Below are positions 1 to 64,000 of a DNA stretch of 64,000 nucleotides, in pieces. Origin of the DNA: Lysobacterales bacterium 66-474. Lineage in GTDB: Bacteria; Pseudomonadota; Gammaproteobacteria; Xanthomonadales; Rhodanobacteraceae. Position 1 is the stretch's first letter. Each line of letters starts with the position of its first letter. The stretch is taken from the NCBI GenBank assembly GCA_001899805.1, contig MKWP01000014.1:248001-312000 (forward strand), read 5' to 3'. Under the pieces are notes generated by a model. The model was given only the letters and a program-made list of their open reading frames with translations, was not told the DNA's origin and ran no database searches. A program made the translations under genes and the position numbers.

Positions 1-849
1 GTCCTCAAGGTCGGCCCCGATGCCGCCAGTGCGGGTTCCAGCACCGCCGCGGCGATCAACGATCCCGACCACGTCGCCACGCTCGACCTGGACAAGGGTC
101 CGGTGCGTTCGCCGCAAGCCGCGCCCGCCGCGCTGCCCATCGAAGCCACCAATGCGCCGGTGACGTCTGCGCCCGCTACCGCGCCGGCGGCGGGTGCCAC
201 GTTGGCATCCTCCGCGGCCATCGACGTGGCGCCGACCACGGCCCCGCCCGCCAAGGCGCCCGTCGCCCCGGCGAAACCCGCGCCGCCACCGAAGCCCGAG
301 CCGATCGCGGGCGGTCCGGGCGCCGCCGCCGGGGCCGTGTACACGGTCAACCTCGGCATCTATTCGGACCACGCGGGCGCCGAAAAGCTGGTGGCGAGCG
401 CGAAACGGCACGGCTTCAACGCGCTGGCGACGCCGGAAACCTTCCAGGGCAAGTCGGTGACGCGGGTGCGCGTCGGACCGTTCGCCAGCCGTGCGCAGGC
501 CGAAGCGGCGCGCCTGAAGCTGAAGGATTTCGAACGCGTCTCGATGACGGTCGAGTCGGGCGTCGTGAACCAGGCCGGCGATGCGCCCCCCGCGGCGGTC
601 GCGGCCGGCCAGCCGGGCGGCTGGGCGGTGCAATTGGCCGCATTCGGCAGCGAGGGTGCGGCCGACAAGTTGCGTGACCGTTTGCGCAGCCAGGGGTTCG
701 ATGGCTACGTCGACAGCGTGAGCACATCCAGCGGCAAGCTGTGGCGCGTGCGCGCCGGCCCGTACGCATCGCACGACACGGCCACGACCTCGCGTGAGCA
801 GATTGCACAGAAGCTGAAGATCAAGGGCAATATCGTTACCCAGGATTGA
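1..849 (+). CDS. SPOR-domain protein (DedD-like), 5' end outside window
   Basis: The frame is open from base 1 to the stop, so the gene starts upstream and only the last 282 residues are visible. A long Ala/Pro-rich linker is followed by two tandem SPOR domains, one starting at YTVNLGIYSD and ending near the GPF motif, the second starting at WAVQLAAF and ending near the GPY motif. SPOR domains bind denuded septal peptidoglycan, so the product most likely acts in the periplasm at the division site, anchored by an N-terminal membrane helix that is off the window. DedD-like SPOR proteins commonly precede cvpA and purF in this group, as here. The exact family name is inferred from context, because the N-terminus is missing. 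Confidence 0.85.
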   Translation, partial: VLKVGPDAASAGSSTAAAINDPDHVATLDLDKGPVRSPQAAPAALPIEATNAPVTSAPATAPAAGATLASSAAIDVAPTTAPPAKAPVAPAKPAPPPKPEPIAGGPGAAAGAVYTVNLGIYSDHAGAEKLVASAKRHGFNALATPETFQGKSVTRVRVGPFASRAQAEAARLKLKDFERVSMTVESGVVNQAGDAPPAAVAAGQPGGWAVQLAAFGSEGAADKLRDRLRSQGFDGYVDSVSTSSGKLWRVRAGPYASHDTATTSREQIAQKLKIKGNIVTQD

Positions 850-1039
850 AAGCGCGACGCTTGTTCGTCGTGCTGGGCTTGCCGAAGCACGCCAGGACGG
901 AGTTCCTAGGCATGGTTCGGGCGCGCATCCTTCGGCTCCACTCGCTGCGCGCTGGCGTCATGCAATCTGTCTTCACCTGCGACGGTTCTCCCGAAGTTCC
1001 CGTCATGCTGAATCCATCGACCAGGCCGAGCCGAACACG
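850..1039. repeat. Intergenic stretch with dispersed repeat fragments
   Basis: There is no convincing gene between the SPOR protein and cvpA. Bases 936-989 match 37138-37192, upstream of dapD, at 44 of 54 positions and in the same orientation. The first part, near 859-890, resembles the common dispersed palindrome of the form GTTCNTGCTGAGC...GAAGCACG. Both look like remnants of multicopy intergenic repeats rather than regulatory sites for cvpA. Confidence 0.55.
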
Positions 1040-1681
1040 ATGAACGGCGCCGACATCGCCATCCTCGCGGTCCTTGCGTTCTCGATGCTGTTCGGGTTGT
1101 TGCGCGGTTTCGTCAGCGAGGTCCTGTCGCTGGTCTGCTGGGTGGCCGCGTTCTGGGCCGCATGGATGTTCGGCGATCGGGTCGCGGCGTTCTATGGTGG
1201 CTGGCTGGGGCAGCCGACCGCGCGCATCATCGCGGGTTACGTGACCTGCTTCCTGGGCGTGCTGGTCGTCGGTGCGCTGGTGGGCTGGATGGCGCGCAAA
1301 TTGATGGACCATGGTGGCTTGCGCGGCGGCGACCGTTTCCTCGGCATGGTGTTCGGGCTCGCGCGCGGCCTCGTGCTGGTGACTTTCACGGTACTCATGC
1401 TGGGCTTCACCGCGTTGCCGCGTGAAGCCGCGTGGTGGCGCCAATCCACGCTGCTGCCGCCGTTCGAAAACGGCGCGGGCTGGGTCGCGCAGGCGTTGCC
1501 CCCGGAGGTGACGCACTACCTGGAAATCGGCGGCAAGGCCTTGCCTGCGCTCTCGGAAGTCCCCATATCCACGCTGCAGCGGGCGGCGAACCAGTTGGCG
1601 GCGCCTGCGGGCGCCTCGACCGCGCCGTCCGTCGCGCCTGCGTCGTCGCGTGCCATGGGACACGATCCGGCGCGGGGTTGA
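1040..1681 (+). CDS. cvpA: CvpA family inner-membrane protein
   Basis: The 213-residue protein has four predicted hydrophobic segments in its first 150 residues and the family's LFGLLRGF and AGLARGL-type glycine-rich turns (here GMVFGLARGLVLV). CvpA was named for colicin V production; its role is tied to envelope homeostasis, and the gene is typically placed directly before purF, as it is here. The C-terminal 50 residues are Ala/Pro-rich and probably disordered. Start: ATG at 1040, with no strong Shine-Dalgarno sequence. Confidence 0.92.
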   Translation: MNGADIAILAVLAFSMLFGLLRGFVSEVLSLVCWVAAFWAAWMFGDRVAAFYGGWLGQPTARIIAGYVTCFLGVLVVGALVGWMARKLMDHGGLRGGDRFLGMVFGLARGLVLVTFTVLMLGFTALPREAAWWRQSTLLPPFENGAGWVAQALPPEVTHYLEIGGKALPALSEVPISTLQRAANQLAAPAGASTAPSVAPASSRAMGHDPARG

Positions 1682-1777
1682 TGTGGGACAATAGCGTCCC
1701 CGAAGCGGGACAGGAATCGGTGGATTCCAACTCGCACGGGAATGGTGAAGCGGAGGCGTCTGGTTCTCGCGCCTTCA

Positions 1778-1834
1778 GCCCCCTTGAGCCAAGGGGGCGA
1801 TCAAGTCCGCGCCTTTGTTTCATGCGGACTTGAT
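1778..1834 (+). repeat. Two perfect hairpins upstream of purF
   Basis: The first hairpin pairs GCCCCCTT (1778-1785) with AAGGGGGC (1791-1798) around a 5-nt loop. The second pairs ATCAAGTCCGC (1800-1810) with GCGGACTTGAT (1824-1834) around a 13-nt loop. They lie between cvpA and purF with no T-tract after either, so they are not classical terminators. They may be an mRNA processing or attenuation site, or a repeat; the sequence alone does not decide. Confidence 0.6.
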
Positions 1835-1905
1835 GGGGGTTGTGGAAGCATGACCTCGTTTGACCGAAGCGCAACATGCGGGCTTTCCTCGAGGCACGAC
1901 TCTTC

Positions 1906-3381
1906 ATGTGCGGAATCATCGGCATCGTCGGCAAGAACGAAGTCGCCACCGCGTTGTACGACGCGTTGACGGTATTGCAGCACCGTGGCCAGGACGCCGC
2001 CGGCATCGCCACCTACGACGGCCACAAATTGCACATGGTGCGGGGGCCGGGGCTGGTTCGTGACGTCTTCCACACGCGCGACATGCAGGAATTGCGCGGT
2101 CGCTCCGGCATCGGCCACTGCCGCTACCCCACCGCCGGCGCCGAGAATTCCGAGGAAGCCCAGCCGTTCTACGTGAATTCGCCGTACGGCATCGCCTTCG
2201 CGCACAACGGCAACCTCATCAACACCGAATCGCTGCGGCGCGAGATGTTCGAGAACGACCGCCGCCACATCAACACCGATTCCGATTCGGAAATCCTGCT
2301 CAACATCCTCGCGCACGAGCTGCAGATCCAGGAACGCCATGCGCTGACGCCCGACGAATTGTTCAAGGCCGTCGCGGCGGTGCACGCGCGTGCCAAGGGC
2401 GGCTATGCCTGCGTCGCGTTGATCCTCGGTTACGGCCTGCTGGCCTTCCGCGACCCGCACGGCATCCGTCCGCTGGTGCTGGGCGAGCGCGACACGCCGG
2501 AAGGCAAGGAATACGCCTGCGCGTCGGAGTCGGTGGCGTTCGACATCCTGGGTTTCCGGCGCGTGCGCGACGTGGCGCCTGGTGAAGCCGTGTTCATCGG
2601 CCTCGACGGCAAGCTGTCCGCGCGTCGCTGCGCGGAAGGCGCGGTGCACGCGCCGTGCATCTTCGAATACGTGTACCTCGCGCGTCCCGACTCGATGATC
2701 GAGGACGTGTCGGTGTACAAGGCGCGCCTGCGCATGGGCGAAAAGCTGGCCGCGAAGATCCTGCGCGAGCGCCCCGGTCACGACATCGACGCGGTGATCC
2801 CGATCCCCGATACCTCGCGCACCTCGGGTTCCACGCTGGCTGCCGCACTGGGCGTGCCGTTCCGCGAGGGCTTCGTCAAGAACCGCTACATCGGCCGCAC
2901 CTTCATCATGCCGGGCCAGGGCCAGCGCGTGCGCTCGGTGCGCCGCAAGCTCAACCCGATCCCGCTGGAGTTCCGCAACAAGAACGTGCTGCTGGTGGAC
3001 GATTCCATCGTGCGCGGCACCACGTCAAGGCAGATCGTGCAGATGGCGCGCGAAGCAGGAGCGAAGAAAGTGTATTTCGCCTCGGCCGCGCCGCCGGTGC
3101 GCTACCCCAATGTGTACGGCATCGACATGCCGGCGCCGGCGGAACTGGTCGCGCACGGGCGCACGGTCGAGGAAATCCGCGAAACCATCGGCGCCGACTG
3201 GCTGGTGTACCAGGACCTGCCCGACCTGATCGAAGCCGTGGCCGAGGGCAACGACAAGCTCAAGCACTTCGACGACTCGTGCTTCTCGGGCAACTACGTG
3301 ACCGGCGTCGACACCGAATACCTGCGTCAACTCGAGTTCGCGCGCTCGGACGAGGCCAAGGCGCAACGCCGCAGCGCTTAG
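1906..3381 (+). CDS. purF: Amidophosphoribosyltransferase
   Basis: This enzyme commits PRPP to purine synthesis by making phosphoribosylamine with ammonia from glutamine. The start at ATG 1906 gives MCGIIGIVG. That places Cys2, the glutaminase nucleophile, right after the processed methionine, so the upstream in-frame ATG at 1876 is not the start. The N-terminal Ntn glutaminase domain carries the HRGQDAAG motif. The C-terminal phosphoribosyltransferase domain has the PRPP loop [13 protein letters not shown]. At 491 residues it is close to the usual ~500. The position after cvpA is conserved. Confidence 0.98.
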
Positions 3382-3396
3382 CAGCATCGTTACCCG

Positions 3397-3476
3397 GTAG
3401 CCCGGATGAAGGCGCGCTGCGCCGCAATCCGGGGTGGGCACACGGTCCCGGATTCCGTTTCACTCCATCCGGACTA
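3397..3476. repeat. REP-like double palindrome
   Basis: Two imperfect hairpins follow purF. CCCGGAT (3401-3407) pairs with ATCCGGG (3427-3433), and CCGGAT (3448-3453) pairs with ATCCGG (3467-3472). The TAGCCCGGAT...ATCCGG...CTAC form is that of gammaproteobacterial REP elements. Such units lie in intergenic space and can protect mRNA 3' ends; here one follows purF and precedes the DUF2235 gene. Confidence 0.75.
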
Positions 3477-3512
3477 CTCCACCTCTGCTTCGTTGCGTTC
3501 GGGGAGTGAATC

Positions 3513-4616
3513 ATGCCGCGCAGACTCATCGCATTGTTCGACGGCACCTGGAACAAGGTGAAGACCCACACCAACGTGGAACGCTTCTGGCGGTTGGTGG
3601 CGCCCGTCGACGCCGCGGGCAACGAACAGGTCTGCAAATACGTCGCGGGCGTCGGCGTCAAACCCGGCGTCGAACACATGCTGGGCGGCGCGTTCGGGTT
3701 GGGCCTTTCCGGCAACGTCGAGGAAGGCTTCCAGTGGTTGTCGAAGACGTGGCGCGAGGGCGATGAAATCTGGCTGTTCGGCTTCAGCCGCGGCGCCTAC
3801 ACCGCGCGCAGCCTGGGCGGACTGATCCGCAAATGCGGATTGCTGAAACCCGACGGCACGGGCGACGTGACGTCCGCCGCGGTCGATGCGGCCTACAAGC
3901 TTTATCGCAACGATCTGCATCCGGACGATCCCGCGATGCTGGCGTTCCGTGCCGCGCATTCGCGCGAGGTCACGATCCGGTTCATCGGCGTGTGGGATAC
4001 CGTCGGCGCGCTGGGCATTCCGGGCGTGGCATCGTGGTTTCCGTTCTCGCGCAGCCGGTACTCTTTCCACGACACCGACCTGAGCAAGATCGTGCAGTAC
4101 GCCTACCAGGCACTGGCGCTGGACGAGCACCGTCCCGATTTCAAGCCGACCAAATGGACGCGGCCGCAGCAAACGCTGGCGCCGGGCGAATCGCCGGCCG
4201 CGTGGAAGCCGGAACAGGTCGAAGTGGAACAACGCTGGTTCATCGGCGCGCATTCCGACGTCGGCGGCGGCGAGCAAACCGATGGCGCCGGCCACAAACC
4301 CGATACGCTCCCCGAGGTCACACTGGCCTGGATGCAGGCCAAGGCGAAAGGCGCGGGGCTCGTCTTCAGCGGGGATTACGTGCCCGCGTCCGGTGCCGAA
4401 CTCGACGTGCCTAACGATTCCTACGGCGAATTCATGGGCGGCATCTACAAGGTTTTCAAGCAGCCGTTCCAACGCGTGATCGGCGGCGGCGTCAACGAGA
4501 CCATCGATCCGTCGGTATGGCTGAAATGGTATGCGCAGTCCGAATACCGCCCGCAGTCCGTCGAAACCGCGATGCTCGCGGACCTGATCGACCTGGGGTC
4601 GAGCAGGGTGGCATGA
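3513..4616 (+). CDS. DUF2235 alpha/beta-hydrolase-like protein
   Basis: The 367-residue protein begins with the family signature LIALFDGTWN and contains the nucleophile elbow GFSRGAYTAR (GxSxG) near residues 91-100. The later RWFIGAHSDVGGG segment carries an Asp/His pair typical of DUF2235. DUF2235 domains include T6SS phospholipase effectors (Tle1 type), but no VgrG, PAAR or immunity gene is adjacent, so an effector role is not supported here. It overlaps the next gene by 4 bases (ATGA), which suggests translational coupling. The substrate is unknown. Confidence 0.85.
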   Translation: MPRRLIALFDGTWNKVKTHTNVERFWRLVAPVDAAGNEQVCKYVAGVGVKPGVEHMLGGAFGLGLSGNVEEGFQWLSKTWREGDEIWLFGFSRGAYTARSLGGLIRKCGLLKPDGTGDVTSAAVDAAYKLYRNDLHPDDPAMLAFRAAHSREVTIRFIGVWDTVGALGIPGVASWFPFSRSRYSFHDTDLSKIVQYAYQALALDEHRPDFKPTKWTRPQQTLAPGESPAAWKPEQVEVEQRWFIGAHSDVGGGEQTDGAGHKPDTLPEVTLAWMQAKAKGAGLVFSGDYVPASGAELDVPNDSYGEFMGGIYKVFKQPFQRVIGGGVNETIDPSVWLKWYAQSEYRPQSVETAMLADLIDLGSSRVA

Positions 4617-5422
4617 GCCGGTTGTTCGATACGTTGTTCGAAACGGCGAAGCGTTGCATCGAATGCGCGGAGCCGGAAACGAAAGTTGCGTTGACGCGCG
4701 AAACGTTCGACGCGCTGCGCGAAGGTCTTTTGTCACTCGATGGCGCTGGCGTTCGCCCCGATCCGATAGGCGCTCCCGGCCGTCCCGCGAAACCCCGGCT
4801 CGTTATGCCGCGCGACGTGCCGCAGCGCGGCCTGGGTACCGACGAAGGACGCGCAGCGTTGGTGCACGCGGTCGCGCACATCGAGTTCAACGCGATCAAC
4901 CTCGCCTGGGATGCGGTCTACCGCTTCCGCGGCATGCCGGACGATTACTACCGCGATTGGGTGTCGGTCGCGCACGACGAATCGCGCCACTTCAGCATGC
5001 TCTCCGCGCGGCTCGCGCAGCTCGGCCACGCCTACGGCGATTTCGACGCCCACAACGGATTGTGGGAAATGGCGATGAAAACCGCGCACTGGTGCCTTGC
5101 ACGGATGGCGCTGGTGCCGCGCGTGCTGGAAGCGCGCGGACTGGACGCCACGCCCGGCATGATCGCGCGCCTGCGCACGGTGGGCGACGACGCGACCGCG
5201 GACATCCTTGAAGTGATCCTGCGCGAGGAAGTGCCGCACGTCGCCGCCGGCACGCGCTGGTTCCGCTGGTGCTGCCAACGCGAAGGCCGCGATCCCGATG
5301 CGACTTTTGCCGAGCTGTTGCGCGAGTACGTGCCGACCGGTTTGCGCGGCCCGTTCAACCTGGAGGCGCGCCGCGCCGCCGGGTTCGACGACGCGGAACT
5401 GGAACGCCTGGCCATCGCGTGA
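4613..5422 (+). CDS. DUF455 ferritin-like protein
   Basis: The 269-residue protein belongs to the DUF455 family, which has a four-helix ferritin-like fold. Candidate metal ligands occur in pairs: HIEFN, DESRHF and REEVPH, that is, Glu-x-x-His type motifs spaced along the helices. The family is predicted to hold a di-iron centre, but the reaction is not established. The start at ATG 4613 overlaps the stop of the DUF2235 gene; a much earlier in-frame start would invade that gene. Confidence 0.85.
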   Translation: MSRLFDTLFETAKRCIECAEPETKVALTRETFDALREGLLSLDGAGVRPDPIGAPGRPAKPRLVMPRDVPQRGLGTDEGRAALVHAVAHIEFNAINLAWDAVYRFRGMPDDYYRDWVSVAHDESRHFSMLSARLAQLGHAYGDFDAHNGLWEMAMKTAHWCLARMALVPRVLEARGLDATPGMIARLRTVGDDATADILEVILREEVPHVAAGTRWFRWCCQREGRDPDATFAELLREYVPTGLRGPFNLEARRAAGFDDAELERLAIA

Positions 5423-5443
5423 GCGCGTGCGGCACTCCGGCGC

Positions 5444-5965
5444 CTACACGTAATGGCCGGACGCCATCAGTAACATTGCGGCCACGATCAGCACCAGGGC
5501 AACCTTGCTGGCCCACGCCATGCGCTGTCGTATTGCCGAAAGCCGCTGTGCGTGGTTGGCACGCTCGGCTTCCGGCAGCGGGCCGGTTTGTTCCGCCAGC
5601 ACGGCGAGGCGGGCAAATCCCGGCCCGATGATGCTGCCGCCGATGGTCATTGCCAGCAGCCCGCAGAGACCGCCGATCCCGAAGACAAGTCCGCTGCGCG
5701 ACCACACGATGTCCGGGTCGAAGCCCGTGGTCATCATCCAGTAAAGCCAGATGCCGCTGAGCACCGTCAGCACGGCGCTGGCCGCCATGAACGCATGCAA
5801 CTTGCGCCTGTGCAGCGAGGCCAGGAACGCTCCGCCGGCGGCGCCGGCATCGCGGATCGCCGGCATCACGATCGCGGCCAGCAACCCGGCGGCGCCCAGC
5901 CACAGCGCCGCGACCAGGATGTGCAGTACACGCAGCACGAGGTATCCATTCGAACCCATCGTCAT
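5444..5965 (-). CDS. Four-helix membrane protein, CopD/DUF2269-like
   Basis: The 173-residue product has about four transmembrane segments, starting with a helix containing LRVLHILVAALWLGA. That pattern resembles CopD-like/DUF2269 proteins, in which conserved histidines on helices may bind haem or copper. It lies 29 bases downstream of a cytochrome c gene on the same strand, so the pair is probably an operon. The start could be ATG 5965 or 5959. Function is not known. Confidence 0.75.
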   Translation of the reverse strand: MTMGSNGYLVLRVLHILVAALWLGAAGLLAAIVMPAIRDAGAAGGAFLASLHRRKLHAFMAASAVLTVLSGIWLYWMMTTGFDPDIVWSRSGLVFGIGGLCGLLAMTIGGSIIGPGFARLAVLAEQTGPLPEAERANHAQRLSAIRQRMAWASKVALVLIVAAMLLMASGHYV

Positions 5966-5994
5966 GTCCTCGGATCGAACGCGGCCTGCGCAGG

Positions 5995-6495
5995 TTACTG
6001 GCCCGTCGGCTGCACCGCGGGCAGCGGCGGCAGCACCAGTTTCAGGTAAGGCGCGGGTGCGTCCTGTCCGGGCGCGACCCAGTCATGCGCAGGCTTGCCG
6101 GCCGGCCCGAGCGAATGGATGTACGCGTACATGTCGGTGAGATCCTTGTCCGACAGGTAACGGAACGTCCAGAACGGCATCGCCGGGCGCGACTTCAGCG
6201 CGCGCAGGTTCGCGATCCATTGTTTCGCCGTCAACTTGTGCACGTACAACCGCAGGTTCGGTGGATACGTGGTGCCCCACGGCCCCTGGAAGTTCGTGCC
6301 GCCGCCGGTCAGCAGCATGTCCTTCGGCGCCTGTCCGCCGTTCTCCGCCCAACCCGGCGTGTGGCAATCATGGCAGCCGCCGTAATTGACCAGGAATTCG
6401 CCGTGTTTGATGGATTTGCCCGATGCGTGATCGCTTGCGTGTGCGGACGCGGCCATCAGCAAGCCGGCCGCAAATGCCAACAGTGCCCTCGACAT
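5995..6495 (-). CDS. Secreted mono-haem cytochrome c
   Basis: The 166-residue product has an N-terminal signal peptide ending around residue 20 (SAHA). A single haem motif follows: Cys41-His-Asp-Cys44-His45. A MPFW segment later in the protein could supply the axial Met. The start at ATG 6495 is preceded by GGGGAGGGG, a strong ribosome site; the longer frame upstream is not needed. It is cotranscribed with the membrane protein at 5444-5965 and divergent from the amidohydrolase. It is a periplasmic electron carrier whose partner is unknown. Confidence 0.9.
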   Translation of the reverse strand: MSRALLAFAAGLLMAASAHASDHASGKSIKHGEFLVNYGGCHDCHTPGWAENGGQAPKDMLLTGGGTNFQGPWGTTYPPNLRLYVHKLTAKQWIANLRALKSRPAMPFWTFRYLSDKDLTDMYAYIHSLGPAGKPAHDWVAPGQDAPAPYLKLVLPPLPAVQPTGQ

Positions 6496-6620
6496 GATCC
6501 CCTCCCCGGTTGCCGGTAGTGGGGGTGGCAACCGCCGCGAAGTATTGGCTGGCCCAATGCGGCGCGCAAGTGCCGTCGTGGGTGTAGGCTCGGGGTTTGA
6601 TCGAGGACGGGAGGGGTGCC

Positions 6621-7925
6621 ATGTCCATGCGGGGATTCCTGGTCGCACTCGCGGCGTTCGCCGTCGCGGCCCCAGCTTCGGCCGCGCAGCCACTGCATTC
6701 CGCTGCGAGCGGCACGTACCTGCTCACCGCCGACCGCGTGTTCGACGCACGCAGCGAACAGGCGCATCCGGGCTGGGCGGTGCTGGTGGAAGGCGACAGG
6801 ATCGCTGCGGTCGGGCCGCGCGATTTGATCAAGGCGCCCGCCGATGCAAAGGAAATCGAGCTGCCCGGCACCACGTTGCTGCCGGGCCTGATCGACGCGC
6901 ATTCGCACATCTTCCTGCACCCGTACAACGAAACCTTGTGGAACGACCAGGTGCTGAAGGAGCCGCTGGCATATCGCACCATCGAGGCGGTCAACCACGT
7001 ACGCGACACGCTATTGGCAGGCTTCACCGCGCTGCGCGACCTCGGCACCGAAGGCGCGGGTTACGCCGACGTGCAGGTGCAGAAGGCGATCAATGATGGT
7101 TTGATTCCGGGGCCGCATCTGTTCGTCGCCACACGCGCGACGGTTGCCAAGGATTGCTACGGTCCCGGACCGATGGGGTTCCGCACCGACATGGTGATTC
7201 CGCAAGGTGGCATTCCCGTCGCGGGCGTGCCGGAAATGATCGCGGCGGTGCGCGACCAGGCCGGCCACGGCGCCGACTGGATCAAGATCTACGCCGACTA
7301 CCACTGCGGAAAATCGAAAGGTTCGGTGCCGACCTTCACCCAGGAAGAATTGAACGCGGGCGTGGAAGCCGCGCATTCATTGGGCTTGCCGGTGTCGGTG
7401 CACTCGACCACGCCGGAAGGCATGCGCCGTTCGATCCTCGCGGGCGTCGACACCATCGAGCACGGCTTCTACGGCACCAGGGAAGTGTTCGAGATGATGG
7501 CCAAGCACCACGTCGCGTATTTGCCGACACTGGAAGCCGTCGCCGCGTACGCGGAATATTTCGATCACTGGAAACCGGGCGATCCACCCAACGACGAAAT
7601 GAAGGCCTCGCAGAACGCGTTCAAGCTGGCGATGCAGGCCGGCGTCACCATCGGTTGCGGCAGCGACGTCGGCGTGTTCAAGCACGGCACCAACTACAAG
7701 GAACTCGAGTGGATGGTGAAGGACGGCATGCGTCCCGCGCAGGCGCTGCTGGCCGCCACCGCGGTGGACGCGAAAATCCTGCGCCAGCAGGACAAGTTCG
7801 GCCAGCTGCGCCCCGGCCTCGACGCCGACATCATCGCGGTGCAAGGCGATCCCACCAAGGACATCAGCGCGATCGAACACGTGCCGTTCGTGATGAAGGG
7901 CGGGGTGGTTTACAAAGGCCCTTGA
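6621..7925 (+). CDS. Secreted metal-dependent amidohydrolase
   Basis: The 434-residue enzyme has a signal peptide (ending ASAAQ near residue 23). Amidohydrolase superfamily motifs follow in order: DAHSH (His94, His96), a probable carbamylated Lys in WIKIYAD, then HSTTPEG, IEHGFYG and the Asp of GSDVG. This is the imidazolonepropionase/Xaa-Pro dipeptidase branch, periplasmic and probably with two metals. The start at ATG 6621 follows GGGAGGGG. The substrate cannot be named from sequence; a cyclic amide or dipeptide hydrolase is likely. Confidence 0.9.
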
Positions 7926-7939
7926 TCAACGTGTCGTAC

Positions 7940-8881
7940 TCAGGCAAGTCGAGTCTCGACCCATTCCCCCAATCCGGTTCGTACCGCAAGCCGAGCGAGC
8001 AGGTCGCCGGACCAAATCTGGACAGGGGTATCGGGTGGCGGAGTGAGCATGCCAGTTGGCGAATGCACCGCAAAGATCATCCGCGCGTAGTAGTCGCGTC
8101 TTTGTTCGAACCGCTCGATGTAGTTGGCCAACACACCTTGGTCAGCGGCACTCTTGACCTGCACAAACGCGATTTCCCCAACGGCGACATTCTCAGCATC
8201 GATATCGACTCCCTCGCGTGTCTTGCCCACCGTGGAGATGCGGACCCATCCCGAGCGGGTCAGGATGAGGTCGATCAGCTGTTCAAAGTCTTTCCATGAA
8301 AGCCGTTTGATCATCTGGAGCACGGCACTTTCATAATTGGCCCGCGCTTTGCCCGCGTTAGCCGCATCGGGATCCGTTTCGCCTCGAATAATCCTGAGTA
8401 CCGATTGCCACGCCCTTGGGGTACAGATGGTGCCTCGGAATCCAGCCGTTTTTGTCACCGAGCCAGGAAGGTCCGGCATTGCGAGCAACGTGCCATTGAG
8501 CGACCGGTTCGACCAAGGCCGATCGCAATTCAACCAAAAGTTGCCTTCGTCGGCGCTTTCGCCGCGGGGGTTTGGAATGGCACCATCCTTGGCGGTGCAC
8601 CACCACATGTACCCATCTTGAAACGTCGTCCAGATGTGTCTGCTGGGAGCGTCCAGTGCGTCGTGAAGTGCGTTGACGTCCTGCGTGGCGCCACGCTTGG
8701 TCCCATAGTAGTTCTTGATGATGCGTTCGATCGCGATGAGATCAGGCGCCTGAAGAAGTTCACGCGGGATGGTCTTCCAGCCAAGGTGTATCTGGCTATT
8801 TTCCTTTGCGGCTTTCCACCATTGACCGTTCCTTCCGTTTTTTACATACCGGACCGAGTTCTGGAGTGCATCCTTTGTCAT
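7940..8881 (-). CDS. Mrr-like restriction endonuclease with novel N-terminal domain
   Basis: In this 313-residue protein the C-terminal ~120 residues show a PD-(D/E)xK pattern of the Mrr class: Phe-Glu at 199-200, GVDID at 225-228 and VQVKS at 240-244 with Lys243. The N-terminal ~165 residues are rich in Trp and aromatic pairs (GQWW, IWTTFQDGYMWW). I do not recognise that domain with certainty; a modified-base reader is possible. Base composition is visibly less GC-rich than its neighbours. No methylase or helicase is adjacent, as expected for a stand-alone type IV-like enzyme. It is probably a foreign-DNA defence gene acquired by transfer. Confidence 0.7.
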   Translation of the reverse strand: MTKDALQNSVRYVKNGRNGQWWKAAKENSQIHLGWKTIPRELLQAPDLIAIERIIKNYYGTKRGATQDVNALHDALDAPSRHIWTTFQDGYMWWCTAKDGAIPNPRGESADEGNFWLNCDRPWSNRSLNGTLLAMPDLPGSVTKTAGFRGTICTPRAWQSVLRIIRGETDPDAANAGKARANYESAVLQMIKRLSWKDFEQLIDLILTRSGWVRISTVGKTREGVDIDAENVAVGEIAFVQVKSAADQGVLANYIERFEQRRDYYARMIFAVHSPTGMLTPPPDTPVQIWSGDLLARLAVRTGLGEWVETRLA

Positions 8882-8942
8882 TCAGCGGTGTCCGGTCAAG
8901 CATCGATCTACGATCTTCCCACCAGCTGCGGCTGGCGGCAAG

Positions 8943-9929
8943 TCACCGCACCGGCTTCTCCGGCGCGCACACCGGCGCCTTGTCGGGATAGCCGCTCTCA
9001 TCGAGCAGCTTCTGGAAATCCGTGACGTTCAATAGTGCGGTCAGTGCTTTGTGCTTGTCGGCGGCGTGATCGTAATACGTCTGCGCGATGCGGTAGCCGA
9101 GCCAGTAGCCCATGTCCGGCGGCCAGCCGGGAGCGGGGTGGTGGTTGTAGAGCCACGGTCCGAAATCGGTGCTGTCCTTGTGTTGCTTGAAGCGCGCGAA
9201 CAGGGCCTGTTCGTTCGGACAGCCGTATTGCCAGCGATCGGTCATCTGTCGCACATCGGGCTGTTGCAGCACCAATGAGGTGACGAAGTCTGCGCTGCCC
9301 TCGGTGATGACGGCCTGGAGCAGCGTCATGTTGTCGCCACCCGAAAACGCCTGGTTGAAGTGGATGGTTTCATGCACCGCTGCGAACGGAACGAAGGCGG
9401 GCGTGACCTTGGTGTAGTCGTAGGGCGTGCCGGGCGGGGTCGCGAACACGTCCGCCGCCAGGACGATGCCGTTGGGTGAATTCATGCCGGCCCCGTGTTG
9501 CTGGCCCACCACGAAATACACGTGCACGGGCAGCTTGATGCGGGGATACAACGCGGCGAGCTTGCGGAACGCCGCCTGGATCACGGGCTTTTGGTCCACC
9601 ACTTCATTGATGTACGGACGCAGCTTGATGTACTCGGCGCGGTGCTGCTCGACGTGCGCAGCCAGCGATTCCGGCGTCACGTGCCGCTGCTGGTCGAAAT
9701 CCTTCAGCCCCTGGCTGGCGCGATCGAAATATTCCTTGCGGTAGATCTCCACGCGTTGCACGGCCGGCGCCTTCGCCGCAGCGTCGAACGCCTGCCAGAA
9801 GTGCGCGACGTCCGTGGTGACGACTTTCGCCTTGTCCGGGTCGGTGGTGGTCGTGGTGAATCCGCAGAGGCAGAACGCCACCGCAGCGAGCAAGGCAGCA
9901 ATACATGCCTGTCGGGGCGAACGGATCAT
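8943..9929 (-). CDS. Putative secreted Zn-dependent protease (DUF2268-like)
   Basis: The 328-residue product has a signal peptide ending near a Cys-Gly (AFCLCGF), so it could be a lipoprotein. The zinc motif HETIH occurs in AAVHETIHFNQAF, with a downstream EGSADF that could give the third ligand. This layout fits the DUF2268/GldB-like peptidase group. The start at ATG 9929 follows GGAGACC; longer upstream starts lack a ribosome site. The substrate is unknown. Confidence 0.75.
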   Translation of the reverse strand: MIRSPRQACIAALLAAVAFCLCGFTTTTTDPDKAKVVTTDVAHFWQAFDAAAKAPAVQRVEIYRKEYFDRASQGLKDFDQQRHVTPESLAAHVEQHRAEYIKLRPYINEVVDQKPVIQAAFRKLAALYPRIKLPVHVYFVVGQQHGAGMNSPNGIVLAADVFATPPGTPYDYTKVTPAFVPFAAVHETIHFNQAFSGGDNMTLLQAVITEGSADFVTSLVLQQPDVRQMTDRWQYGCPNEQALFARFKQHKDSTDFGPWLYNHHPAPGWPPDMGYWLGYRIAQTYYDHAADKHKALTALLNVTDFQKLLDESGYPDKAPVCAPEKPVR

Positions 9930-10116
9930 GCTGGTCTCCAATTCCCGATGCAGCACGAGATGGTGCCACAGGTGCGCTGCCATGATCTTGCTCATTGCTG
10001 AGTGACCGTCGCCGGGACGTGTTGCTTCCGACCGGGGTGTGCCGCGGTACTTCCGGCCTATTGTCCGTGACGGGACATGCGACTACGCTCGGCGCGCCGC
10101 GTACGGAGGGTGACCG

Positions 10117-10929
10117 ATGCGTATCGTGAGCGTGGGCCATGTGGTGTTTGCGCTGACCATGATCGGCGTCGGAATCCTCGGCGTGGTCCAGGGTGATTTC
10201 GTGCAGATTTGGCAGCCGGTGCCCAGGGCGTTTCCCGCGCGCGAGGTGCTGGTCTGGCTATGCGCCGCGGTTTCGCTGGTCTGCGGCGCGGGCCTGCTGT
10301 GGCGCCGCACCGCCGCGCCGGCCGCGCGTGTGCTGTTTTTCTACCTGCTGCTGTGGATGATCGTGTTCAAGCTGCGCTTCATTTTCCTCGCGCCGCTGAC
10401 GGAAGGTTCGTACCAGAGCAACGGCGAGAACGCGGTGATCGTCGCGGGGGCGTGGGCCTTGTATGTCATGCTGGCAGGCGAATGGGATCGGCGGCACCTC
10501 GGCTTCTTCAGCGGCAAAACGGGGCTGCGCGCCGCGCGGGTGCTTTATGCATTGGCGATGATAGCGTTTGGCCTGTCGCACTTCTTCTACCTGAACCTCA
10601 CCGCGCCGCTGGTGCCGGCATGGTTGCCGTGGCACGTGGGTTTCGCGTATTTCACAGGTAGCGCCTATTTCGTCGCGGGGCTGGCCATCATCGCCGGAAT
10701 TCTTGCGAAACCGGCAGCGATACTGTCGACACTGCAAATGGGCCTGTTCACGTTCCTGGTGTGGTTGCCGCTCGCGCTCGCCGGCACCATCACCGCATCG
10801 CAGTGGGGTGAATTCATCGTTTCCTGGGTGTTGACCGCCGCGGCGTGGGTTGTTGCGGATTCCTATCGCGATGCAGGCTGGATTTTCGCCAACGCGCAAC
10901 GCCGTGTTCAACCAGCAACCGCGGGGTGA
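10117..10929 (+). CDS. DoxX-like multi-pass membrane protein, copy 1
   Basis: The 270-residue protein has about eight hydrophobic helices in two similar halves. The opening GVGILGVVQGDFVQIWQPVP and later VWLCAAVSLVCGAGLLWRR are matched by the next gene (GITGLVNGDFALVWQHVP and ICAVIEVAFGIGLLWQR). The two genes are therefore tandem duplicates. DoxX-like proteins are membrane subunits linked to quinone or thiol chemistry, but no catalytic partner is adjacent. Function is not established. Confidence 0.8.
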   Translation: MRIVSVGHVVFALTMIGVGILGVVQGDFVQIWQPVPRAFPAREVLVWLCAAVSLVCGAGLLWRRTAAPAARVLFFYLLLWMIVFKLRFIFLAPLTEGSYQSNGENAVIVAGAWALYVMLAGEWDRRHLGFFSGKTGLRAARVLYALAMIAFGLSHFFYLNLTAPLVPAWLPWHVGFAYFTGSAYFVAGLAIIAGILAKPAAILSTLQMGLFTFLVWLPLALAGTITASQWGEFIVSWVLTAAAWVVADSYRDAGWIFANAQRRVQPATAG

Positions 10930-10933
10930 TGTT

Positions 10934-11731
10934 GTGACCACGACACTGCAGCCCAGTCGCCTGTTTTTCGCCGCCTGCCTGATCGCGTTGGGTATTACCG
11001 GGCTGGTCAACGGCGATTTCGCGTTGGTATGGCAACACGTCCCGGCGCATGTGCCGGGACGAACCATCCTTGCTTACATCTGTGCGGTAATCGAAGTCGC
11101 GTTCGGCATCGGGTTGCTGTGGCAACGCACGCTGGCGTGGACGTGCAGCTTGCTGTTCCCGTACATGGTGCTGTGGCTGGTATTGCTGCAGGTTCCGGGC
11201 GTGATTGGCGCGCCGCTGGATGCCGGCGCCTGGGGCAGCGTCGGCGAGATCGCGATCATCACGGCGGGCGCGTGGTGCCTGTTCGCGATGCACGCCGGAA
11301 AAGCGCGACAAGGTGATCCCGTCAGGACATCCCGCGGCGTCCTCGCCTCGCGTTGGCTGCTGATCGTCGCGCTGCCCATGATCGGCGTCGAAGTGATCGT
11401 GGATGCGATCGCGGCCGGCGACAATATCATGCAGCCGTGGCTGCAGGTCCTGCCCCTTCCGATGGCGTGGGCGTGTTTCACGGGCATTTGCAGCATCGCG
11501 ACGGCATTGGCGCTGCTGTTCGGCGTCTGGCCGCGCTTGGCGGCAACGCTGGAAGCCGCGATGCTGGCCCTCATCTCCATCGTGTACTGGGGTCCCGATC
11601 TCTACACGGGTCGCACGGCCACCACCGCGTTCATCATTTCGTTCCTGATCGCCGCCGGCGTTTGGGTGGTGGCGGACAGCTGGCGCGGCGGGCGATGGTT
11701 CGGCACCGGGCGGCCGGTCTGGAAAACGTGA
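10934..11731 (+). CDS. DoxX-like multi-pass membrane protein, copy 2
   Basis: The 265-residue paralogue of the preceding gene starts 4 bases after its stop. I place the start at GTG 10934 because GGGGTGA precedes it and an ATG start in this frame would lie well inside gene 1. It has about eight hydrophobic segments. The two products probably work together as a heteromer or have overlapping roles; this is inference from the tandem arrangement. Confidence 0.78.
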   Translation: MTTTLQPSRLFFAACLIALGITGLVNGDFALVWQHVPAHVPGRTILAYICAVIEVAFGIGLLWQRTLAWTCSLLFPYMVLWLVLLQVPGVIGAPLDAGAWGSVGEIAIITAGAWCLFAMHAGKARQGDPVRTSRGVLASRWLLIVALPMIGVEVIVDAIAAGDNIMQPWLQVLPLPMAWACFTGICSIATALALLFGVWPRLAATLEAAMLALISIVYWGPDLYTGRTATTAFIISFLIAAGVWVVADSWRGGRWFGTGRPVWKT

Positions 11732-11761
11732 TCCTGCTTCCGGTGCCGTCGTGTCCAACCG

Positions 11762-12178
11762 TCAGGCTTGACCGTTCGGCATCTGCGACATGTCCATGTG
11801 GAACGCCTCCCAGATGTGGCCGTCGGGATCCGCGAAGCTGCGGTCGTACATGAAGCCGAGATCCTGTTTCGGATTGACGTCGGCCTTGCCGCCGGCCGTG
11901 CCCGCAGCACCTGTGAGCTTGTCGACCTCGACGCGCGAATCGCACGACAGCGCCAGCATCACTTCGCTGTCGCGATGCGCGTCGACGATGGGCTTGCGGG
12001 TGAACGTGGCCCATTTCGCGTGGGTCAGCAGCATCACGAAGATGCTGTCGGAAATCACCATGCACGCAGCGGTGTCGTCGCTGAACTGCGGGTTCTGTTC
12101 GGCGCCGATGGCTTGGTAGAACGCGATGGCACGGGCCAGGTCGCGCACGGGAAGGTTGATGAAAATCTGGCGGGACAT
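11762..12178 (-). CDS. VOC (glyoxalase/bleomycin-resistance fold) protein
   Basis: The 138-residue protein has the paired beta-alpha-beta-beta-beta modules of the vicinal oxygen chelate superfamily. The N-terminal part is IFINLPVRDLARAIAFYQAI, and the C-terminal part ends FADPDGHIWEAFHMD, where Glu near the end is a usual metal ligand. It resembles the predicted lactoylglutathione-lyase-like cytosolic proteins common in proteobacteria. The substrate is unknown. Confidence 0.88.
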   Translation of the reverse strand: MSRQIFINLPVRDLARAIAFYQAIGAEQNPQFSDDTAACMVISDSIFVMLLTHAKWATFTRKPIVDAHRDSEVMLALSCDSRVEVDKLTGAAGTAGGKADVNPKQDLGFMYDRSFADPDGHIWEAFHMDMSQMPNGQA

Positions 12179-12358
12179 CGTCGGCTCCTGTTGGGGTCAA
12201 GGGGTGGGCTGGCAACGCGGCGGAATCCCGGCAGCGGTGCCTGACCAAGCGACGAACAGGCTGCAGCGAATTCGACAGCGTGGCCGGTGATCCCGCCACT
12301 TGCCCGCCGGGCAGGGTATTCCCTTCATCGGTCGGGCGGTCGCAGTGACCCGCCGCCG

Positions 12359-12993
12359 TCAATCTGTTCGTCCGCGCGCCAGCCACCAACCCGCGCGCCA
12401 CAGCCACGCGAGGATGAGCGCGACCACCACTTTTTCGCTCAGTCCGCGCGGCAGGGATTTCACCAGCGCGTCGATCCACAGCGCGGCAAACGCGACCGCG
12501 GCGAGTGCGAACGCGGAGCGGAATTGCATGCGCCAGCGCGGATCGTGCCGAAGCCGCCATGCTTGCAGCAGCATCGCGACGGTCACGCACAGGAACGTGG
12601 CCATCGCCGCCACCACGTGCAGCATGCCGTGCAGGGTGTGCGGGCCGTCAGGCACGTCGGTGTATTCCGCGGCGGTGATGCACAGCGTGGCCGCGGCGGC
12701 AATGAACAGCAGCAGCGGCGCGGCGCTGCGCGCGTCGCGGCAAAGCGCGCGATAGCAACCGACACCGATAGCCACCAACCCGACAGCCAACGCGTAGTAG
12801 CTGGCTTCGACCACGTCGCCGTAACGGCCGAGCACGTAGAAACTCAGCGGCACGCGCAGCCAGTCGTAGTTCGTGCGCAGGAACTGCGCCGCGCCGCAGG
12901 CGACGGCGAACACCGCGACACCGAGCAGGGCGATCACGCCGAGCGCGCGGGTGGTGCGGTCATCGCGGGCGGCGGACACTTGGCGCCCGACCA

Positions 12994-12994
<1 letters not shown>
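12359..12994 (-). CDS. DUF998-like membrane protein
   Basis: The 211-residue protein has about six transmembrane helices, with the DUF998-like spacing of a short loop after helix 1 (FLRTNYDW) and a His-containing helix (HTLHGMLHVV). The start at ATG 12994 overlaps the stop of the upstream dehydratase gene by one base (TGATG), so the two are translationally coupled. Function is unknown. Confidence 0.75.
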
Positions 12995-14004
<1,010 letters not shown>

Positions 14005-14020
14005 GTCGAAACGAAGTGGT

Positions 14021-14227
14021 TCAATGACGCACGAAGTATGGCACCGCCATCAGCACGATACCGACGATCAGCGTCAGCCAGGCGCCTGACACGAACCACG
14101 GGTAGACCATCAGCGCGATGCCGCACACCAGCGGCATGATCATTGATTGTTTCTTGCCATAGATGAAATAGCCGACGCCGATCGCGCCGAACAGCATGCC
14201 CCAGAACAAGGTGGCAGGACTCGGCAT
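14021..14227 (-). CDS. Small two- or three-helix membrane protein
   Basis: The 68-residue protein is mostly hydrophobic (FWGMLFGAIGVGYFIYGKKQ then LVCGIALMVYPWFVSG). The conserved GxGYFxYGKKQ start is seen in small proteins annotated in many proteobacteria as amino-acid transport-associated. It is placed between the RNB nuclease and the dehydratase on the same strand with short gaps, so it is likely part of that transcript. Function is unknown. Confidence 0.75.
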   Translation of the reverse strand: MPSPATLFWGMLFGAIGVGYFIYGKKQSMIMPLVCGIALMVYPWFVSGAWLTLIVGIVLMAVPYFVRH

Positions 14228-14234
14228 GCGTGCC

Positions 14235-15671
14235 TCACGCGAGCTCGAAGCGGGTCCGGCGCGCGGCCGGGTCCGCTTCCAGCAGCTTCACCGTGACTTG
14301 CTGCCCGAGCGGCAGGTCCTGGCCGGCATGCACGCGGGTTTCGATGGCGGGGTCATGGATCATCACGCTGCCGGTGCGTGCATCGCCGTTCTCGAGGTTG
14401 GTGACGATCGCGGCGAAGTTTTCGCCGACGCGTGGCGACAACACCACCGCTTCCAGCAGGTCGATCGTCGCGTGCTCGAATTCGCCGGCAGTGCGGTCGG
14501 CCGCGCGCATGGTTTCCGGCAGGCCATCGAGCCTTGCCAACGCCCAATCGGGGGGCGCCTGCCCCGCGCACAACGCGACGCAAACCTCACCCGAATAACG
14601 GTCGACCAGTCGCCGCAGCGGCGCGGTGGCATGGGTGTATTCGGCCGCCAGCGCGGACTGCATCGGCTGCGCCGGTGGCGCGCCGTGGAAGCTGGTGTAG
14701 CCCGCGCCGCGCAACACGCGGGTGCAGGCCATCAGCATGGCGACCTGCGCGGGGTTGGCCGGATCGAGCGCGTCGATGAACGCGGGGTACGCGCGTTCGG
14801 GCGGCCACGCAAGCTTCAGGCTGGCTGCCGTCTCGCGCAAATGCGCGATCGATTCGGGATCGGGTTGCGGCAGGGTGCGCAGGATGCCCACCTTGCCCTC
14901 GATCATGATGCCCGCGGCGGCCATGCCGGTCAGCAGCGAGATCTGTTCGTTCCAGTCCTCGACGGGATGGCGCGCGCGATAGGCCAGCGTCCAATGGCCA
15001 TCGATGCGCGTGGCCTCCTGTTCGGGCAACGGCAGGCTGATCGCGCCCAGGTTTTGTGCGCGTTGTCGGCGCAACGTGCCGACTTCCTTCAACACCCCCC
15101 ACATCGGATCGGCGTTGCCGGCGTCGATCGCAGCCTGCACGCTGTCGTAGTCGCAGCGCTGGCGGCTTTTCACGCGCGCACGCTGCACGCCGGCCTGCGT
15201 GATCGCGCCGGCCGCATCGAGGTCGATGCTCCAGAGCAGGGCGGGGCGCAGCTGGTCGGGCAGCAGCGAGGCCGCGCCTTCCGACAACACGGTGGGGTGC
15301 AGGGGAATGGTGTGGCCGATGCCGTACAGGGTTTCGCCGCGGCGATTGGCTTCGAGGTCGATGGCGCCGCCGGGCGCAACGAACGAGGCCACGTCGGCGA
15401 TCGCGTAATACACGCGCCAGCCGTCGCCGTTGTGTTCGATGTACATCGCCTGGTCGAGATCCATCGAGCCGGGAGGGTCGATGGTGACGAGGGGAACGTC
15501 GGTGCGATCGAGATCGGGCAGCTTCACGTTGGCCGCGGCGTCGTGCGCGGCGGCTTCGACTTCGGGCGGGAACGCATCCGGCAGGTGCATCTTCCGGCGG
15601 ATGTCTGCGAGACCTTGCACCAGGACCGGATCGGTCGGCGCGTTGATCCGCAAGCGGCGGGTGATGGGCAT
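14235..15671 (-). CDS. RNB-domain exoribonuclease, short variant
   Basis: The 478-residue RNB domain protein probably degrades RNA 3' to 5'. The metal site region reads TIDPPGSMDLDQAMY. Compared with RNase II/R (final Asp-Asp), the last acidic residue is Gln, a pattern I associate with a distinct RNB subfamily. The downstream YTHATAPLRRLVDRY motif is intact. The cold-shock domains of RNase II/R are missing at the N-terminus; a short S1-like tail may be present at the C-terminus. It is probably not the main housekeeping RNase R. Confidence 0.85.
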   Translation of the reverse strand: MPITRRLRINAPTDPVLVQGLADIRRKMHLPDAFPPEVEAAAHDAAANVKLPDLDRTDVPLVTIDPPGSMDLDQAMYIEHNGDGWRVYYAIADVASFVAPGGAIDLEANRRGETLYGIGHTIPLHPTVLSEGAASLLPDQLRPALLWSIDLDAAGAITQAGVQRARVKSRQRCDYDSVQAAIDAGNADPMWGVLKEVGTLRRQRAQNLGAISLPLPEQEATRIDGHWTLAYRARHPVEDWNEQISLLTGMAAAGIMIEGKVGILRTLPQPDPESIAHLRETAASLKLAWPPERAYPAFIDALDPANPAQVAMLMACTRVLRGAGYTSFHGAPPAQPMQSALAAEYTHATAPLRRLVDRYSGEVCVALCAGQAPPDWALARLDGLPETMRAADRTAGEFEHATIDLLEAVVLSPRVGENFAAIVTNLENGDARTGSVMIHDPAIETRVHAGQDLPLGQQVTVKLLEADPAARRTRFELA

Positions 15672-15698
15672 CGGCGTGGCTTCCGGTTGCGTGCGCGG

Positions 15699-17252
15699 TT
15701 ATTTCGCGTGGCCGCTGTCCGGCTGTTCGCGCCCGAAGTGCAACGACATGCCGGCGAGTTCGAGTTTCGTGGGATTGCCGAGGGCGTCGATGTCGAAGGT
15801 TGCGTAGTCGTCGCCGTAGAACCTGTAGCGCCAGGTGACGTGGAAGGTATTGTCGTGCCACGGCACGAGGTCGCCGATGAAATCCGGATTGCCTAGGCGC
15901 AGCACTAGGCGGCCATGTTCGAGCGCGACACGCGCCGTGCCGTCCAGCTTGTCCGAATACATTCCGGCGTAATCGGCCAGCGGCAGCGGCGGTTGGGCGT
16001 TGGCCACGCGCGTATCCGCCAGTTTCTTTTCCATCTCTGCGCGTTCGGCTTCGTCCTTGCGTCGGGCAGCGAGCAGGGCCGGGTCGAGATCATGGCTCGG
16101 CAAATCCAGCATGGCCTGCAACACGTGCGCGACGATCGCGAAGCGTGCATTGGCCTGGCTCATGTTCGATAACACCGCGATCCCGAGCTTGGCGTCGGGC
16201 GCCAGCACGAGCGCCGAGGCCATGCCGTCGATGTCGCCGGCGTGCCACGCGATCCGGTGCGCGCCGTCGTCCTGCACGAACAGGCCCAGGCCGTAGGTGT
16301 AGAACGTGCCGCCGGGCATCCACGCGCGGATTTCGTCGCCGACGCCGGTGCCGGACCGGATCAGCATCTGCGGAGTTTCCATGGCCGTGACGATCCTGGC
16401 ATCGAGCACCGTTTTGCCGTCGTACTGGCCGTCCGCCAGCAACATCTGCAGCCAATGGCCCATGTCGTTGGCGCTGGACCAGATGCCCCCCACCGCCGCG
16501 AACACGTCCATGTTGTGCGGCCAGTAGCGCTGGATCGCAGAGACCTTGCCGTCCACCATGCCGTGCGGCGTGGCAACGTTGGTCGACGCCGCGACCGCGG
16601 CATCGCTGCTGACGGTGCGCGTCATGCCGAGCGGCTGGAACAGGTGCGCGGCCACGTAGTCGTTCCAGCCCCGTCCCGTGATCGCGGGGATGAAGCGGCT
16701 GGCCGCGAGGTACTGCACGTTGTTGTAGCAGAACGTGGTGCGGAAACCGTATTCGGGTTTCTGCCAGCGCACGCGTTGCAGGATGTCCGATGCATCGCTT
16801 GCGTACCACGCGGCTTCGGGATCGCAATAGCCGCTGCGGTGGGTCAGCAGGTCGCGCAGCGTGAGGTTCTGCGTGACATACGGACTTTCCTGCTTGAAAT
16901 CCTTCAGTTCATCGACGACCGGCGCGTCCCACTTCAATTTGCCTGTGGAAACCAGCGTGCCCAGCGCCGCGACGGTGAAGGCCTTGGAATTGGAACCGAT
17001 GTCGAACAGCGTGTCCGCATCGGCCTTGCCGGGCTTGCCCAGTTCGCGCACGCCGTAGCCGCGCGCCACCACGACTTTTCCGTCTTTCACAACCACGATC
17101 GCGAGCCCGGGCACGTGCCAGTCGTGCATCACCTGCTGTACGTAGGCGTCGAGGCCTTGCAACGGTTGCGGCGGCGCGGATGCCGGTGGAGTGGCCAGCG
17201 CCAGCGGTGCGAACAAGGCCAGCAGTAGCGACGACCAAGTACGTTTACGCAT
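15699..17252 (-). CDS. Secreted beta-lactamase-family serine hydrolase
   Basis: The 517-residue protein has a signal peptide (to about residue 21). The penicillin-binding-like fold is shown by the SxxK motif GSNSKAFT, a YxN motif in CYNNVQY, and a third motif region (HAGDIDG). After residue ~400 comes a DUF3471-type beta domain (YAGMYSDK...). Such class C-like proteins are usually peptidases or esterases rather than antibiotic-hydrolysing enzymes. It is the first of three consecutive exported hydrolases on this strand. Confidence 0.9.
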   Translation of the reverse strand: MRKRTWSSLLLALFAPLALATPPASAPPQPLQGLDAYVQQVMHDWHVPGLAIVVVKDGKVVVARGYGVRELGKPGKADADTLFDIGSNSKAFTVAALGTLVSTGKLKWDAPVVDELKDFKQESPYVTQNLTLRDLLTHRSGYCDPEAAWYASDASDILQRVRWQKPEYGFRTTFCYNNVQYLAASRFIPAITGRGWNDYVAAHLFQPLGMTRTVSSDAAVAASTNVATPHGMVDGKVSAIQRYWPHNMDVFAAVGGIWSSANDMGHWLQMLLADGQYDGKTVLDARIVTAMETPQMLIRSGTGVGDEIRAWMPGGTFYTYGLGLFVQDDGAHRIAWHAGDIDGMASALVLAPDAKLGIAVLSNMSQANARFAIVAHVLQAMLDLPSHDLDPALLAARRKDEAERAEMEKKLADTRVANAQPPLPLADYAGMYSDKLDGTARVALEHGRLVLRLGNPDFIGDLVPWHDNTFHVTWRYRFYGDDYATFDIDALGNPTKLELAGMSLHFGREQPDSGHAK

Positions 17253-17322
17253 CGCGACCCCCTCGACGGCATGAAAACCGCGGCATTGTGGCAGCTAATC
17301 CGTTCCGAAGCTCTTTTGCACG

Positions 17323-17437
17323 CCTCTCCCGCTTGCGGGAGAGGCCGAAGCCGTGCAACGGCTTCGGGTGAGGGAAGATCGCGAGCGCTGCATGGATTTT
17401 CCCCTCACCCCAGCCCTCTCCCGCAAGCGGGAGAGGG
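17323..17437. repeat. Triple palindrome repeat
   Basis: Three perfect hairpins lie between the serine hydrolase and esterase genes. CCTCTCCCGC/GCGGGAGAGG spans 17323-17344, CCGAAGCCGT/ACGGCTTCGG spans 17345-17367, and CCCTCTCCCGC/GCGGGAGAGGG spans 17414-17437. The outer two are inverted copies of the same motif. Related palindromes occur at 31930-31952 and 32179-32201. This is a common intergenic repeat type; it may also act as a weak terminator. Confidence 0.75.
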
Positions 17438-17439
17438 GG

Positions 17440-19119
17440 TTATGGAGCCGGTGTTTCCGCGGCGTCGATCGCGGGGCGCAATTCGTGGCGATACGCCGCC
17501 GGAATCTTCGCGTCCGGCCGCGCCACGTGGTACATCGCCCACGCGATCTGCTTCTCCAGCCAGTCGCGGTCCTTGCCCTTCGAGTAAAGATCGCCGTGGG
17601 TCTTGCCCGGCAGGAATTGCACTTCGGCGTGCGCACCGACCTTGTCCAGCACGGCCTTCAGCTTGTGCGCCGCGCCGTCGAGGTAAAACGTGTCGGCGGT
17701 GCCGACGATCACGTGGATCTTGCCGTCGAGATCGGGCTTCAGTTGCGGCCACTGCGTTTCGATGCGATACGCGATGTCGTAGTGGTCGCGCCAGTATGCG
17801 ACGACGTCCGAATCCACCTTGCCGGTGCCGCGATCGAACATCTGCTGCGGACGTCCATCCGGCCCGCGCGGCGAGAATACCCAGTCGAACGAAGCCATCT
17901 GGCCGCCGTACGGACCGAGTACGCGCTCCAGTTGCGCGAATTGCTGGAACGTCGCGACGACTTTCCCCTTCATGCGCACCAACGGGTATGGCGTGCCGTC
18001 GGGACGGGTGTAGACATTCGCGTTGGGTGCGTACAGGTCCGGCCCGGTGAAATCGTGGAAGTCGCTGGAGTCGGGCGAGGTGGACCAGGTGCCGCCGAAG
18101 ATTTCCGGATAGCGCACCTGCAGCCACAGCGTGGCCCAGCCGCCGGACGAATGACCGGTGAGGAAGCGCCCGCTGGCTTTCGCGTCCATGCGGTAGTGCG
18201 ATTCCAGGTACGGAATCACCTCGGTGGTCAGCGCGGTGCCCCACGGCCCGTTGTTCACCGAGTCGGCGAACTCGTGGGTGCCGGTCGCGGTGTGTTCGTC
18301 GAGGAACACCCAGATCATCGGGGGCATCTTGCCGTCCGCCATGTTCGACCACACGCCGGTGGCCTTGAAGGCGAGGTAGGCGAGGTTGCCGCCGAAGCCG
18401 TGGGTCATGTACACGGTGGGGTAGCGCGCGTGCGTGTCCTTGTCGTAGTTCGGTGGCAGCAGCACCCAGCCCTTGATGTGGATGGATCGTCCCCAGAATG
18501 CCGTCAAGGCCGGGCTGGCGAAGTCGAGCGGCTGGCTGTGCGCATGCGCGGCCTGCATGGCCTTCGCGAAACCGGCGCGTTCCTTCGCCGGCATGCGATC
18601 CGGCACCGTCCAGGGTTGCGGGTTGTCCGCCAACGCACGCGTCAGGCGCAGCGTGGGAACCGCGGTGCCGTCGTTGAACGGCACCTCGGTCACGTCGCTG
18701 ACCAGGTCGCCCGCGCCGCGTCCGGAATAGTTGTAGTCGTGGTTGACATCCAGCACCGCCTGCATGTCGTAGTCGCCGGCGGCGAGTTGCGAAAAGCCTT
18801 CCGGAAACGCCAGCGCGTCGGCATCGACCAGCACCGAAGCGCCCGGTGCGAGATCGGTCACTTCCATCGCCGCGACTGCAGTCTGCGTCGGCTTGAACGG
18901 GTTGGTGTCGATGTCCGTGACCTTGCCATCCTTGGCCTGCGCCACGGCCTCTTTCGCGGGCAGCGCGAACAGCAGCAGCCGCCCGGAAACCGGTTGCGTG
19001 GACGCGCCATCCAGTGTGACGCGGAACACCCGGTGCGGCGCGAGCGGCGCAGACGCCTGTGCGAAGGCGAGCGGTGCGACGAACAACAGCAACAGCCACG
19101 ACCACGGACGCATGCGCAT
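17440..19119 (-). CDS. Secreted putative esterase, alpha/beta-hydrolase fold
   Basis: The 559-residue protein has a signal peptide, an N-terminal beta domain (~200 residues) and an esterase-D-like alpha/beta-hydrolase domain. The latter has an oxyanion-type HGFGGN, the nucleophile motif GHSSGGW and a late acidic/His pair (GTADTFY, GKTHGD). I chose ATG 19119 because GGGGA lies six bases upstream; ATG 19125 is an alternative. It probably acts in the periplasm or outside the cell. The substrate is unknown. Confidence 0.82.
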   Translation of the reverse strand: MRMRPWSWLLLLFVAPLAFAQASAPLAPHRVFRVTLDGASTQPVSGRLLLFALPAKEAVAQAKDGKVTDIDTNPFKPTQTAVAAMEVTDLAPGASVLVDADALAFPEGFSQLAAGDYDMQAVLDVNHDYNYSGRGAGDLVSDVTEVPFNDGTAVPTLRLTRALADNPQPWTVPDRMPAKERAGFAKAMQAAHAHSQPLDFASPALTAFWGRSIHIKGWVLLPPNYDKDTHARYPTVYMTHGFGGNLAYLAFKATGVWSNMADGKMPPMIWVFLDEHTATGTHEFADSVNNGPWGTALTTEVIPYLESHYRMDAKASGRFLTGHSSGGWATLWLQVRYPEIFGGTWSTSPDSSDFHDFTGPDLYAPNANVYTRPDGTPYPLVRMKGKVVATFQQFAQLERVLGPYGGQMASFDWVFSPRGPDGRPQQMFDRGTGKVDSDVVAYWRDHYDIAYRIETQWPQLKPDLDGKIHVIVGTADTFYLDGAAHKLKAVLDKVGAHAEVQFLPGKTHGDLYSKGKDRDWLEKQIAWAMYHVARPDAKIPAAYRHELRPAIDAAETPAP

Positions 19120-19192
19120 CGTCATTCCCCAGGCGGTGTCCAACTCGGCATTGTGGCACGGCCGGCACCTGCCGAGGCGCCGGCCGTGGCGG

Positions 19193-21199
19193 TCACTTGC
19201 CCGCAGTGAACGTGTTGTTGGCGCGATCGACATCCGGCAGCACGCCATCGGGATCGATCACGGCGTTCCTGATGCGCTGGCCGCCCGGCACCGGCACGTC
19301 GAACTGCGTGTGCTGCATCCACGTCTCGACCGGCACCCGCAGGTTCGTGCTGCTGCCATCGACATACGTCACCTTGAGCGTCGCCGGCATCGCGAACCTG
19401 TCGAGGTTCGCCACCGTCACCAGCGCGCCTTTGGCCGGATCGTTGTCGATGTACTTCACGCCGGTCACGGCAAGGTCGAGTTTCCAGTTGTGCCGGAACC
19501 AGCCGCGCCAGAACCACGACAGGTCCTCGCCCGCCGCGCTGTCCATCGTCCGGAAGAAATCGGAAGGCGAGGGGTGCTTGAACGCCCAGTCGCGCGTGTA
19601 CTGCCTGAACGCCGCATCGAAGCGTTCCGGCCCCAGGATCTGTTCGCGCAGCAGGGTCAGGCCGTACGCGGCTTTGAAGTAGGTGATGGGGTGCCGGTAT
19701 TTCTCCTTGATCGCATCGGCGCGCGTGAGGATCGGCGGTGCGTCGGCATCGCCGAACACCTGCTTGACGATGTCCTTCGCGGGATCGCCCGTCAGCGGCG
19801 CGTATTCGCTGTCCTTCTTGGGTGCGAACTGGCCGTCGTGCGCCTTGCCCCACTCGGCGTGCGCGATGGCATCGACGAAGGTGTTCATGCCCTCGTCCAT
19901 CCATGCGTTGCGGCGTTCGTCGCTGCCCACGATCATCGGAAACCACGAATGGCCGACTTCGTGCACGGCCAGCAGGAACAGGGTGTAGCCGCTGGCCTTC
20001 CACCAGTCGAACACGATACCGGGGTATTCCATTCCACCCGCGATGCCGGCTTCGGCGATCGCGTTGGGCCACGGATATTCGACGCCGGTGTACCTCGAGA
20101 AGAACTCCACCGTGTACTTCACGCCTTGCGTGGAATCCTGCCAGCCATCCTTGCCGATGCTTTCGACCGGATACGCCGATTGCGCCATCGCGTGCTTGCC
20201 GCCGGACAGGTTGATGCGCGCCGCGTCCCACACGTAGGCGGCCGAGGCGCCGAACGCGACGTCACGGGTGTCGTGCATCCTGAAATGCCAGGTCAGGGTG
20301 CCGCCCTGCTTCGGGCGGCTGGCAGGGTCGGTGACTTCCCCGGCGGATCGGATCACCACCGTCTTGTCGGAGTGGCGCGCCTGCTCATAGCGCTGCAATT
20401 CGGTCCTGGTCAGCACGTCCTGCGGGTTCACCAGTTCGCCCGACCCGACGACCAGCATGTTGGAAGGCACGGTGATCGAGTAATCGAAGTCGCCGTATTC
20501 GAGATGGAACTCGCTGTTGAGATACGGCGCGGTGTCCCAGCCGCGCAGGTCGTCGTACACGCACAGGCGCGGATACCACTGGGCGATCTCGAAGATGTCG
20601 CCGTTCTTCGTGTGGAACCAGTCGGTGCGACCGCCGAACGCGCCGGGGATCGTGTAGTGCCACGCGATGCGCAGCTTGACCACACCACCCTTGCCGGCGA
20701 CCACTTGCGGCAGGTCGATGCGCATGCGCGTGTCGGAGACCACGTAGTGCGCGGCGACCTCGCCGTGGCCGGTTTCGACCTTGACCTCGGTGATCACGTC
20801 ACCGTCGGTGTGCTGGTCGAGCTTCGGTGCGCGATCACGGGTGAAATTGCCGCGCGCATCGGCTTGGTACAGGTTCTGGTCGAGCTGCAGCCACAGATAG
20901 CCGAGTGCCTGCGGACTGTGGTTGGTGTAGGTGATCGTCTCGGTGCCGGTCAGCGTTTTCGCCTTCGCATCGAGCGTCGCGTGGATTTCGTAATCCGCGC
21001 GGTTCTGCCAGTAATCGGGGCCGGGCCGTCCGTCGGCACCGCGATAGCGGTTGACCGCGTTGTCGTAATGGAAGGGCGCGAACAGGGCCTGCGGGTCGTA
21101 TTTCGACGCAACCGGTTTGTTCGCGGCGGACGCCGCGGACGTGGATGCGAAGGGGACGATCAGGCACAGTGCGAGGGCGCACAAGCAGGCTGTTTTCAT
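19193..21199 (-). CDS. Secreted M1-family metallopeptidase
   Basis: The 668-residue zinc aminopeptidase-like protein has a signal peptide ending near ASAAN. The zinc site is HEVGHSWFP followed 18 residues on by the Glu in WMDEGMNTF, as in M1 peptidases. The GAMEN-type motif is modified (AGGMEYPG). The start at ATG 21199 has AAGGCAG upstream. It forms a run of exported hydrolases with the two preceding genes, suggesting scavenging of peptides and esters. Confidence 0.92.
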   Translation of the reverse strand: MKTACLCALALCLIVPFASTSAASAANKPVASKYDPQALFAPFHYDNAVNRYRGADGRPGPDYWQNRADYEIHATLDAKAKTLTGTETITYTNHSPQALGYLWLQLDQNLYQADARGNFTRDRAPKLDQHTDGDVITEVKVETGHGEVAAHYVVSDTRMRIDLPQVVAGKGGVVKLRIAWHYTIPGAFGGRTDWFHTKNGDIFEIAQWYPRLCVYDDLRGWDTAPYLNSEFHLEYGDFDYSITVPSNMLVVGSGELVNPQDVLTRTELQRYEQARHSDKTVVIRSAGEVTDPASRPKQGGTLTWHFRMHDTRDVAFGASAAYVWDAARINLSGGKHAMAQSAYPVESIGKDGWQDSTQGVKYTVEFFSRYTGVEYPWPNAIAEAGIAGGMEYPGIVFDWWKASGYTLFLLAVHEVGHSWFPMIVGSDERRNAWMDEGMNTFVDAIAHAEWGKAHDGQFAPKKDSEYAPLTGDPAKDIVKQVFGDADAPPILTRADAIKEKYRHPITYFKAAYGLTLLREQILGPERFDAAFRQYTRDWAFKHPSPSDFFRTMDSAAGEDLSWFWRGWFRHNWKLDLAVTGVKYIDNDPAKGALVTVANLDRFAMPATLKVTYVDGSSTNLRVPVETWMQHTQFDVPVPGGQRIRNAVIDPDGVLPDVDRANNTFTAGK

Positions 21200-21663
21200 G
21201 GACTGCCTTGGTGGAATGGTCGTGGGCGATGGGCGTGCGCGCGCCGGATCCGGGCGCGTCGCGTTGAACGCCCAAGCATGCCATGCGACGCCGCATGGGT
21301 CACGATGACCAATGGCACGGGTGACATTGGATGTTGCCATCTCGCACGGAGAGCGAGGCGAGCCTTCCCGTGTCTTTGTCGTCGTCACCCGACATCCATG
21401 TCTGGTTCCGCTCGCTCCCGCGAGCGGGTGACTTTTGTTTCGGCAAAAGTCGCCAAAACCATTGCGCCGGACATGACGGTTTCGAAAACGTCGTGTTGTC
21501 GAAACTGCCTTTGGTGCTCGCCGAACGGCGGCCGCACCGAACTCGCACATCCATTTGCTCGGACATACGGTGCTTGCTCCGCCGTTCGGCTGCGCGGCGC
21601 AGCGTCATGTACGGCGCGTCATTCGCTTCGACGGCGGCCATCCCTGGCCTCGCAATGGTGACC
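21200..21663. repeat. 464-bp intergenic stretch with several palindromes
   Basis: No gene is supported here. It contains the hairpins CCGCTCGC/GCGAGCGG (21408-21427) and GACTTTTG/CAAAAGTC (21430-21451), which stand next to each other, and GGCC-atccct-GGCC (21636-21649), a member of the hexaloop family described for ppsA. The stretch lies downstream of ppsA on the minus strand and may help end that transcript. The GACTTTTG palindrome block looks like a multicopy repeat rather than a gene remnant. Confidence 0.55.
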
Positions 21664-24126
<2,463 letters not shown>

Positions 24127-24247
24127 GTGCGGGCGGGCAGCCCGTAAACCGGCTATTTTCGCGGGCATCCGGGCCCGAGACAAGCCGCGCCGCGCCACGC
24201 GTTCGGCGCCGATACACTCGGCCATCGCATCGCATCGGGAGACGGTT

Positions 24248-25075
24248 TTGAACGGCAACGGTCGCAGGACGGTGTTTTTCGTTTCCGACTCCACCGGCAT
24301 CACCGCCGAGACCATCGGCAACTCCATCCTCGCGCAATTCGAAGGCGTGAAATTCGACGGTCACCGCATCGCGTTCGTCGACAATCGCGAGAAGGCGGAA
24401 GCCGCGGCGCTGCGCATCAAGACCGTGTACGCGCAGAACGACGAGCGGCCGATCGTGGTGAACACCGTGGTCGATCCGCAGTTGTGCGAAATCATCGCGG
24501 AATCCGGCGCGCTGATGATCGACGTGCTGGCGCCGTTCATCGGCACGCTCGAACTGGAACTCGGCACGCGGCGTTCGGGTGCGGTCAACCGCGCGCACGG
24601 GCTGGTCGATTTCAACCAGTACGAGGCGCGCATCAACGCCACCAATTACGCGTTGGCGCACGACGACGGCATCGATGTCGACTACAGCCAGGCCGACGTG
24701 GTGCTGATCGGCGTGTCGCGCGTCGGCAAGACACCGACCTGCCTGTACATGGCGCTGCACTACGGCGTGAGGGCGGCCAACTACCCGCTGACCGAGGAAG
24801 ACCTCGAACATGACCGACTGCCGAAGCGGCTGGAACCCTGTCGCAACCGCCTGTTCGGCCTGACCATCGATCCGTTGCGGCTTGCGCAGGTGCGCGAAGC
24901 GCGTCGGCCCGGCAGCGCCTACGCCAAACTCGACCGCTGCAAGCGCGAACTGGTGCTGGCCGACCAGATCTTCCGCCGCGAAAACATTCCCTCCCTCAAC
25001 ACCACGCACACCTCGATCGAGGAAATTGGCAGCAAGATCATGGCCCACCTCGGGATAGAGCGGCACATGTTCTGA
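24248..25075 (+). CDS. ppsR: PEP synthase regulatory protein (DUF299 kinase/pyrophosphorylase)
   Basis: The 275-residue protein turns PEP synthase off by ADP-dependent phosphorylation of a threonine and on by Pi-dependent dephosphorylation. Visible motifs are [11 protein letters not shown] at the start and the P-loop-like [16 protein letters not shown] chose TTG 24248 because GGGAG lies just upstream and the resulting length equals the E. coli protein (277). It is divergent from its target ppsA, with 121 bases between the starts. That shared region probably carries both promoters. Confidence 0.95.
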
Positions 25076-25169
25076 CGTTGCCGTCCGGCGCTCGCACGAA
25101 CGACGCTGCGAGGGTGGGGATCGCGTGCGGCACCTCATCCCTGCGTCCGGCCATATTGCAAGTCGGGGT

Positions 25170-25264
25170 GCCCGGGAATACCATCCGGGCGGCGTGATGC
25201 CTGAGGGATTGGCAGGCATCACCTGCCGGCGAGGTGCGAGCCCCGCTGCGGTTCGAATCGGGGG
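25170..25264 (+). promoter_or_regulatory. Candidate structured RNA leader
   Basis: Four hairpins lie in a row. GCCCGG/CCGGGC spans 25170-25190. A perfect 10-bp stem, GTGATGCCTG/CAGGCATCAC, spans 25194-25222. CACCT/AGGTG at 25220-25236 competes with the second. CCCCG/CGGGG spans 25241-25263. The 3' arm of the last covers the purine-rich ribosome site (25260-25269) of a 29-codon reading frame at 25273. The fold can therefore switch between alternatives. I could not match it to a known riboswitch class. The rest of 25076-25477 shows nothing else. Confidence 0.45.
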
Positions 25265-25272
25265 AAGGGACG

Positions 25273-25362
25273 ATGAAGATAACGACGCACCGTGTATTGG
25301 CCGGACTGTCGTTGGCGTGCGATCCAAAGCCTCGCGGTGGGTCACGCGCGGGCCCCTCCTGA
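25273..25362 (+). CDS. Possible 29-residue leader peptide or truncated gene
   Basis: ATG 25273 follows GGGGGAAGGG and encodes 29 residues that begin like a signal peptide (MKITTHRVLAGLSLAC) and then turn polar and stop. It may be a leader peptide for the downstream autotransporter or the surviving start of a decayed exported-protein gene. There is no independent evidence that it is translated. Confidence 0.3.
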   Translation: MKITTHRVLAGLSLACDPKPRGGSRAGPS

Positions 25363-25477
25363 TCCGTCTACACCTCAGAAAGCTGGTCGCGATGTCGACT
25401 GGCTTGGGTCAGTTGGAACGCACGCGATTTTCCGGCGGGTCAGCCATTCCGTCGGAACGATTACAAGGAGTAGTGCA

Positions 25478-28400
25478 ATGAACCATTGCCGCAAATGCTC
25501 ACTTGCATTGATCGTTGCTGTTGCCCTCGCGTTATGGGTTCCGGTGGTTTTCGCCGCAGCACCGCCGTCCGCCATGCCGGACTTGTGGCTCGACCATGGA
25601 ACGGCGCCGCTATCCGACCTGTTGAATGCCTGGGCACCGCTTTGGGCGAATGGCCCTGACGGCGACGGCACGTGGTCCGCCATTTCGCCGACCGGGGCCA
25701 AGGCCGTCACGTCGTGCCCCTCTGCGGCCTTCGTCGCAACACCACTGTCCGCCACAACGGAATCGTGCCCCGACGATGGATCGGTGTCACCACGCGACTT
25801 GTCGAATGCCTTGCCGTTGGTTTCGATCGGCGCCTTTGGCGGTGACAACGCAGGGACAGCCGATTTGCCGATCTGGACCAGCGCTGTCGTGTTGTCGGTT
25901 CCCGCGGCTTCCATTGCCGCATCGTCAGCGCCCATACCCGACCTGCGTTCCGACAATCCGCCGATTCCGCCACCCGACTGGCGGAATATCTGGGCACCCG
26001 TTTCGGCCAGCGCGCCCGGCGGTAGCGGTATCTGGTCGCTTGCTTCGGCCTCCTGGACCGATATCTATGGCGATGCGCCTGCAACGATGTCGCCGCGGCC
26101 TGGGTTCGCCGTATTCCAAGGCACCCCGGGCACGGTCACGGTGGACAACAGTGCGGGCGCCGTCGGCGTCACCGGAATGCATTTTGCGGTCGACGGTTAC
26201 ACGCTGGCCGGCGATGCGCTGCAGTTGGCCGGCAGCGCCGGCAGCCTGGACAACATCGACGTGGGTGATGGCACCTCCACCAGCGCGGTCGACAAGGCCG
26301 CCATCAACAACGCTTTGACCGGCAGCGCCGGCCTGAACAAGGTTGATTTCGGCACACTGACCTTGACGGGTACCAACACCTACACAGGCGAAACCGACAT
26401 CAATGGTGGCACGTTGGCTTTGGCCGGCAACGGAAGCATTACCGGTTCCAGCGGTGTCGTGATCTTCGGCAGCGGCACGTTCGACATTTCAGGTTCAGCC
26501 AATGGTGTAACGATCAGGAACCTGGAAGATGACGGCACGAGCAAGGCCTCGGTGGTGCTAGGCGGAAAGACATTGACGGTCAGCAGCGCGACCGGGGATG
26601 GGTTCTCCGGCACCATCAGCGGTGCGGGTGGCCTTACGGTTTCAGGTGGATGGTTGGCATTGTGGCGCGCGGCGTACACAGGCCTGACGATGATTGACGC
26701 TGGCGCGGGTTTGCAGGTGGGATTCTCTGGGAGCGGAGCGTCAATTGTGGGTGACATCCTGGACAACGGAACGCTCGAGTTCTTTCATAACGACGATGTG
26801 ACCTATGGCGGAATGATTTCAGGTGCCGGCTCGTTGATTCAGGAAGGTACGGGCAAGTTGACACTGACTGGTGCCAATACCTTCAGTGGAGGAACGTCAG
26901 TATTTGGCATGAAAAATCTCACTACAGGGCAGGTCACTACAAGCACATTGGCGATTTCGAGCGACACTAACCTTGGTGCGAGCAGTGGCGCCGTCACCCT
27001 CAATGACGGCACGCTGGAGACCACCGCATCACTCACTCTTACGCATCCAATCGTTTTGAACAGTAGCGGAGTTTTGGGTGTAGGCGGCACGCTGCAGACT
27101 GATGCCGGTGCGGTGTTGACTGTTGCCACTCCTATCAGTGGCTACGTCGGCACGCTGACCAAGACCGGCACCGGTACGCTGGTGCTCACTGCAGATAACA
27201 CCTATGGCGGCGGAATCTCTCCCGCAACCACGATCTCCGCAGGCACGCTGCAAATAGGCAGCGGTGGCACCAGCGGTTCCATTCTCAATGACGTGGTGGA
27301 CAACGGTTCACTTGTGTTCGACCGCAGCGACGCGATGAGTTTTAGCGGTACTGTGAGCGGTACGGGGTCATTGACGCAGTCGGGCGCAGGCACCCTGACA
27401 TTGATGAACCCGATTACGTACACGGGTGAAACCACGATCACCGGTGGCAGCACGCTCGCCCTCACGCCTGGTAGCACCTTATCCACTTTTCACGGCATAA
27501 CTGCCGACGGCACTCTTGATCTTTCAGGCACCGCTTCGTCTTTTCCAGGTTCGGTCACGCCCGGTACGACAATCGTTCAGAGCCTCTCCGGTGTCGGAGC
27601 GGTGCTGTTGGGCGGCAATGATCTGATTTTGACCGACTCCGGGAGCTTCGGCGGCGTCATCAGTGGCAGCGGAAACCTTAAACTTTACGCCGGTACGGAA
27701 GTGCTCTCCGGCCCGAATACATACACCGGTGACACGCAAATCGACGGCGGTGTCTTGGCGCTGGCCGGCAACGGCAGCATCGCCAACTCGAATACAGTCG
27801 TGATCAATGGTGGCGCGGCGCTGGATATTTCCGGCACGAACAGCGGTGCAAAAATCACAAATCTCTACAACGGAGGGTCCGTATTGTTAGGCGCGCAGAC
27901 GCTGACATTGAGCGGTAGTGGTCCAACCTCAATATACGGCGGCGTCATCAGCGGTACGGGTGGTGTCACAGTTTCGGATGGCACGGTAGAGCTTGCAGGC
28001 GTGAATACCTACACGGGTCTGACTACGATTGATTCAGGCGCCAATCTGACATTGGGTTATGAACCTGCAGGCGAAATCGTGAACAACGGAGTTTTAAACT
28101 TCAACAGTGCGGGTGATTTGATTTATGCGGGTACAGTCTCGGGCTCGGGTTCTTTGATACAGGCTGGTGTGGGCACACTGACGCTAACAGGCGCGAATAC
28201 CTTCACCGGTGGGGTCGAGATCAACAACGGCACGCTGCTGGTTTCCGGGAGCTCGAATCTTGGTGCGACCAGTGGTGGTGTTGCCCTTAATGGCGGTACG
28301 CTCGAAAACACCGTTTCCTTTACGCTAACGCATGCTCTCACTTTGGGAAGCGGGGGCACGGTGCGCACCGATGCAGGAACCACGTTGACAGTGCCTAATG

Positions 28401-30037
28401 CGATCGGTGGCGCCGGCGGGTTGACCAAGGAAGGTGCGGGAACGCTTGTCCTAACCGGTGCCAACACTTATCCGGGCGGCACCTATATCAGCGCCGGCAT
28501 TTTGCAGGCAACCGCCGTGTTGCCGGGAGACACCGCCGTTGGCAGTGGTGGCTGGTTGGATGGCGTTCTTGGTGTGGGCGGTAATCTTTCGAATGCGGGT
28601 AACGTTGCCATTCATGGAGGCGATACCACAGTCGGCGGCAACTACAGCAATGCCTCCACGGGTACGCTGGCGATCAGCCTCGGCAGCAAGCTAGCGGTGA
28701 CCGGTACGGCGACGCTCAACGGCACGCTGGAAGTGACAGGAGCCGACCCCGGCTATGTCGCCAACACACACACTGACGTGCTCACGGCCACGGGTGGTGT
28801 CATCGGCACGTTCGCGCAACTGGTCAAGGACACGGGCGTGGTGTTCACGTCCACGACCATCGGGTATGGCCCGAATGACGTGTATCTGGACACCACCGGC
28901 CTCAGCATTACTGTCGCCGCGGCAGCGATGGGCATCGTCGATCCGGCGGCGGCGCAGGCAGCGCAGCGTGTGCAGTCCGGGTTCGAGTCGATCAATGCGA
29001 CGATGGCGTCGGGCGGCAAGCCGGCGTCTGATGTCCTGGAAGGCGCCGGTGCGATCCAGCACAGCGCCACGCCCGCCGTCGCACAGGCCACGCTCACGAG
29101 TCTTTCGGGCCAGTTGCACGCGGCCAGCGCCGCGATGCTGTTCGATGGCATCGATGCCGGAAGCAACGCGCTGTCCGAACACTTTGATGACCTCGTCGGC
29201 GGCCGGACGAATTCCGGCGCCTGGTACGGCGACCTCGGCTGGCAGGGCAACCTGCAACGCGGCGGTTATGCGGGAGCGACTTTCCGCAGCGATGGTGGCA
29301 TGGCCGGCGCCGACGTGCGCATCGGTGCGCACGGCGTGTTCGGGTTTGCAGTGGGGCAGAGTCGCGGCTTTGGCCAACTCGACGCAAGTTGGGATCACGG
29401 CCGCACATGGATGAACAGCCTCGCCACGTATGGTGGCGTGGTGAACGGGCCGTGGTACGCGAGCGCGCAGGTCACGAGCGGCTGGTACCGCGAGGACATG
29501 CAGCGCATGCTGCAACTGGGTGCGCTGATGGCGCCGGTGGGCAACGCCTCCACCGGGCGTTACATGGCGGGTGCACTGGAAGGTGGCCGGGTGTTCCACA
29601 TTGGCGGCACCCGCGTGGTGCCGTTTGCGGACGTGCGTTACCAGAGTCTCGACCTGGGTGGATTCATCGAGCAGGGCGGTTTGGGATACGGCCTCGAGGG
29701 CGAAGGCCGCACAGTCGGTCGTTCGCAGGCGGGCTTGGGCCTTCGCGTTGAACGCGGATGGCGATTGGCCAACGGCATGCAGATGGCCTTCGACGGCAGC
29801 GCCGGCTGGCAGCACACGCTGCACCAACACGGCGACGTGTTCAACGCCAGCTTCACGGGGTTCAACGATTGGCTGCCGGTGGAAGGCATCGGCTTGTCGC
29901 GGAACACGACGATCTTGCGCGCGGGCGTGTCGCTGTGGCCGACCCGCAACTTCGGGTTGCGTCTTGGGTACATGCGTGAGCAGGACCAGCGCGAGCGTGC
30001 CGGAAGCGCAATGTTGCAGGGGACGGTAGCGTTCTGA
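25478..30037 (+). CDS. Type V autotransporter with PATR repeats
   Basis: The 1519-residue protein is a surface or secreted beta-helix passenger with its own outer-membrane barrel. A signal peptide ends near VVFAAAP. At least eight passenger-associated repeats of the LTLTGANTYTGGT type run from about residue 290 to 1090. The last ~270 residues form the barrel (starting near GAWYGDLGWQGN) and end in the C-terminal Phe needed by BAM. The first ~210 residues hold degenerate copies of a WAP/IWAP...GxGxW segment. The start ATG 25478 has AAGGAG. It is convergent with pyrH. Adhesin or aggregation factor is the likely role. Confidence 0.92.
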   Translation: MNHCRKCSLALIVAVALALWVPVVFAAAPPSAMPDLWLDHGTAPLSDLLNAWAPLWANGPDGDGTWSAISPTGAKAVTSCPSAAFVATPLSATTESCPDDGSVSPRDLSNALPLVSIGAFGGDNAGTADLPIWTSAVVLSVPAASIAASSAPIPDLRSDNPPIPPPDWRNIWAPVSASAPGGSGIWSLASASWTDIYGDAPATMSPRPGFAVFQGTPGTVTVDNSAGAVGVTGMHFAVDGYTLAGDALQLAGSAGSLDNIDVGDGTSTSAVDKAAINNALTGSAGLNKVDFGTLTLTGTNTYTGETDINGGTLALAGNGSITGSSGVVIFGSGTFDISGSANGVTIRNLEDDGTSKASVVLGGKTLTVSSATGDGFSGTISGAGGLTVSGGWLALWRAAYTGLTMIDAGAGLQVGFSGSGASIVGDILDNGTLEFFHNDDVTYGGMISGAGSLIQEGTGKLTLTGANTFSGGTSVFGMKNLTTGQVTTSTLAISSDTNLGASSGAVTLNDGTLETTASLTLTHPIVLNSSGVLGVGGTLQTDAGAVLTVATPISGYVGTLTKTGTGTLVLTADNTYGGGISPATTISAGTLQIGSGGTSGSILNDVVDNGSLVFDRSDAMSFSGTVSGTGSLTQSGAGTLTLMNPITYTGETTITGGSTLALTPGSTLSTFHGITADGTLDLSGTASSFPGSVTPGTTIVQSLSGVGAVLLGGNDLILTDSGSFGGVISGSGNLKLYAGTEVLSGPNTYTGDTQIDGGVLALAGNGSIANSNTVVINGGAALDISGTNSGAKITNLYNGGSVLLGAQTLTLSGSGPTSIYGGVISGTGGVTVSDGTVELAGVNTYTGLTTIDSGANLTLGYEPAGEIVNNGVLNFNSAGDLIYAGTVSGSGSLIQAGVGTLTLTGANTFTGGVEINNGTLLVSGSSNLGATSGGVALNGGTLENTVSFTLTHALTLGSGGTVRTDAGTTLTVPNAIGGAGGLTKEGAGTLVLTGANTYPGGTYISAGILQATAVLPGDTAVGSGGWLDGVLGVGGNLSNAGNVAIHGGDTTVGGNYSNASTGTLAISLGSKLAVTGTATLNGTLEVTGADPGYVANTHTDVLTATGGVIGTFAQLVKDTGVVFTSTTIGYGPNDVYLDTTGLSITVAAAAMGIVDPAAAQAAQRVQSGFESINATMASGGKPASDVLEGAGAIQHSATPAVAQATLTSLSGQLHAASAAMLFDGIDAGSNALSEHFDDLVGGRTNSGAWYGDLGWQGNLQRGGYAGATFRSDGGMAGADVRIGAHGVFGFAVGQSRGFGQLDASWDHGRTWMNSLATYGGVVNGPWYASAQVTSGWYREDMQRMLQLGALMAPVGNASTGRYMAGALEGGRVFHIGGTRVVPFADVRYQSLDLGGFIEQGGLGYGLEGEGRTVGRSQAGLGLRVERGWRLANGMQMAFDGSAGWQHTLHQHGDVFNASFTGFNDWLPVEGIGLSRNTTILRAGVSLWPTRNFGLRLGYMREQDQRERAGSAMLQGTVAF

Positions 30038-30072
30038 TTCGATGGCCCAGGCATCGCGAACGCCCGCGGAAC

Positions 30073-30795
30073 TCAGTCGTTGCTCACCAGTGTGCCGATG
30101 GATTCGCCCTTGAGGATGCGCATCAGGTTGCCGGGTCGGGTCATGTCGTAGATGCGCAGCGGCAGGCCGTGGTCGCGGCAAAGCGCGATCGCGGCGGTGT
30201 CCATGACTTTCAGGTTGCGTGCGATCACTTCCTCGTAGCTGACGTGTTCGAAGCGTTGCGCGTCCTTTTTCTTTTTCGGGTCGGCGCTGTAGACGCCATC
30301 GACCTTGGTCGCTTTCAGCAGCAGGTCGGCGCCAACCTCGATCGCACGCAGCGCGGCCGCCGAATCGGTGGTGAAGAACGGGTTGCCGGTGCCGCCCGCG
30401 AACAGCACGATGCGGCCTTTTTCGAGATGCCGGATCGCGCGGCGGCGGATGAAATCCTCGCAGACGTCGTGGATCTGCAGCGCGCTCATCACCCGCGCGA
30501 AGCCGCCGCGTTTTTCCACCGCGTCCTGCATCGCCAGCGCGTTCATCACCGTGGCCAGCATGCCCATGTGGTCGCCGGTGACGCGATCCATCCCGGCTTC
30601 GGCGAGACCCGCGCCGCGGAAGATGTTGCCGCCGCCGATCACCACGCCGACTTCGACGCCGAGTTTGCGCGCTTCCAGGATTTCATCGGCGATCCGGCCG
30701 ATCACTTCCGGGTCGATGCCGTAGTCGTCCGATCCCATCAGCGCTTCGCCGGACAGCTTCAACAGGATGCGTTGATACTTCGGCTTGGCGGCCAT
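30073..30795 (-). CDS. pyrH: Uridylate kinase
   Basis: The 240-residue UMP kinase of the amino-acid-kinase fold forms UDP. Motifs are [32 protein letters not shown] and [11 protein letters not shown]. The start at ATG 30795 follows CGGAGA; an upstream frame extension crosses the terminator at 30855-30887 and is not real. It is usually followed by frr; here the next gene is the convergent autotransporter, so that linkage is broken. It lies downstream of tsf as in most bacteria, but a terminator separates them. Confidence 0.97.
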
Positions 30796-30854
30796 GCACG
30801 GATCTCCGGGTGGGCAAACGCGTCGATTGTAGCGAAGCTGGCTGGCGGGCGGCA

Positions 30855-30887
30855 CAAAAAAAAGCCGCGATTGCTCGCGGCTTTTTT
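30855..30887 (-). terminator. Rho-independent terminator after tsf
   Basis: AAAAAAAGCCGCGA and TCGCGGCTTTTTT form a strong stem with a 4-nt loop and T-tracts on both sides. Read on the minus strand it follows tsf and precedes pyrH, so pyrH probably has its own promoter or depends on read-through. Confidence 0.9.
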
Positions 30888-30892
30888 CATAC

Positions 30893-31003
30893 CCGTTCGT
30901 CCTGAGCGTAGGCCCCATCTTGAATAGAGATGGGGTCGAAGTCGAAGGACGCTGCACTTCGACTTCGTTCGCTGCGCTCACTACGCTCAGCGCGAACGGT
31001 AAT
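30893..31003. repeat. Composite long inverted repeat
   Basis: The outer arms CGTTCG..CTGAGCGTAG (30895 on) and CTACGCTCAG..CGAACG (to ~30999) enclose two inner hairpins, CCCCATCT/AGATGGGG and CGAAGTCGAAG/CTTCGACTTCG. It lies between tsf and the terminator. The CTGAGCGTAG/GTCGAAGGACG words are typical of a dispersed palindromic repeat family in high-GC proteobacteria; I infer multicopy status and did not find a second full copy in this window. Confidence 0.7.
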
Positions 31004-31005
31004 CC

Positions 31006-31881
31006 CTACGCCAGGCCGGCCTGCTTCATCACTTCCGCGGCGTAATCCTCGACCACCTTCTCGATGCCTTCGCCGACCGCGATGCGGTGGAACGACAGCA
31101 CCCTGGCTTTCGCCTTCGCCAACGCATCACCGACCGTGACATTGGTGTCGAGAACGAAGGGTTGGCCGGTCAGGGAGATTTCGGCGAGCGTCTTCTTGAT
31201 CTTGCCCGCGATCATCTTTTCCTGGATCTCGGCCGGCTTCTGCTTGTCCTTGTCGGACATCTGGGCCAGCGAGATTTCCTTTTCCTTGGCGACGAAATCG
31301 GCCGGCACGTTTTCCGGCGCGACGTACTGCGGATTCATCGCGGCGATGTGCATCGCGATACCGCGCGCGAGCTCGGCGTCGCCACCTTCCAGTGCGACCA
31401 GCACGCCGATGCGGCCGCCGTGCACGTAGGCGCCGAGGTTCGGGGCGCCGTCGGTGCGGACCAGGCGACGCACCTGCACGTTCTCGCCGACCTTGGCGAC
31501 CAGCGCCTGGCGGGCTTCCTCGACGCTGCCGCCGCCGAGCCTGGCCGCCTTCAGCGCTTCGGCATCCCTGGCGCCGCTCGTCAACGCGGTCTGCGCCACC
31601 TCGTCCGCGAACTTCAGGAAGTTCTCGTCCTTGGCGACGAAGTCGGTTTCCGAGTTGATTTCGACCAGCACGCCGTTGCCGCCCGACTGGGCCAGCGCGA
31701 TGCGGCCCTCGGCGGCGACGCGGTCGGCCTTCTTGTCGGCCTTGGCGAGGCCCTGCTTGCGCAGCCACTCGATCGAGGCGTCGATGTCGCCGTTGTTCTG
31801 GGTGAGCGCCTTCTTGCACTCCATCATGCCGGCGCCGGAGCGCTCGCGCAGTTCCTTGACCATCGCGGCGGTGATTTCCAT
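31006..31881 (-). CDS. tsf: Elongation factor Ts
   Basis: The 291-residue nucleotide exchange factor for EF-Tu has the N-terminal [20 protein letters not shown] segment, the [10 protein letters not shown] motif and the usual two core subdomains. The start is ATG 31881. It lies downstream of rpsB on the same strand as in nearly all bacteria, but 358 bases of palindrome-rich DNA separate them. Confidence 0.98.
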
Positions 31882-32239
31882 GGGCTTACCTCTTCGTGTT
31901 CTGGTGACGCCGCAATGCTGCGGCTCGAACCCCTCTCCCGTCGGGAGAGGGGGTGAGATGGGGCTTTCGCGAGGTGCGTTGAAGCGCACCTCGCGCCATC
32001 GAACGCCTTGACCACGGATGGTCAAGGCCGGGTTGCCTGGCGAGGCAATGGATTGCCGAGCCTGACAACGGTGAGGGTTCGGACTGCGCAAGAGAATGGG
32101 GGCTCGCCTGACCGATTCAACGCGGGGACCGGACCCTCATCCGGCGCTTCGCGCAAAAGATACAGCGGCGCTTCGCGCCCCTTCTCCCAGAGGGAGAAGG
32201 GACGGCACGCTTGACGCACGAGGCAATATTTCAGCCGGT
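31882..32239. repeat. Palindrome cluster between rpsB and tsf
   Basis: No gene is seen. The hairpins are CCCCTCTCCC/GGGAGAGGGG (31930-31952), GCCTTGACC-acggat-GGTCAAGGC (32005-32028; read on the other strand it has the hexaloop atccgt), TTGCCT/AGGCAA (32033-32048) and CCCTTCTCCC/GGGAGAAGGG (32179-32201). These are repeat elements, and together they may reduce transcription from rpsB into tsf. Confidence 0.65.
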
Positions 32240-33085
32240 TTACTCGGCGTGGTTGCCGTTGCCTTCGTGCTTCGGCGCGGCCTTCCTGGCGGGGCGGCGG
32301 GTGTGCTTGCGGCCGTCGTCGTCCTTGCCGTTCCCCGCGACCGGATTGCCTTCGGCATCGAGTTCGACGAACTCGCTGTCGTCGCTGCGGCCCTGGATCG
32401 GCGCCGCGGCCTTGCCTTCCAGCACCGCGTCGGCGGCAGCGCGTGCATACAACTGCACCGCGCGGATCGCGTCGTCGTTGCCGGGGATGGCGTATTCCAC
32501 CAGGGTCGGGTCGTAGTTGGTATCGACCACCGCGACCACCGGGATGCCGAGTTTCCTGGCTTCCAGCACGGCGATGTTCTCGTGGCCGATGTCGATCACG
32601 AACAGCGCGTCGGGCAGGGCCTTCATGTCCTTGATGCCGCCGAGTGACTTCTCCAGTTTGTCGCGCTCGCGGCGCAAGCTGAGCACCTCGTGCTTGACCA
32701 GCTTGTCAAAGGTGCCGTCGGTTTCGGCGGCTTCCAGTTCCTTCAGGCGCGCCACCGACTGCTTGACGGTGCGGAAGTTGGTCAACATGCCGCCCAGCCA
32801 GCGGGCGTTGACGTAGGGCATGCCGCAACGCCGGGCTTCCTCGCCGATCGCCTCGCGCGCCGAGCGCTTGGTGCCGACGAACAGGACGGTGCGGCGCTTC
32901 TGCGCCAGGCCGGACAGGTAATTCATCGCGTCGGTGAATTTCGGCACCGTCGCTTCGAGGTTGATGATGTGGATCTTGCCGCGCGCGCCGAAGATGAAGG
33001 GCGCCATCTTCGGGTTCCAGTAACGCGTCTGGTGGCCGAAATGCACGCCGGCTTCCAGCATCTGGCGCATGGTGACTTGGGGCAT
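32240..33085 (-). CDS. rpsB: 30S ribosomal protein S2
   Basis: The 281-residue S2 shows [22 protein letters not shown], the GGMLTNF motif and the VDTNYDP region. A charged, probably disordered tail after residue ~235 ([10 protein letters not shown]) makes it longer than E. coli S2 (241). The start at ATG 33085 has GGAG nine bases upstream. It is divergent from map, a conserved arrangement. Confidence 0.97.
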
Positions 33086-33392
33086 GGTTGCAAACTCCGA
33101 TGTGGGAATCCGCCTCGCTTGCACGAGGAGCGCGGCCGTCATGGGACGGGGAGGGCGCGTCGGATTCCGGGGTTGGGCTTCCGCAGGCCCCGCGGCAACG
33201 ACCTTCTTGCGAAGGACCCCGGTGCCGGTGCACCACGATGGATGCAGGCCTGCGTGTGGATTCGCCGGTGACGCCCGGCGTGGGCGGTCTTGCCTTGGCA
33301 AAGCCGGGCAATTGTACGGGAAGCGGGCGGCATGGGCAACCGGCCGGCCGCGCTCCTGCATGCGCGGCGTGGATAGGCGATAATTACGCACC
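33086..33392. promoter_or_regulatory. Divergent rpsB/map control region
   Basis: This 307-base gap carries the promoters for rpsB (minus) and map (plus). On the plus side, GATAAT at 33379-33384 is a good -10 box ending only eight bases before the map ATG, with no Shine-Dalgarno sequence between, so the map mRNA may be leaderless. The rpsB side would have a long leader, as expected for S2 autoregulation, but I could not identify the conserved leader fold. Confidence 0.5.
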
Positions 33393-34157
33393 ATGCCCGT
33401 AATCCCCAAGACCCCCGAAGAACTCGAAGGCATGCGCGTGGCCGGCCGGCTCGCGGCCGAAGTGCTGGCCGTGCTGAAGGACCACATCAAGCCCGGCGTG
33501 ACCACCGAGGAGATCGACCAGATCGCCTATCACCATATCGTCGACGTGCAGGGTGCGGTCCCGGCCAACGTGGGCTACCGCGGCTTCCCGAAGACGCTAT
33601 GCACGTCGGTCAACCACGTGATCTGCCACGGCATTCCCAGCCCCGGCAAGGTCCTCAAGGAAGGCGACATCATCAACTGCGACGTCACCGTGATCAAGGA
33701 TGGTTGGCACGGCGACACCTCGCGCATGTATTTCGTCGGCGAACCGTCGGTGTTGGCCAAACGCCTGGTCGACACCACCTACGAAGCCATGATGCTGGGC
33801 ATCGGCCAGGTCAGGCCCGGCGCGACGCTGGGCGACATCGGCCATGCGATCCAGCAGCACGCGGAAGCCGCCGGTTACTCCGTGGTGCGCGAATACTGCG
33901 GGCACGGCATCGGTCGCATCTACCACGACGAACCGCAGGTGCTGCACTACGGCCGTGCGGGCGAGGGCATGCGGCTTGAAAAAGGCATGACGTTCACGGT
34001 CGAGCCCATGATCAACGCCGGCAAGCGCAACACCCGCCAGATGCCGGATGGCTGGACCGTGGTCACCAAGGATCACTCGCTGTCGGCGCAATGGGAGCAC
34101 ACGGTTGCGGTGACGGATGACGGGTACGAGCTTCTTACGGCTTGGCCCGACGCTTAG
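33393..34157 (+). CDS. map: Methionine aminopeptidase type I
   Basis: The 254-residue enzyme removes initiator methionine from nascent proteins. The metal ligands are visible: Asp in NCDVTV, Asp in HGDTSR, His in CGHGIG, Glu in TVEPMI and Glu in QWEHTVAV. It is divergent from rpsB. The start at ATG 33393 aligns with the family start. Confidence 0.98.
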
Positions 34158-34162
34158 TTTGT

Positions 34163-34270
34163 GCGATCGTCCCTGATCGCTGCTTCGCTGGAAGTCTGCC
34201 GCCACTCGTCTGTCGATAGTCCGCCAGCACCAGAACGGCCATCCGTGGCCTGATTTTTCACAACAGCCGC
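34163..34270. repeat. Paired-hairpin repeat, intergenic copy
   Basis: GCGATC-gtccct-GATCGC (34163-34180), a ~56-base linker, GGCC-atccgt-GGCC (34237-34250) and the tail tgatttttcacaacagccgc make one unit. The inverted copy at 47004-47108 has the same order and tail. It separates map from glnD. Confidence 0.85.
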
Positions 34271-34286
34271 TGCGAATGCGACGTCA

Positions 34287-36998
34287 GTGACTGCCCATCA
34301 AATGCCCTCGACGTCAACGCCAGCTGACCTGGCTGGTGCCGGCGATGTGCCGCCTCCACCACGACTGCCGCTGGCGCTGCCGCGTGCGGGCGTTTCGCGC
34401 GATGCACGCGCGGGGCTGCGGCAACTGCTGGACGACCATGCGCGCGCGTCGACAGCCGCGTTCCGGCACGGCGCGGATGCGCGCGAGCTCGCGCATGCCC
34501 GGGCGCATGTCGTCGACATGGTGTGCGCGCATGTGTGGTCGGCGTTCGTCGGGGAAACCGGTGCCGCGGCGTTGTTCGCGGTGGGCGGGTTCGGTCACGG
34601 CTTGCTGTTTCCGTATTCGGATATCGACCTGCTGGTGTTGCACGATCCGGAACCGGGCGCACCGCTCATGCGCGGCCTGGAGGCATTCTTCGCCTGCCTC
34701 TGGGACGTCGGCCTGAAGCCGGGGCAGGCGGTGCGTTCCCTCGCGCAATGCCGCGAGCTTGCCGCCGCGGACGTCGGCGTGTTCACCAGCCTGCTGGACG
34801 CGCGTCGGCTGGCCGGGGCGGAACGCTTCGCATTGGCGCTGCGGGCCCTGCTCGATGACCCCACGCTGTGGCCGCCGGATGCCTACCTCGCCGCCAAGCT
34901 GGAGGAGCGCGCCGGCCGCCATGCGCGCTACGACGACACCACCCACAACCTCGAGCCCGACCTCAAGGACGGTCCCGGCGGCTTGCGCAACCTCGACCTG
35001 ATCCGCTGGCTCGGCAAGCGGCTGGTGGGCGTGGATACCCTCGACGGGCTGGTGCAGGCGCACCTGCTCGAAGCCAGCGAGCGCGATGCCTTGCGCGAAG
35101 CGCGCGCGACGCTGCGTCGCGATCGCTACGCCTTGCACCTCGAAGCCGGCCGTGCCGAGGAACGCCTGTTGTTTGACTGGCAGCGCGCGCTGGCGGCGCG
35201 GCTGGGCCATGCCCACCCCGACGCGACCGGCAACGACGCGGTCGAGCGCTTCATGCAGGAATACTTCCGCGCCGCAGGCACAACCGAGCGCCTGTTGGTC
35301 CAGTTGCTGGAACGCCTGCAGGAATTCCTGCAGCCGCTGCCGCCGCCGCGCGACCTCGATGCGCACTTCGTGATGCGCGGCAGCCGCCTCGAATTGCGCG
35401 ACCCCGATTGGTTGTCGCAGGCGCCCGAGGGGTTGGTGGAGGTGTTCGTCAAACGGTTCGACGTGGCCGGGTGCACCGGCGTCACCGCCGCCACGATGCG
35501 CGCGGTGGAACACGCCCTGGTCGAGCACGGCAGCGGCCTGTCGCGCGATCCGGCCGTGCTGGCCGCGTTCCTTGCCCTGTTGCGCCGCGGCGCCGGGGCG
35601 GTGCGCGTGCTGGAAGCGCTGAATCGCCACGGCGTGCTGGCCGCGATCCTGCCGCCGTTCGCGCGCGTGGTCGGGCGCATGCAGTACGACCTGTTCCACG
35701 TCTACACGGTCGACGAACATACCCTGCGCGTGTTGCGCAACATCGCACGCTACGCCGAGCCGGAAACGCGCGCGGCGTTGCCGCTGGCCTGCGAGGCCTT
35801 CGCGCGCCTCGCCAAGCCGGAGCTGCTGTTGCTGGCCGCGCTGTTCCACGACATCGCCAAGGGCCGTGGCGGCGATCATTCGCAACTGGGCGAATCCGAG
35901 GCCCGTGCGTTCTGCCGCGACCTCGGGCTCGGCGACGACGACATCGACGAAGTCGCGTGGCTGGTGCGCTGGCATTTGTTGATGAGCGAAACCGCGCAGC
36001 GCCAGGACATCGCCGACCAGGAAGTGGTGCACCGCTTTGCGGTGCAGGTCGGCGACTGGAGCCGGCTGGACATGCTTTACCTGCTGACCATCGCGGACAT
36101 CGCCGGCACCAGCCCGAAACTCTGGAACTCGTGGAAAGATCGCCTGCTCGCCGACCTGTACGTCGCCGCGCGCTACGTGCTGCGGCGCGACCTCGAACGC
36201 CCGGCGCGCGCCGAGGTGCGCGTGCGCGAAGCGCGCGAACGCGCGCTGACCTTGCTGGCCGGACAAGGGCTGGACGCCTTGCGGGCCGCCACGTTGCTGG
36301 ACACGTTTCCCGACGTCGCGCTGTTGCGCCAGCATCCCGGGACGCTGGCGTGGCAGGTCGCGGCGATGCTGGACGCGGGTGATTCCGCGAGCGTGGTGGC
36401 CGTGCGTCCGCCCGATGTCCGCGGCGGCACCGAGCTGTTCGTGGCGACCCCCGATCGCGACGGCGTGTTCGCGGCGGTCGTCGCGACGCTGGACCGCCTG
36501 CGCCTCGACGTGGTGGCGGCGCGGGTCATGACCTCGCGCGACGGACGTGCGCTGGACACGTTCACGGTGCTGGAAGCCGGCACGCAGGCGCCGGTGCCGG
36601 CCGGGCGCATGGACGAGGTGCGCGACGCGCTGCTGCGCGTGCTCGCCGCCCCCGCCTTGCGCACCCAGCCGGCGCAGCGCAACCTCACGCGCCGGTTGCG
36701 CCATTTCCAGCGCCCGCCGCGCATCGACTTCCACGGCGGCAACGGCCAGCCGGTGACCCGGCTGGCGCTGGTGTGCAGCGACCGGCCGGGCCTGCTGGTC
36801 GCAATCGCGCAGGCCTTCCTCGACGTCGGCGTGCGCGTGCACGATGCGCGCATCGCGACCTTCGGCGACCAGGTGGAAGACTTCTTCGAGCTCAGCGACC
36901 GCCACGATGCGGCGATCGACGCGGGCCTGCAGGAGCGCCTGCGCGGGGCATTGCAGAGGCGCCTCGCGCCCGGCAGCATGGTCGCGACCCCTGAATAA
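34287..36998 (+). CDS. glnD: PII uridylyltransferase / uridylyl-removing enzyme
   Basis: The 903-residue nitrogen sensor modifies PII according to glutamine level. In order it has the nucleotidyltransferase site SDIDLL (Asp112, Asp114), the HD hydrolase domain with LFHDIAKGRGGDHS, and two C-terminal ACT domains (ELFVATPDRDGVF and LALVCSDRPGLLV). The usual Arg in the GGxGR loop is His104 here (GGFGHG). The start is GTG 34287; ATG 34302 is an alternative and neither has a clear ribosome site. It lies before dapD as in related genomes. Confidence 0.96.
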   Translation: MTAHQMPSTSTPADLAGAGDVPPPPRLPLALPRAGVSRDARAGLRQLLDDHARASTAAFRHGADARELAHARAHVVDMVCAHVWSAFVGETGAAALFAVGGFGHGLLFPYSDIDLLVLHDPEPGAPLMRGLEAFFACLWDVGLKPGQAVRSLAQCRELAAADVGVFTSLLDARRLAGAERFALALRALLDDPTLWPPDAYLAAKLEERAGRHARYDDTTHNLEPDLKDGPGGLRNLDLIRWLGKRLVGVDTLDGLVQAHLLEASERDALREARATLRRDRYALHLEAGRAEERLLFDWQRALAARLGHAHPDATGNDAVERFMQEYFRAAGTTERLLVQLLERLQEFLQPLPPPRDLDAHFVMRGSRLELRDPDWLSQAPEGLVEVFVKRFDVAGCTGVTAATMRAVEHALVEHGSGLSRDPAVLAAFLALLRRGAGAVRVLEALNRHGVLAAILPPFARVVGRMQYDLFHVYTVDEHTLRVLRNIARYAEPETRAALPLACEAFARLAKPELLLLAALFHDIAKGRGGDHSQLGESEARAFCRDLGLGDDDIDEVAWLVRWHLLMSETAQRQDIADQEVVHRFAVQVGDWSRLDMLYLLTIADIAGTSPKLWNSWKDRLLADLYVAARYVLRRDLERPARAEVRVREARERALTLLAGQGLDALRAATLLDTFPDVALLRQHPGTLAWQVAAMLDAGDSASVVAVRPPDVRGGTELFVATPDRDGVFAAVVATLDRLRLDVVAARVMTSRDGRALDTFTVLEAGTQAPVPAGRMDEVRDALLRVLAAPALRTQPAQRNLTRRLRHFQRPPRIDFHGGNGQPVTRLALVCSDRPGLLVAIAQAFLDVGVRVHDARIATFGDQVEDFFELSDRHDAAIDAGLQERLRGALQRRLAPGSMVATPE

Positions 36999-37222
36999 CC
37001 TGCTGCGCTCGGCAGCTTGCGTGCCGGCGGTGCTCGCACTACGAAGGCAGGATGCCGACGTGAACATTCGCGGAGCGAATGGCCCGGAGGGCGAGCACCA
37101 TGGATGGTGCGAGTTATGCTCACGTACTGTCGTGTACGCTCCGCTTGCTGCGCTCCGGCGTCACGCCATCTGCCTTCGCTCGCGACGGTTCTTCAGTGGC
37201 CGCCGACTATTGGACATTCAAC
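36999..37222. repeat. Repeat-bearing gap before dapD
   Basis: No gene is seen. The palindromes TTCG-cggag-CGAA and CACCATggATGGTG (around 37096-37112) precede bases 37138-37192, which match 936-989 before cvpA at 44 of 54 positions. Confidence 0.55.
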
Positions 37223-38050
<828 letters not shown>

Positions 38051-38074
38051 ATACGCAGGAATCAGGGGGGTCAT

Positions 38075-38557
38075 GTGCAACTTATATCTTCCCGGTCGAC
38101 CTTCATGATGAAGCGGGTCTTCCCGGCCATCTGGATGGGTGGCGTTCTGGCGGGATTCCTCGTCGGGGTGTTTTCGGTCGCTTCGAAACCGACGGCGGGT
38201 GCGTGGCCGTTCGTGCTCGTGTCGCTGGCGATGCTGGTTTTCGGGTACTTCCTTTTCCGCAAACTGGTATGGGATCTTGCCGATGAAGTGCAGGACGCAG
38301 GGTCGTACCTGCTGGTGCGCAAGGGTCCGCTTGAACAACGCGTGCAGCTCGGCAACATCCTCAACGTCAGCATGAGCCAGTTCACCAATCCGAGGCGGCT
38401 GACGCTGCGCTTGCGAAACCCTTGCGAACTCGGCGATGAAATCGCGTTCATCCCGAAGGCGCCTGTCTGGCAATGGAATCCTTTTGCACGCAACCCGGTT
38501 GCCGAGGACCTCATGCGCCGCGCGGACAGTGCACGCAACGGAGCGGTGCCGGCATGA
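38075..38557 (+). CDS. Small membrane protein with PH-like tail
   Basis: The 160-residue protein has two adjacent hydrophobic helices (IWMGGVLAGFLVGVF and VLVSLAMLVFGYFLF), then a ~100-residue soluble part whose strand pattern (GSYLLVRKGPLEQRVQLGNI) resembles bacterial PH-like domains. The start is uncertain: GTG 38075 has AGGGGGG before it, and ATG 38105 is the alternative. It overlaps the next gene by 4 bases. Function is unknown. Confidence 0.65.
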   Translation: MQLISSRSTFMMKRVFPAIWMGGVLAGFLVGVFSVASKPTAGAWPFVLVSLAMLVFGYFLFRKLVWDLADEVQDAGSYLLVRKGPLEQRVQLGNILNVSMSQFTNPRRLTLRLRNPCELGDEIAFIPKAPVWQWNPFARNPVAEDLMRRADSARNGAVPA

Positions 38558-38907
38558 CGACACTCTACGGCTTGCCGACCTGCGATACCTGCCGCAAGGC
38601 GCGCAACTGGCTGGACCGGTTCGATGTCGCGTACACGTTCGTCGACTATCGCGCGAATCCCGTCCCCGCGGCGACGTTGAAGGATTGGGCGAAACAGCTC
38701 GGTGGCTGGGAGAAGCTGGTCAACAAGGCCTCGACCACCTGGCGCAACTTGCTGCCGCAGCGCAGGAACCCGGCCAGCGATCCGGAGTGGACGCTGCTGT
38801 TGAAGGAATATCCCGCGCTGATCCGGCGCCCGGTGGTGCTGCGCGATGACGGCAGCGTCAGCGTCGGTTTCAGCGACAACGCCTTCAAGAAGCTGTTCGC
38901 AAGGTAA
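38554..38907 (+). CDS. ArsC/YffB-family thioredoxin-fold protein
   Basis: The 117-residue protein has the N-terminal CDTCRKARNWL motif and the RPVVLRDDG segment of the ArsC/Spx superfamily. It is closest in layout to YffB/YfgD, whose substrate is not settled; true arsenate reduction is doubtful without other ars genes. Its place between dapD and dapE is conserved in Xanthomonads. It is coupled by ATGA overlap to the upstream gene. Confidence 0.88.
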   Translation: MTTLYGLPTCDTCRKARNWLDRFDVAYTFVDYRANPVPAATLKDWAKQLGGWEKLVNKASTTWRNLLPQRRNPASDPEWTLLLKEYPALIRRPVVLRDDGSVSVGFSDNAFKKLFAR

Positions 38908-38914
38908 TGCCGGC

Positions 38915-39976
38915 ATGACCGACCCACGCGTCCGCCGTTACCTCAAGAACCTGCGCGTCGAGCGCGACAACGAGGCCTTGTACGCGCGCCTGGCCGCGGT
39001 CGCACGCGACCCGCGCCTCGCACGCGTCTACCGGCGCATCGCCGAGGGCGAAGGCGCCAATGCGGCGTTCTGGGAAGCGCGCCTGAAAGAGTTGGGCGCG
39101 GACGTGTCGTCGCCGCGTCCGCGCACGCGCATACGGGCGCTGGGCACGCTGGCGAAATGGTTCGGCACCGGCTTCGTGATGCCGACCGTGGTGCGGCTCG
39201 AACACGCCGACCATCTGGAGACCCCGGTCGACCGCGCCGGCCATCGCGATCATTTCGTGCCGGCCCACGCGGCGGTGCGCGGGCACCGCGACCGGGCCGG
39301 CAGCGGCAACACCTTGCGTGCATCGGTGCTGGGCGCCAACGACGGGCTGGTGTCCAACGTCAGCCTGGTGATGGGCATGGCCGGCGCCGCCACCGGCAAC
39401 CACGCGGTGCTGATGGCGGGCCTCGCGGGCCTCGTCGCGGGTTCGTGCTCGATGGCGCTGGGCGAGTGGTTGTCGGTCAACAGCTCGCGCGAGTTCTACC
39501 AGGCGCAGATCACCGAGCGCGCCGAACGCCTGGCGGTGGCGCCCGAAGAGGGCGTGCGCCACATCGCGGGCATCTATCGCGACAAGGGCCTGGGGCGCGC
39601 CAAGGCCGAGCATCTCGCCGAACATTTGTCGGAGACGCCGCGCACCGCGCTGGACACCCTGGTGCGCGAGGATCTCGGCGTCGATCCCTCCGAACTCGGC
39701 GGCTCGGCGTGGAGCGCCGCGATTTCCTCGTTCTGCTTCTTCGCGTTCGGCGCGATCTTTCCGGTGGCGCCGTATTTTTTCGTCGGCGGCAGCATCGCGA
39801 TGTTCGCCAGCATGGGCACGACATTCGTGGGGCTGTGCCTGATCGCGATCGGCACCTCGCTGTTCACCGGGCGCGGGTTGGCGTTTTCGATCGCGCGCCA
39901 GTTCGTGATCACTTCCGTGGCGGCAGCCATCACGTACGGGGTGGGGCATCTGCTTGGCACGGTGATCACCGGTTGA
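38915..39976 (+). CDS. VIT1/CCC1-family metal transporter with ferritin-like N-domain
   Basis: In this 353-residue protein, residues 1-60 form a ferritin/rubrerythrin-like helical part, followed by a VIT1/CCC1 membrane domain. That domain has the family signature [17 protein letters not shown] and five helices. Such proteins export Fe2+/Mn2+ (compare MbfA). The usual Glu-x-x-His of the ferritin part reads EGAN here, so a His ligand seems lost. The start is ATG 38915. Confidence 0.9.
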
Positions 39977-40025
39977 TTCGCACGTTGCTATGCTGCGCGG
40001 CGGTCCTGCTGCAAGAGCGTGTCCC

Positions 40026-41162
40026 GTGTCTGAAGTCTTCGACCTGACCTGCGAACTGATCCGCCGACGCTCGCTGACGCCCGACGACGCGGGATGCGTG
40101 GCGTTGATCTCGCGGCGACTCGAACGCGCAGGCTTTCGCTGCGAACATTTGCGCTACGGTGAAGTGTCGAACCTGTGGGCGATCCACGGGCAGGGCGCTC
40201 CGGTGCTGGCATTCCTCGGCCACGTCGACGTGGTGCCGAGCGGGCCGGAAGGCGACTGGACCTCGCCACCCTTCGAACCGACGGTGCGCGATGGCAAGTT
40301 GTACGGCCGCGGCGCCGCCGACATGAAGTCCGGCGTCGCCGCGATGGTGGTGGCGCTGGAACGGTTCGTCGCTGCGCACCCCGATCACCGTGGCACGGTC
40401 GCGTTGCTTGTCACCAGCGACGAGGAAGGCCCGACCAACCTCGATGGCGTGCGCCGGGTCGCGCAGCACTTCCGCGAAACCGGGCAGCGCATCGACTGGT
40501 GCGTGGTGGGCGAGCCGTCATCGCAGGAAAAACTGGGCGACCTGATCCGCGTCGGTCGCCGCGGCTCGCTTTCTCTCAGGCTTGCGGTGCGCGGGATCCA
40601 GGGCCATGTCGCCTATCCCGATCTGGCGAAAAATCCGATCCATGCCGTTGCGCCCGCGCTGGCGGAACTTGCCGCGGCGCGCTGGGACGAGGGCAATGTG
40701 GATTTTCCGCCGACGACGTTCCAGGTTTCCAACATCCACGGCGGCACCGGCGCGTTGAACGTGATTCCGGGCAGCCTCGTGGTCGATGCGAACTTCCGCT
40801 TCGGGACCGCCAGCACGGCAGATTCATTGCGCGAACGCACCGAAGCGATCCTGGAAAAACACGGCCTCGATTACGCGATCGAATGGAACCTTTCCGGCGA
40901 ACCGTTCCACTCGCCCGAGGGTGGCCGATTGCGCGAGGTGGTCATCGACGTGTGTCGCGAGGGGTGCGGCATCGAGCCCGAACCCAGCACCGGAGGCGGC
41001 ACGTCGGACGGCCGCTTCATCGCCCCGCTCGGTGCGGAGGTCGTCGAGATCGGGCCGGTCAACGCGACCATCCACAAGGTCGATGAGTGCGTGGCACTCG
41101 CTGACCTCGAACGCATGCCGGCGATCCATCTTGCGATCGCCGAGCGGTTGCTCGGCCGATGA
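40026..41162 (+). CDS. dapE: Succinyl-diaminopimelate desuccinylase
   Basis: The 378-residue M20 di-zinc enzyme releases succinate and LL-diaminopimelate. The metal and catalytic residues are seen in GHVDVVP, GAADMK, DEEGP, GEPSS and the late NATIHKVDE. The start at GTG 40026 gives the usual N-terminus and length (E. coli 375); ATG 39990 would add residues that do not fit the family. Confidence 0.95.
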
Positions 41163-41167
41163 CCCGT

Positions 41168-41728
41168 TCAGGCCGCGGCCTTCGCGCGCTTGAGCAAACC
41201 TTTTGCCAGGAACAACTCGACACGCTCGAACGGGATGCGATCGCCGGCGTCGCCACCGTAATACGCCTCGACGATGTTGCCGTCTTCGTCGATCAGGAAA
41301 TCGGCGGGCATCAGGTTGCTGGTGTTGAGGCCCGCCAGTCCGACGATGCGCAAGCCCTTCAGCAGCGTGGGAATGCGGGTCAAGACGCCTTTCCACTTGC
41401 GCCAGAACGAGTGCTCGATGCCGTACGCTTCGTGCGCGCCGGAGGTTGGATCGGCGATCACCGTGAAAGGCCGCGATTTGCGTGCCACGAACCGTCGCAC
41501 TTCCTCGGGCGTCGAAGTGAACACGGCAATGATGTCCAATCCCAATGCTGAGAGGCTGGCGTGGTGGTGGGTCAGTTCGTAGATGCGGAAGTTGCAGAAC
41601 GGGCAGGCCGCGTCCCGGAAGAAACACAGCAGCGTGCGACGGCCGCTCGCGCCGCCGATCGCAACGGATCGTCCGTGGATGTCCTTCAGCACCAGTGACG
41701 GCGCGATGGCCGGTGATTTCAAGCGCAT
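41168..41728 (-). CDS. Peroxiredoxin/AhpC-TSA-like thiol protein
   Basis: The 186-residue thioredoxin-fold protein has FFRDAACPFCNFRI: the CxxC is at the position of the resolving/peroxidatic cysteines of AhpC/TSA-like proteins. A later LMPADFLIDEDG is the cis-Pro region. The start at ATG 41728 follows GGGGAA. It is probably a cytosolic thiol peroxidase or disulfide reductase. It is convergent with dapE, five bases apart. Confidence 0.85.
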   Translation of the reverse strand: MRLKSPAIAPSLVLKDIHGRSVAIGGASGRRTLLCFFRDAACPFCNFRIYELTHHHASLSALGLDIIAVFTSTPEEVRRFVARKSRPFTVIADPTSGAHEAYGIEHSFWRKWKGVLTRIPTLLKGLRIVGLAGLNTSNLMPADFLIDEDGNIVEAYYGGDAGDRIPFERVELFLAKGLLKRAKAAA

Positions 41729-41950
41729 GTGATTCCCCTGTTGACGCGCGAGCGGCGGCAGCACGCGTTCAGGTGAATGCCTGGAACGCAGGGTCCACGA
41801 TATCCGGCCCGAAAACCAACGCCATGGATATATGTGCAAAGGCTTTCCTGAGGCGTATGCACGGACAACGGCTGCCGGCTTCGGGCGGGCGCCGCTGATC
41901 GACCCGAAGCGGTCGGCGATCGACTTACGACATAGTGGTTGGCGGGATAC

Positions 41951-42166
41951 TCAGGGTTCCTGTGGAGCGAGCCAGAACAATCGTTCGACCGGCTCATCGA
42001 GTGCGCGTGTCAGCTTCAACGCAATGAAGGTGGACGGATTGAGCGCGCCGTTTTCGATGGTATTGACCGTCTTGCGGCTCACGCCCATCACCTCCGCCAG
42101 ATGCAGCTGCGTCCAGCCCCTGGCTTCACGCACCTCGCGCACGCGGTTGTGCAGGCTCTCAGTCAA
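41951..42166 (-). CDS. XRE-family HTH regulator
   Basis: The 71-residue protein is almost entirely a helix-turn-helix (TQLHLAEVMGVSRKTVNTIENG), of the short Cro/YozG-like type with the VSRKTVNTIE recognition helix. I chose TTG 42166 because it overlaps the end of the upstream membrane gene (TTGACTGA), giving tight coupling. The operon's promoter region carries repeated half-sites that it probably binds. Confidence 0.85.
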   Translation of the reverse strand: MTESLHNRVREVREARGWTQLHLAEVMGVSRKTVNTIENGALNPSTFIALKLTRALDEPVERLFWLAPQEP

Positions 42167-42590
42167 GCTGGCGGCCCTCTTCAAAACCGTACACAACCAG
42201 CGCCACACCCAATGCGACGCTGATGATGATGTGCGCGGCGCGCTGCGCATCGAGCGGCGCGAACGGCGATGCGACAAACACGACCAGGGCCATGACCACG
42301 GCCGCGGCAAAACCGCCCTTGAACGCCCGTTGCCGGCTTTGACGGGCGCCTTCGTCGTTGGCGATCTCGCGCACGGTTTTCGGCACAAACCACAGGCCGC
42401 CGGTCATGATCAACGCCAGCACCACCAGGATCATCGCCAGCCACAACGCCAGCTGCACAATGGACACCTCATTCCAGTCACGGCCAAAAAACAGCCACTG
42501 GTTGGCTGACAGGACGACGATGCCGATGAATGGCGCGATGAGAGTGCGACGACGGTCCAATCGGTCCGCGCGCTCGGTGTTGGATGCCAT
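42159..42590 (-). CDS. Four-helix membrane protein paired with HTH regulator
   Basis: The 143-residue protein has four predicted transmembrane helices (LIAPFIGIVVLSANQWLFF; LALWLAMILVVLALIM; FAAAVVMALVVFVA; IIISVALGVALVVYGF). ATG 42590 follows GGAGAA. Pairs of a short XRE regulator and a small DUF-type membrane protein in one operon are widespread; the membrane partner's function is unknown. Confidence 0.8.
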   Translation of the reverse strand: MASNTERADRLDRRRTLIAPFIGIVVLSANQWLFFGRDWNEVSIVQLALWLAMILVVLALIMTGGLWFVPKTVREIANDEGARQSRQRAFKGGFAAAVVMALVVFVASPFAPLDAQRAAHIIISVALGVALVVYGFEEGRQLD

Positions 42591-42615
42591 GCCGATTCTC
42601 CGATGGGTCGGTGAA

Positions 42616-42659
42616 ATGTAACGTATCGGTATCATGTAACCGATTCGATACATTGTCAA
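42616..42659 (-). promoter_or_regulatory. Promoter and operator of the HTH/membrane operon
   Basis: On the minus strand TTGACA (42659-42654), a 17-base spacer and CATGAT (42636-42631) form a sigma-70 promoter. Overlapping it are ATGTAACGTATCG and ATGTAACCGATTCG, direct half-sites 18 bases apart, and the inverted pair ATCGGT/ACCGAT. This is a likely autoregulatory site for the XRE protein. Confidence 0.65.
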
Positions 42660-42758
42660 GCAAGAGATCAATGCGGGATTCGGGCTGGCGCCCTTTGGAT
42701 CACACAAGCACCGTTCAGGAGCAAACGGGTCGGCGAGCGGGCGCAGCCGGCGACAGGG

Positions 42759-42974
42759 TCATTTCGAGGCCGGTTCAAACACTACGAACATTCTGGCGTA
42801 CGGCTTCACCATGAACGCGGGCGCGCCGTAGTAGTTGCCGTCGACGTAGACTTGCGAAAGGGTGCCGTCGAGGTAGAGCGCGTCGCGGCAGCCCAGCTTG
42901 TCGCGGAACAGCCTCGCGAAGGTGGGGAAGTTCACCGGCCCGGTGCTGACCACGAACCCGACGATCCCGGTCAC
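42759..42974 (-). pseudogene. Duplicated 3' fragment of the DUF2233-type gene
   Basis: The reading frame encodes [18 protein letters not shown] and [18 protein letters not shown], near-identical to the last ~65 residues of the gene at 43608-44414. Only the C-terminal part is present and no start region fits. It is a truncated copy lying on the other side of the cytochrome b561 gene. Confidence 0.85.
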
Positions 42975-42984
42975 CGCGTCGGCG

Positions 42985-43530
42985 CTACACGCCCGGCAGC
43001 ATGCGTTGCAGCACCCGGTCGCGGCGGATGAAGTAGTGGTACAACGCCGCGGCGACGTGCAGGCCCACCAACGGCAGGATGCCGTATTCCGCGATGAGCG
43101 TATGGATGTCGCCGGTCCAGCGCCAGCTTGCGGCGTGGGTGGCGACCAACTGTGGCATTTCCACCAGCCCGAAGAACGTCACCGGCATGCCGCGATACGA
43201 AGCGTTGATCCAGCCCAGCACCGGCACCACGACCAGCAGCAGGTACAGCAGCCAGTGGACGATGCTTTCCGCGCGCAGCTGCCATGCCGGAATGCCCGCT
43301 TCGTGCGCGGGTTCGTCGTGGGTGAAACGCCAGGCTAGGCGCACGATGATGACGCCGATGATCAGCACGCCGATCGAGAAGTGCAGGCTGATCAGCGTGG
43401 TCACCGGCGTATTGCGGCCGATGTGCGGCATCGTCCAGCCGATCAAGTACTGTGCGACCAGCAACGCGAGGATGAGCCAGTGCAGCACGATCGCGGTGCG
43501 CGTGTAGCGGCCCTGCGCGTTGATGGCCAT
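42985..43530 (-). CDS. Cytochrome b561
   Basis: The 181-residue four-helix di-haem membrane protein has axial His candidates in [28 protein letters not shown] and [12 protein letters not shown]. Bacterial CybB types pass electrons from quinol, in some cases to superoxide. The start at ATG 43530 follows AGGAGAA. It is bracketed by the complete and truncated copies of the DUF2233-type gene. Confidence 0.93.
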
Positions 43531-43607
43531 GGGTTCTCCTGTCGGTGGTTCGCAACGGTTTCGACGACGCCGGCAAACTCTACAACAGCCGCCCGTCGGA
43601 CTTTTTT

Positions 43608-44414
43608 TCAATGCCCGGCTGTTGTCGACGGCGTGAAGACGGCGAACATCCCGGCATACGGTTTCACCATGAACGCGGGCGCGCCGTAGTAGTTGCCGTC
43701 GACGTAGATCTGCGAAAGGGTGCCGTCGAGGTACAGCGCGTCGCGGCAGCCCAGCTTGTCGCGGAACAGTCTCGCGAAGGTGTGGAAGTTCACCGGCCCG
43801 GTGCTAACCGCGAAGACCACGGTGTCGGGTTGCGGCGCGCACACGCCACTGCGCCATTTCATGCTGTCCGAAGCGGCATCGAACTCCGGGTTGAGCTTGC
43901 CGCCGATCACCAGCATCGGCCCCGATTGCGTGGCGACACGAGGTTGCAGGTGCGCGGCGGCGTACGCCGCCGTGGTTTGCACCGAGGCATGCCCGTTCGC
44001 ATCAATCGCGAACACGCCGTTCGGCAGCAGCGAAAAGTTGCCGGCTGCGGGATTGCCGTGCGCGGTGTTGAGCGTCTTGATGGCCTTGCCGTCCTCCACG
44101 TACAGGCCAAGCGGCTCGTTGCGCGCGTCGTAGATGCCGGCGTTCGCCGCGAACAGCAGGGTGCGCCCGTGCGCCGTTCCCCAGGCCTGCAGCGCGTGGA
44201 TGCTGGCGAAGGGCTGGCCGGTTTCGGGATCGCGCCAGTGCAGGCCGAGGTCGACCCTGGCGAGTTCGATGGTCACGACCCGGAAATGGATGTTGTCGAG
44301 CACGACGTCGTGGCTGGCGATGCCGTGCGACGCCTGCGTGCAGGCGCCCAGCAGCGAGAGGGCGAGCAGCAGTGCGAACCCGGGTGCAAGCAGCCGGCGG
44401 CGATGGACGGGCAT
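43608..44414 (-). CDS. DUF2233/NAGPA-like phosphodiester glycosidase lipoprotein
   Basis: The 268-residue protein has a lipobox (LSLLGAC), so it is a lipoprotein in the periplasm or outer membrane. The domain shows LFAANAGIYD, GPMLVIGGKL and the C-terminal [10 protein letters not shown] and [11 protein letters not shown] typical of the phosphodiester glycosidase (NAGPA, DUF2233) fold. The substrate is unknown. The start is ATG 44414; ATG 44429 is possible. Confidence 0.85.
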   Translation of the reverse strand: MPVHRRRLLAPGFALLLALSLLGACTQASHGIASHDVVLDNIHFRVVTIELARVDLGLHWRDPETGQPFASIHALQAWGTAHGRTLLFAANAGIYDARNEPLGLYVEDGKAIKTLNTAHGNPAAGNFSLLPNGVFAIDANGHASVQTTAAYAAAHLQPRVATQSGPMLVIGGKLNPEFDAASDSMKWRSGVCAPQPDTVVFAVSTGPVNFHTFARLFRDKLGCRDALYLDGTLSQIYVDGNYYGAPAFMVKPYAGMFAVFTPSTTAGH

Positions 44415-44480
44415 GTCGGCGATCATCATGGAATGGTCATGGGGTCGCAGGCCGTAGCGCAAGTCGGCCGCCGCGCTGGT

Positions 44481-46937
44481 TCAGCGTGCGGGTTCCAGTG
44501 TCAGCCGGTATTTCGCCGGCCCCGGCAACAACGGTGTCGGTTTGCCGTGCACCCAGGCTTCGTGTCCCTTGCCGAACCACGGCGACAGCGGGTTGTCGGA
44601 TTGGCCCGCCGGCATTTCCAGGATGCCGTGCGCCTCGTTGCCGGGCTGCACGTCCATGCGCATCGAGGCGCCGAATGCACGGTGCATGACGCGCGGCATG
44701 TTGTTGTCGCCGGCGAGCTCGTCGTGCGGCATGTCGACGAATCGCGCCAGCCACCCGGGCAACGCCACCGACAGCGGGTTGTCGATCCGCGCCGTGTTGT
44801 GCTGCCCCCAGGTCTTGTCCGCGAGCGGACCCGGCAGCGCCGCCAGTTCGTCCGCGACGTCGCGTGCGGATGCTTCCAGCAGTGCATTCCAGTCCCTGTA
44901 TTTCGGGTCGAGCAGCCACGCGGGTCGTTGCGTCAGCATGGTCCACGTTGCGTATTCGCCGACCTCGACGGTCGGCCATTCGAAGTCTTTCCACCTGGCC
45001 GACGCGAGCGCCGCGAACGGCGCCAGCGCGTTCTCGCGCACCTTGTCGTGGAACAGCCTGACGATCCGGTAACCGACGCTGCCGGTGGCGGCGCGCGCCT
45101 GCCAGTCCTTGACGAAGGGCGCGAGCGCCGCCAGGCGAGTGCAGGATGCACTCGTCCCGGCCGGCACATGGACGTGCGCTGAGCCGGGATTCAATTGATC
45201 GCAATGAGATTGTGCAAGCACTTCGGTCAGAAGCTTTTGCCAACGCTCAAGGAACAACGCACGGTCGTCGAGCTGGATGTCCAGCATGTCGCGTGGGACG
45301 AAACGGTCGCGCGCGGCGAGATCGTCGCGGACTTGTTGCGCGCGCGCGCCCTGGTCGTAGCCGCCGTCACCGACCAGCGTCAATGCATCACCGGAAACGA
45401 TGCGCTGGTTGGCGGTCCAGATGCGTGATTCGGCGGGGTTTTCGATGCGCGGGTACTGCGCGGGCGTGGCGTAGCCGATCCAGCCGCTGCCGGGTTGCGA
45501 CCAGTCGGACGGGACCGACGGATCGATGCCGGCGCGGATCGGGATCAGGCTGCCGGCAATGCTCCAGCCGATGTTGCCCTGCGCATCCGCGACCACCAGG
45601 TTTTGCGGCGGGATGCCGATGGTCGGTGCCAGCGCCAGCGCCTGGTCCACCGTCGTCGCGGTTTCCAGTTTCAGCAGGTCGAGATTCACCGCGCGCGGGT
45701 CCTGTGCGGTCCAGGCCAGTGCCAGCGGCGTGCCGTCGGTGTCCTCGCCCATGATCGGACCCCAGATGGTGTCCTCGACGGTGACGTGCGCATCCGGCGC
45801 GCCCTTCACGTGGATCACTTCGTCGTGCCTGGCGAGCGTCGCCCATCCGTTCGCGGTCTTGTAATGCGACGGATCGTGGGGATCGCGGACCACGCGCACC
45901 CAATCCATCCAGTCGCCACCACTGTTGGTGAAGCCCCATGCGATGTGGCCGTTCGAGCCGATCACCAGCGCCGGCGCGCCGGGCAGGGTGACGCCGTTCA
46001 AGGTGATCGTTTTCCCGGGTTCGGACGGATCGGGATAGCGCAGCTGTGCGCGGTACCAGATGTTGGGCACACGCAGGTGCAGGTGCGGGTCGTTGGCGAT
46101 GATTGCCGCGCCGCCGGCAAGCGCGCCACCGACCGCGGAACTGTTGCTGCCGATGCCGGTGTTCGCGGCATCGGCCATCGCGATGGCGCGCGCCCCGGGC
46201 GCCAGCGCGACCTTCCCTGTCGCCGCGTGGCGCAGGTCGAATACGCCGGCATCGGGCATCGGCACCGGCTGCATGGGTCCACCCTGCATCGGTGCCTCCC
46301 AGCGCGGCGACGGCGCCAGCAGGAAGTCGGCCAGCGATCGCGGCAGCACGGCGCGCAGGCGCGCGATGTTCAGTTCGCGCGCGTTGTCGCCGTCCTGGTT
46401 GAGGTCGAGGAACATCGCGTCGATGGTGAGGATGCTGTCGGCGTCCGTCCACGGTTGCGGCTTCACGCCCAGCAGCAGGTATTCCCACGGCCGCACGGAA
46501 AGATGCGCCAGCCCGGCATTGACCCCCGCGGTGTAGGCGTCCATCAGTGCGCGCTGGCGCGGCGACATCAGTGCAAGTTCGCGTTCCGCCAATACGCGGA
46601 AGCGGTGCTTGCGGTGGCTCTCGTCGACCGGCAGCGCCTTGGCGCCGACCAGCGCCGCGAGTTCGCCCGCCGCGACGCGGCGTTGCAGGTCCATCTGGAA
46701 GAAGCGTTCCTGCCCGTGCACGAAACCCAGTGCCCAGGCGAGATCGCCGCGGTTGCCGGCGGTGATGACGGGAATGCCGTCGGCATCGCGGGCGATCGTC
46801 ACTGCCGCCGACAGACCCTGCACGGCGACGTTGCCATCCGCCTGCGGCCGGCTGCCGGCGAGCAGCCGCCAGCCGAGGGCGAACGCAATGACGATGATGA
46901 CGATCAGTGCAACGACGACGCGTCGAATCCAGCGCAT
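44481..46937 (-). CDS. Penicillin acylase-family Ntn hydrolase
   Basis: The 818-residue precursor has an N-terminal signal anchor, an alpha chain (DADGIPVITAGNRGDLAWALGFVHGQ...RFFQMDLQRR) and a predicted self-cleavage site at GIG|SNSSAVGG, where Ser becomes the beta-chain N-terminal nucleophile. Asn/His motifs (NDPHLHL) follow. Members include penicillin, cephalosporin and acyl-homoserine lactone acylases; quorum quenching is possible but not shown. The start at ATG 46937 follows GGGGA. Confidence 0.92.
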   Translation of the reverse strand: MRWIRRVVVALIVIIVIAFALGWRLLAGSRPQADGNVAVQGLSAAVTIARDADGIPVITAGNRGDLAWALGFVHGQERFFQMDLQRRVAAGELAALVGAKALPVDESHRKHRFRVLAERELALMSPRQRALMDAYTAGVNAGLAHLSVRPWEYLLLGVKPQPWTDADSILTIDAMFLDLNQDGDNARELNIARLRAVLPRSLADFLLAPSPRWEAPMQGGPMQPVPMPDAGVFDLRHAATGKVALAPGARAIAMADAANTGIGSNSSAVGGALAGGAAIIANDPHLHLRVPNIWYRAQLRYPDPSEPGKTITLNGVTLPGAPALVIGSNGHIAWGFTNSGGDWMDWVRVVRDPHDPSHYKTANGWATLARHDEVIHVKGAPDAHVTVEDTIWGPIMGEDTDGTPLALAWTAQDPRAVNLDLLKLETATTVDQALALAPTIGIPPQNLVVADAQGNIGWSIAGSLIPIRAGIDPSVPSDWSQPGSGWIGYATPAQYPRIENPAESRIWTANQRIVSGDALTLVGDGGYDQGARAQQVRDDLAARDRFVPRDMLDIQLDDRALFLERWQKLLTEVLAQSHCDQLNPGSAHVHVPAGTSASCTRLAALAPFVKDWQARAATGSVGYRIVRLFHDKVRENALAPFAALASARWKDFEWPTVEVGEYATWTMLTQRPAWLLDPKYRDWNALLEASARDVADELAALPGPLADKTWGQHNTARIDNPLSVALPGWLARFVDMPHDELAGDNNMPRVMHRAFGASMRMDVQPGNEAHGILEMPAGQSDNPLSPWFGKGHEAWVHGKPTPLLPGPAKYRLTLEPAR

Positions 46938-47003
46938 GGAAGTCCCCAGGGCAATCACGTCATTGTGCGGTTTGTGGTTGCAGCCGCCAACTACCCGAGG
47001 CGG

Positions 47004-47108
47004 CTGTTGTGGAAAGTCAGGCCACGGAAGGCCGTTCTGATCTCTCACAACTTCGAGTCGTCACCTGTTGTTCGACAATCCAGCAATGCAGCGATCAGGG
47101 ATGATCGC
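47004..47108. repeat. Paired-hairpin repeat, inverted intergenic copy
   Basis: Read on the minus strand: GCGATC-atccct-GATCGC (47108-47091), linker, GGCC-ttccgt-GGCC (47033-47020), tail tgactttccacaacagccgc. It has the same plan as 34163-34270. It lies between the lipoate ligase and acylase genes. Confidence 0.85.
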
Positions 47109-47112
47109 ATCA

Positions 47113-47889
47113 CTAAGGCACGATGCCCGTCCACGCCGCGGTGGCGAACTTGGACGCGGCGAGTGCATTGGCCTGTTCCAGTTCTTCGGGCGACAGCCGG
47201 CTGGCGGTCAGTCCATGCCGGGTGCGGAAAGTGGCGAGCATTTTTTCGATGACCTCCGCGCGCGTGCGGCCGGTCTGGCTGCGCAGCGGATCGACGCGCT
47301 TGGCGGCGCTCTGGGTGGCCTTGTCGGACAATTTCTCGCGGCCGATCCGGAGCACCTCCAGCATCTTCGCGCTGTCGATGTCGTAGGCCATGGTGACGTG
47401 GTGCAGCACCGCGCCGCCGCGCCGGGTCTGCGCGGCGCCCGCGATCTTGCCGCCCGGCGAGGTGATGTCGTTGAGCGGCTGGTACCAGGCGTGGATGCCG
47501 AGTCCCTGCAGCGCGTCGATCACCCATGCGTCCATGAATTCGTAGGATTCCTGGAAACTCATCCCGGCGACCAGCGATTCCGGTGCGTACAACGAGTAGG
47601 TGATGGTGTTGCCGGGTTCGATGAACATCGCGCCGCCGCCGCTGATGCGGCGCACCACCTCGATGCCGTGGCGTTGCGCGGCCTCCTGATCGACCTCGTT
47701 GCGCAGCGACTGGAAGCGCCCGATCACCACGCACGGCGACGACCATTCCCATACCCGCAGCGTGGGCGGACGGCGGCGCGCCGCGACCTCGTCGGTCAGC
47801 ACTTCGTCCAGCGCCATGTGCAATGCGGGCGCCTGCGGCAAGGCGTGGACCAGTTGCCACTTGTAATCGTTCCACCGGGTGCGGTTCAC
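47113..47889 (-). CDS. lplA: Lipoate-protein ligase, catalytic subunit
   Basis: The 258-residue protein of the biotin/lipoate ligase fold has the adenylate-binding motif RRISGGGAMF and GGKIAGAAQTRRGG with the catalytic Lys. It activates lipoate with ATP and loads it onto E2 and GcvH domains. It lacks the ~90-residue C-terminal accessory domain of E. coli LplA; that part is encoded by the gene just upstream. The start at GTG 47889 overlaps the upstream stop (GTGA). Confidence 0.9.
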   Translation of the reverse strand: MNRTRWNDYKWQLVHALPQAPALHMALDEVLTDEVAARRRPPTLRVWEWSSPCVVIGRFQSLRNEVDQEAAQRHGIEVVRRISGGGAMFIEPGNTITYSLYAPESLVAGMSFQESYEFMDAWVIDALQGLGIHAWYQPLNDITSPGGKIAGAAQTRRGGAVLHHVTMAYDIDSAKMLEVLRIGREKLSDKATQSAAKRVDPLRSQTGRTRAEVIEKMLATFRTRHGLTASRLSPEELEQANALAASKFATAAWTGIVP

Positions 47890-48170
47890 GCGGCCGGCTC
47901 CAGCGCGCGTTGCACCGCCACCGCGATGGCTTCGGGCGAGACGCCGTACATCCGCACGTTCGGCCCCAGCGCTGCCCGCACGACGGCGGCGTGCCGGGTG
48001 TTTCCGGCGTCGGCCGGCAGGCCTTCCAGCGCGACATCGATCATGGTCAGCGCGGAATCCGGTTCAAGGAAGAAGTCGCCGCTGATCCGCACCCGGGTCA
48101 GCTTGCCGTCGCGGACATCGAAGTCGGCCACCACCAGTTTGCCCCCGGGCATCTTGTATTCGCCGTGCAT
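47886..48170 (-). CDS. lplB: Lipoate-protein ligase accessory subunit (LplB-like)
   Basis: The 94-residue protein (KMPGGKLVVADFDVRDGKL...ISGDFFLEPD) matches the C-terminal accessory domain of lipoate ligases, found as a separate subunit in some archaea and bacteria. It is needed for the adenylation step in such two-part enzymes. It ends 4 bases into lplA, so the two are made together, presumably as a heterodimer. Confidence 0.85.
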   Translation of the reverse strand: MHGEYKMPGGKLVVADFDVRDGKLTRVRISGDFFLEPDSALTMIDVALEGLPADAGNTRHAAVVRAALGPNVRMYGVSPEAIAVAVQRALEPAA

Positions 48171-48183
48171 CGCGCAAGCTTAG

Positions 48184-48223
48184 GGACGGAGGGAATTAAG
48201 TTGCAACTTAATTCCCTCGGTCC
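48184..48223. repeat. 40-bp palindrome
   Basis: GAGGGAATTAAGTTG and CAACTTAATTCCCTC meet with no loop (48189-48218, perfect 30-bp palindrome). The match extends as GGAC/GTCC beyond one mismatch. It lies between lplB and the small secreted gene and is AT-richer than its surroundings. It resembles a mobile REP-type palindrome. Confidence 0.8.
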
Positions 48224-48246
48224 TTTATCGCTGTCCCTTATCGCTC

Positions 48247-48705
48247 TTACCAGTGGCGGCCGCCGAACCGGCTTTGGCCCACGTGGATCGAGAAACCGAC
48301 GGTACCGGACGGATGTTCGCAATCGCCGAAGTTCCTGGTCATGTTGATGGTGGCGGCCTGGTAATTGCCGCTCACGTGGTTGCCACCCATCACGCCCATG
48401 CTGGCGCTGCCGTGCACCTGCGGCTGGTTGTAAGTGGAATCATCACAGCGTTGCGCCGCGATGCCTTCATCGGCGTAGGCGGTACGGCCACTGGTGTCGC
48501 CGTAGTACACGCCCGGCGCGCTGGTCGGATTGCCGTTGCGGTCGTTGGCGGGGCGGTTGGCCGGATGGCTGGCGGAAGTGCTGGCGGCGGCAGGCAGGTC
48601 GCTGGGCGGCAGTTGCAGGTTCAGCGGCTTGCCGGCGTCTTGCGCCCAGGCCGCGCCGGCGAACAGGTAGACGGCAAACAGGCTGGCTTTGCGGATCGTG
48701 TTCAT
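48247..48705 (-). CDS. Secreted protein of unknown function
   Basis: The 152-residue protein has a signal peptide (to AWAQ, about residue 22). A Pro/Ser/Ala-rich linker follows, then a C-terminal part with two Cys (QRCDD, GDCEH) that may form a disulfide, and glycine-rich strands (GSASMGVMGGNHVSGNY). The start at ATG 48705 follows GGAG. I do not recognise the family. Confidence 0.7.
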   Translation of the reverse strand: MNTIRKASLFAVYLFAGAAWAQDAGKPLNLQLPPSDLPAAASTSASHPANRPANDRNGNPTSAPGVYYGDTSGRTAYADEGIAAQRCDDSTYNQPQVHGSASMGVMGGNHVSGNYQAATINMTRNFGDCEHPSGTVGFSIHVGQSRFGGRHW

Positions 48706-48798
48706 CGAAAGGCTCCGGGTACACCCGATCAACGGATGAGGGCGCGCGGCGTGTACACGGATTGGAGCGCAGGGTATCGGGCCAAGTTCCCGTTGGCG

Positions 48799-51042
48799 TC
48801 AGCCCGTGGTCTCGATGCGCTCCACCCGGCGTAGCCCGCGCGGCAGCAGGCCGCCGCGTTGCGCCCGGTTGCCGCCGTATTCGACGAGGTCGGCCCATTT
48901 CAGGGTGAGTTTGCGCTGGCCTGCGTACAGTGTCACCTCGCCTGAACCCTCGGCGACCACCGCGACACCGGCGAGGCGTTCCTCGCCCGATTGCAGCTTG
49001 GCCCTGGGAATCTCGATCAGCTTGTTGCCGCGTCCGCGCTCGAGTTCCGGCAGGTCGGCCACCGAGAACATCAGCAGGTGTCCTTCCGTCGTGACCGCGA
49101 TGATACGGTCACGCGCCGGGTCGGCAACGTAGGCGGGGCTGAGCACGCGCGCGCCATCGTCCATGTTGATGACCTGCTTGCCGGCCTTCTTGTTCGCGAG
49201 CAGTGCTTCGAACCCGGTGAGGAAGCCATAGCCGGCGTCGGTGGCGAGCACCAGTCTGGTTGCGTTGTCGCCGATCGCGAGCGCGTCGAAACGTGCGCCG
49301 GCCGGTGGCGAGAAACGCCCGGTCAGCGGCTCGCCGTTGCCGCGTGCCGAGGGCAGGGTATGCGCGGGCGTGGAATAACTGCGCCCGGTCGAATCGATGA
49401 ACACCGCCTGTTGCGAACTCTTGCCGCGCGCGCTGGCGAGGAACGCGTCGCCCTCGCGGTACGACAACGCCGTGGCGTCGACGTCGTGGCCCCTGGCCGC
49501 GCGCGCCCAGCCGTTGGTGCTGAGCACGATGGTCACGGGTTCGGACGTCACCAGCTCGCTTTCGTCCAGTGCCTGCGCGACGGCGCGTTCGACCAGTGGC
49601 GAACGGCGCGCGTCACCGTATTTCTCGGCGTCGGCTTTCAGCTCCTGCTTGATCAGCGTCTTCAGGCGCGCCTTGGAGCCCAGCGTCACCTCGATCTTCG
49701 CGCGCTCCTCTTCCAGTTCGTCGCGTTCGGCGTCGAGCTTCATTTCCTCCAGCCGCGCGAGTTGGCGCAACCGGGTTTCGAGGATGTAGTCGGCTTGTTC
49801 CTCCGACAATTTGAAACGCTTGATGAGTGCGGGTTTCGGCTCGTCCTCGTGGCGGACGATGCGGATCACCTCGTCGAGGTTGAGGAACGCGATGCGCAGG
49901 CCTTCCAGCAGGTGCAGGCGCCGTTCGACTTTCTCCAGCCGATGCTGCAGGCGTTTGGTGACCGTGTCGGAACGGAAACGCAACCATTCCTCGAGGATCT
50001 GCTTGAGCGTCTTGACCTGCGGGCGGCCGTCCAGCCCGATCATGTTGAGGTTGACGCGGAAGCTCTTCTCGAGGTCGGTGGTCGCGAACAGGTGCTGCAT
50101 CATCGCGCCGGCGTCGACGCGGTTGGAACGCGGGATCAGCACCAGTCGGACGGGGTTCTCGTGGTCGGATTCGTCGCGCAAGTCTTCCAGCATCGGCAGT
50201 TTCTTGGCGCGCATCTGCGCGGCGATCTGCTCGATCACCTTGGCGGGTGAAACCTGGTGCGGCAGCGCGGTCAGCACCACGTTGCCGCGTTCTTCCGTGT
50301 ACACCGCACGGCAGCGCACCGAGCCGATGCCGGTCGCGTACATCGCCGCGAGTTCGTTGCGCGGCGTGATGATCTCGGCGCTGGTCGGAAAATCAGGCCC
50401 CTTGATGTGCTCGCACAGTTCCGCGACGCTGGCGGACGGCTCGTCGAGCAGATGGACGCACGCAGCCACGACTTCGCGCAGGTTGTGTGGCGGGATGTCG
50501 GTGGCCATGCCGACCGCGATCCCGGTGGAACCGTTCAACAATACGTGCGGCACGCGCGCAGGCATCCATGAAGGTTCCTTGAGCGTGCCGTCGAAATTGG
50601 GCGCCCAGTCCACCGTGCCCATGCCGAGTTCGCCCAGCAGCAGTTCCGCGATCGGGGTCAGGCGCGATTCGGTGTAGCGCATCGCGGCGAAGGATTTCGG
50701 GTCGTCGGAGGATCCGAAGTTGCCCTGGCCGTCGATCAGCGGATAGCGGTACGAGAACGGTTGCGCCATCAGCACCATGGCCTCGTACACCGACGTATCG
50801 CCGTGCGGGTGGAACTTGCCGATCACGTCGCCCACCGTGCGCGCGGATTTCTTCGGCTTGGCGGTGGCGGCGAGGCCCAGTTCGCTCATCGCGTAGACGA
50901 TGCGCCGTTGTACCGGTTTCAGGCCGTCGCCGATGAAGGGCAGGGCACGGTCCAGCACCACGTACATCGAGTAATCGAGGTAGGCGCGCTCGGCGTATTC
51001 GCGCAGCGGGATCTGTTCGAAGTTGGATTGCAGGTTGGTCAT
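48799..51042 (-). CDS. parC: DNA topoisomerase IV subunit A
   Basis: The 747-residue decatenase subunit has its catalytic Tyr at 123 ([10 protein letters not shown]). The GyrA-box is absent, as in ParC. The C-terminal propeller is short, also as expected for ParC. In the quinolone-contact helix ([12 protein letters not shown]) Thr83 stands where E. coli has Ser80, and Glu87 is intact. The start at ATG 51042 aligns with the family; the longer frame upstream runs into the GumN gene. Confidence 0.97.
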
Positions 51043-51098
51043 CGGCGTTCTTGTGAGGTGCGGCAAGGCAACCGGCGGATTGTCGCGGGTTATGCGCT

Positions 51099-51971
51099 TC
51101 AGTGCACGCGTTCGGTCGCGATGCCGAGCTTGCGCAGCTGCACCAGCACGCTGTCGGGTCCGGCAAGGTGGCCCGCGCCCACCGCGACGAAGATCGTGCC
51201 GCGACCTTCCAGCAGCGTTCCGATCTGTCGCGCCCAGGCCTGGTTGCGCTCGACCAGCAGCACCTTGTACAGGTCGGGATAATGTTCGCGCATGCCGCCG
51301 TTGACGTTTTCCGCGATGGCGGCGACGTTGCCCGATTGCCAGTAGCCGATCAGTTTGCCGATCTGGGCAGGGCCTTCGGCGTAGTCGTCGAGCGCGTTGC
51401 GCAGCAGGTCGAGTTGCAGGGCGGGCGACAGGTCGGCAAAGAACTTGATCTGTTGCTCGGCGGTTTCGAACGCGCCGATGGGTTTGCCCGAGGTCCTGAA
51501 TGCGCGTTCGAGTTGCTTGTCGGCGCCCGATTTCGGGTCGTAGCCGGCCTTGACGATGGGCGCGACCGCAATGGTCAGCGCGGCCAGCCAGGGTCGCATG
51601 GCATCGAGCGTGGTACTGCCGCCGGCGACGCCGGCTGCCTTGGCCGCGGCGTCGAGCTGTGCACGGTCGGCGGCGTCCAGTTTGCCCGACAGCGGATGCT
51701 GCAAATCCATCCCGTATTGCAGCACCAGCAGCTGCATCGTGACCGGGTCGTCGTCGTCTTCCTCCACGTACAGCGTGCCGCTCGCGGCCAATGCCTTGTC
51801 CAGCGCGGGATAGCGCCACTGCGTTGCATCCGGCAGGACGTGCACGGTGCCGAACAGATAGATGGTTGCGGTCGGGCTTTTCGCCATCCACAACACGGGG
51901 TCGGCCAGTGCCGGCGTGGATGTGCACAGCAAAAGCGCGAGGGCGAAGCAGAAGCGTCTCAATGGATTCAT
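51099..51971 (-). CDS. TraB/GumN-family exported protein
   Basis: The 290-residue protein has a signal peptide (to ALAD). The family motifs are [10 protein letters not shown] near the N-terminus and [14 protein letters not shown] near the C-terminus; these conserved GxxH motifs resemble metalloprotease sites (TIKI/TraB). Function in bacteria is not established. It is divergent from the PP2C gene. Confidence 0.88.
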
Positions 51972-52016
51972 CAGGACACGGCGCGCAAATTGAATCCGCG
52001 CATTGTGTCATGCGGC

Positions 52017-52041
52017 GTAATCGGCGACGGCGTTCGCCGAA
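52017..52041 (+). promoter_or_regulatory. Motif site A (GTAATCG-N13-CCGAA), upstream of PP2C
   Basis: GTAATCG at 52017-52023 and CCGAA at 52037-52041 are separated by 13 bases. It lies 102 bases before the phosphatase start. It is the first of five identical-spacing copies in this region; proposed ECF -35/-10 elements. Confidence 0.75.
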
Positions 52042-52143
52042 GTATTCCGGCAATGAAGCAGGTTGCACTTTTCCAATGGGCGCCGTGGCGCCGACCGGTG
52101 CGTGCGATCATGGGCCGCGGCCGCGGTATGCGCAGGTGATCGG

Positions 52144-52920
52144 ATGATCGGACGTCCCGCATGGTTCTCCGAGGTAGGCACGCGGGGCTCGAATGAGGAC
52201 AGCTGCGCGTTCTGGTGGGCGGGCGACACGCTGTTCGCCGCAATCGCCGACGGCCTGGGCGGCATGGGCGGCGGCGATCGCGCATCCAGCTACGTCGTCG
52301 GGTGCCTGAAGGCGCGCGCCACGCGTGCGGCCGTCAGCGCAAGCCAGCTGGCGGAGATGATCCGGCAGGGGCACCACGGGTTGCGACAACTGCAGCAACG
52401 CCAGGCGGAGCACCGTTCGATGGCAACCACGTTGACGGTGGTCGCATTGCGGGGCAGGACGCTCGTGGCTGCCCATTGCGGCGACACGCGCCTTTACGTC
52501 GCGGGGCGCGCGGGCGTCCGGCAGTTGACCGAGGATCATTCCGAAGCCCAACGTCTGCTCAACGAAGGCCTGCTGTCCCGGAGCGGGTTCGCGAGTTATC
52601 CGCGCAAGCACATCCTCGAAAGCGCGCTCGGCATTCCGGGTGTGCCGGCGGTGCAGGAAATCGAATGCCGGGTGGACGCGGGTGACTGGCTGGTGCTGGC
52701 TTCGGACGGCGCCTACGGCAAGCTCGTCCACGACGACCTGCATGATGCCGCTCGCGCGTCGCGCACGCCGCGGCAATTTTCGGAGGCGTGCCGCCGCCTC
52801 GTCGAAGCCCGGCAACCACGGGACAACTACACCCTGGTCGTGCTGCGCGCCATGAGCCAACGGGTGCCGCCCGTGTTGCAGCGCGCGCTGCAGTGTCGCA
52901 GGGCGGACGGCACCGTTTGA
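52144..52920 (+). CDS. PP2C-family Ser/Thr phosphatase
   Basis: The 258-residue soluble protein phosphatase is of the PppA/PrpC/Stp1 type. Metal-site motifs are present: TRGSNEDS, IADGLGGMGGGD, SMATTLT, CGDTRLY, LASDGAYGKL and the final PRDNYTLVVL. The start at ATG 52144 follows AGGTGA. As the only PP2C in view and with the shared promoter motif, it is the likely opponent of the kinase at 55916-60298. Confidence 0.93.
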   Translation: MIGRPAWFSEVGTRGSNEDSCAFWWAGDTLFAAIADGLGGMGGGDRASSYVVGCLKARATRAAVSASQLAEMIRQGHHGLRQLQQRQAEHRSMATTLTVVALRGRTLVAAHCGDTRLYVAGRAGVRQLTEDHSEAQRLLNEGLLSRSGFASYPRKHILESALGIPGVPAVQEIECRVDAGDWLVLASDGAYGKLVHDDLHDAARASRTPRQFSEACRRLVEARQPRDNYTLVVLRAMSQRVPPVLQRALQCRRADGTV

Positions 52921-52994
52921 CGGACCGCTGCCGACTGTTTCCCCGGCCATTCGACGTGGAGCATGCCGCCAGGCTGCAGCGCCGCCGCGTCGCT

Positions 52995-53019
52995 GTAATC
53001 GGCCGTACGTTTTGCCGAA
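52995..53019 (+). promoter_or_regulatory. Motif site B (GTAATCG-N13-CCGAA)
   Basis: GTAATCG 52995-53001, 13 bases, CCGAA 53015-53019. It lies 51 bases before the gene at 53071. It shares GCTGTAATCG with site E. Confidence 0.75.
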
Positions 53020-53070
53020 GTTGATGGTGACGCGGCATCCGCCGCGCATCCACCACCTGGAGCCACGGAC

Positions 53071-53721
53071 ATGCCGACCGTCAACGATGAATTCAACCGG
53101 ACCTGCGTCCGCCTCGATCTCGATGCCGAGCGCTCCGGCATCTTCACCCAGGATGAAGTGTCGCTCCGTTTCAGCGAAGACGACCTGCGCGTGTTCAACG
53201 ATTGCGCGGCGCGCATTGCGCCGGGTACGCCGGCGCTGGAATCGGAACAGATCGCCGGTGCGGCACGACGGCTCGCGCGCGCAGTGGGCGAGGGCAACCA
53301 GCCGCGCTTCATCCAGATCCGGATGCGCCGGGCCGGCGAGGTGCGCGCGATCCTCGACGATGCCGCATGGCATGTCGACCCCGCGCTCGTCGGGCCGATG
53401 CAGGACCTGATCGGCTACCTCGATGGTCCGGTGGCGCTGGTGCCGCTGGACGTGCCGGCGGTCGGCGGCCTGGATCGTGCGCTGCTCGTCGACATCGCAA
53501 TGGAACGTTTGCGCGCCGAACTGGACGAATACGCCGATTTCTGCAGGTATCGCGCGGCCGAAGCGCAACGCCTCGGGGTTCCGGTGGCGGCGGTTTCGAT
53601 CGATCGCGACGGTTGGGCGCTCGAGCGCAGCGAGGAACTTCGCCTCGAACGCCTGGTCCGCCGCGGCGGCGCCAGCCATGCGCGCGGCGGCGGTCAACCC
53701 GAAGTGTTCAGGGTGAGTTGA
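53071..53721 (+). CDS. Uncharacterised cytoplasmic protein in sigma/kinase cluster
   Basis: The 216-residue protein has no signal peptide or membrane helix and is mainly alpha-helical, acidic in the N-terminal half and Arg-rich at the end (LERLVRRGG). I do not recognise the family. ATG 53071 has GGAG ten bases upstream. It is preceded by promoter motif B, so it is a candidate regulon member. A regulator or kinase substrate role is possible but unproven. Confidence 0.65.
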   Translation: MPTVNDEFNRTCVRLDLDAERSGIFTQDEVSLRFSEDDLRVFNDCAARIAPGTPALESEQIAGAARRLARAVGEGNQPRFIQIRMRRAGEVRAILDDAAWHVDPALVGPMQDLIGYLDGPVALVPLDVPAVGGLDRALLVDIAMERLRAELDEYADFCRYRAAEAQRLGVPVAAVSIDRDGWALERSEELRLERLVRRGGASHARGGGQPEVFRVS

Positions 53722-53843
53722 TCCGCCGTCGAAACGGCGTGGCAGGGCACGGATTTTCGATTGCGCCGTGGCTGGAGTCCGCGGTGCCAGCAACCAGCAA
53801 GCGATCGGTCCCACGGACGGTGCCGCCGCCGAGGAGGTGGATC

Positions 53844-54209
53844 ATGAAATGCACGACTCTCGCGATCAGCGTTTTCGCAACCGTGGCGCTCGCGTCCGGC
53901 CAGGCGGCCAGCGCGGGGCAACCGCCGTCGTCGGCGCCCACCCGCGCCGAGGTCGACCAACAGGCCATGCAGGAGGGCCCGACCACCGGACGCATCGGCT
54001 ATCTCACGCACAAGGACCCGCCCGCGCCGCACCGCGCGGCCGCGCCGGTCGACCCGAGGATGCTGCGCCCGCTGACCAAGCGGGAAATCGGGATGCTCTT
54101 CAATGCATGCATCGCCTACGCGGAATGCAAGACCGCGTACGCCAAGGCCTATGAACACCACCAGGCCTTGCTGCGCGCGCAGCAGGCCAGCGCCGAGGGC
54201 GAGCCGTAA
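53844..54209 (+). CDS. Small secreted protein of unknown function
   Basis: The 121-residue protein has a clear signal peptide (to QAASAG, about residue 25) and a strong GAGGAGG ribosome site before ATG 53844. The mature part is Pro-rich then helical with two Cys (NACIAYAECK). It is followed by a strong terminator. It is probably cotranscribed with the gene at 53071. Confidence 0.75.
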   Translation: MKCTTLAISVFATVALASGQAASAGQPPSSAPTRAEVDQQAMQEGPTTGRIGYLTHKDPPAPHRAAAPVDPRMLRPLTKREIGMLFNACIAYAECKTAYAKAYEHHQALLRAQQASAEGEP

Positions 54210-54237
54210 GCGGAAAGGTCCGGCGTTCCGCGATTCT

Positions 54238-54279
54238 GCGGCTTCGGGTTTGTTCCAGCGGACCCGAAGCCGCGTTTTT
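54238..54279 (+). terminator. Rho-independent terminator
   Basis: GCGGCTTCGGGT (54238-54249) and ACCCGAAGCCGC (54262-54273) form a perfect 12-bp stem with a 12-nt loop, followed by GTTTTT. It ends the transcript of the small secreted gene and insulates the first sigma factor gene. Confidence 0.92.
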
Positions 54280-54420
54280 GCCATCCCCCTGGCGGCCGGA
54301 CCGCGGCTGTCGCGAGCAGAAAAATGCGGCAGGCGGTGCGCTTCATCGGCACTCTTTAATGCATAATGCGGCACGACAGGCGCGCACGGGGCGCCTGCCG
54401 GCTGCGTGAGGGCGCGGCGG

Positions 54421-55122
54421 ATGGGAAGGTTCGAGACGACACGCTGGAGTGTGGTGTTGCGCGCACGCGGCGAGCCCGTCGAAGCGCGCGCGGCACTGGA
54501 GTTGTTGTGCCGGACGTATCGGCCGCCCGTATTGGCCTTCGTGCGCAGTCGCGGTTATGCGATCGACGCCGCGGAAGACCTCACGCAAGCATTCTTCGCG
54601 CGGTTCCTGGAACGCGCGTGGCATTCCAGCGCCGATCCGGAACGCGGGCGCTTCCGCTCGTTCCTGCTGACTGCGTTGAAACGGTTCCTGATCGATGCCG
54701 ATGCCGAGGCGGCCGCGCTGAAGCGTGGCGGCGGCATTCGTTTCCAGGCATTGGATGACGACGGTGGCGGCGGGGATGGGGTGGGTGAAGCGCCCGATGC
54801 CGTGTTCGAACGCGAATGGGCGCACGCCGTCCTGAACGCGGCGTTCGGCCGCCTGCGCCGGGAAGCGGAACAGGCCGGCAAGCTCGAATTGTTCAAGCGC
54901 CTCGCGGAATTTCTCGTCGAGCGACCGGACGAGAGCGAGTACGCGCGCGCGGCCGAGGAACTGCACTTGCGCCGCAACACGCTCGCGGTGGCCGTGCACC
55001 GGTTGCGCCATCGCCTGCGCGAACTGGTGCGCGAGGAATTGAGCGAAACCACCTCGAACCGTGCCGACCTGGAGGAAGAGTTGCATACCCTGCGCGGATC
55101 GATGCAGGCACTGGCCCGATGA
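54421..55122 (+). CDS. ECF-type sigma factor 1 (kinase-associated class)
   Basis: The 233-residue protein starts with FETTRWSVVLRA, then a sigma region 2 (AEDLTQAFFARFLERAW) and a region 4 helix-turn-helix (EYARAAEELHLRRNTLAVAVHRLR). The TRWSxV opening and DLTQxFF core are typical of sigma factors that neighbour Ser/Thr kinases in Planctomycetes, Verrucomicrobia and Acidobacteria. No anti-sigma gene is adjacent. It lacks the shared promoter motif upstream, so it may be expressed by the housekeeping sigma. The start is ATG 54421; GTG 54406 is possible. Confidence 0.88.
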   Translation: MGRFETTRWSVVLRARGEPVEARAALELLCRTYRPPVLAFVRSRGYAIDAAEDLTQAFFARFLERAWHSSADPERGRFRSFLLTALKRFLIDADAEAAALKRGGGIRFQALDDDGGGGDGVGEAPDAVFEREWAHAVLNAAFGRLRREAEQAGKLELFKRLAEFLVERPDESEYARAAEELHLRRNTLAVAVHRLRHRLRELVREELSETTSNRADLEEELHTLRGSMQALAR

Positions 55123-55129
55123 CCGGGCC

Positions 55130-55154
55130 GTAATCGCCGTTCCCGCTTCCCGAA
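55130..55154 (+). promoter_or_regulatory. Motif site C (GTAATCG-N13-CCGAA), before sigma factor 2
   Basis: GTAATCG 55130-55136, 13 bases, CCGAA 55150-55154. It starts 7 bases after the sigma 1 stop and ends 33 bases before the sigma 2 start. It would drive the sigma 2-kinase-receptor operon. Confidence 0.78.
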
Positions 55155-55187
55155 TGGTTCGTCCATGCGATACGCGGATCGAAATGC

Positions 55188-55913
55188 ATGAGCCCAGCCG
55201 CCGACCACCTGCTCGAGGATTTCACCCGGACACGCTGGTCGATGGTGTGCCGGTTGCAAACCACCCGCGCCGGCGACGCGCGCGAGGCGCTGACCGAGCT
55301 GGCGTTGCGCTACTGGTATCCGGTTTACGCCTACGTCCGGCGCTGCGGCCATGCGCAGGAAATCGCGCAGGACATCACCCAGGTTTTCCTGCAGCAGGTG
55401 GCCGCCGATTTGCGCAACCACCGCAATACGCCGCCCGGCCGGTTCCGCGAATGGCTGTTGGCGCGCCTCAACACCTTTCTCGGCGGCGAGTGGCGGGAAC
55501 TCGCGGGCGCGGAAGGCGCTCCCGAGGCGCCGCCCTTGCCCGAGCTCGAATCGCGCAACCGCAGCGAACACGATCCGGAGGAATCGCCGGAGCAAGCCTA
55601 TCGGCGCAGTTTCGCGCTGGAAGTCTTGTCGCGCGGTTTGAAACGGCTGCGCGCCGAAGCGCGCCAGACCGGGCATCTCGACATGTGCGAGGCGCTGGAA
55701 CCATTCCTGACGCGTGAACCGTTGCCGGGTCAGTACGACGAACTCGGCCACAAGCTGTCGATTCGTCCGCTCGCGCTGGTGATTGCATTGAAACGCCTGC
55801 GGCAGCGGTTCCGCGAACTGGTTCGCGAAGAGCTGGCCGACACGGTGACGTCCGCGGAAGAGTTGGCCGCCGAGCAGCAAGCGTTGCTGGTCGCGCTGGA
55901 CCGGGGGCACTGA
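55188..55913 (+). CDS. ECF-type sigma factor 2 (kinase-associated class)
   Basis: The 241-residue paralogue of sigma 1 shows DFTRTRWSMVCRL, EIAQDITQVFLQQV and a region 4 ending LRQRFRELVREEL, which parallels LRHRLRELVREEL in sigma 1. It is separated from the kinase by two bases, so they are certainly one operon. The motif-C promoter suggests positive autoregulation or control by sigma 1. Kinase-dependent activation has precedent in Vibrio EcfP/PknT and Xanthomonas EcfK/PknS. Confidence 0.88.
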   Translation: MSPAADHLLEDFTRTRWSMVCRLQTTRAGDAREALTELALRYWYPVYAYVRRCGHAQEIAQDITQVFLQQVAADLRNHRNTPPGRFREWLLARLNTFLGGEWRELAGAEGAPEAPPLPELESRNRSEHDPEESPEQAYRRSFALEVLSRGLKRLRAEARQTGHLDMCEALEPFLTREPLPGQYDELGHKLSIRPLALVIALKRLRQRFRELVREELADTVTSAEELAAEQQALLVALDRGH

Positions 55914-55915
55914 GG

Positions 55916-60298
<4,383 letters not shown>

Positions 60299-60311
60299 GG
60301 GGGCGTGTGTC

Positions 60312-63194
60312 GTGACACCCTGCAAGCGTATCGTCGGCTGTTTGTCACTGCTGGTGCTGTGCGGCGGCGGGGATGCGTTCGCAGCCGACCCACCGCACGA
60401 CGGCAGCAACACGCCGCAGCAACAAGGTTCCGATACCGCCGGGGCGGCGCAAACGCTCGGGACGATCTACGTCACCGGCAGCCACATCCGCAGCATCGAC
60501 CTGGAGACCCAGCACCCGCTGTTGGTGATGAAACGCGACGACTTGCTGCGCACCGGCCTCACCGACATCGGCGTGATCGTGCAGAACATCGTCGTCAACG
60601 GGCAGACCCAGAACCGCAACATCAACAACGGCACCGACGCCCGCGAATTGGTCAACCTGCGCAGCCTCGGTCCCAACCGCACGCTGGTGCTGATGAACGG
60701 CCAGCGCTGGGTCAGCGGGCTGGACGGCGCGGTGGATCTTTCCGCGATTCCGCTGGCCCTGGTCGAACGGGTCGAAGTCCTGAAGGATGGCGCGTCGGCG
60801 ATCTACGGCTCCGATGCCATCGCCGGCGTCATCAACATCATCACCCGCAGGGATTTCAAGGGCGCCGAGCTGGGTGCCTATTACGGCGAAACCGACCATG
60901 GCGATGGCATCCGCCGCGATGCCGAATTCAGTTATGGACGCAGTGGTGATCGCTGGAACGTCTCGTTCGGCATCGAGTACGCCAAGGACGATCCGGTCAT
61001 GGCCGGCGACCGGACGATCTCGTCGGTACCCATCGCGGGCCTGCCGCTCGGCGCGACTGGCGTCACGTTCATGATGTTTCGTTACCACGATGGGGCCTAC
61101 ACCCGTATCGGAGGGCGCCCCGGCACGTCGCCGGGTGATTTCCGTCCCTTCGATTGGGCGACCGACTGGAGCATCAATTTTGCTCCATACAACTACCTGC
61201 AGACGCCACTTGAGCGCAAGGCGCTCTTTGCGCAGGCTCGTTTCGAACTGACGCCAAACGTTGCGATATCGGGTGACGTCCTGTTCAACCGGCGGCAATC
61301 GGCCCAGCAATTGGCGCCACCGCGGGTCGGGTTCGGGTCGTTCTGTTGCGGCGGGACACCCGCTGGGTTCGACGTCTCGCCCGACAACGTCTACAACCCC
61401 TTCGATGATCCGATTACCGCTTTCCAGCGGCGGTTTCTCGAAGACCGCCCGCGCCGCTGGCAACAGACCGTGGATACGAGTCGCGGGCATCTCGCCCTCG
61501 ATGGCTTGTTCGATGTCGCGGGCAGATCGATCGCGTGGGGCGTGGACGTGTCGCAGGCACGTGCCGACCAGCACGAGACAGTCTTTCCCTTCCAGGACAA
61601 CGCGAAACTGGCGCTTGCGCTCGGCCCGTCGTTCTTCGATGCAAGCGGGATCGCCCGTTGCGGGAGCCCGTCCGCGCCGATCGAAGGTTGCGTGCCGCTG
61701 GATGTGTTCGGGCCGCCCGGCTCGATCACACCTGCGATGCTCGACTACGTGGATGCGCAGGCCAGCAACCGGATGAAGACCGAAACGCGTGATTTCCTGC
61801 TGCACGCGACCACCACCCTGATCGAATTGCCGGCCGGCGAGTTGAACGTCGCCGCCGGTGCGGAATATCGCCACGAAAGCGGCGCCGACGATCCGGACGA
61901 ATTGCTGGCCAGCGGCCGGGCCAACGGCGGGGGCGTCAATTACCGACCGACCGAAGGCGCGTACTCCGTCAGGGAAGCGTTCGTGGAATTCGAGATCCCG
62001 CTGCTGGCGGGGCACCCACTCGCGCGCCAGCTCGGTCTCGATGTGGCATCGCGCTGGTCCGACTATTCGCTGTTCGGCAGCGCGACCAATTCGCAGTTGG
62101 GATTGCGCTGGAAGCCGATCGACGACCTGCTGCTGCGGGCCAGCTACATCGAGGGCTTTCGCGCACCGAGCGTGGTGGATTTGTTCCAGGGGCTGGTCAG
62201 TGCCGGCGAAGAATCCATGGATCCGTGCGCGGCGGACAGTCACCCCGACGCGGCCACCCTGGCGCGCTGCGCCGGGGCGGGCGTTCCCGCCGGCGTCACC
62301 GATTGGGGCGGTTCGGCGGTCACCATCGGCGGCAACCCGGCGCTCAAACCCGAGATCGCGCGCACGCACACCCTCGGCTTTGTGTACGCCCCTTCGTGGC
62401 TGCCGGGGCTGGGCGTGAGCCTGGACTGGTACCGGATCCAGATCACGAACGCGATCGGCGAACGCACGCCGCAGTCGATCCTGAATGCGTGTTACATGCT
62501 GGGCGACACGAACGCCTGCTCGCTGGTCACGCGCGATCCGGTGGATCGTTCGCTGTCGAACGTCGACGCGGCCCAGCAGAACATCCCGGGAGGCCTCGAG
62601 ACCGAAGGTTACGATTTCTCGCTGGACTGGCGGCGCGAGACGTCATTCGGCCAGTTCCGACTGCGCTGGGACAACGCCTACGTGAGTTATTACGGCGAAA
62701 TCGGCCAGTCCGCGACAGGCGCGCTGTTGCCGGACGGTTCGCCGGCGCAAGGCAACGTGGTCGGCAAGAACGAGCAGCCGGGAGGTTTTTACGGCGTGGT
62801 GTGGCGCCTGCGCTCGGTCATGGCGCTTGCCTGGCAGCGCGGGGCCTGGAACGCATCGATCGACGCGCGCTATTTTTCGCCCATCACCGAAAGTTGCAAG
62901 TACGTCGCCGACGCGGCGAAGACTGTTGGCGATCCGGCGTTGCTCGATCTGTGCTCCGATCCCGGCCACATGCAGGACGGCCGGCGGGCGCCGCTGAATC
63001 GCGTCGGCGCGGTGGCCTACTTCGACCTGCAGGCCGGCTGGACCGCGCCATGGAACGGCCGCGTCACCGTTGGCGTGCGCAACGCCTTCGACCGCAACCC
63101 GCCGGTGGCGTACTCGGCGGCCGCCAATTCGTTCTTCCCGGACTACGACATCCCCGGCCGGTTTTTTTACGCCAGCTATCGGCAGAAGTTCTGA
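60312..63194 (+). CDS. TonB-dependent outer-membrane receptor
   Basis: The 960-residue protein has a signal peptide (to DAFAAD), a plug domain (IYVTGSHIR; DGASAIYGSDAIAGVINIIT) and a 22-strand-type barrel ending in Phe (SYRQKF). The start is GTG 60312, 13 bases after the kinase stop with GAGGGGG upstream, so it is in the same operon. The long loops and Cys residues give no clear ligand; the class resembles oligosaccharide/peptide receptors of Xanthomonads rather than classic siderophore ones. No FecR-type anti-sigma gene is present. Confidence 0.93.
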   Translation: MTPCKRIVGCLSLLVLCGGGDAFAADPPHDGSNTPQQQGSDTAGAAQTLGTIYVTGSHIRSIDLETQHPLLVMKRDDLLRTGLTDIGVIVQNIVVNGQTQNRNINNGTDARELVNLRSLGPNRTLVLMNGQRWVSGLDGAVDLSAIPLALVERVEVLKDGASAIYGSDAIAGVINIITRRDFKGAELGAYYGETDHGDGIRRDAEFSYGRSGDRWNVSFGIEYAKDDPVMAGDRTISSVPIAGLPLGATGVTFMMFRYHDGAYTRIGGRPGTSPGDFRPFDWATDWSINFAPYNYLQTPLERKALFAQARFELTPNVAISGDVLFNRRQSAQQLAPPRVGFGSFCCGGTPAGFDVSPDNVYNPFDDPITAFQRRFLEDRPRRWQQTVDTSRGHLALDGLFDVAGRSIAWGVDVSQARADQHETVFPFQDNAKLALALGPSFFDASGIARCGSPSAPIEGCVPLDVFGPPGSITPAMLDYVDAQASNRMKTETRDFLLHATTTLIELPAGELNVAAGAEYRHESGADDPDELLASGRANGGGVNYRPTEGAYSVREAFVEFEIPLLAGHPLARQLGLDVASRWSDYSLFGSATNSQLGLRWKPIDDLLLRASYIEGFRAPSVVDLFQGLVSAGEESMDPCAADSHPDAATLARCAGAGVPAGVTDWGGSAVTIGGNPALKPEIARTHTLGFVYAPSWLPGLGVSLDWYRIQITNAIGERTPQSILNACYMLGDTNACSLVTRDPVDRSLSNVDAAQQNIPGGLETEGYDFSLDWRRETSFGQFRLRWDNAYVSYYGEIGQSATGALLPDGSPAQGNVVGKNEQPGGFYGVVWRLRSVMALAWQRGAWNASIDARYFSPITESCKYVADAAKTVGDPALLDLCSDPGHMQDGRRAPLNRVGAVAYFDLQAGWTAPWNGRVTVGVRNAFDRNPPVAYSAAANSFFPDYDIPGRFFYASYRQKF

Positions 63195-63238
63195 CGCTAG
63201 AAGTCGTGATTTGCGGCGCGGAAGTAATCGTTGCGCGA

Positions 63239-63263
63239 GTAATCGTTGCGCGGCGTTTCCGAA
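63239..63263 (+). promoter_or_regulatory. Motif site D (GTAATCG-N13-CCGAA) with duplicated -35
   Basis: GTAATCG 63239-63245, 13 bases, CCGAA 63259-63263. The 15 bases 63224-63238 are a tandem copy of the next 15 (gTAATCGttgcgcgR), so two -35-like boxes stand in series. It lies 45 bases after the receptor stop. Confidence 0.72.
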
Positions 63264-63269
63264 ATGATG

Positions 63270-63468
63270 GTTGAGGGGCGATCCCTCAATACCTGGTCGG
63301 CGGTGTCGACCGACTGCAACGCCGCTGCCGGGCCATGGTCCAGGAATACGTGGCGGCCCGGCAGGTTGCCGGCGGCGTGGATGTCGCCGCCAAGTGAACC
63401 GGACGCCTGAGCACTCTCCAGCAGATGGTGTCCCTTTTCGCGCCCCGCTTCGCGGGGCGCATTTTTTC
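63270..63468 (+). ncRNA. Candidate short transcript (sRNA or small-protein mRNA)
   Basis: This stretch is bounded by promoter motif D and a strong terminator. It begins with the hairpin TTGAGGG-N5-CCCTCAA at the expected start point. No reading frame with a good ribosome site is seen. One frame could give a 20-residue peptide from ATG 63344 (MVQEYVAARQ...), and another frame starts inside the -10 box and so could not be translated from this promoter. I call it a probable non-coding RNA; peptide coding is not excluded. Confidence 0.45.
63441..63468 (+). terminator. Rho-independent terminator
   Basis: GCGCCCCGC (63441-63449) and GCGGGGCGC (63453-63461) form a nine-base perfect stem with a 3-nt loop, followed by ATTTTTT. 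Confidence 0.93.
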
Positions 63469-63564
63469 CAGATACAAGGAATCCATGGCTCCCTTCACGC
63501 GACCGGGGAGCAGCGCCGGGCTATCCGAAGCGGCCGCACGCCGCGTCGTTTCGCGTCGGCCGCT

Positions 63565-63589
63565 GTAATCGCTACCCGGTGTTTCCGAA
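63565..63589 (+). promoter_or_regulatory. Motif site E (GTAATCG-N13-CCGAA)
   Basis: GTAATCG 63565-63571, 13 bases, CCGAA 63585-63589. A hairpin TGAGGG-gtgaa-CCCTCA (63598-63614) at the expected start point matches the one after site D. It lies 104 bases before the gene at 63694. Confidence 0.75.
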
Positions 63590-63693
63590 CTGTGGATTGA
63601 GGGGTGAACCCTCACTGCCCAGGGATGCGGGCGAATCCCCATCCACGCACGCCCGTCAGGGAAGACCCGCTGCAGGTTTCGGAGGTCATCGTC

Positions 63694-64000
63694 ATGAAAC
63701 TTCGTGCAATCCTGATCGCCATCTCCCTGGCTGGTTTCGCCGGCGCCGCGGCAGCGGGCGAAACGCACACGATCATGCAGCCCGCCCAGACCATCCAGCT
63801 GCTCTCGCAGGCAACCGGCCTGACGGTTCATGAGGTCGAGATCGCGTTGAGCCCGTCCACGAATTACGAGCACCCCACCAGGTACGCATCCGTCTACCGG
63901 CGTTTTCAACAGGCCGTGGGGCGAACGATGTACGAGCGGATCATGGGCGACGGTGAACTCAGCGCGCGGCAGGTGCAGGACCTGGTCGCCATGGCCGAGG
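63694..64000 (+). CDS. Secreted protein of unknown function, 3' end outside window
   Basis: ATG 63694 follows GGAGG and the frame stays open to the window end (102 residues seen). There is a signal peptide (to AAAAGE, about residue 22). The mature part is helical (QPAQTIQLLSQATGLTVHEV; YERIMGDGELSARQVQDLV). I do not recognise the family. It lies under promoter motif E and so is a candidate output gene of the sigma/kinase module. Confidence 0.75.
   Translation, partial: MKLRAILIAISLAGFAGAAAAGETHTIMQPAQTIQLLSQATGLTVHEVEIALSPSTNYEHPTRYASVYRRFQQAVGRTMYERIMGDGELSARQVQDLVAMAE

What the first reader, a model, noticed from the sequence alone, without database searches (positions are those of the whole stretch)
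52017..63589. Five copies of one bipartite promoter motif define a local regulon
GTAATCG-N13-CCGAA occurs at 52017, 52995, 55130, 63239 and 63565. All are on the + strand with exactly 13 bases between the boxes, and each lies upstream of a gene or terminator-bounded unit. I found no other copy on either strand of the window. Twelve fixed bases five times in 12 kb cannot be chance. The box spacing suits an ECF sigma -35/-10 pair. A TTT or GTT just before CCGAA recurs. I know of no described sigma class with exactly this pair of boxes.
Basis: partly seen in the sequence, partly recalled or inferred. Interest (0 to 1): 0.9.

Follow-up and report, generated by a model that had tools for sequence, protein, structure and literature searches.

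The report
Promoter code of a kinase-linked sigma regulon
A two-part DNA signal found seven times in this bacterium most likely marks genes switched on by one specialised sigma factor that works with a protein kinase, and versions of the same signal stand beside the same sigma gene in related bacteria.

Summary
GTAATCG-N13-CCGAA occurs exactly five times in the window, as stated (0.01 expected); the 3.73 Mb genome holds two more, on another contig. All seven face a gene or gene remnant on the same strand. The cluster encodes a PP2C phosphatase, a DUF1232-like protein (U216), an ECF sigma (ECF1), a degraded ECF paralogue (ECF2), a WD40 Ser/Thr kinase, a TonB receptor and small exported proteins. 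The motif core is kept upstream of U216 (18 of 19 regions) and ECF2 (22 of 35), rarely of ECF1 (1 of 47); opposite-strand control 0 of 152. In 35 genomes with ECF1/ECF2-family genes, 24 of 39 exact copies lie within 20 kb of them, 0.93 expected. Six of ten genomes with ECF1 but no separate ECF2 keep a variant near ECF1; opposite strand 0 of ten. ECF1 itself has a conserved TATAAT-like box in the window's clade. Best reading: an ECF-type promoter read by ECF1, whose targets include ECF2, the phosphatase and exported proteins; the -35 box is steady while the -10 differs between lineages. No transcript data exist here. New variant of a known kind.

The parts
52017..52041 (+). motif copy 1, GTAATCG-N13-CCGAA, before the PP2C phosphatase gene
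   Evidence: relative L074 also has an exact copy before PP2C
52144..52920 (+). PP2C-type Ser/Thr protein phosphatase
   Evidence: PF13672 2e-14 above cut-off; NF033484 2.9e-38 but below its cut-off
52995..53019 (+). motif copy 2, 51 nt before U216
53071..53721 (+). U216, 216-aa protein, helical in the model, weak DUF1232 (YkvA) similarity in orthologs
   Evidence: DUF1232 in 4 of 12 orthologs, best 7.1e-05, not in the window's own copy; model pLDDT 79
53844..54209 (+). small exported-looking protein, DUF4148-like, shares an REIGMLF segment with motif-led proteins of relatives
   Evidence: PF13663 2.1e-05, 25.3 bits against cut-off 27
54237..54274 (+). terminator-like hairpin (17 pairs) between this unit and ECF1
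   Evidence: 8 such sites in the region, 9.1 in shuffles
54361..54367 (+). GCATAAT, TATAAT-like box 60 nt before ECF1
   Evidence: box at 59-68 nt before nine ECF1 genes, the window's included; no full sigma-70 promoter match here
54421..55122 (+). ECF1, ECF sigma factor, proposed reader of the motif (alternative start 54406)
   Evidence: PF04542 29.1 bits, cut-off 24; TIGR02937 41.1 bits, cut-off 42.9
55130..55154 (+). motif copy 3, 33 nt before ECF2
55188..55913 (+). ECF2, divergent paralogue of ECF1 (34% identical) with altered region 2.2
55916..60298 (+). Hanks-type Ser/Thr kinase with WD40 region
   Evidence: PF00069 5.8e-51, PF00400
60306..63194 (+). TonB-dependent receptor (start approximate)
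   Evidence: PF00593 4.5e-37, PF07715
63239..63263 (+). motif copy 4
63270..63290 (+). leader hairpin after motif copy 4
63284..63397 (+). C-terminal remnant of an exported-protein gene
   Evidence: E 1e-10 to 1.5e-14 against five proteins of relatives
63440..63460 (+). terminator-like hairpin
63565..63589 (+). motif copy 5, 104 nt before the exported-protein gene
63596..63616 (+). leader hairpin after motif copy 5
63694..64000 (+). small exported-looking protein, 120 aa, runs off the window

Best explanation
GTAATCG (-35) and CCGAA (-10) form an ECF-type promoter read by the cluster's ECF1 sigma. ECF1 is probably transcribed from its own TATAAT-like promoter and gated at the protein level by the kinase and the PP2C phosphatase. 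When active it starts transcription a few bases after CCGAA and switches on PP2C, U216, ECF2 with the kinase downstream, and small exported proteins, some with a hairpin at the 5' end of the mRNA. Shown by sequence: motif, placement, conservation, association with ECF1. Inferred: which sigma reads it, start sites, kinase control, signal.
For: Five exact copies in the window and seven in the genome. Motif core in full 150-nt upstream regions: U216 18 of 19, ECF2 22 of 35, PP2C 2 of 3, sec-type exported protein 3 of 3, DUF4148-like 1 of 3, kinase 1 of 42, ECF1 1 of 47; opposite strand 0 of 152. In 106 regions the commonest 6+5 spaced word found without the motif as input is GTAATC-14-CCGAA, 23 regions against at most 4 in five sets of shuffles. 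24 of 39 exact copies in the 35 genomes with ECF1/ECF2-family matches lie within 20 kb of one, 0.93 expected; 19 within 5 kb, 0.26 expected. Of ten genomes with ECF1 and no separate ECF2, six have GTAATCG-N15-GNA near ECF1, opposite strand 0 of ten, shuffles mean 0.06. The spacing suits the 15-17 nt and the start 3-6 nt after the -10 used in PMC10880074 (passages). Leader hairpins right after the site: z below -1.5 in 10 of 44 sites against 3, 2 and 1 of 44 at three other offsets. The ECF1 clade has a TATAAT-like box at 59-68 nt in nine genes.
Against: No transcript or binding data. Four of the ten ECF1-only genomes show no motif near ECF1; in two of the six it is 1.6-1.7 kb upstream and only one of the six has CCGAA itself. 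13 of 35 ECF2 regions lack the core. The exact pattern also occurs 73 times in the 162 sampled family genomes without such ECF genes (my tally), so it is not sufficient. The TATAAT-like box occurs in 10 of 47 ECF1 regions only, and the consensus scan finds no full sigma-70 promoter in 51900-64000. Other spaced words at 19-21 regions show that orthologous DNA alone can score high; the best on the reverse strand was 18. The 19 one-mismatch genome sites were not placed. The two C9 copies are one duplication.
Confidence: 0.75

Rival explanations
1. The motif is an ECF promoter, but ECF2, or ECF1 and ECF2 with overlapping specificity, reads it.
For: ECF2's region 4.2-like end (ALKRLRQR.REL) is among its best conserved stretches, and the motif sits right before ECF2, as in autoregulated ECF genes.
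Against: A motif variant stays near ECF1 in 6 of 10 genomes with no separate ECF2; ECF2 keeps the acidic pair of region 2.2 in 2 of 33 sequences, ECF1 in 47 of 47; no Pfam sigma hit in any of 21 ECF2 members at E up to 0.1.
Confidence: 0.15
2. The motif is the site of an ordinary activator or repressor and the promoter lies elsewhere.
For: Transcript starts are unmapped; two-part sites also suit other regulators.
Against: Not palindromic; same strand as the gene throughout the counted regions; 25-39 nt from ECF2 starts and 30-60 nt from U216 starts; no sigma-70 promoter match in 51900-64000 that could serve instead; hairpins begin where a transcript would.
Confidence: 0.08
3. The copies are a mobile or duplicated repeat rather than promoters.
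For: The C9 pair is a local duplication.
Against: Flanks and spacers of 27 exact sites carry little information outside the boxes apart from a T before GTAATCG, TT before CCGAA and an A in the leader hairpin; kept at orthologous places in several families.
Confidence: 0.02

Closest known systems
ECF43 sigma factors with Hanks-type kinases (EcfK/PknS of Xanthomonas citri, EcfP/PknT of Vibrio parahaemolyticus)
   Same: ECF sigma beside a Ser/Thr kinase; kinase control of a sigma is the likely logic.
   Different: ECF43 replaces the charged region 2.2 residues by a QTTA-like motif (PMC13147305, PMC8103513, passages). ECF1 keeps an acidic pair (47 of 47), ECF2 mostly loses it but without a conserved Thr (14 of 33). 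Here two paralogues, a WD40 kinase, PP2C, a DUF1232-like protein and often a TonB receptor stand together. No promoter sequence for ECF43 was in the passages read.
Autoregulated ECF sigma promoters in general
   Same: Two boxes with near-fixed spacing, mostly local targets.
   Different: The proposed sigma gene ECF1 is rarely under the motif (1 of 47); its paralogue ECF2 often is (22 of 35).
ECF59 and the former ECF60 (kinase-linked)
   Same: Kinase neighbour (PMC8103513, passage).
   Different: Membership not testable here; no models of these groups on hand.

Membership tests
ECF sigma factor (ECF1) | sigma70 region 2 by profile | tested here: met
   PF04542 29.1 bits against cut-off 24
ECF sigma factor (ECF1) | region 4 and the ECF superfamily profile | tested here: inconclusive
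   TIGR02937 41.1 bits against cut-off 42.9, residues 25-201; no region 4 hit in Pfam; no solved relative by sequence
ECF sigma factor (ECF2) | sigma regions by profile or fold | tested here: inconclusive
   no Pfam sigma hit in 21 members; 34% identical to ECF1, E 8.9e-28 and 1.9e-27; fold search: nothing at E<=0.001, AlgU at ranks 2-3 and SigW at rank 6 with TM-scores of 0.24-0.30 on the query
ECF43 | uncharged QTTA-like residues in place of the acidic region 2.2 motif | tested here: not met
   acidic pair in 47 of 47 ECF1; lost in 31 of 33 ECF2 but Thr there in only 14 of 33
ECF43 | Hanks-type kinase gene nearby | tested here: met
   window kinase; kinase hit in 17 of 20 stretches (not in L147, L155, L157)
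ECF promoter | two boxes 15-17 nt apart with a start 3-6 nt downstream | tested here: inconclusive
   spacing fits; start not mapped, only hairpin evidence
ECF promoter | transcription depends on the cognate sigma | not testable with these tools
   needs experiment

The most novel reading that the evidence does not exclude
ECF2 is a former sigma factor turned regulator: made from the ECF1-dependent promoter, with a degraded core-binding region but a conserved end, it is the kinase's substrate and a feedback partner (decoy or co-sigma) of ECF1, so that a duplicated sigma pair forms a switch with no anti-sigma factor recognised in the cluster. Meanwhile the -35 box stayed fixed and the -10 box drifted with the lineage.
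Probability: 0.25. Interest if true: 0.75.

Novelty: new variant of a known kind. Interest (0 to 1): 0.55.

Why it matters
It gives a testable promoter code and target list for a kinase-linked sigma system spread over Lysobacterales (the order of Xanthomonas and Lysobacter, recalled). I found no description of this promoter in the searches made (open-licence papers only, listings apart from passages of four papers). An intact and a degraded sigma paralogue under different promoters is a good place to ask how sigma copies take on regulatory roles.

Tried and rejected
Two mismatches in the window gave no excess. A repeat origin was rejected. Sequence searches of solved structures gave nothing for ECF1 or the ECF2 profile; fold searches gave nothing significant for ECF2 or U216. 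The leader hairpin is a subset feature, 10 of 44 sites, and its covariation is modest: against 500 shuffles, cells paired reached by 15, covariation score by 14, cells changed on both sides by 24, further pair types by 37, pairs changed on both sides by 104; I chose that stem after seeing the alignment. At word lengths 5+4 the motif ranked only sixth, behind words that look like conserved coding sequence, which I did not test further. Searches for GTAATC and GTAATCG with sigma-factor terms returned 29 and 37 papers, 15 listed each, seen as titles and abstract starts; none recognisable as this motif. I saw no single ECF1 residue that tracks the -10 variants, but made no formal test.

Full report
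What was checked. GTAATCG-N13-CCGAA occurs five times in the window, where stated, all on the + strand, with 0.01 expected. The whole genome (3,728,788 bases) has seven, and none of the reversed control pattern. The two outside the window lie on contig C9, 826 bp apart with the same bases after them; they end 70 and 68 nt before the likely ATG of two paralogous small exported-looking proteins. So all seven copies face a gene or, at 63239, a gene remnant.

The neighbourhood. Searches give: PP2C phosphatase, U216 (weakly DUF1232-like in 4 of 12 orthologs), a DUF4148-like protein, ECF1, ECF2, a Ser/Thr kinase with WD40 region, a TonB-dependent receptor and a small exported-looking protein. Of 26 named loci with an ECF2 relative, 3 titles say Rhodanobacteraceae, 2 Lysobacteraceae, 2 Lysobacterales, 12 Proteobacteria, 1 Gammaproteobacteria, 2 Verrucomicrobiales, and one each Rhodanobacter, Rudaea, Luteimonas and Arenimonas. 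The closest (80% identical, L091) is a Rhodanobacteraceae MAG whose match agrees in identity, contig length and place with G107, of the window's own genus, so I place the window in Rhodanobacteraceae (inference). The motif at 63239 is followed by a hairpin, then 37 or so C-terminal codons of the exported-protein family, then a terminator-like hairpin.

Conservation. In relatives the motif stands before U216, ECF2, PP2C, exported proteins and once before a second kinase. With GTAATC and an A at the last place counted in full 150-nt upstream regions: U216 18 of 19, ECF2 22 of 35, PP2C 2 of 3, sec-type exported protein 3 of 3, DUF4148-like 1 of 3, kinase 1 of 42, ECF1 1 of 47; on the opposite strand 0 of 152 (three cut-off ECF2 regions dropped; some loci carry two paralogous pairs). 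A count of spaced words in 106 regions puts GTAATC-14-CCGAA first at 6+5 letters with 23 regions and GTAATCG-13-CCGAA first at 7+5 with 21; shuffles reach 4 and 3; other words reach 21 and 20, the reverse strand 18 and 16; at 5+4 the motif ranks sixth with 25. Two of the 106 regions were sliced wrongly and one was short. In 27 unique exact sites the spacer carries little information except T in 20 and 22 of 27 at the two places before the last spacer base, and T precedes the first box in 19 of 27; the boxes themselves were fixed by selection.

Association. Of 197 family genomes, 71 have an exact copy, 112 copies by my tally, and the reversed pattern occurs 8 times. 35 genomes have an ECF1/ECF2-family match; they hold 39 copies, the other 162 hold 73, which are background. 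Of the 39, 24 lie within 20 kb of an ECF gene against 0.93 expected, 19 within 5 kb against 0.26.

Which sigma. ECF1-like proteins occur in 32 of 398 sampled genomes of the order at E<=1e-25. Twelve that looked ECF1-only were tested with the ECF2 profile: in ten the only match is ECF1 itself; G411 has a separate ECF2 and G339 a second partial match. Of the ten, G166, G008, G393, G404, G415 and G438 have GTAATCG-N15-GNA between 2.5 kb upstream and 1.6 kb downstream of the ECF1 start; G209, G219, G311 and G440 do not; opposite strand 0 of ten; shuffles mean 0.06, at most 1. The endings are CCGAA, CCGCA, CTGTA, CCGTA, GTGAA and CCGTA. G166 is 81% complete. In G438 and G404 this is the only match of GTAATCG-N13-CCGWA in the genome. 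This points to ECF1. Nine ECF1 genes, the window's included, have a GCATAAT-type box at 59-68 nt and one more has a box at 40 nt, 10 of 47, with 0 of 105 in the other regions and 0.12 expected in shuffles. In the window a terminator-like hairpin separates ECF1 from the motif-led unit before it. So ECF1 seems to be transcribed independently and controlled later. Against this, the consensus scan reports no full sigma-70 promoter in 51900-64000.

-10 drift. The -35 box stays GTAATCG or GTAATC while the -10 reads CCGAA, CGGAA, CTGAA, TGGAA, CCGTA or CGGTA in different loci. I saw no single ECF1 residue that tracks this, and made no formal test.

ECF2. It is related to ECF1 (34% identity), matches no Pfam sigma family in 21 members and keeps the acidic pair of region 2.2 in 2 of 33 sequences while ECF1 keeps it in 47 of 47. 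Its model (pLDDT 85) has no significant PDB match, though AlgU and SigW are among the first six.

Transcript start. PMC10880074 uses a start 3-6 nt after the ECF -10 box (passages). Folding of 38 nt from 6 nt after CCGAA gives z below -1.5 in 10 of 44 sites against 3, 2 and 1 of 44 at three other offsets. Thirteen exported-protein leaders share a stem with 83.7% of cells paired and some compensatory change, modestly above shuffles.

Literature. Passages of PMC8103513, PMC8999054, PMC13147305 and PMC10880074 were read; other papers only as listings. The main ECF classification paper is not held, so absence of this promoter from print is not established.

Verdict. A real, conserved motif, most likely the promoter of an ECF sigma system with a Ser/Thr kinase; ECF1 the most likely reader; the set of exact copies small and mostly local; ECF2 a curious degraded paralogue inside the regulon.

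Noticed in passing
63264-63460: Motif copy 4 heads a deletion remnant of the exported-protein gene family: leader hairpin, about 37 C-terminal codons, terminator-like hairpin.
   Followed up: yes
L071:4666-6149 (own genome, contig C9): Two paralogous small exported-looking proteins (GENRIVGMWHLVV / GENRIVGTWHVSV), each after an exact motif copy, between genes that look like S-adenosylmethionine synthetase and PEP carboxylase (names recalled, not tested).
   Followed up: partly
L090:9057-10753 (own genome, contig C15): A third ECF1-like sigma (38-39% identical) next to its own kinase, with no copy at up to one mismatch in the 20 kb stretch: a possible sister system with another promoter code.
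   Followed up: partly
53071-53721: U216, weakly DUF1232-like in orthologs, follows the motif in 18 of 19 regions; its role is unknown.
   Followed up: partly
63224-63230: A second GTAATCG box starts 15 bases before motif copy 4, followed by the same TTGCGCG letters: a partial duplication of the -35 side.
   Followed up: no
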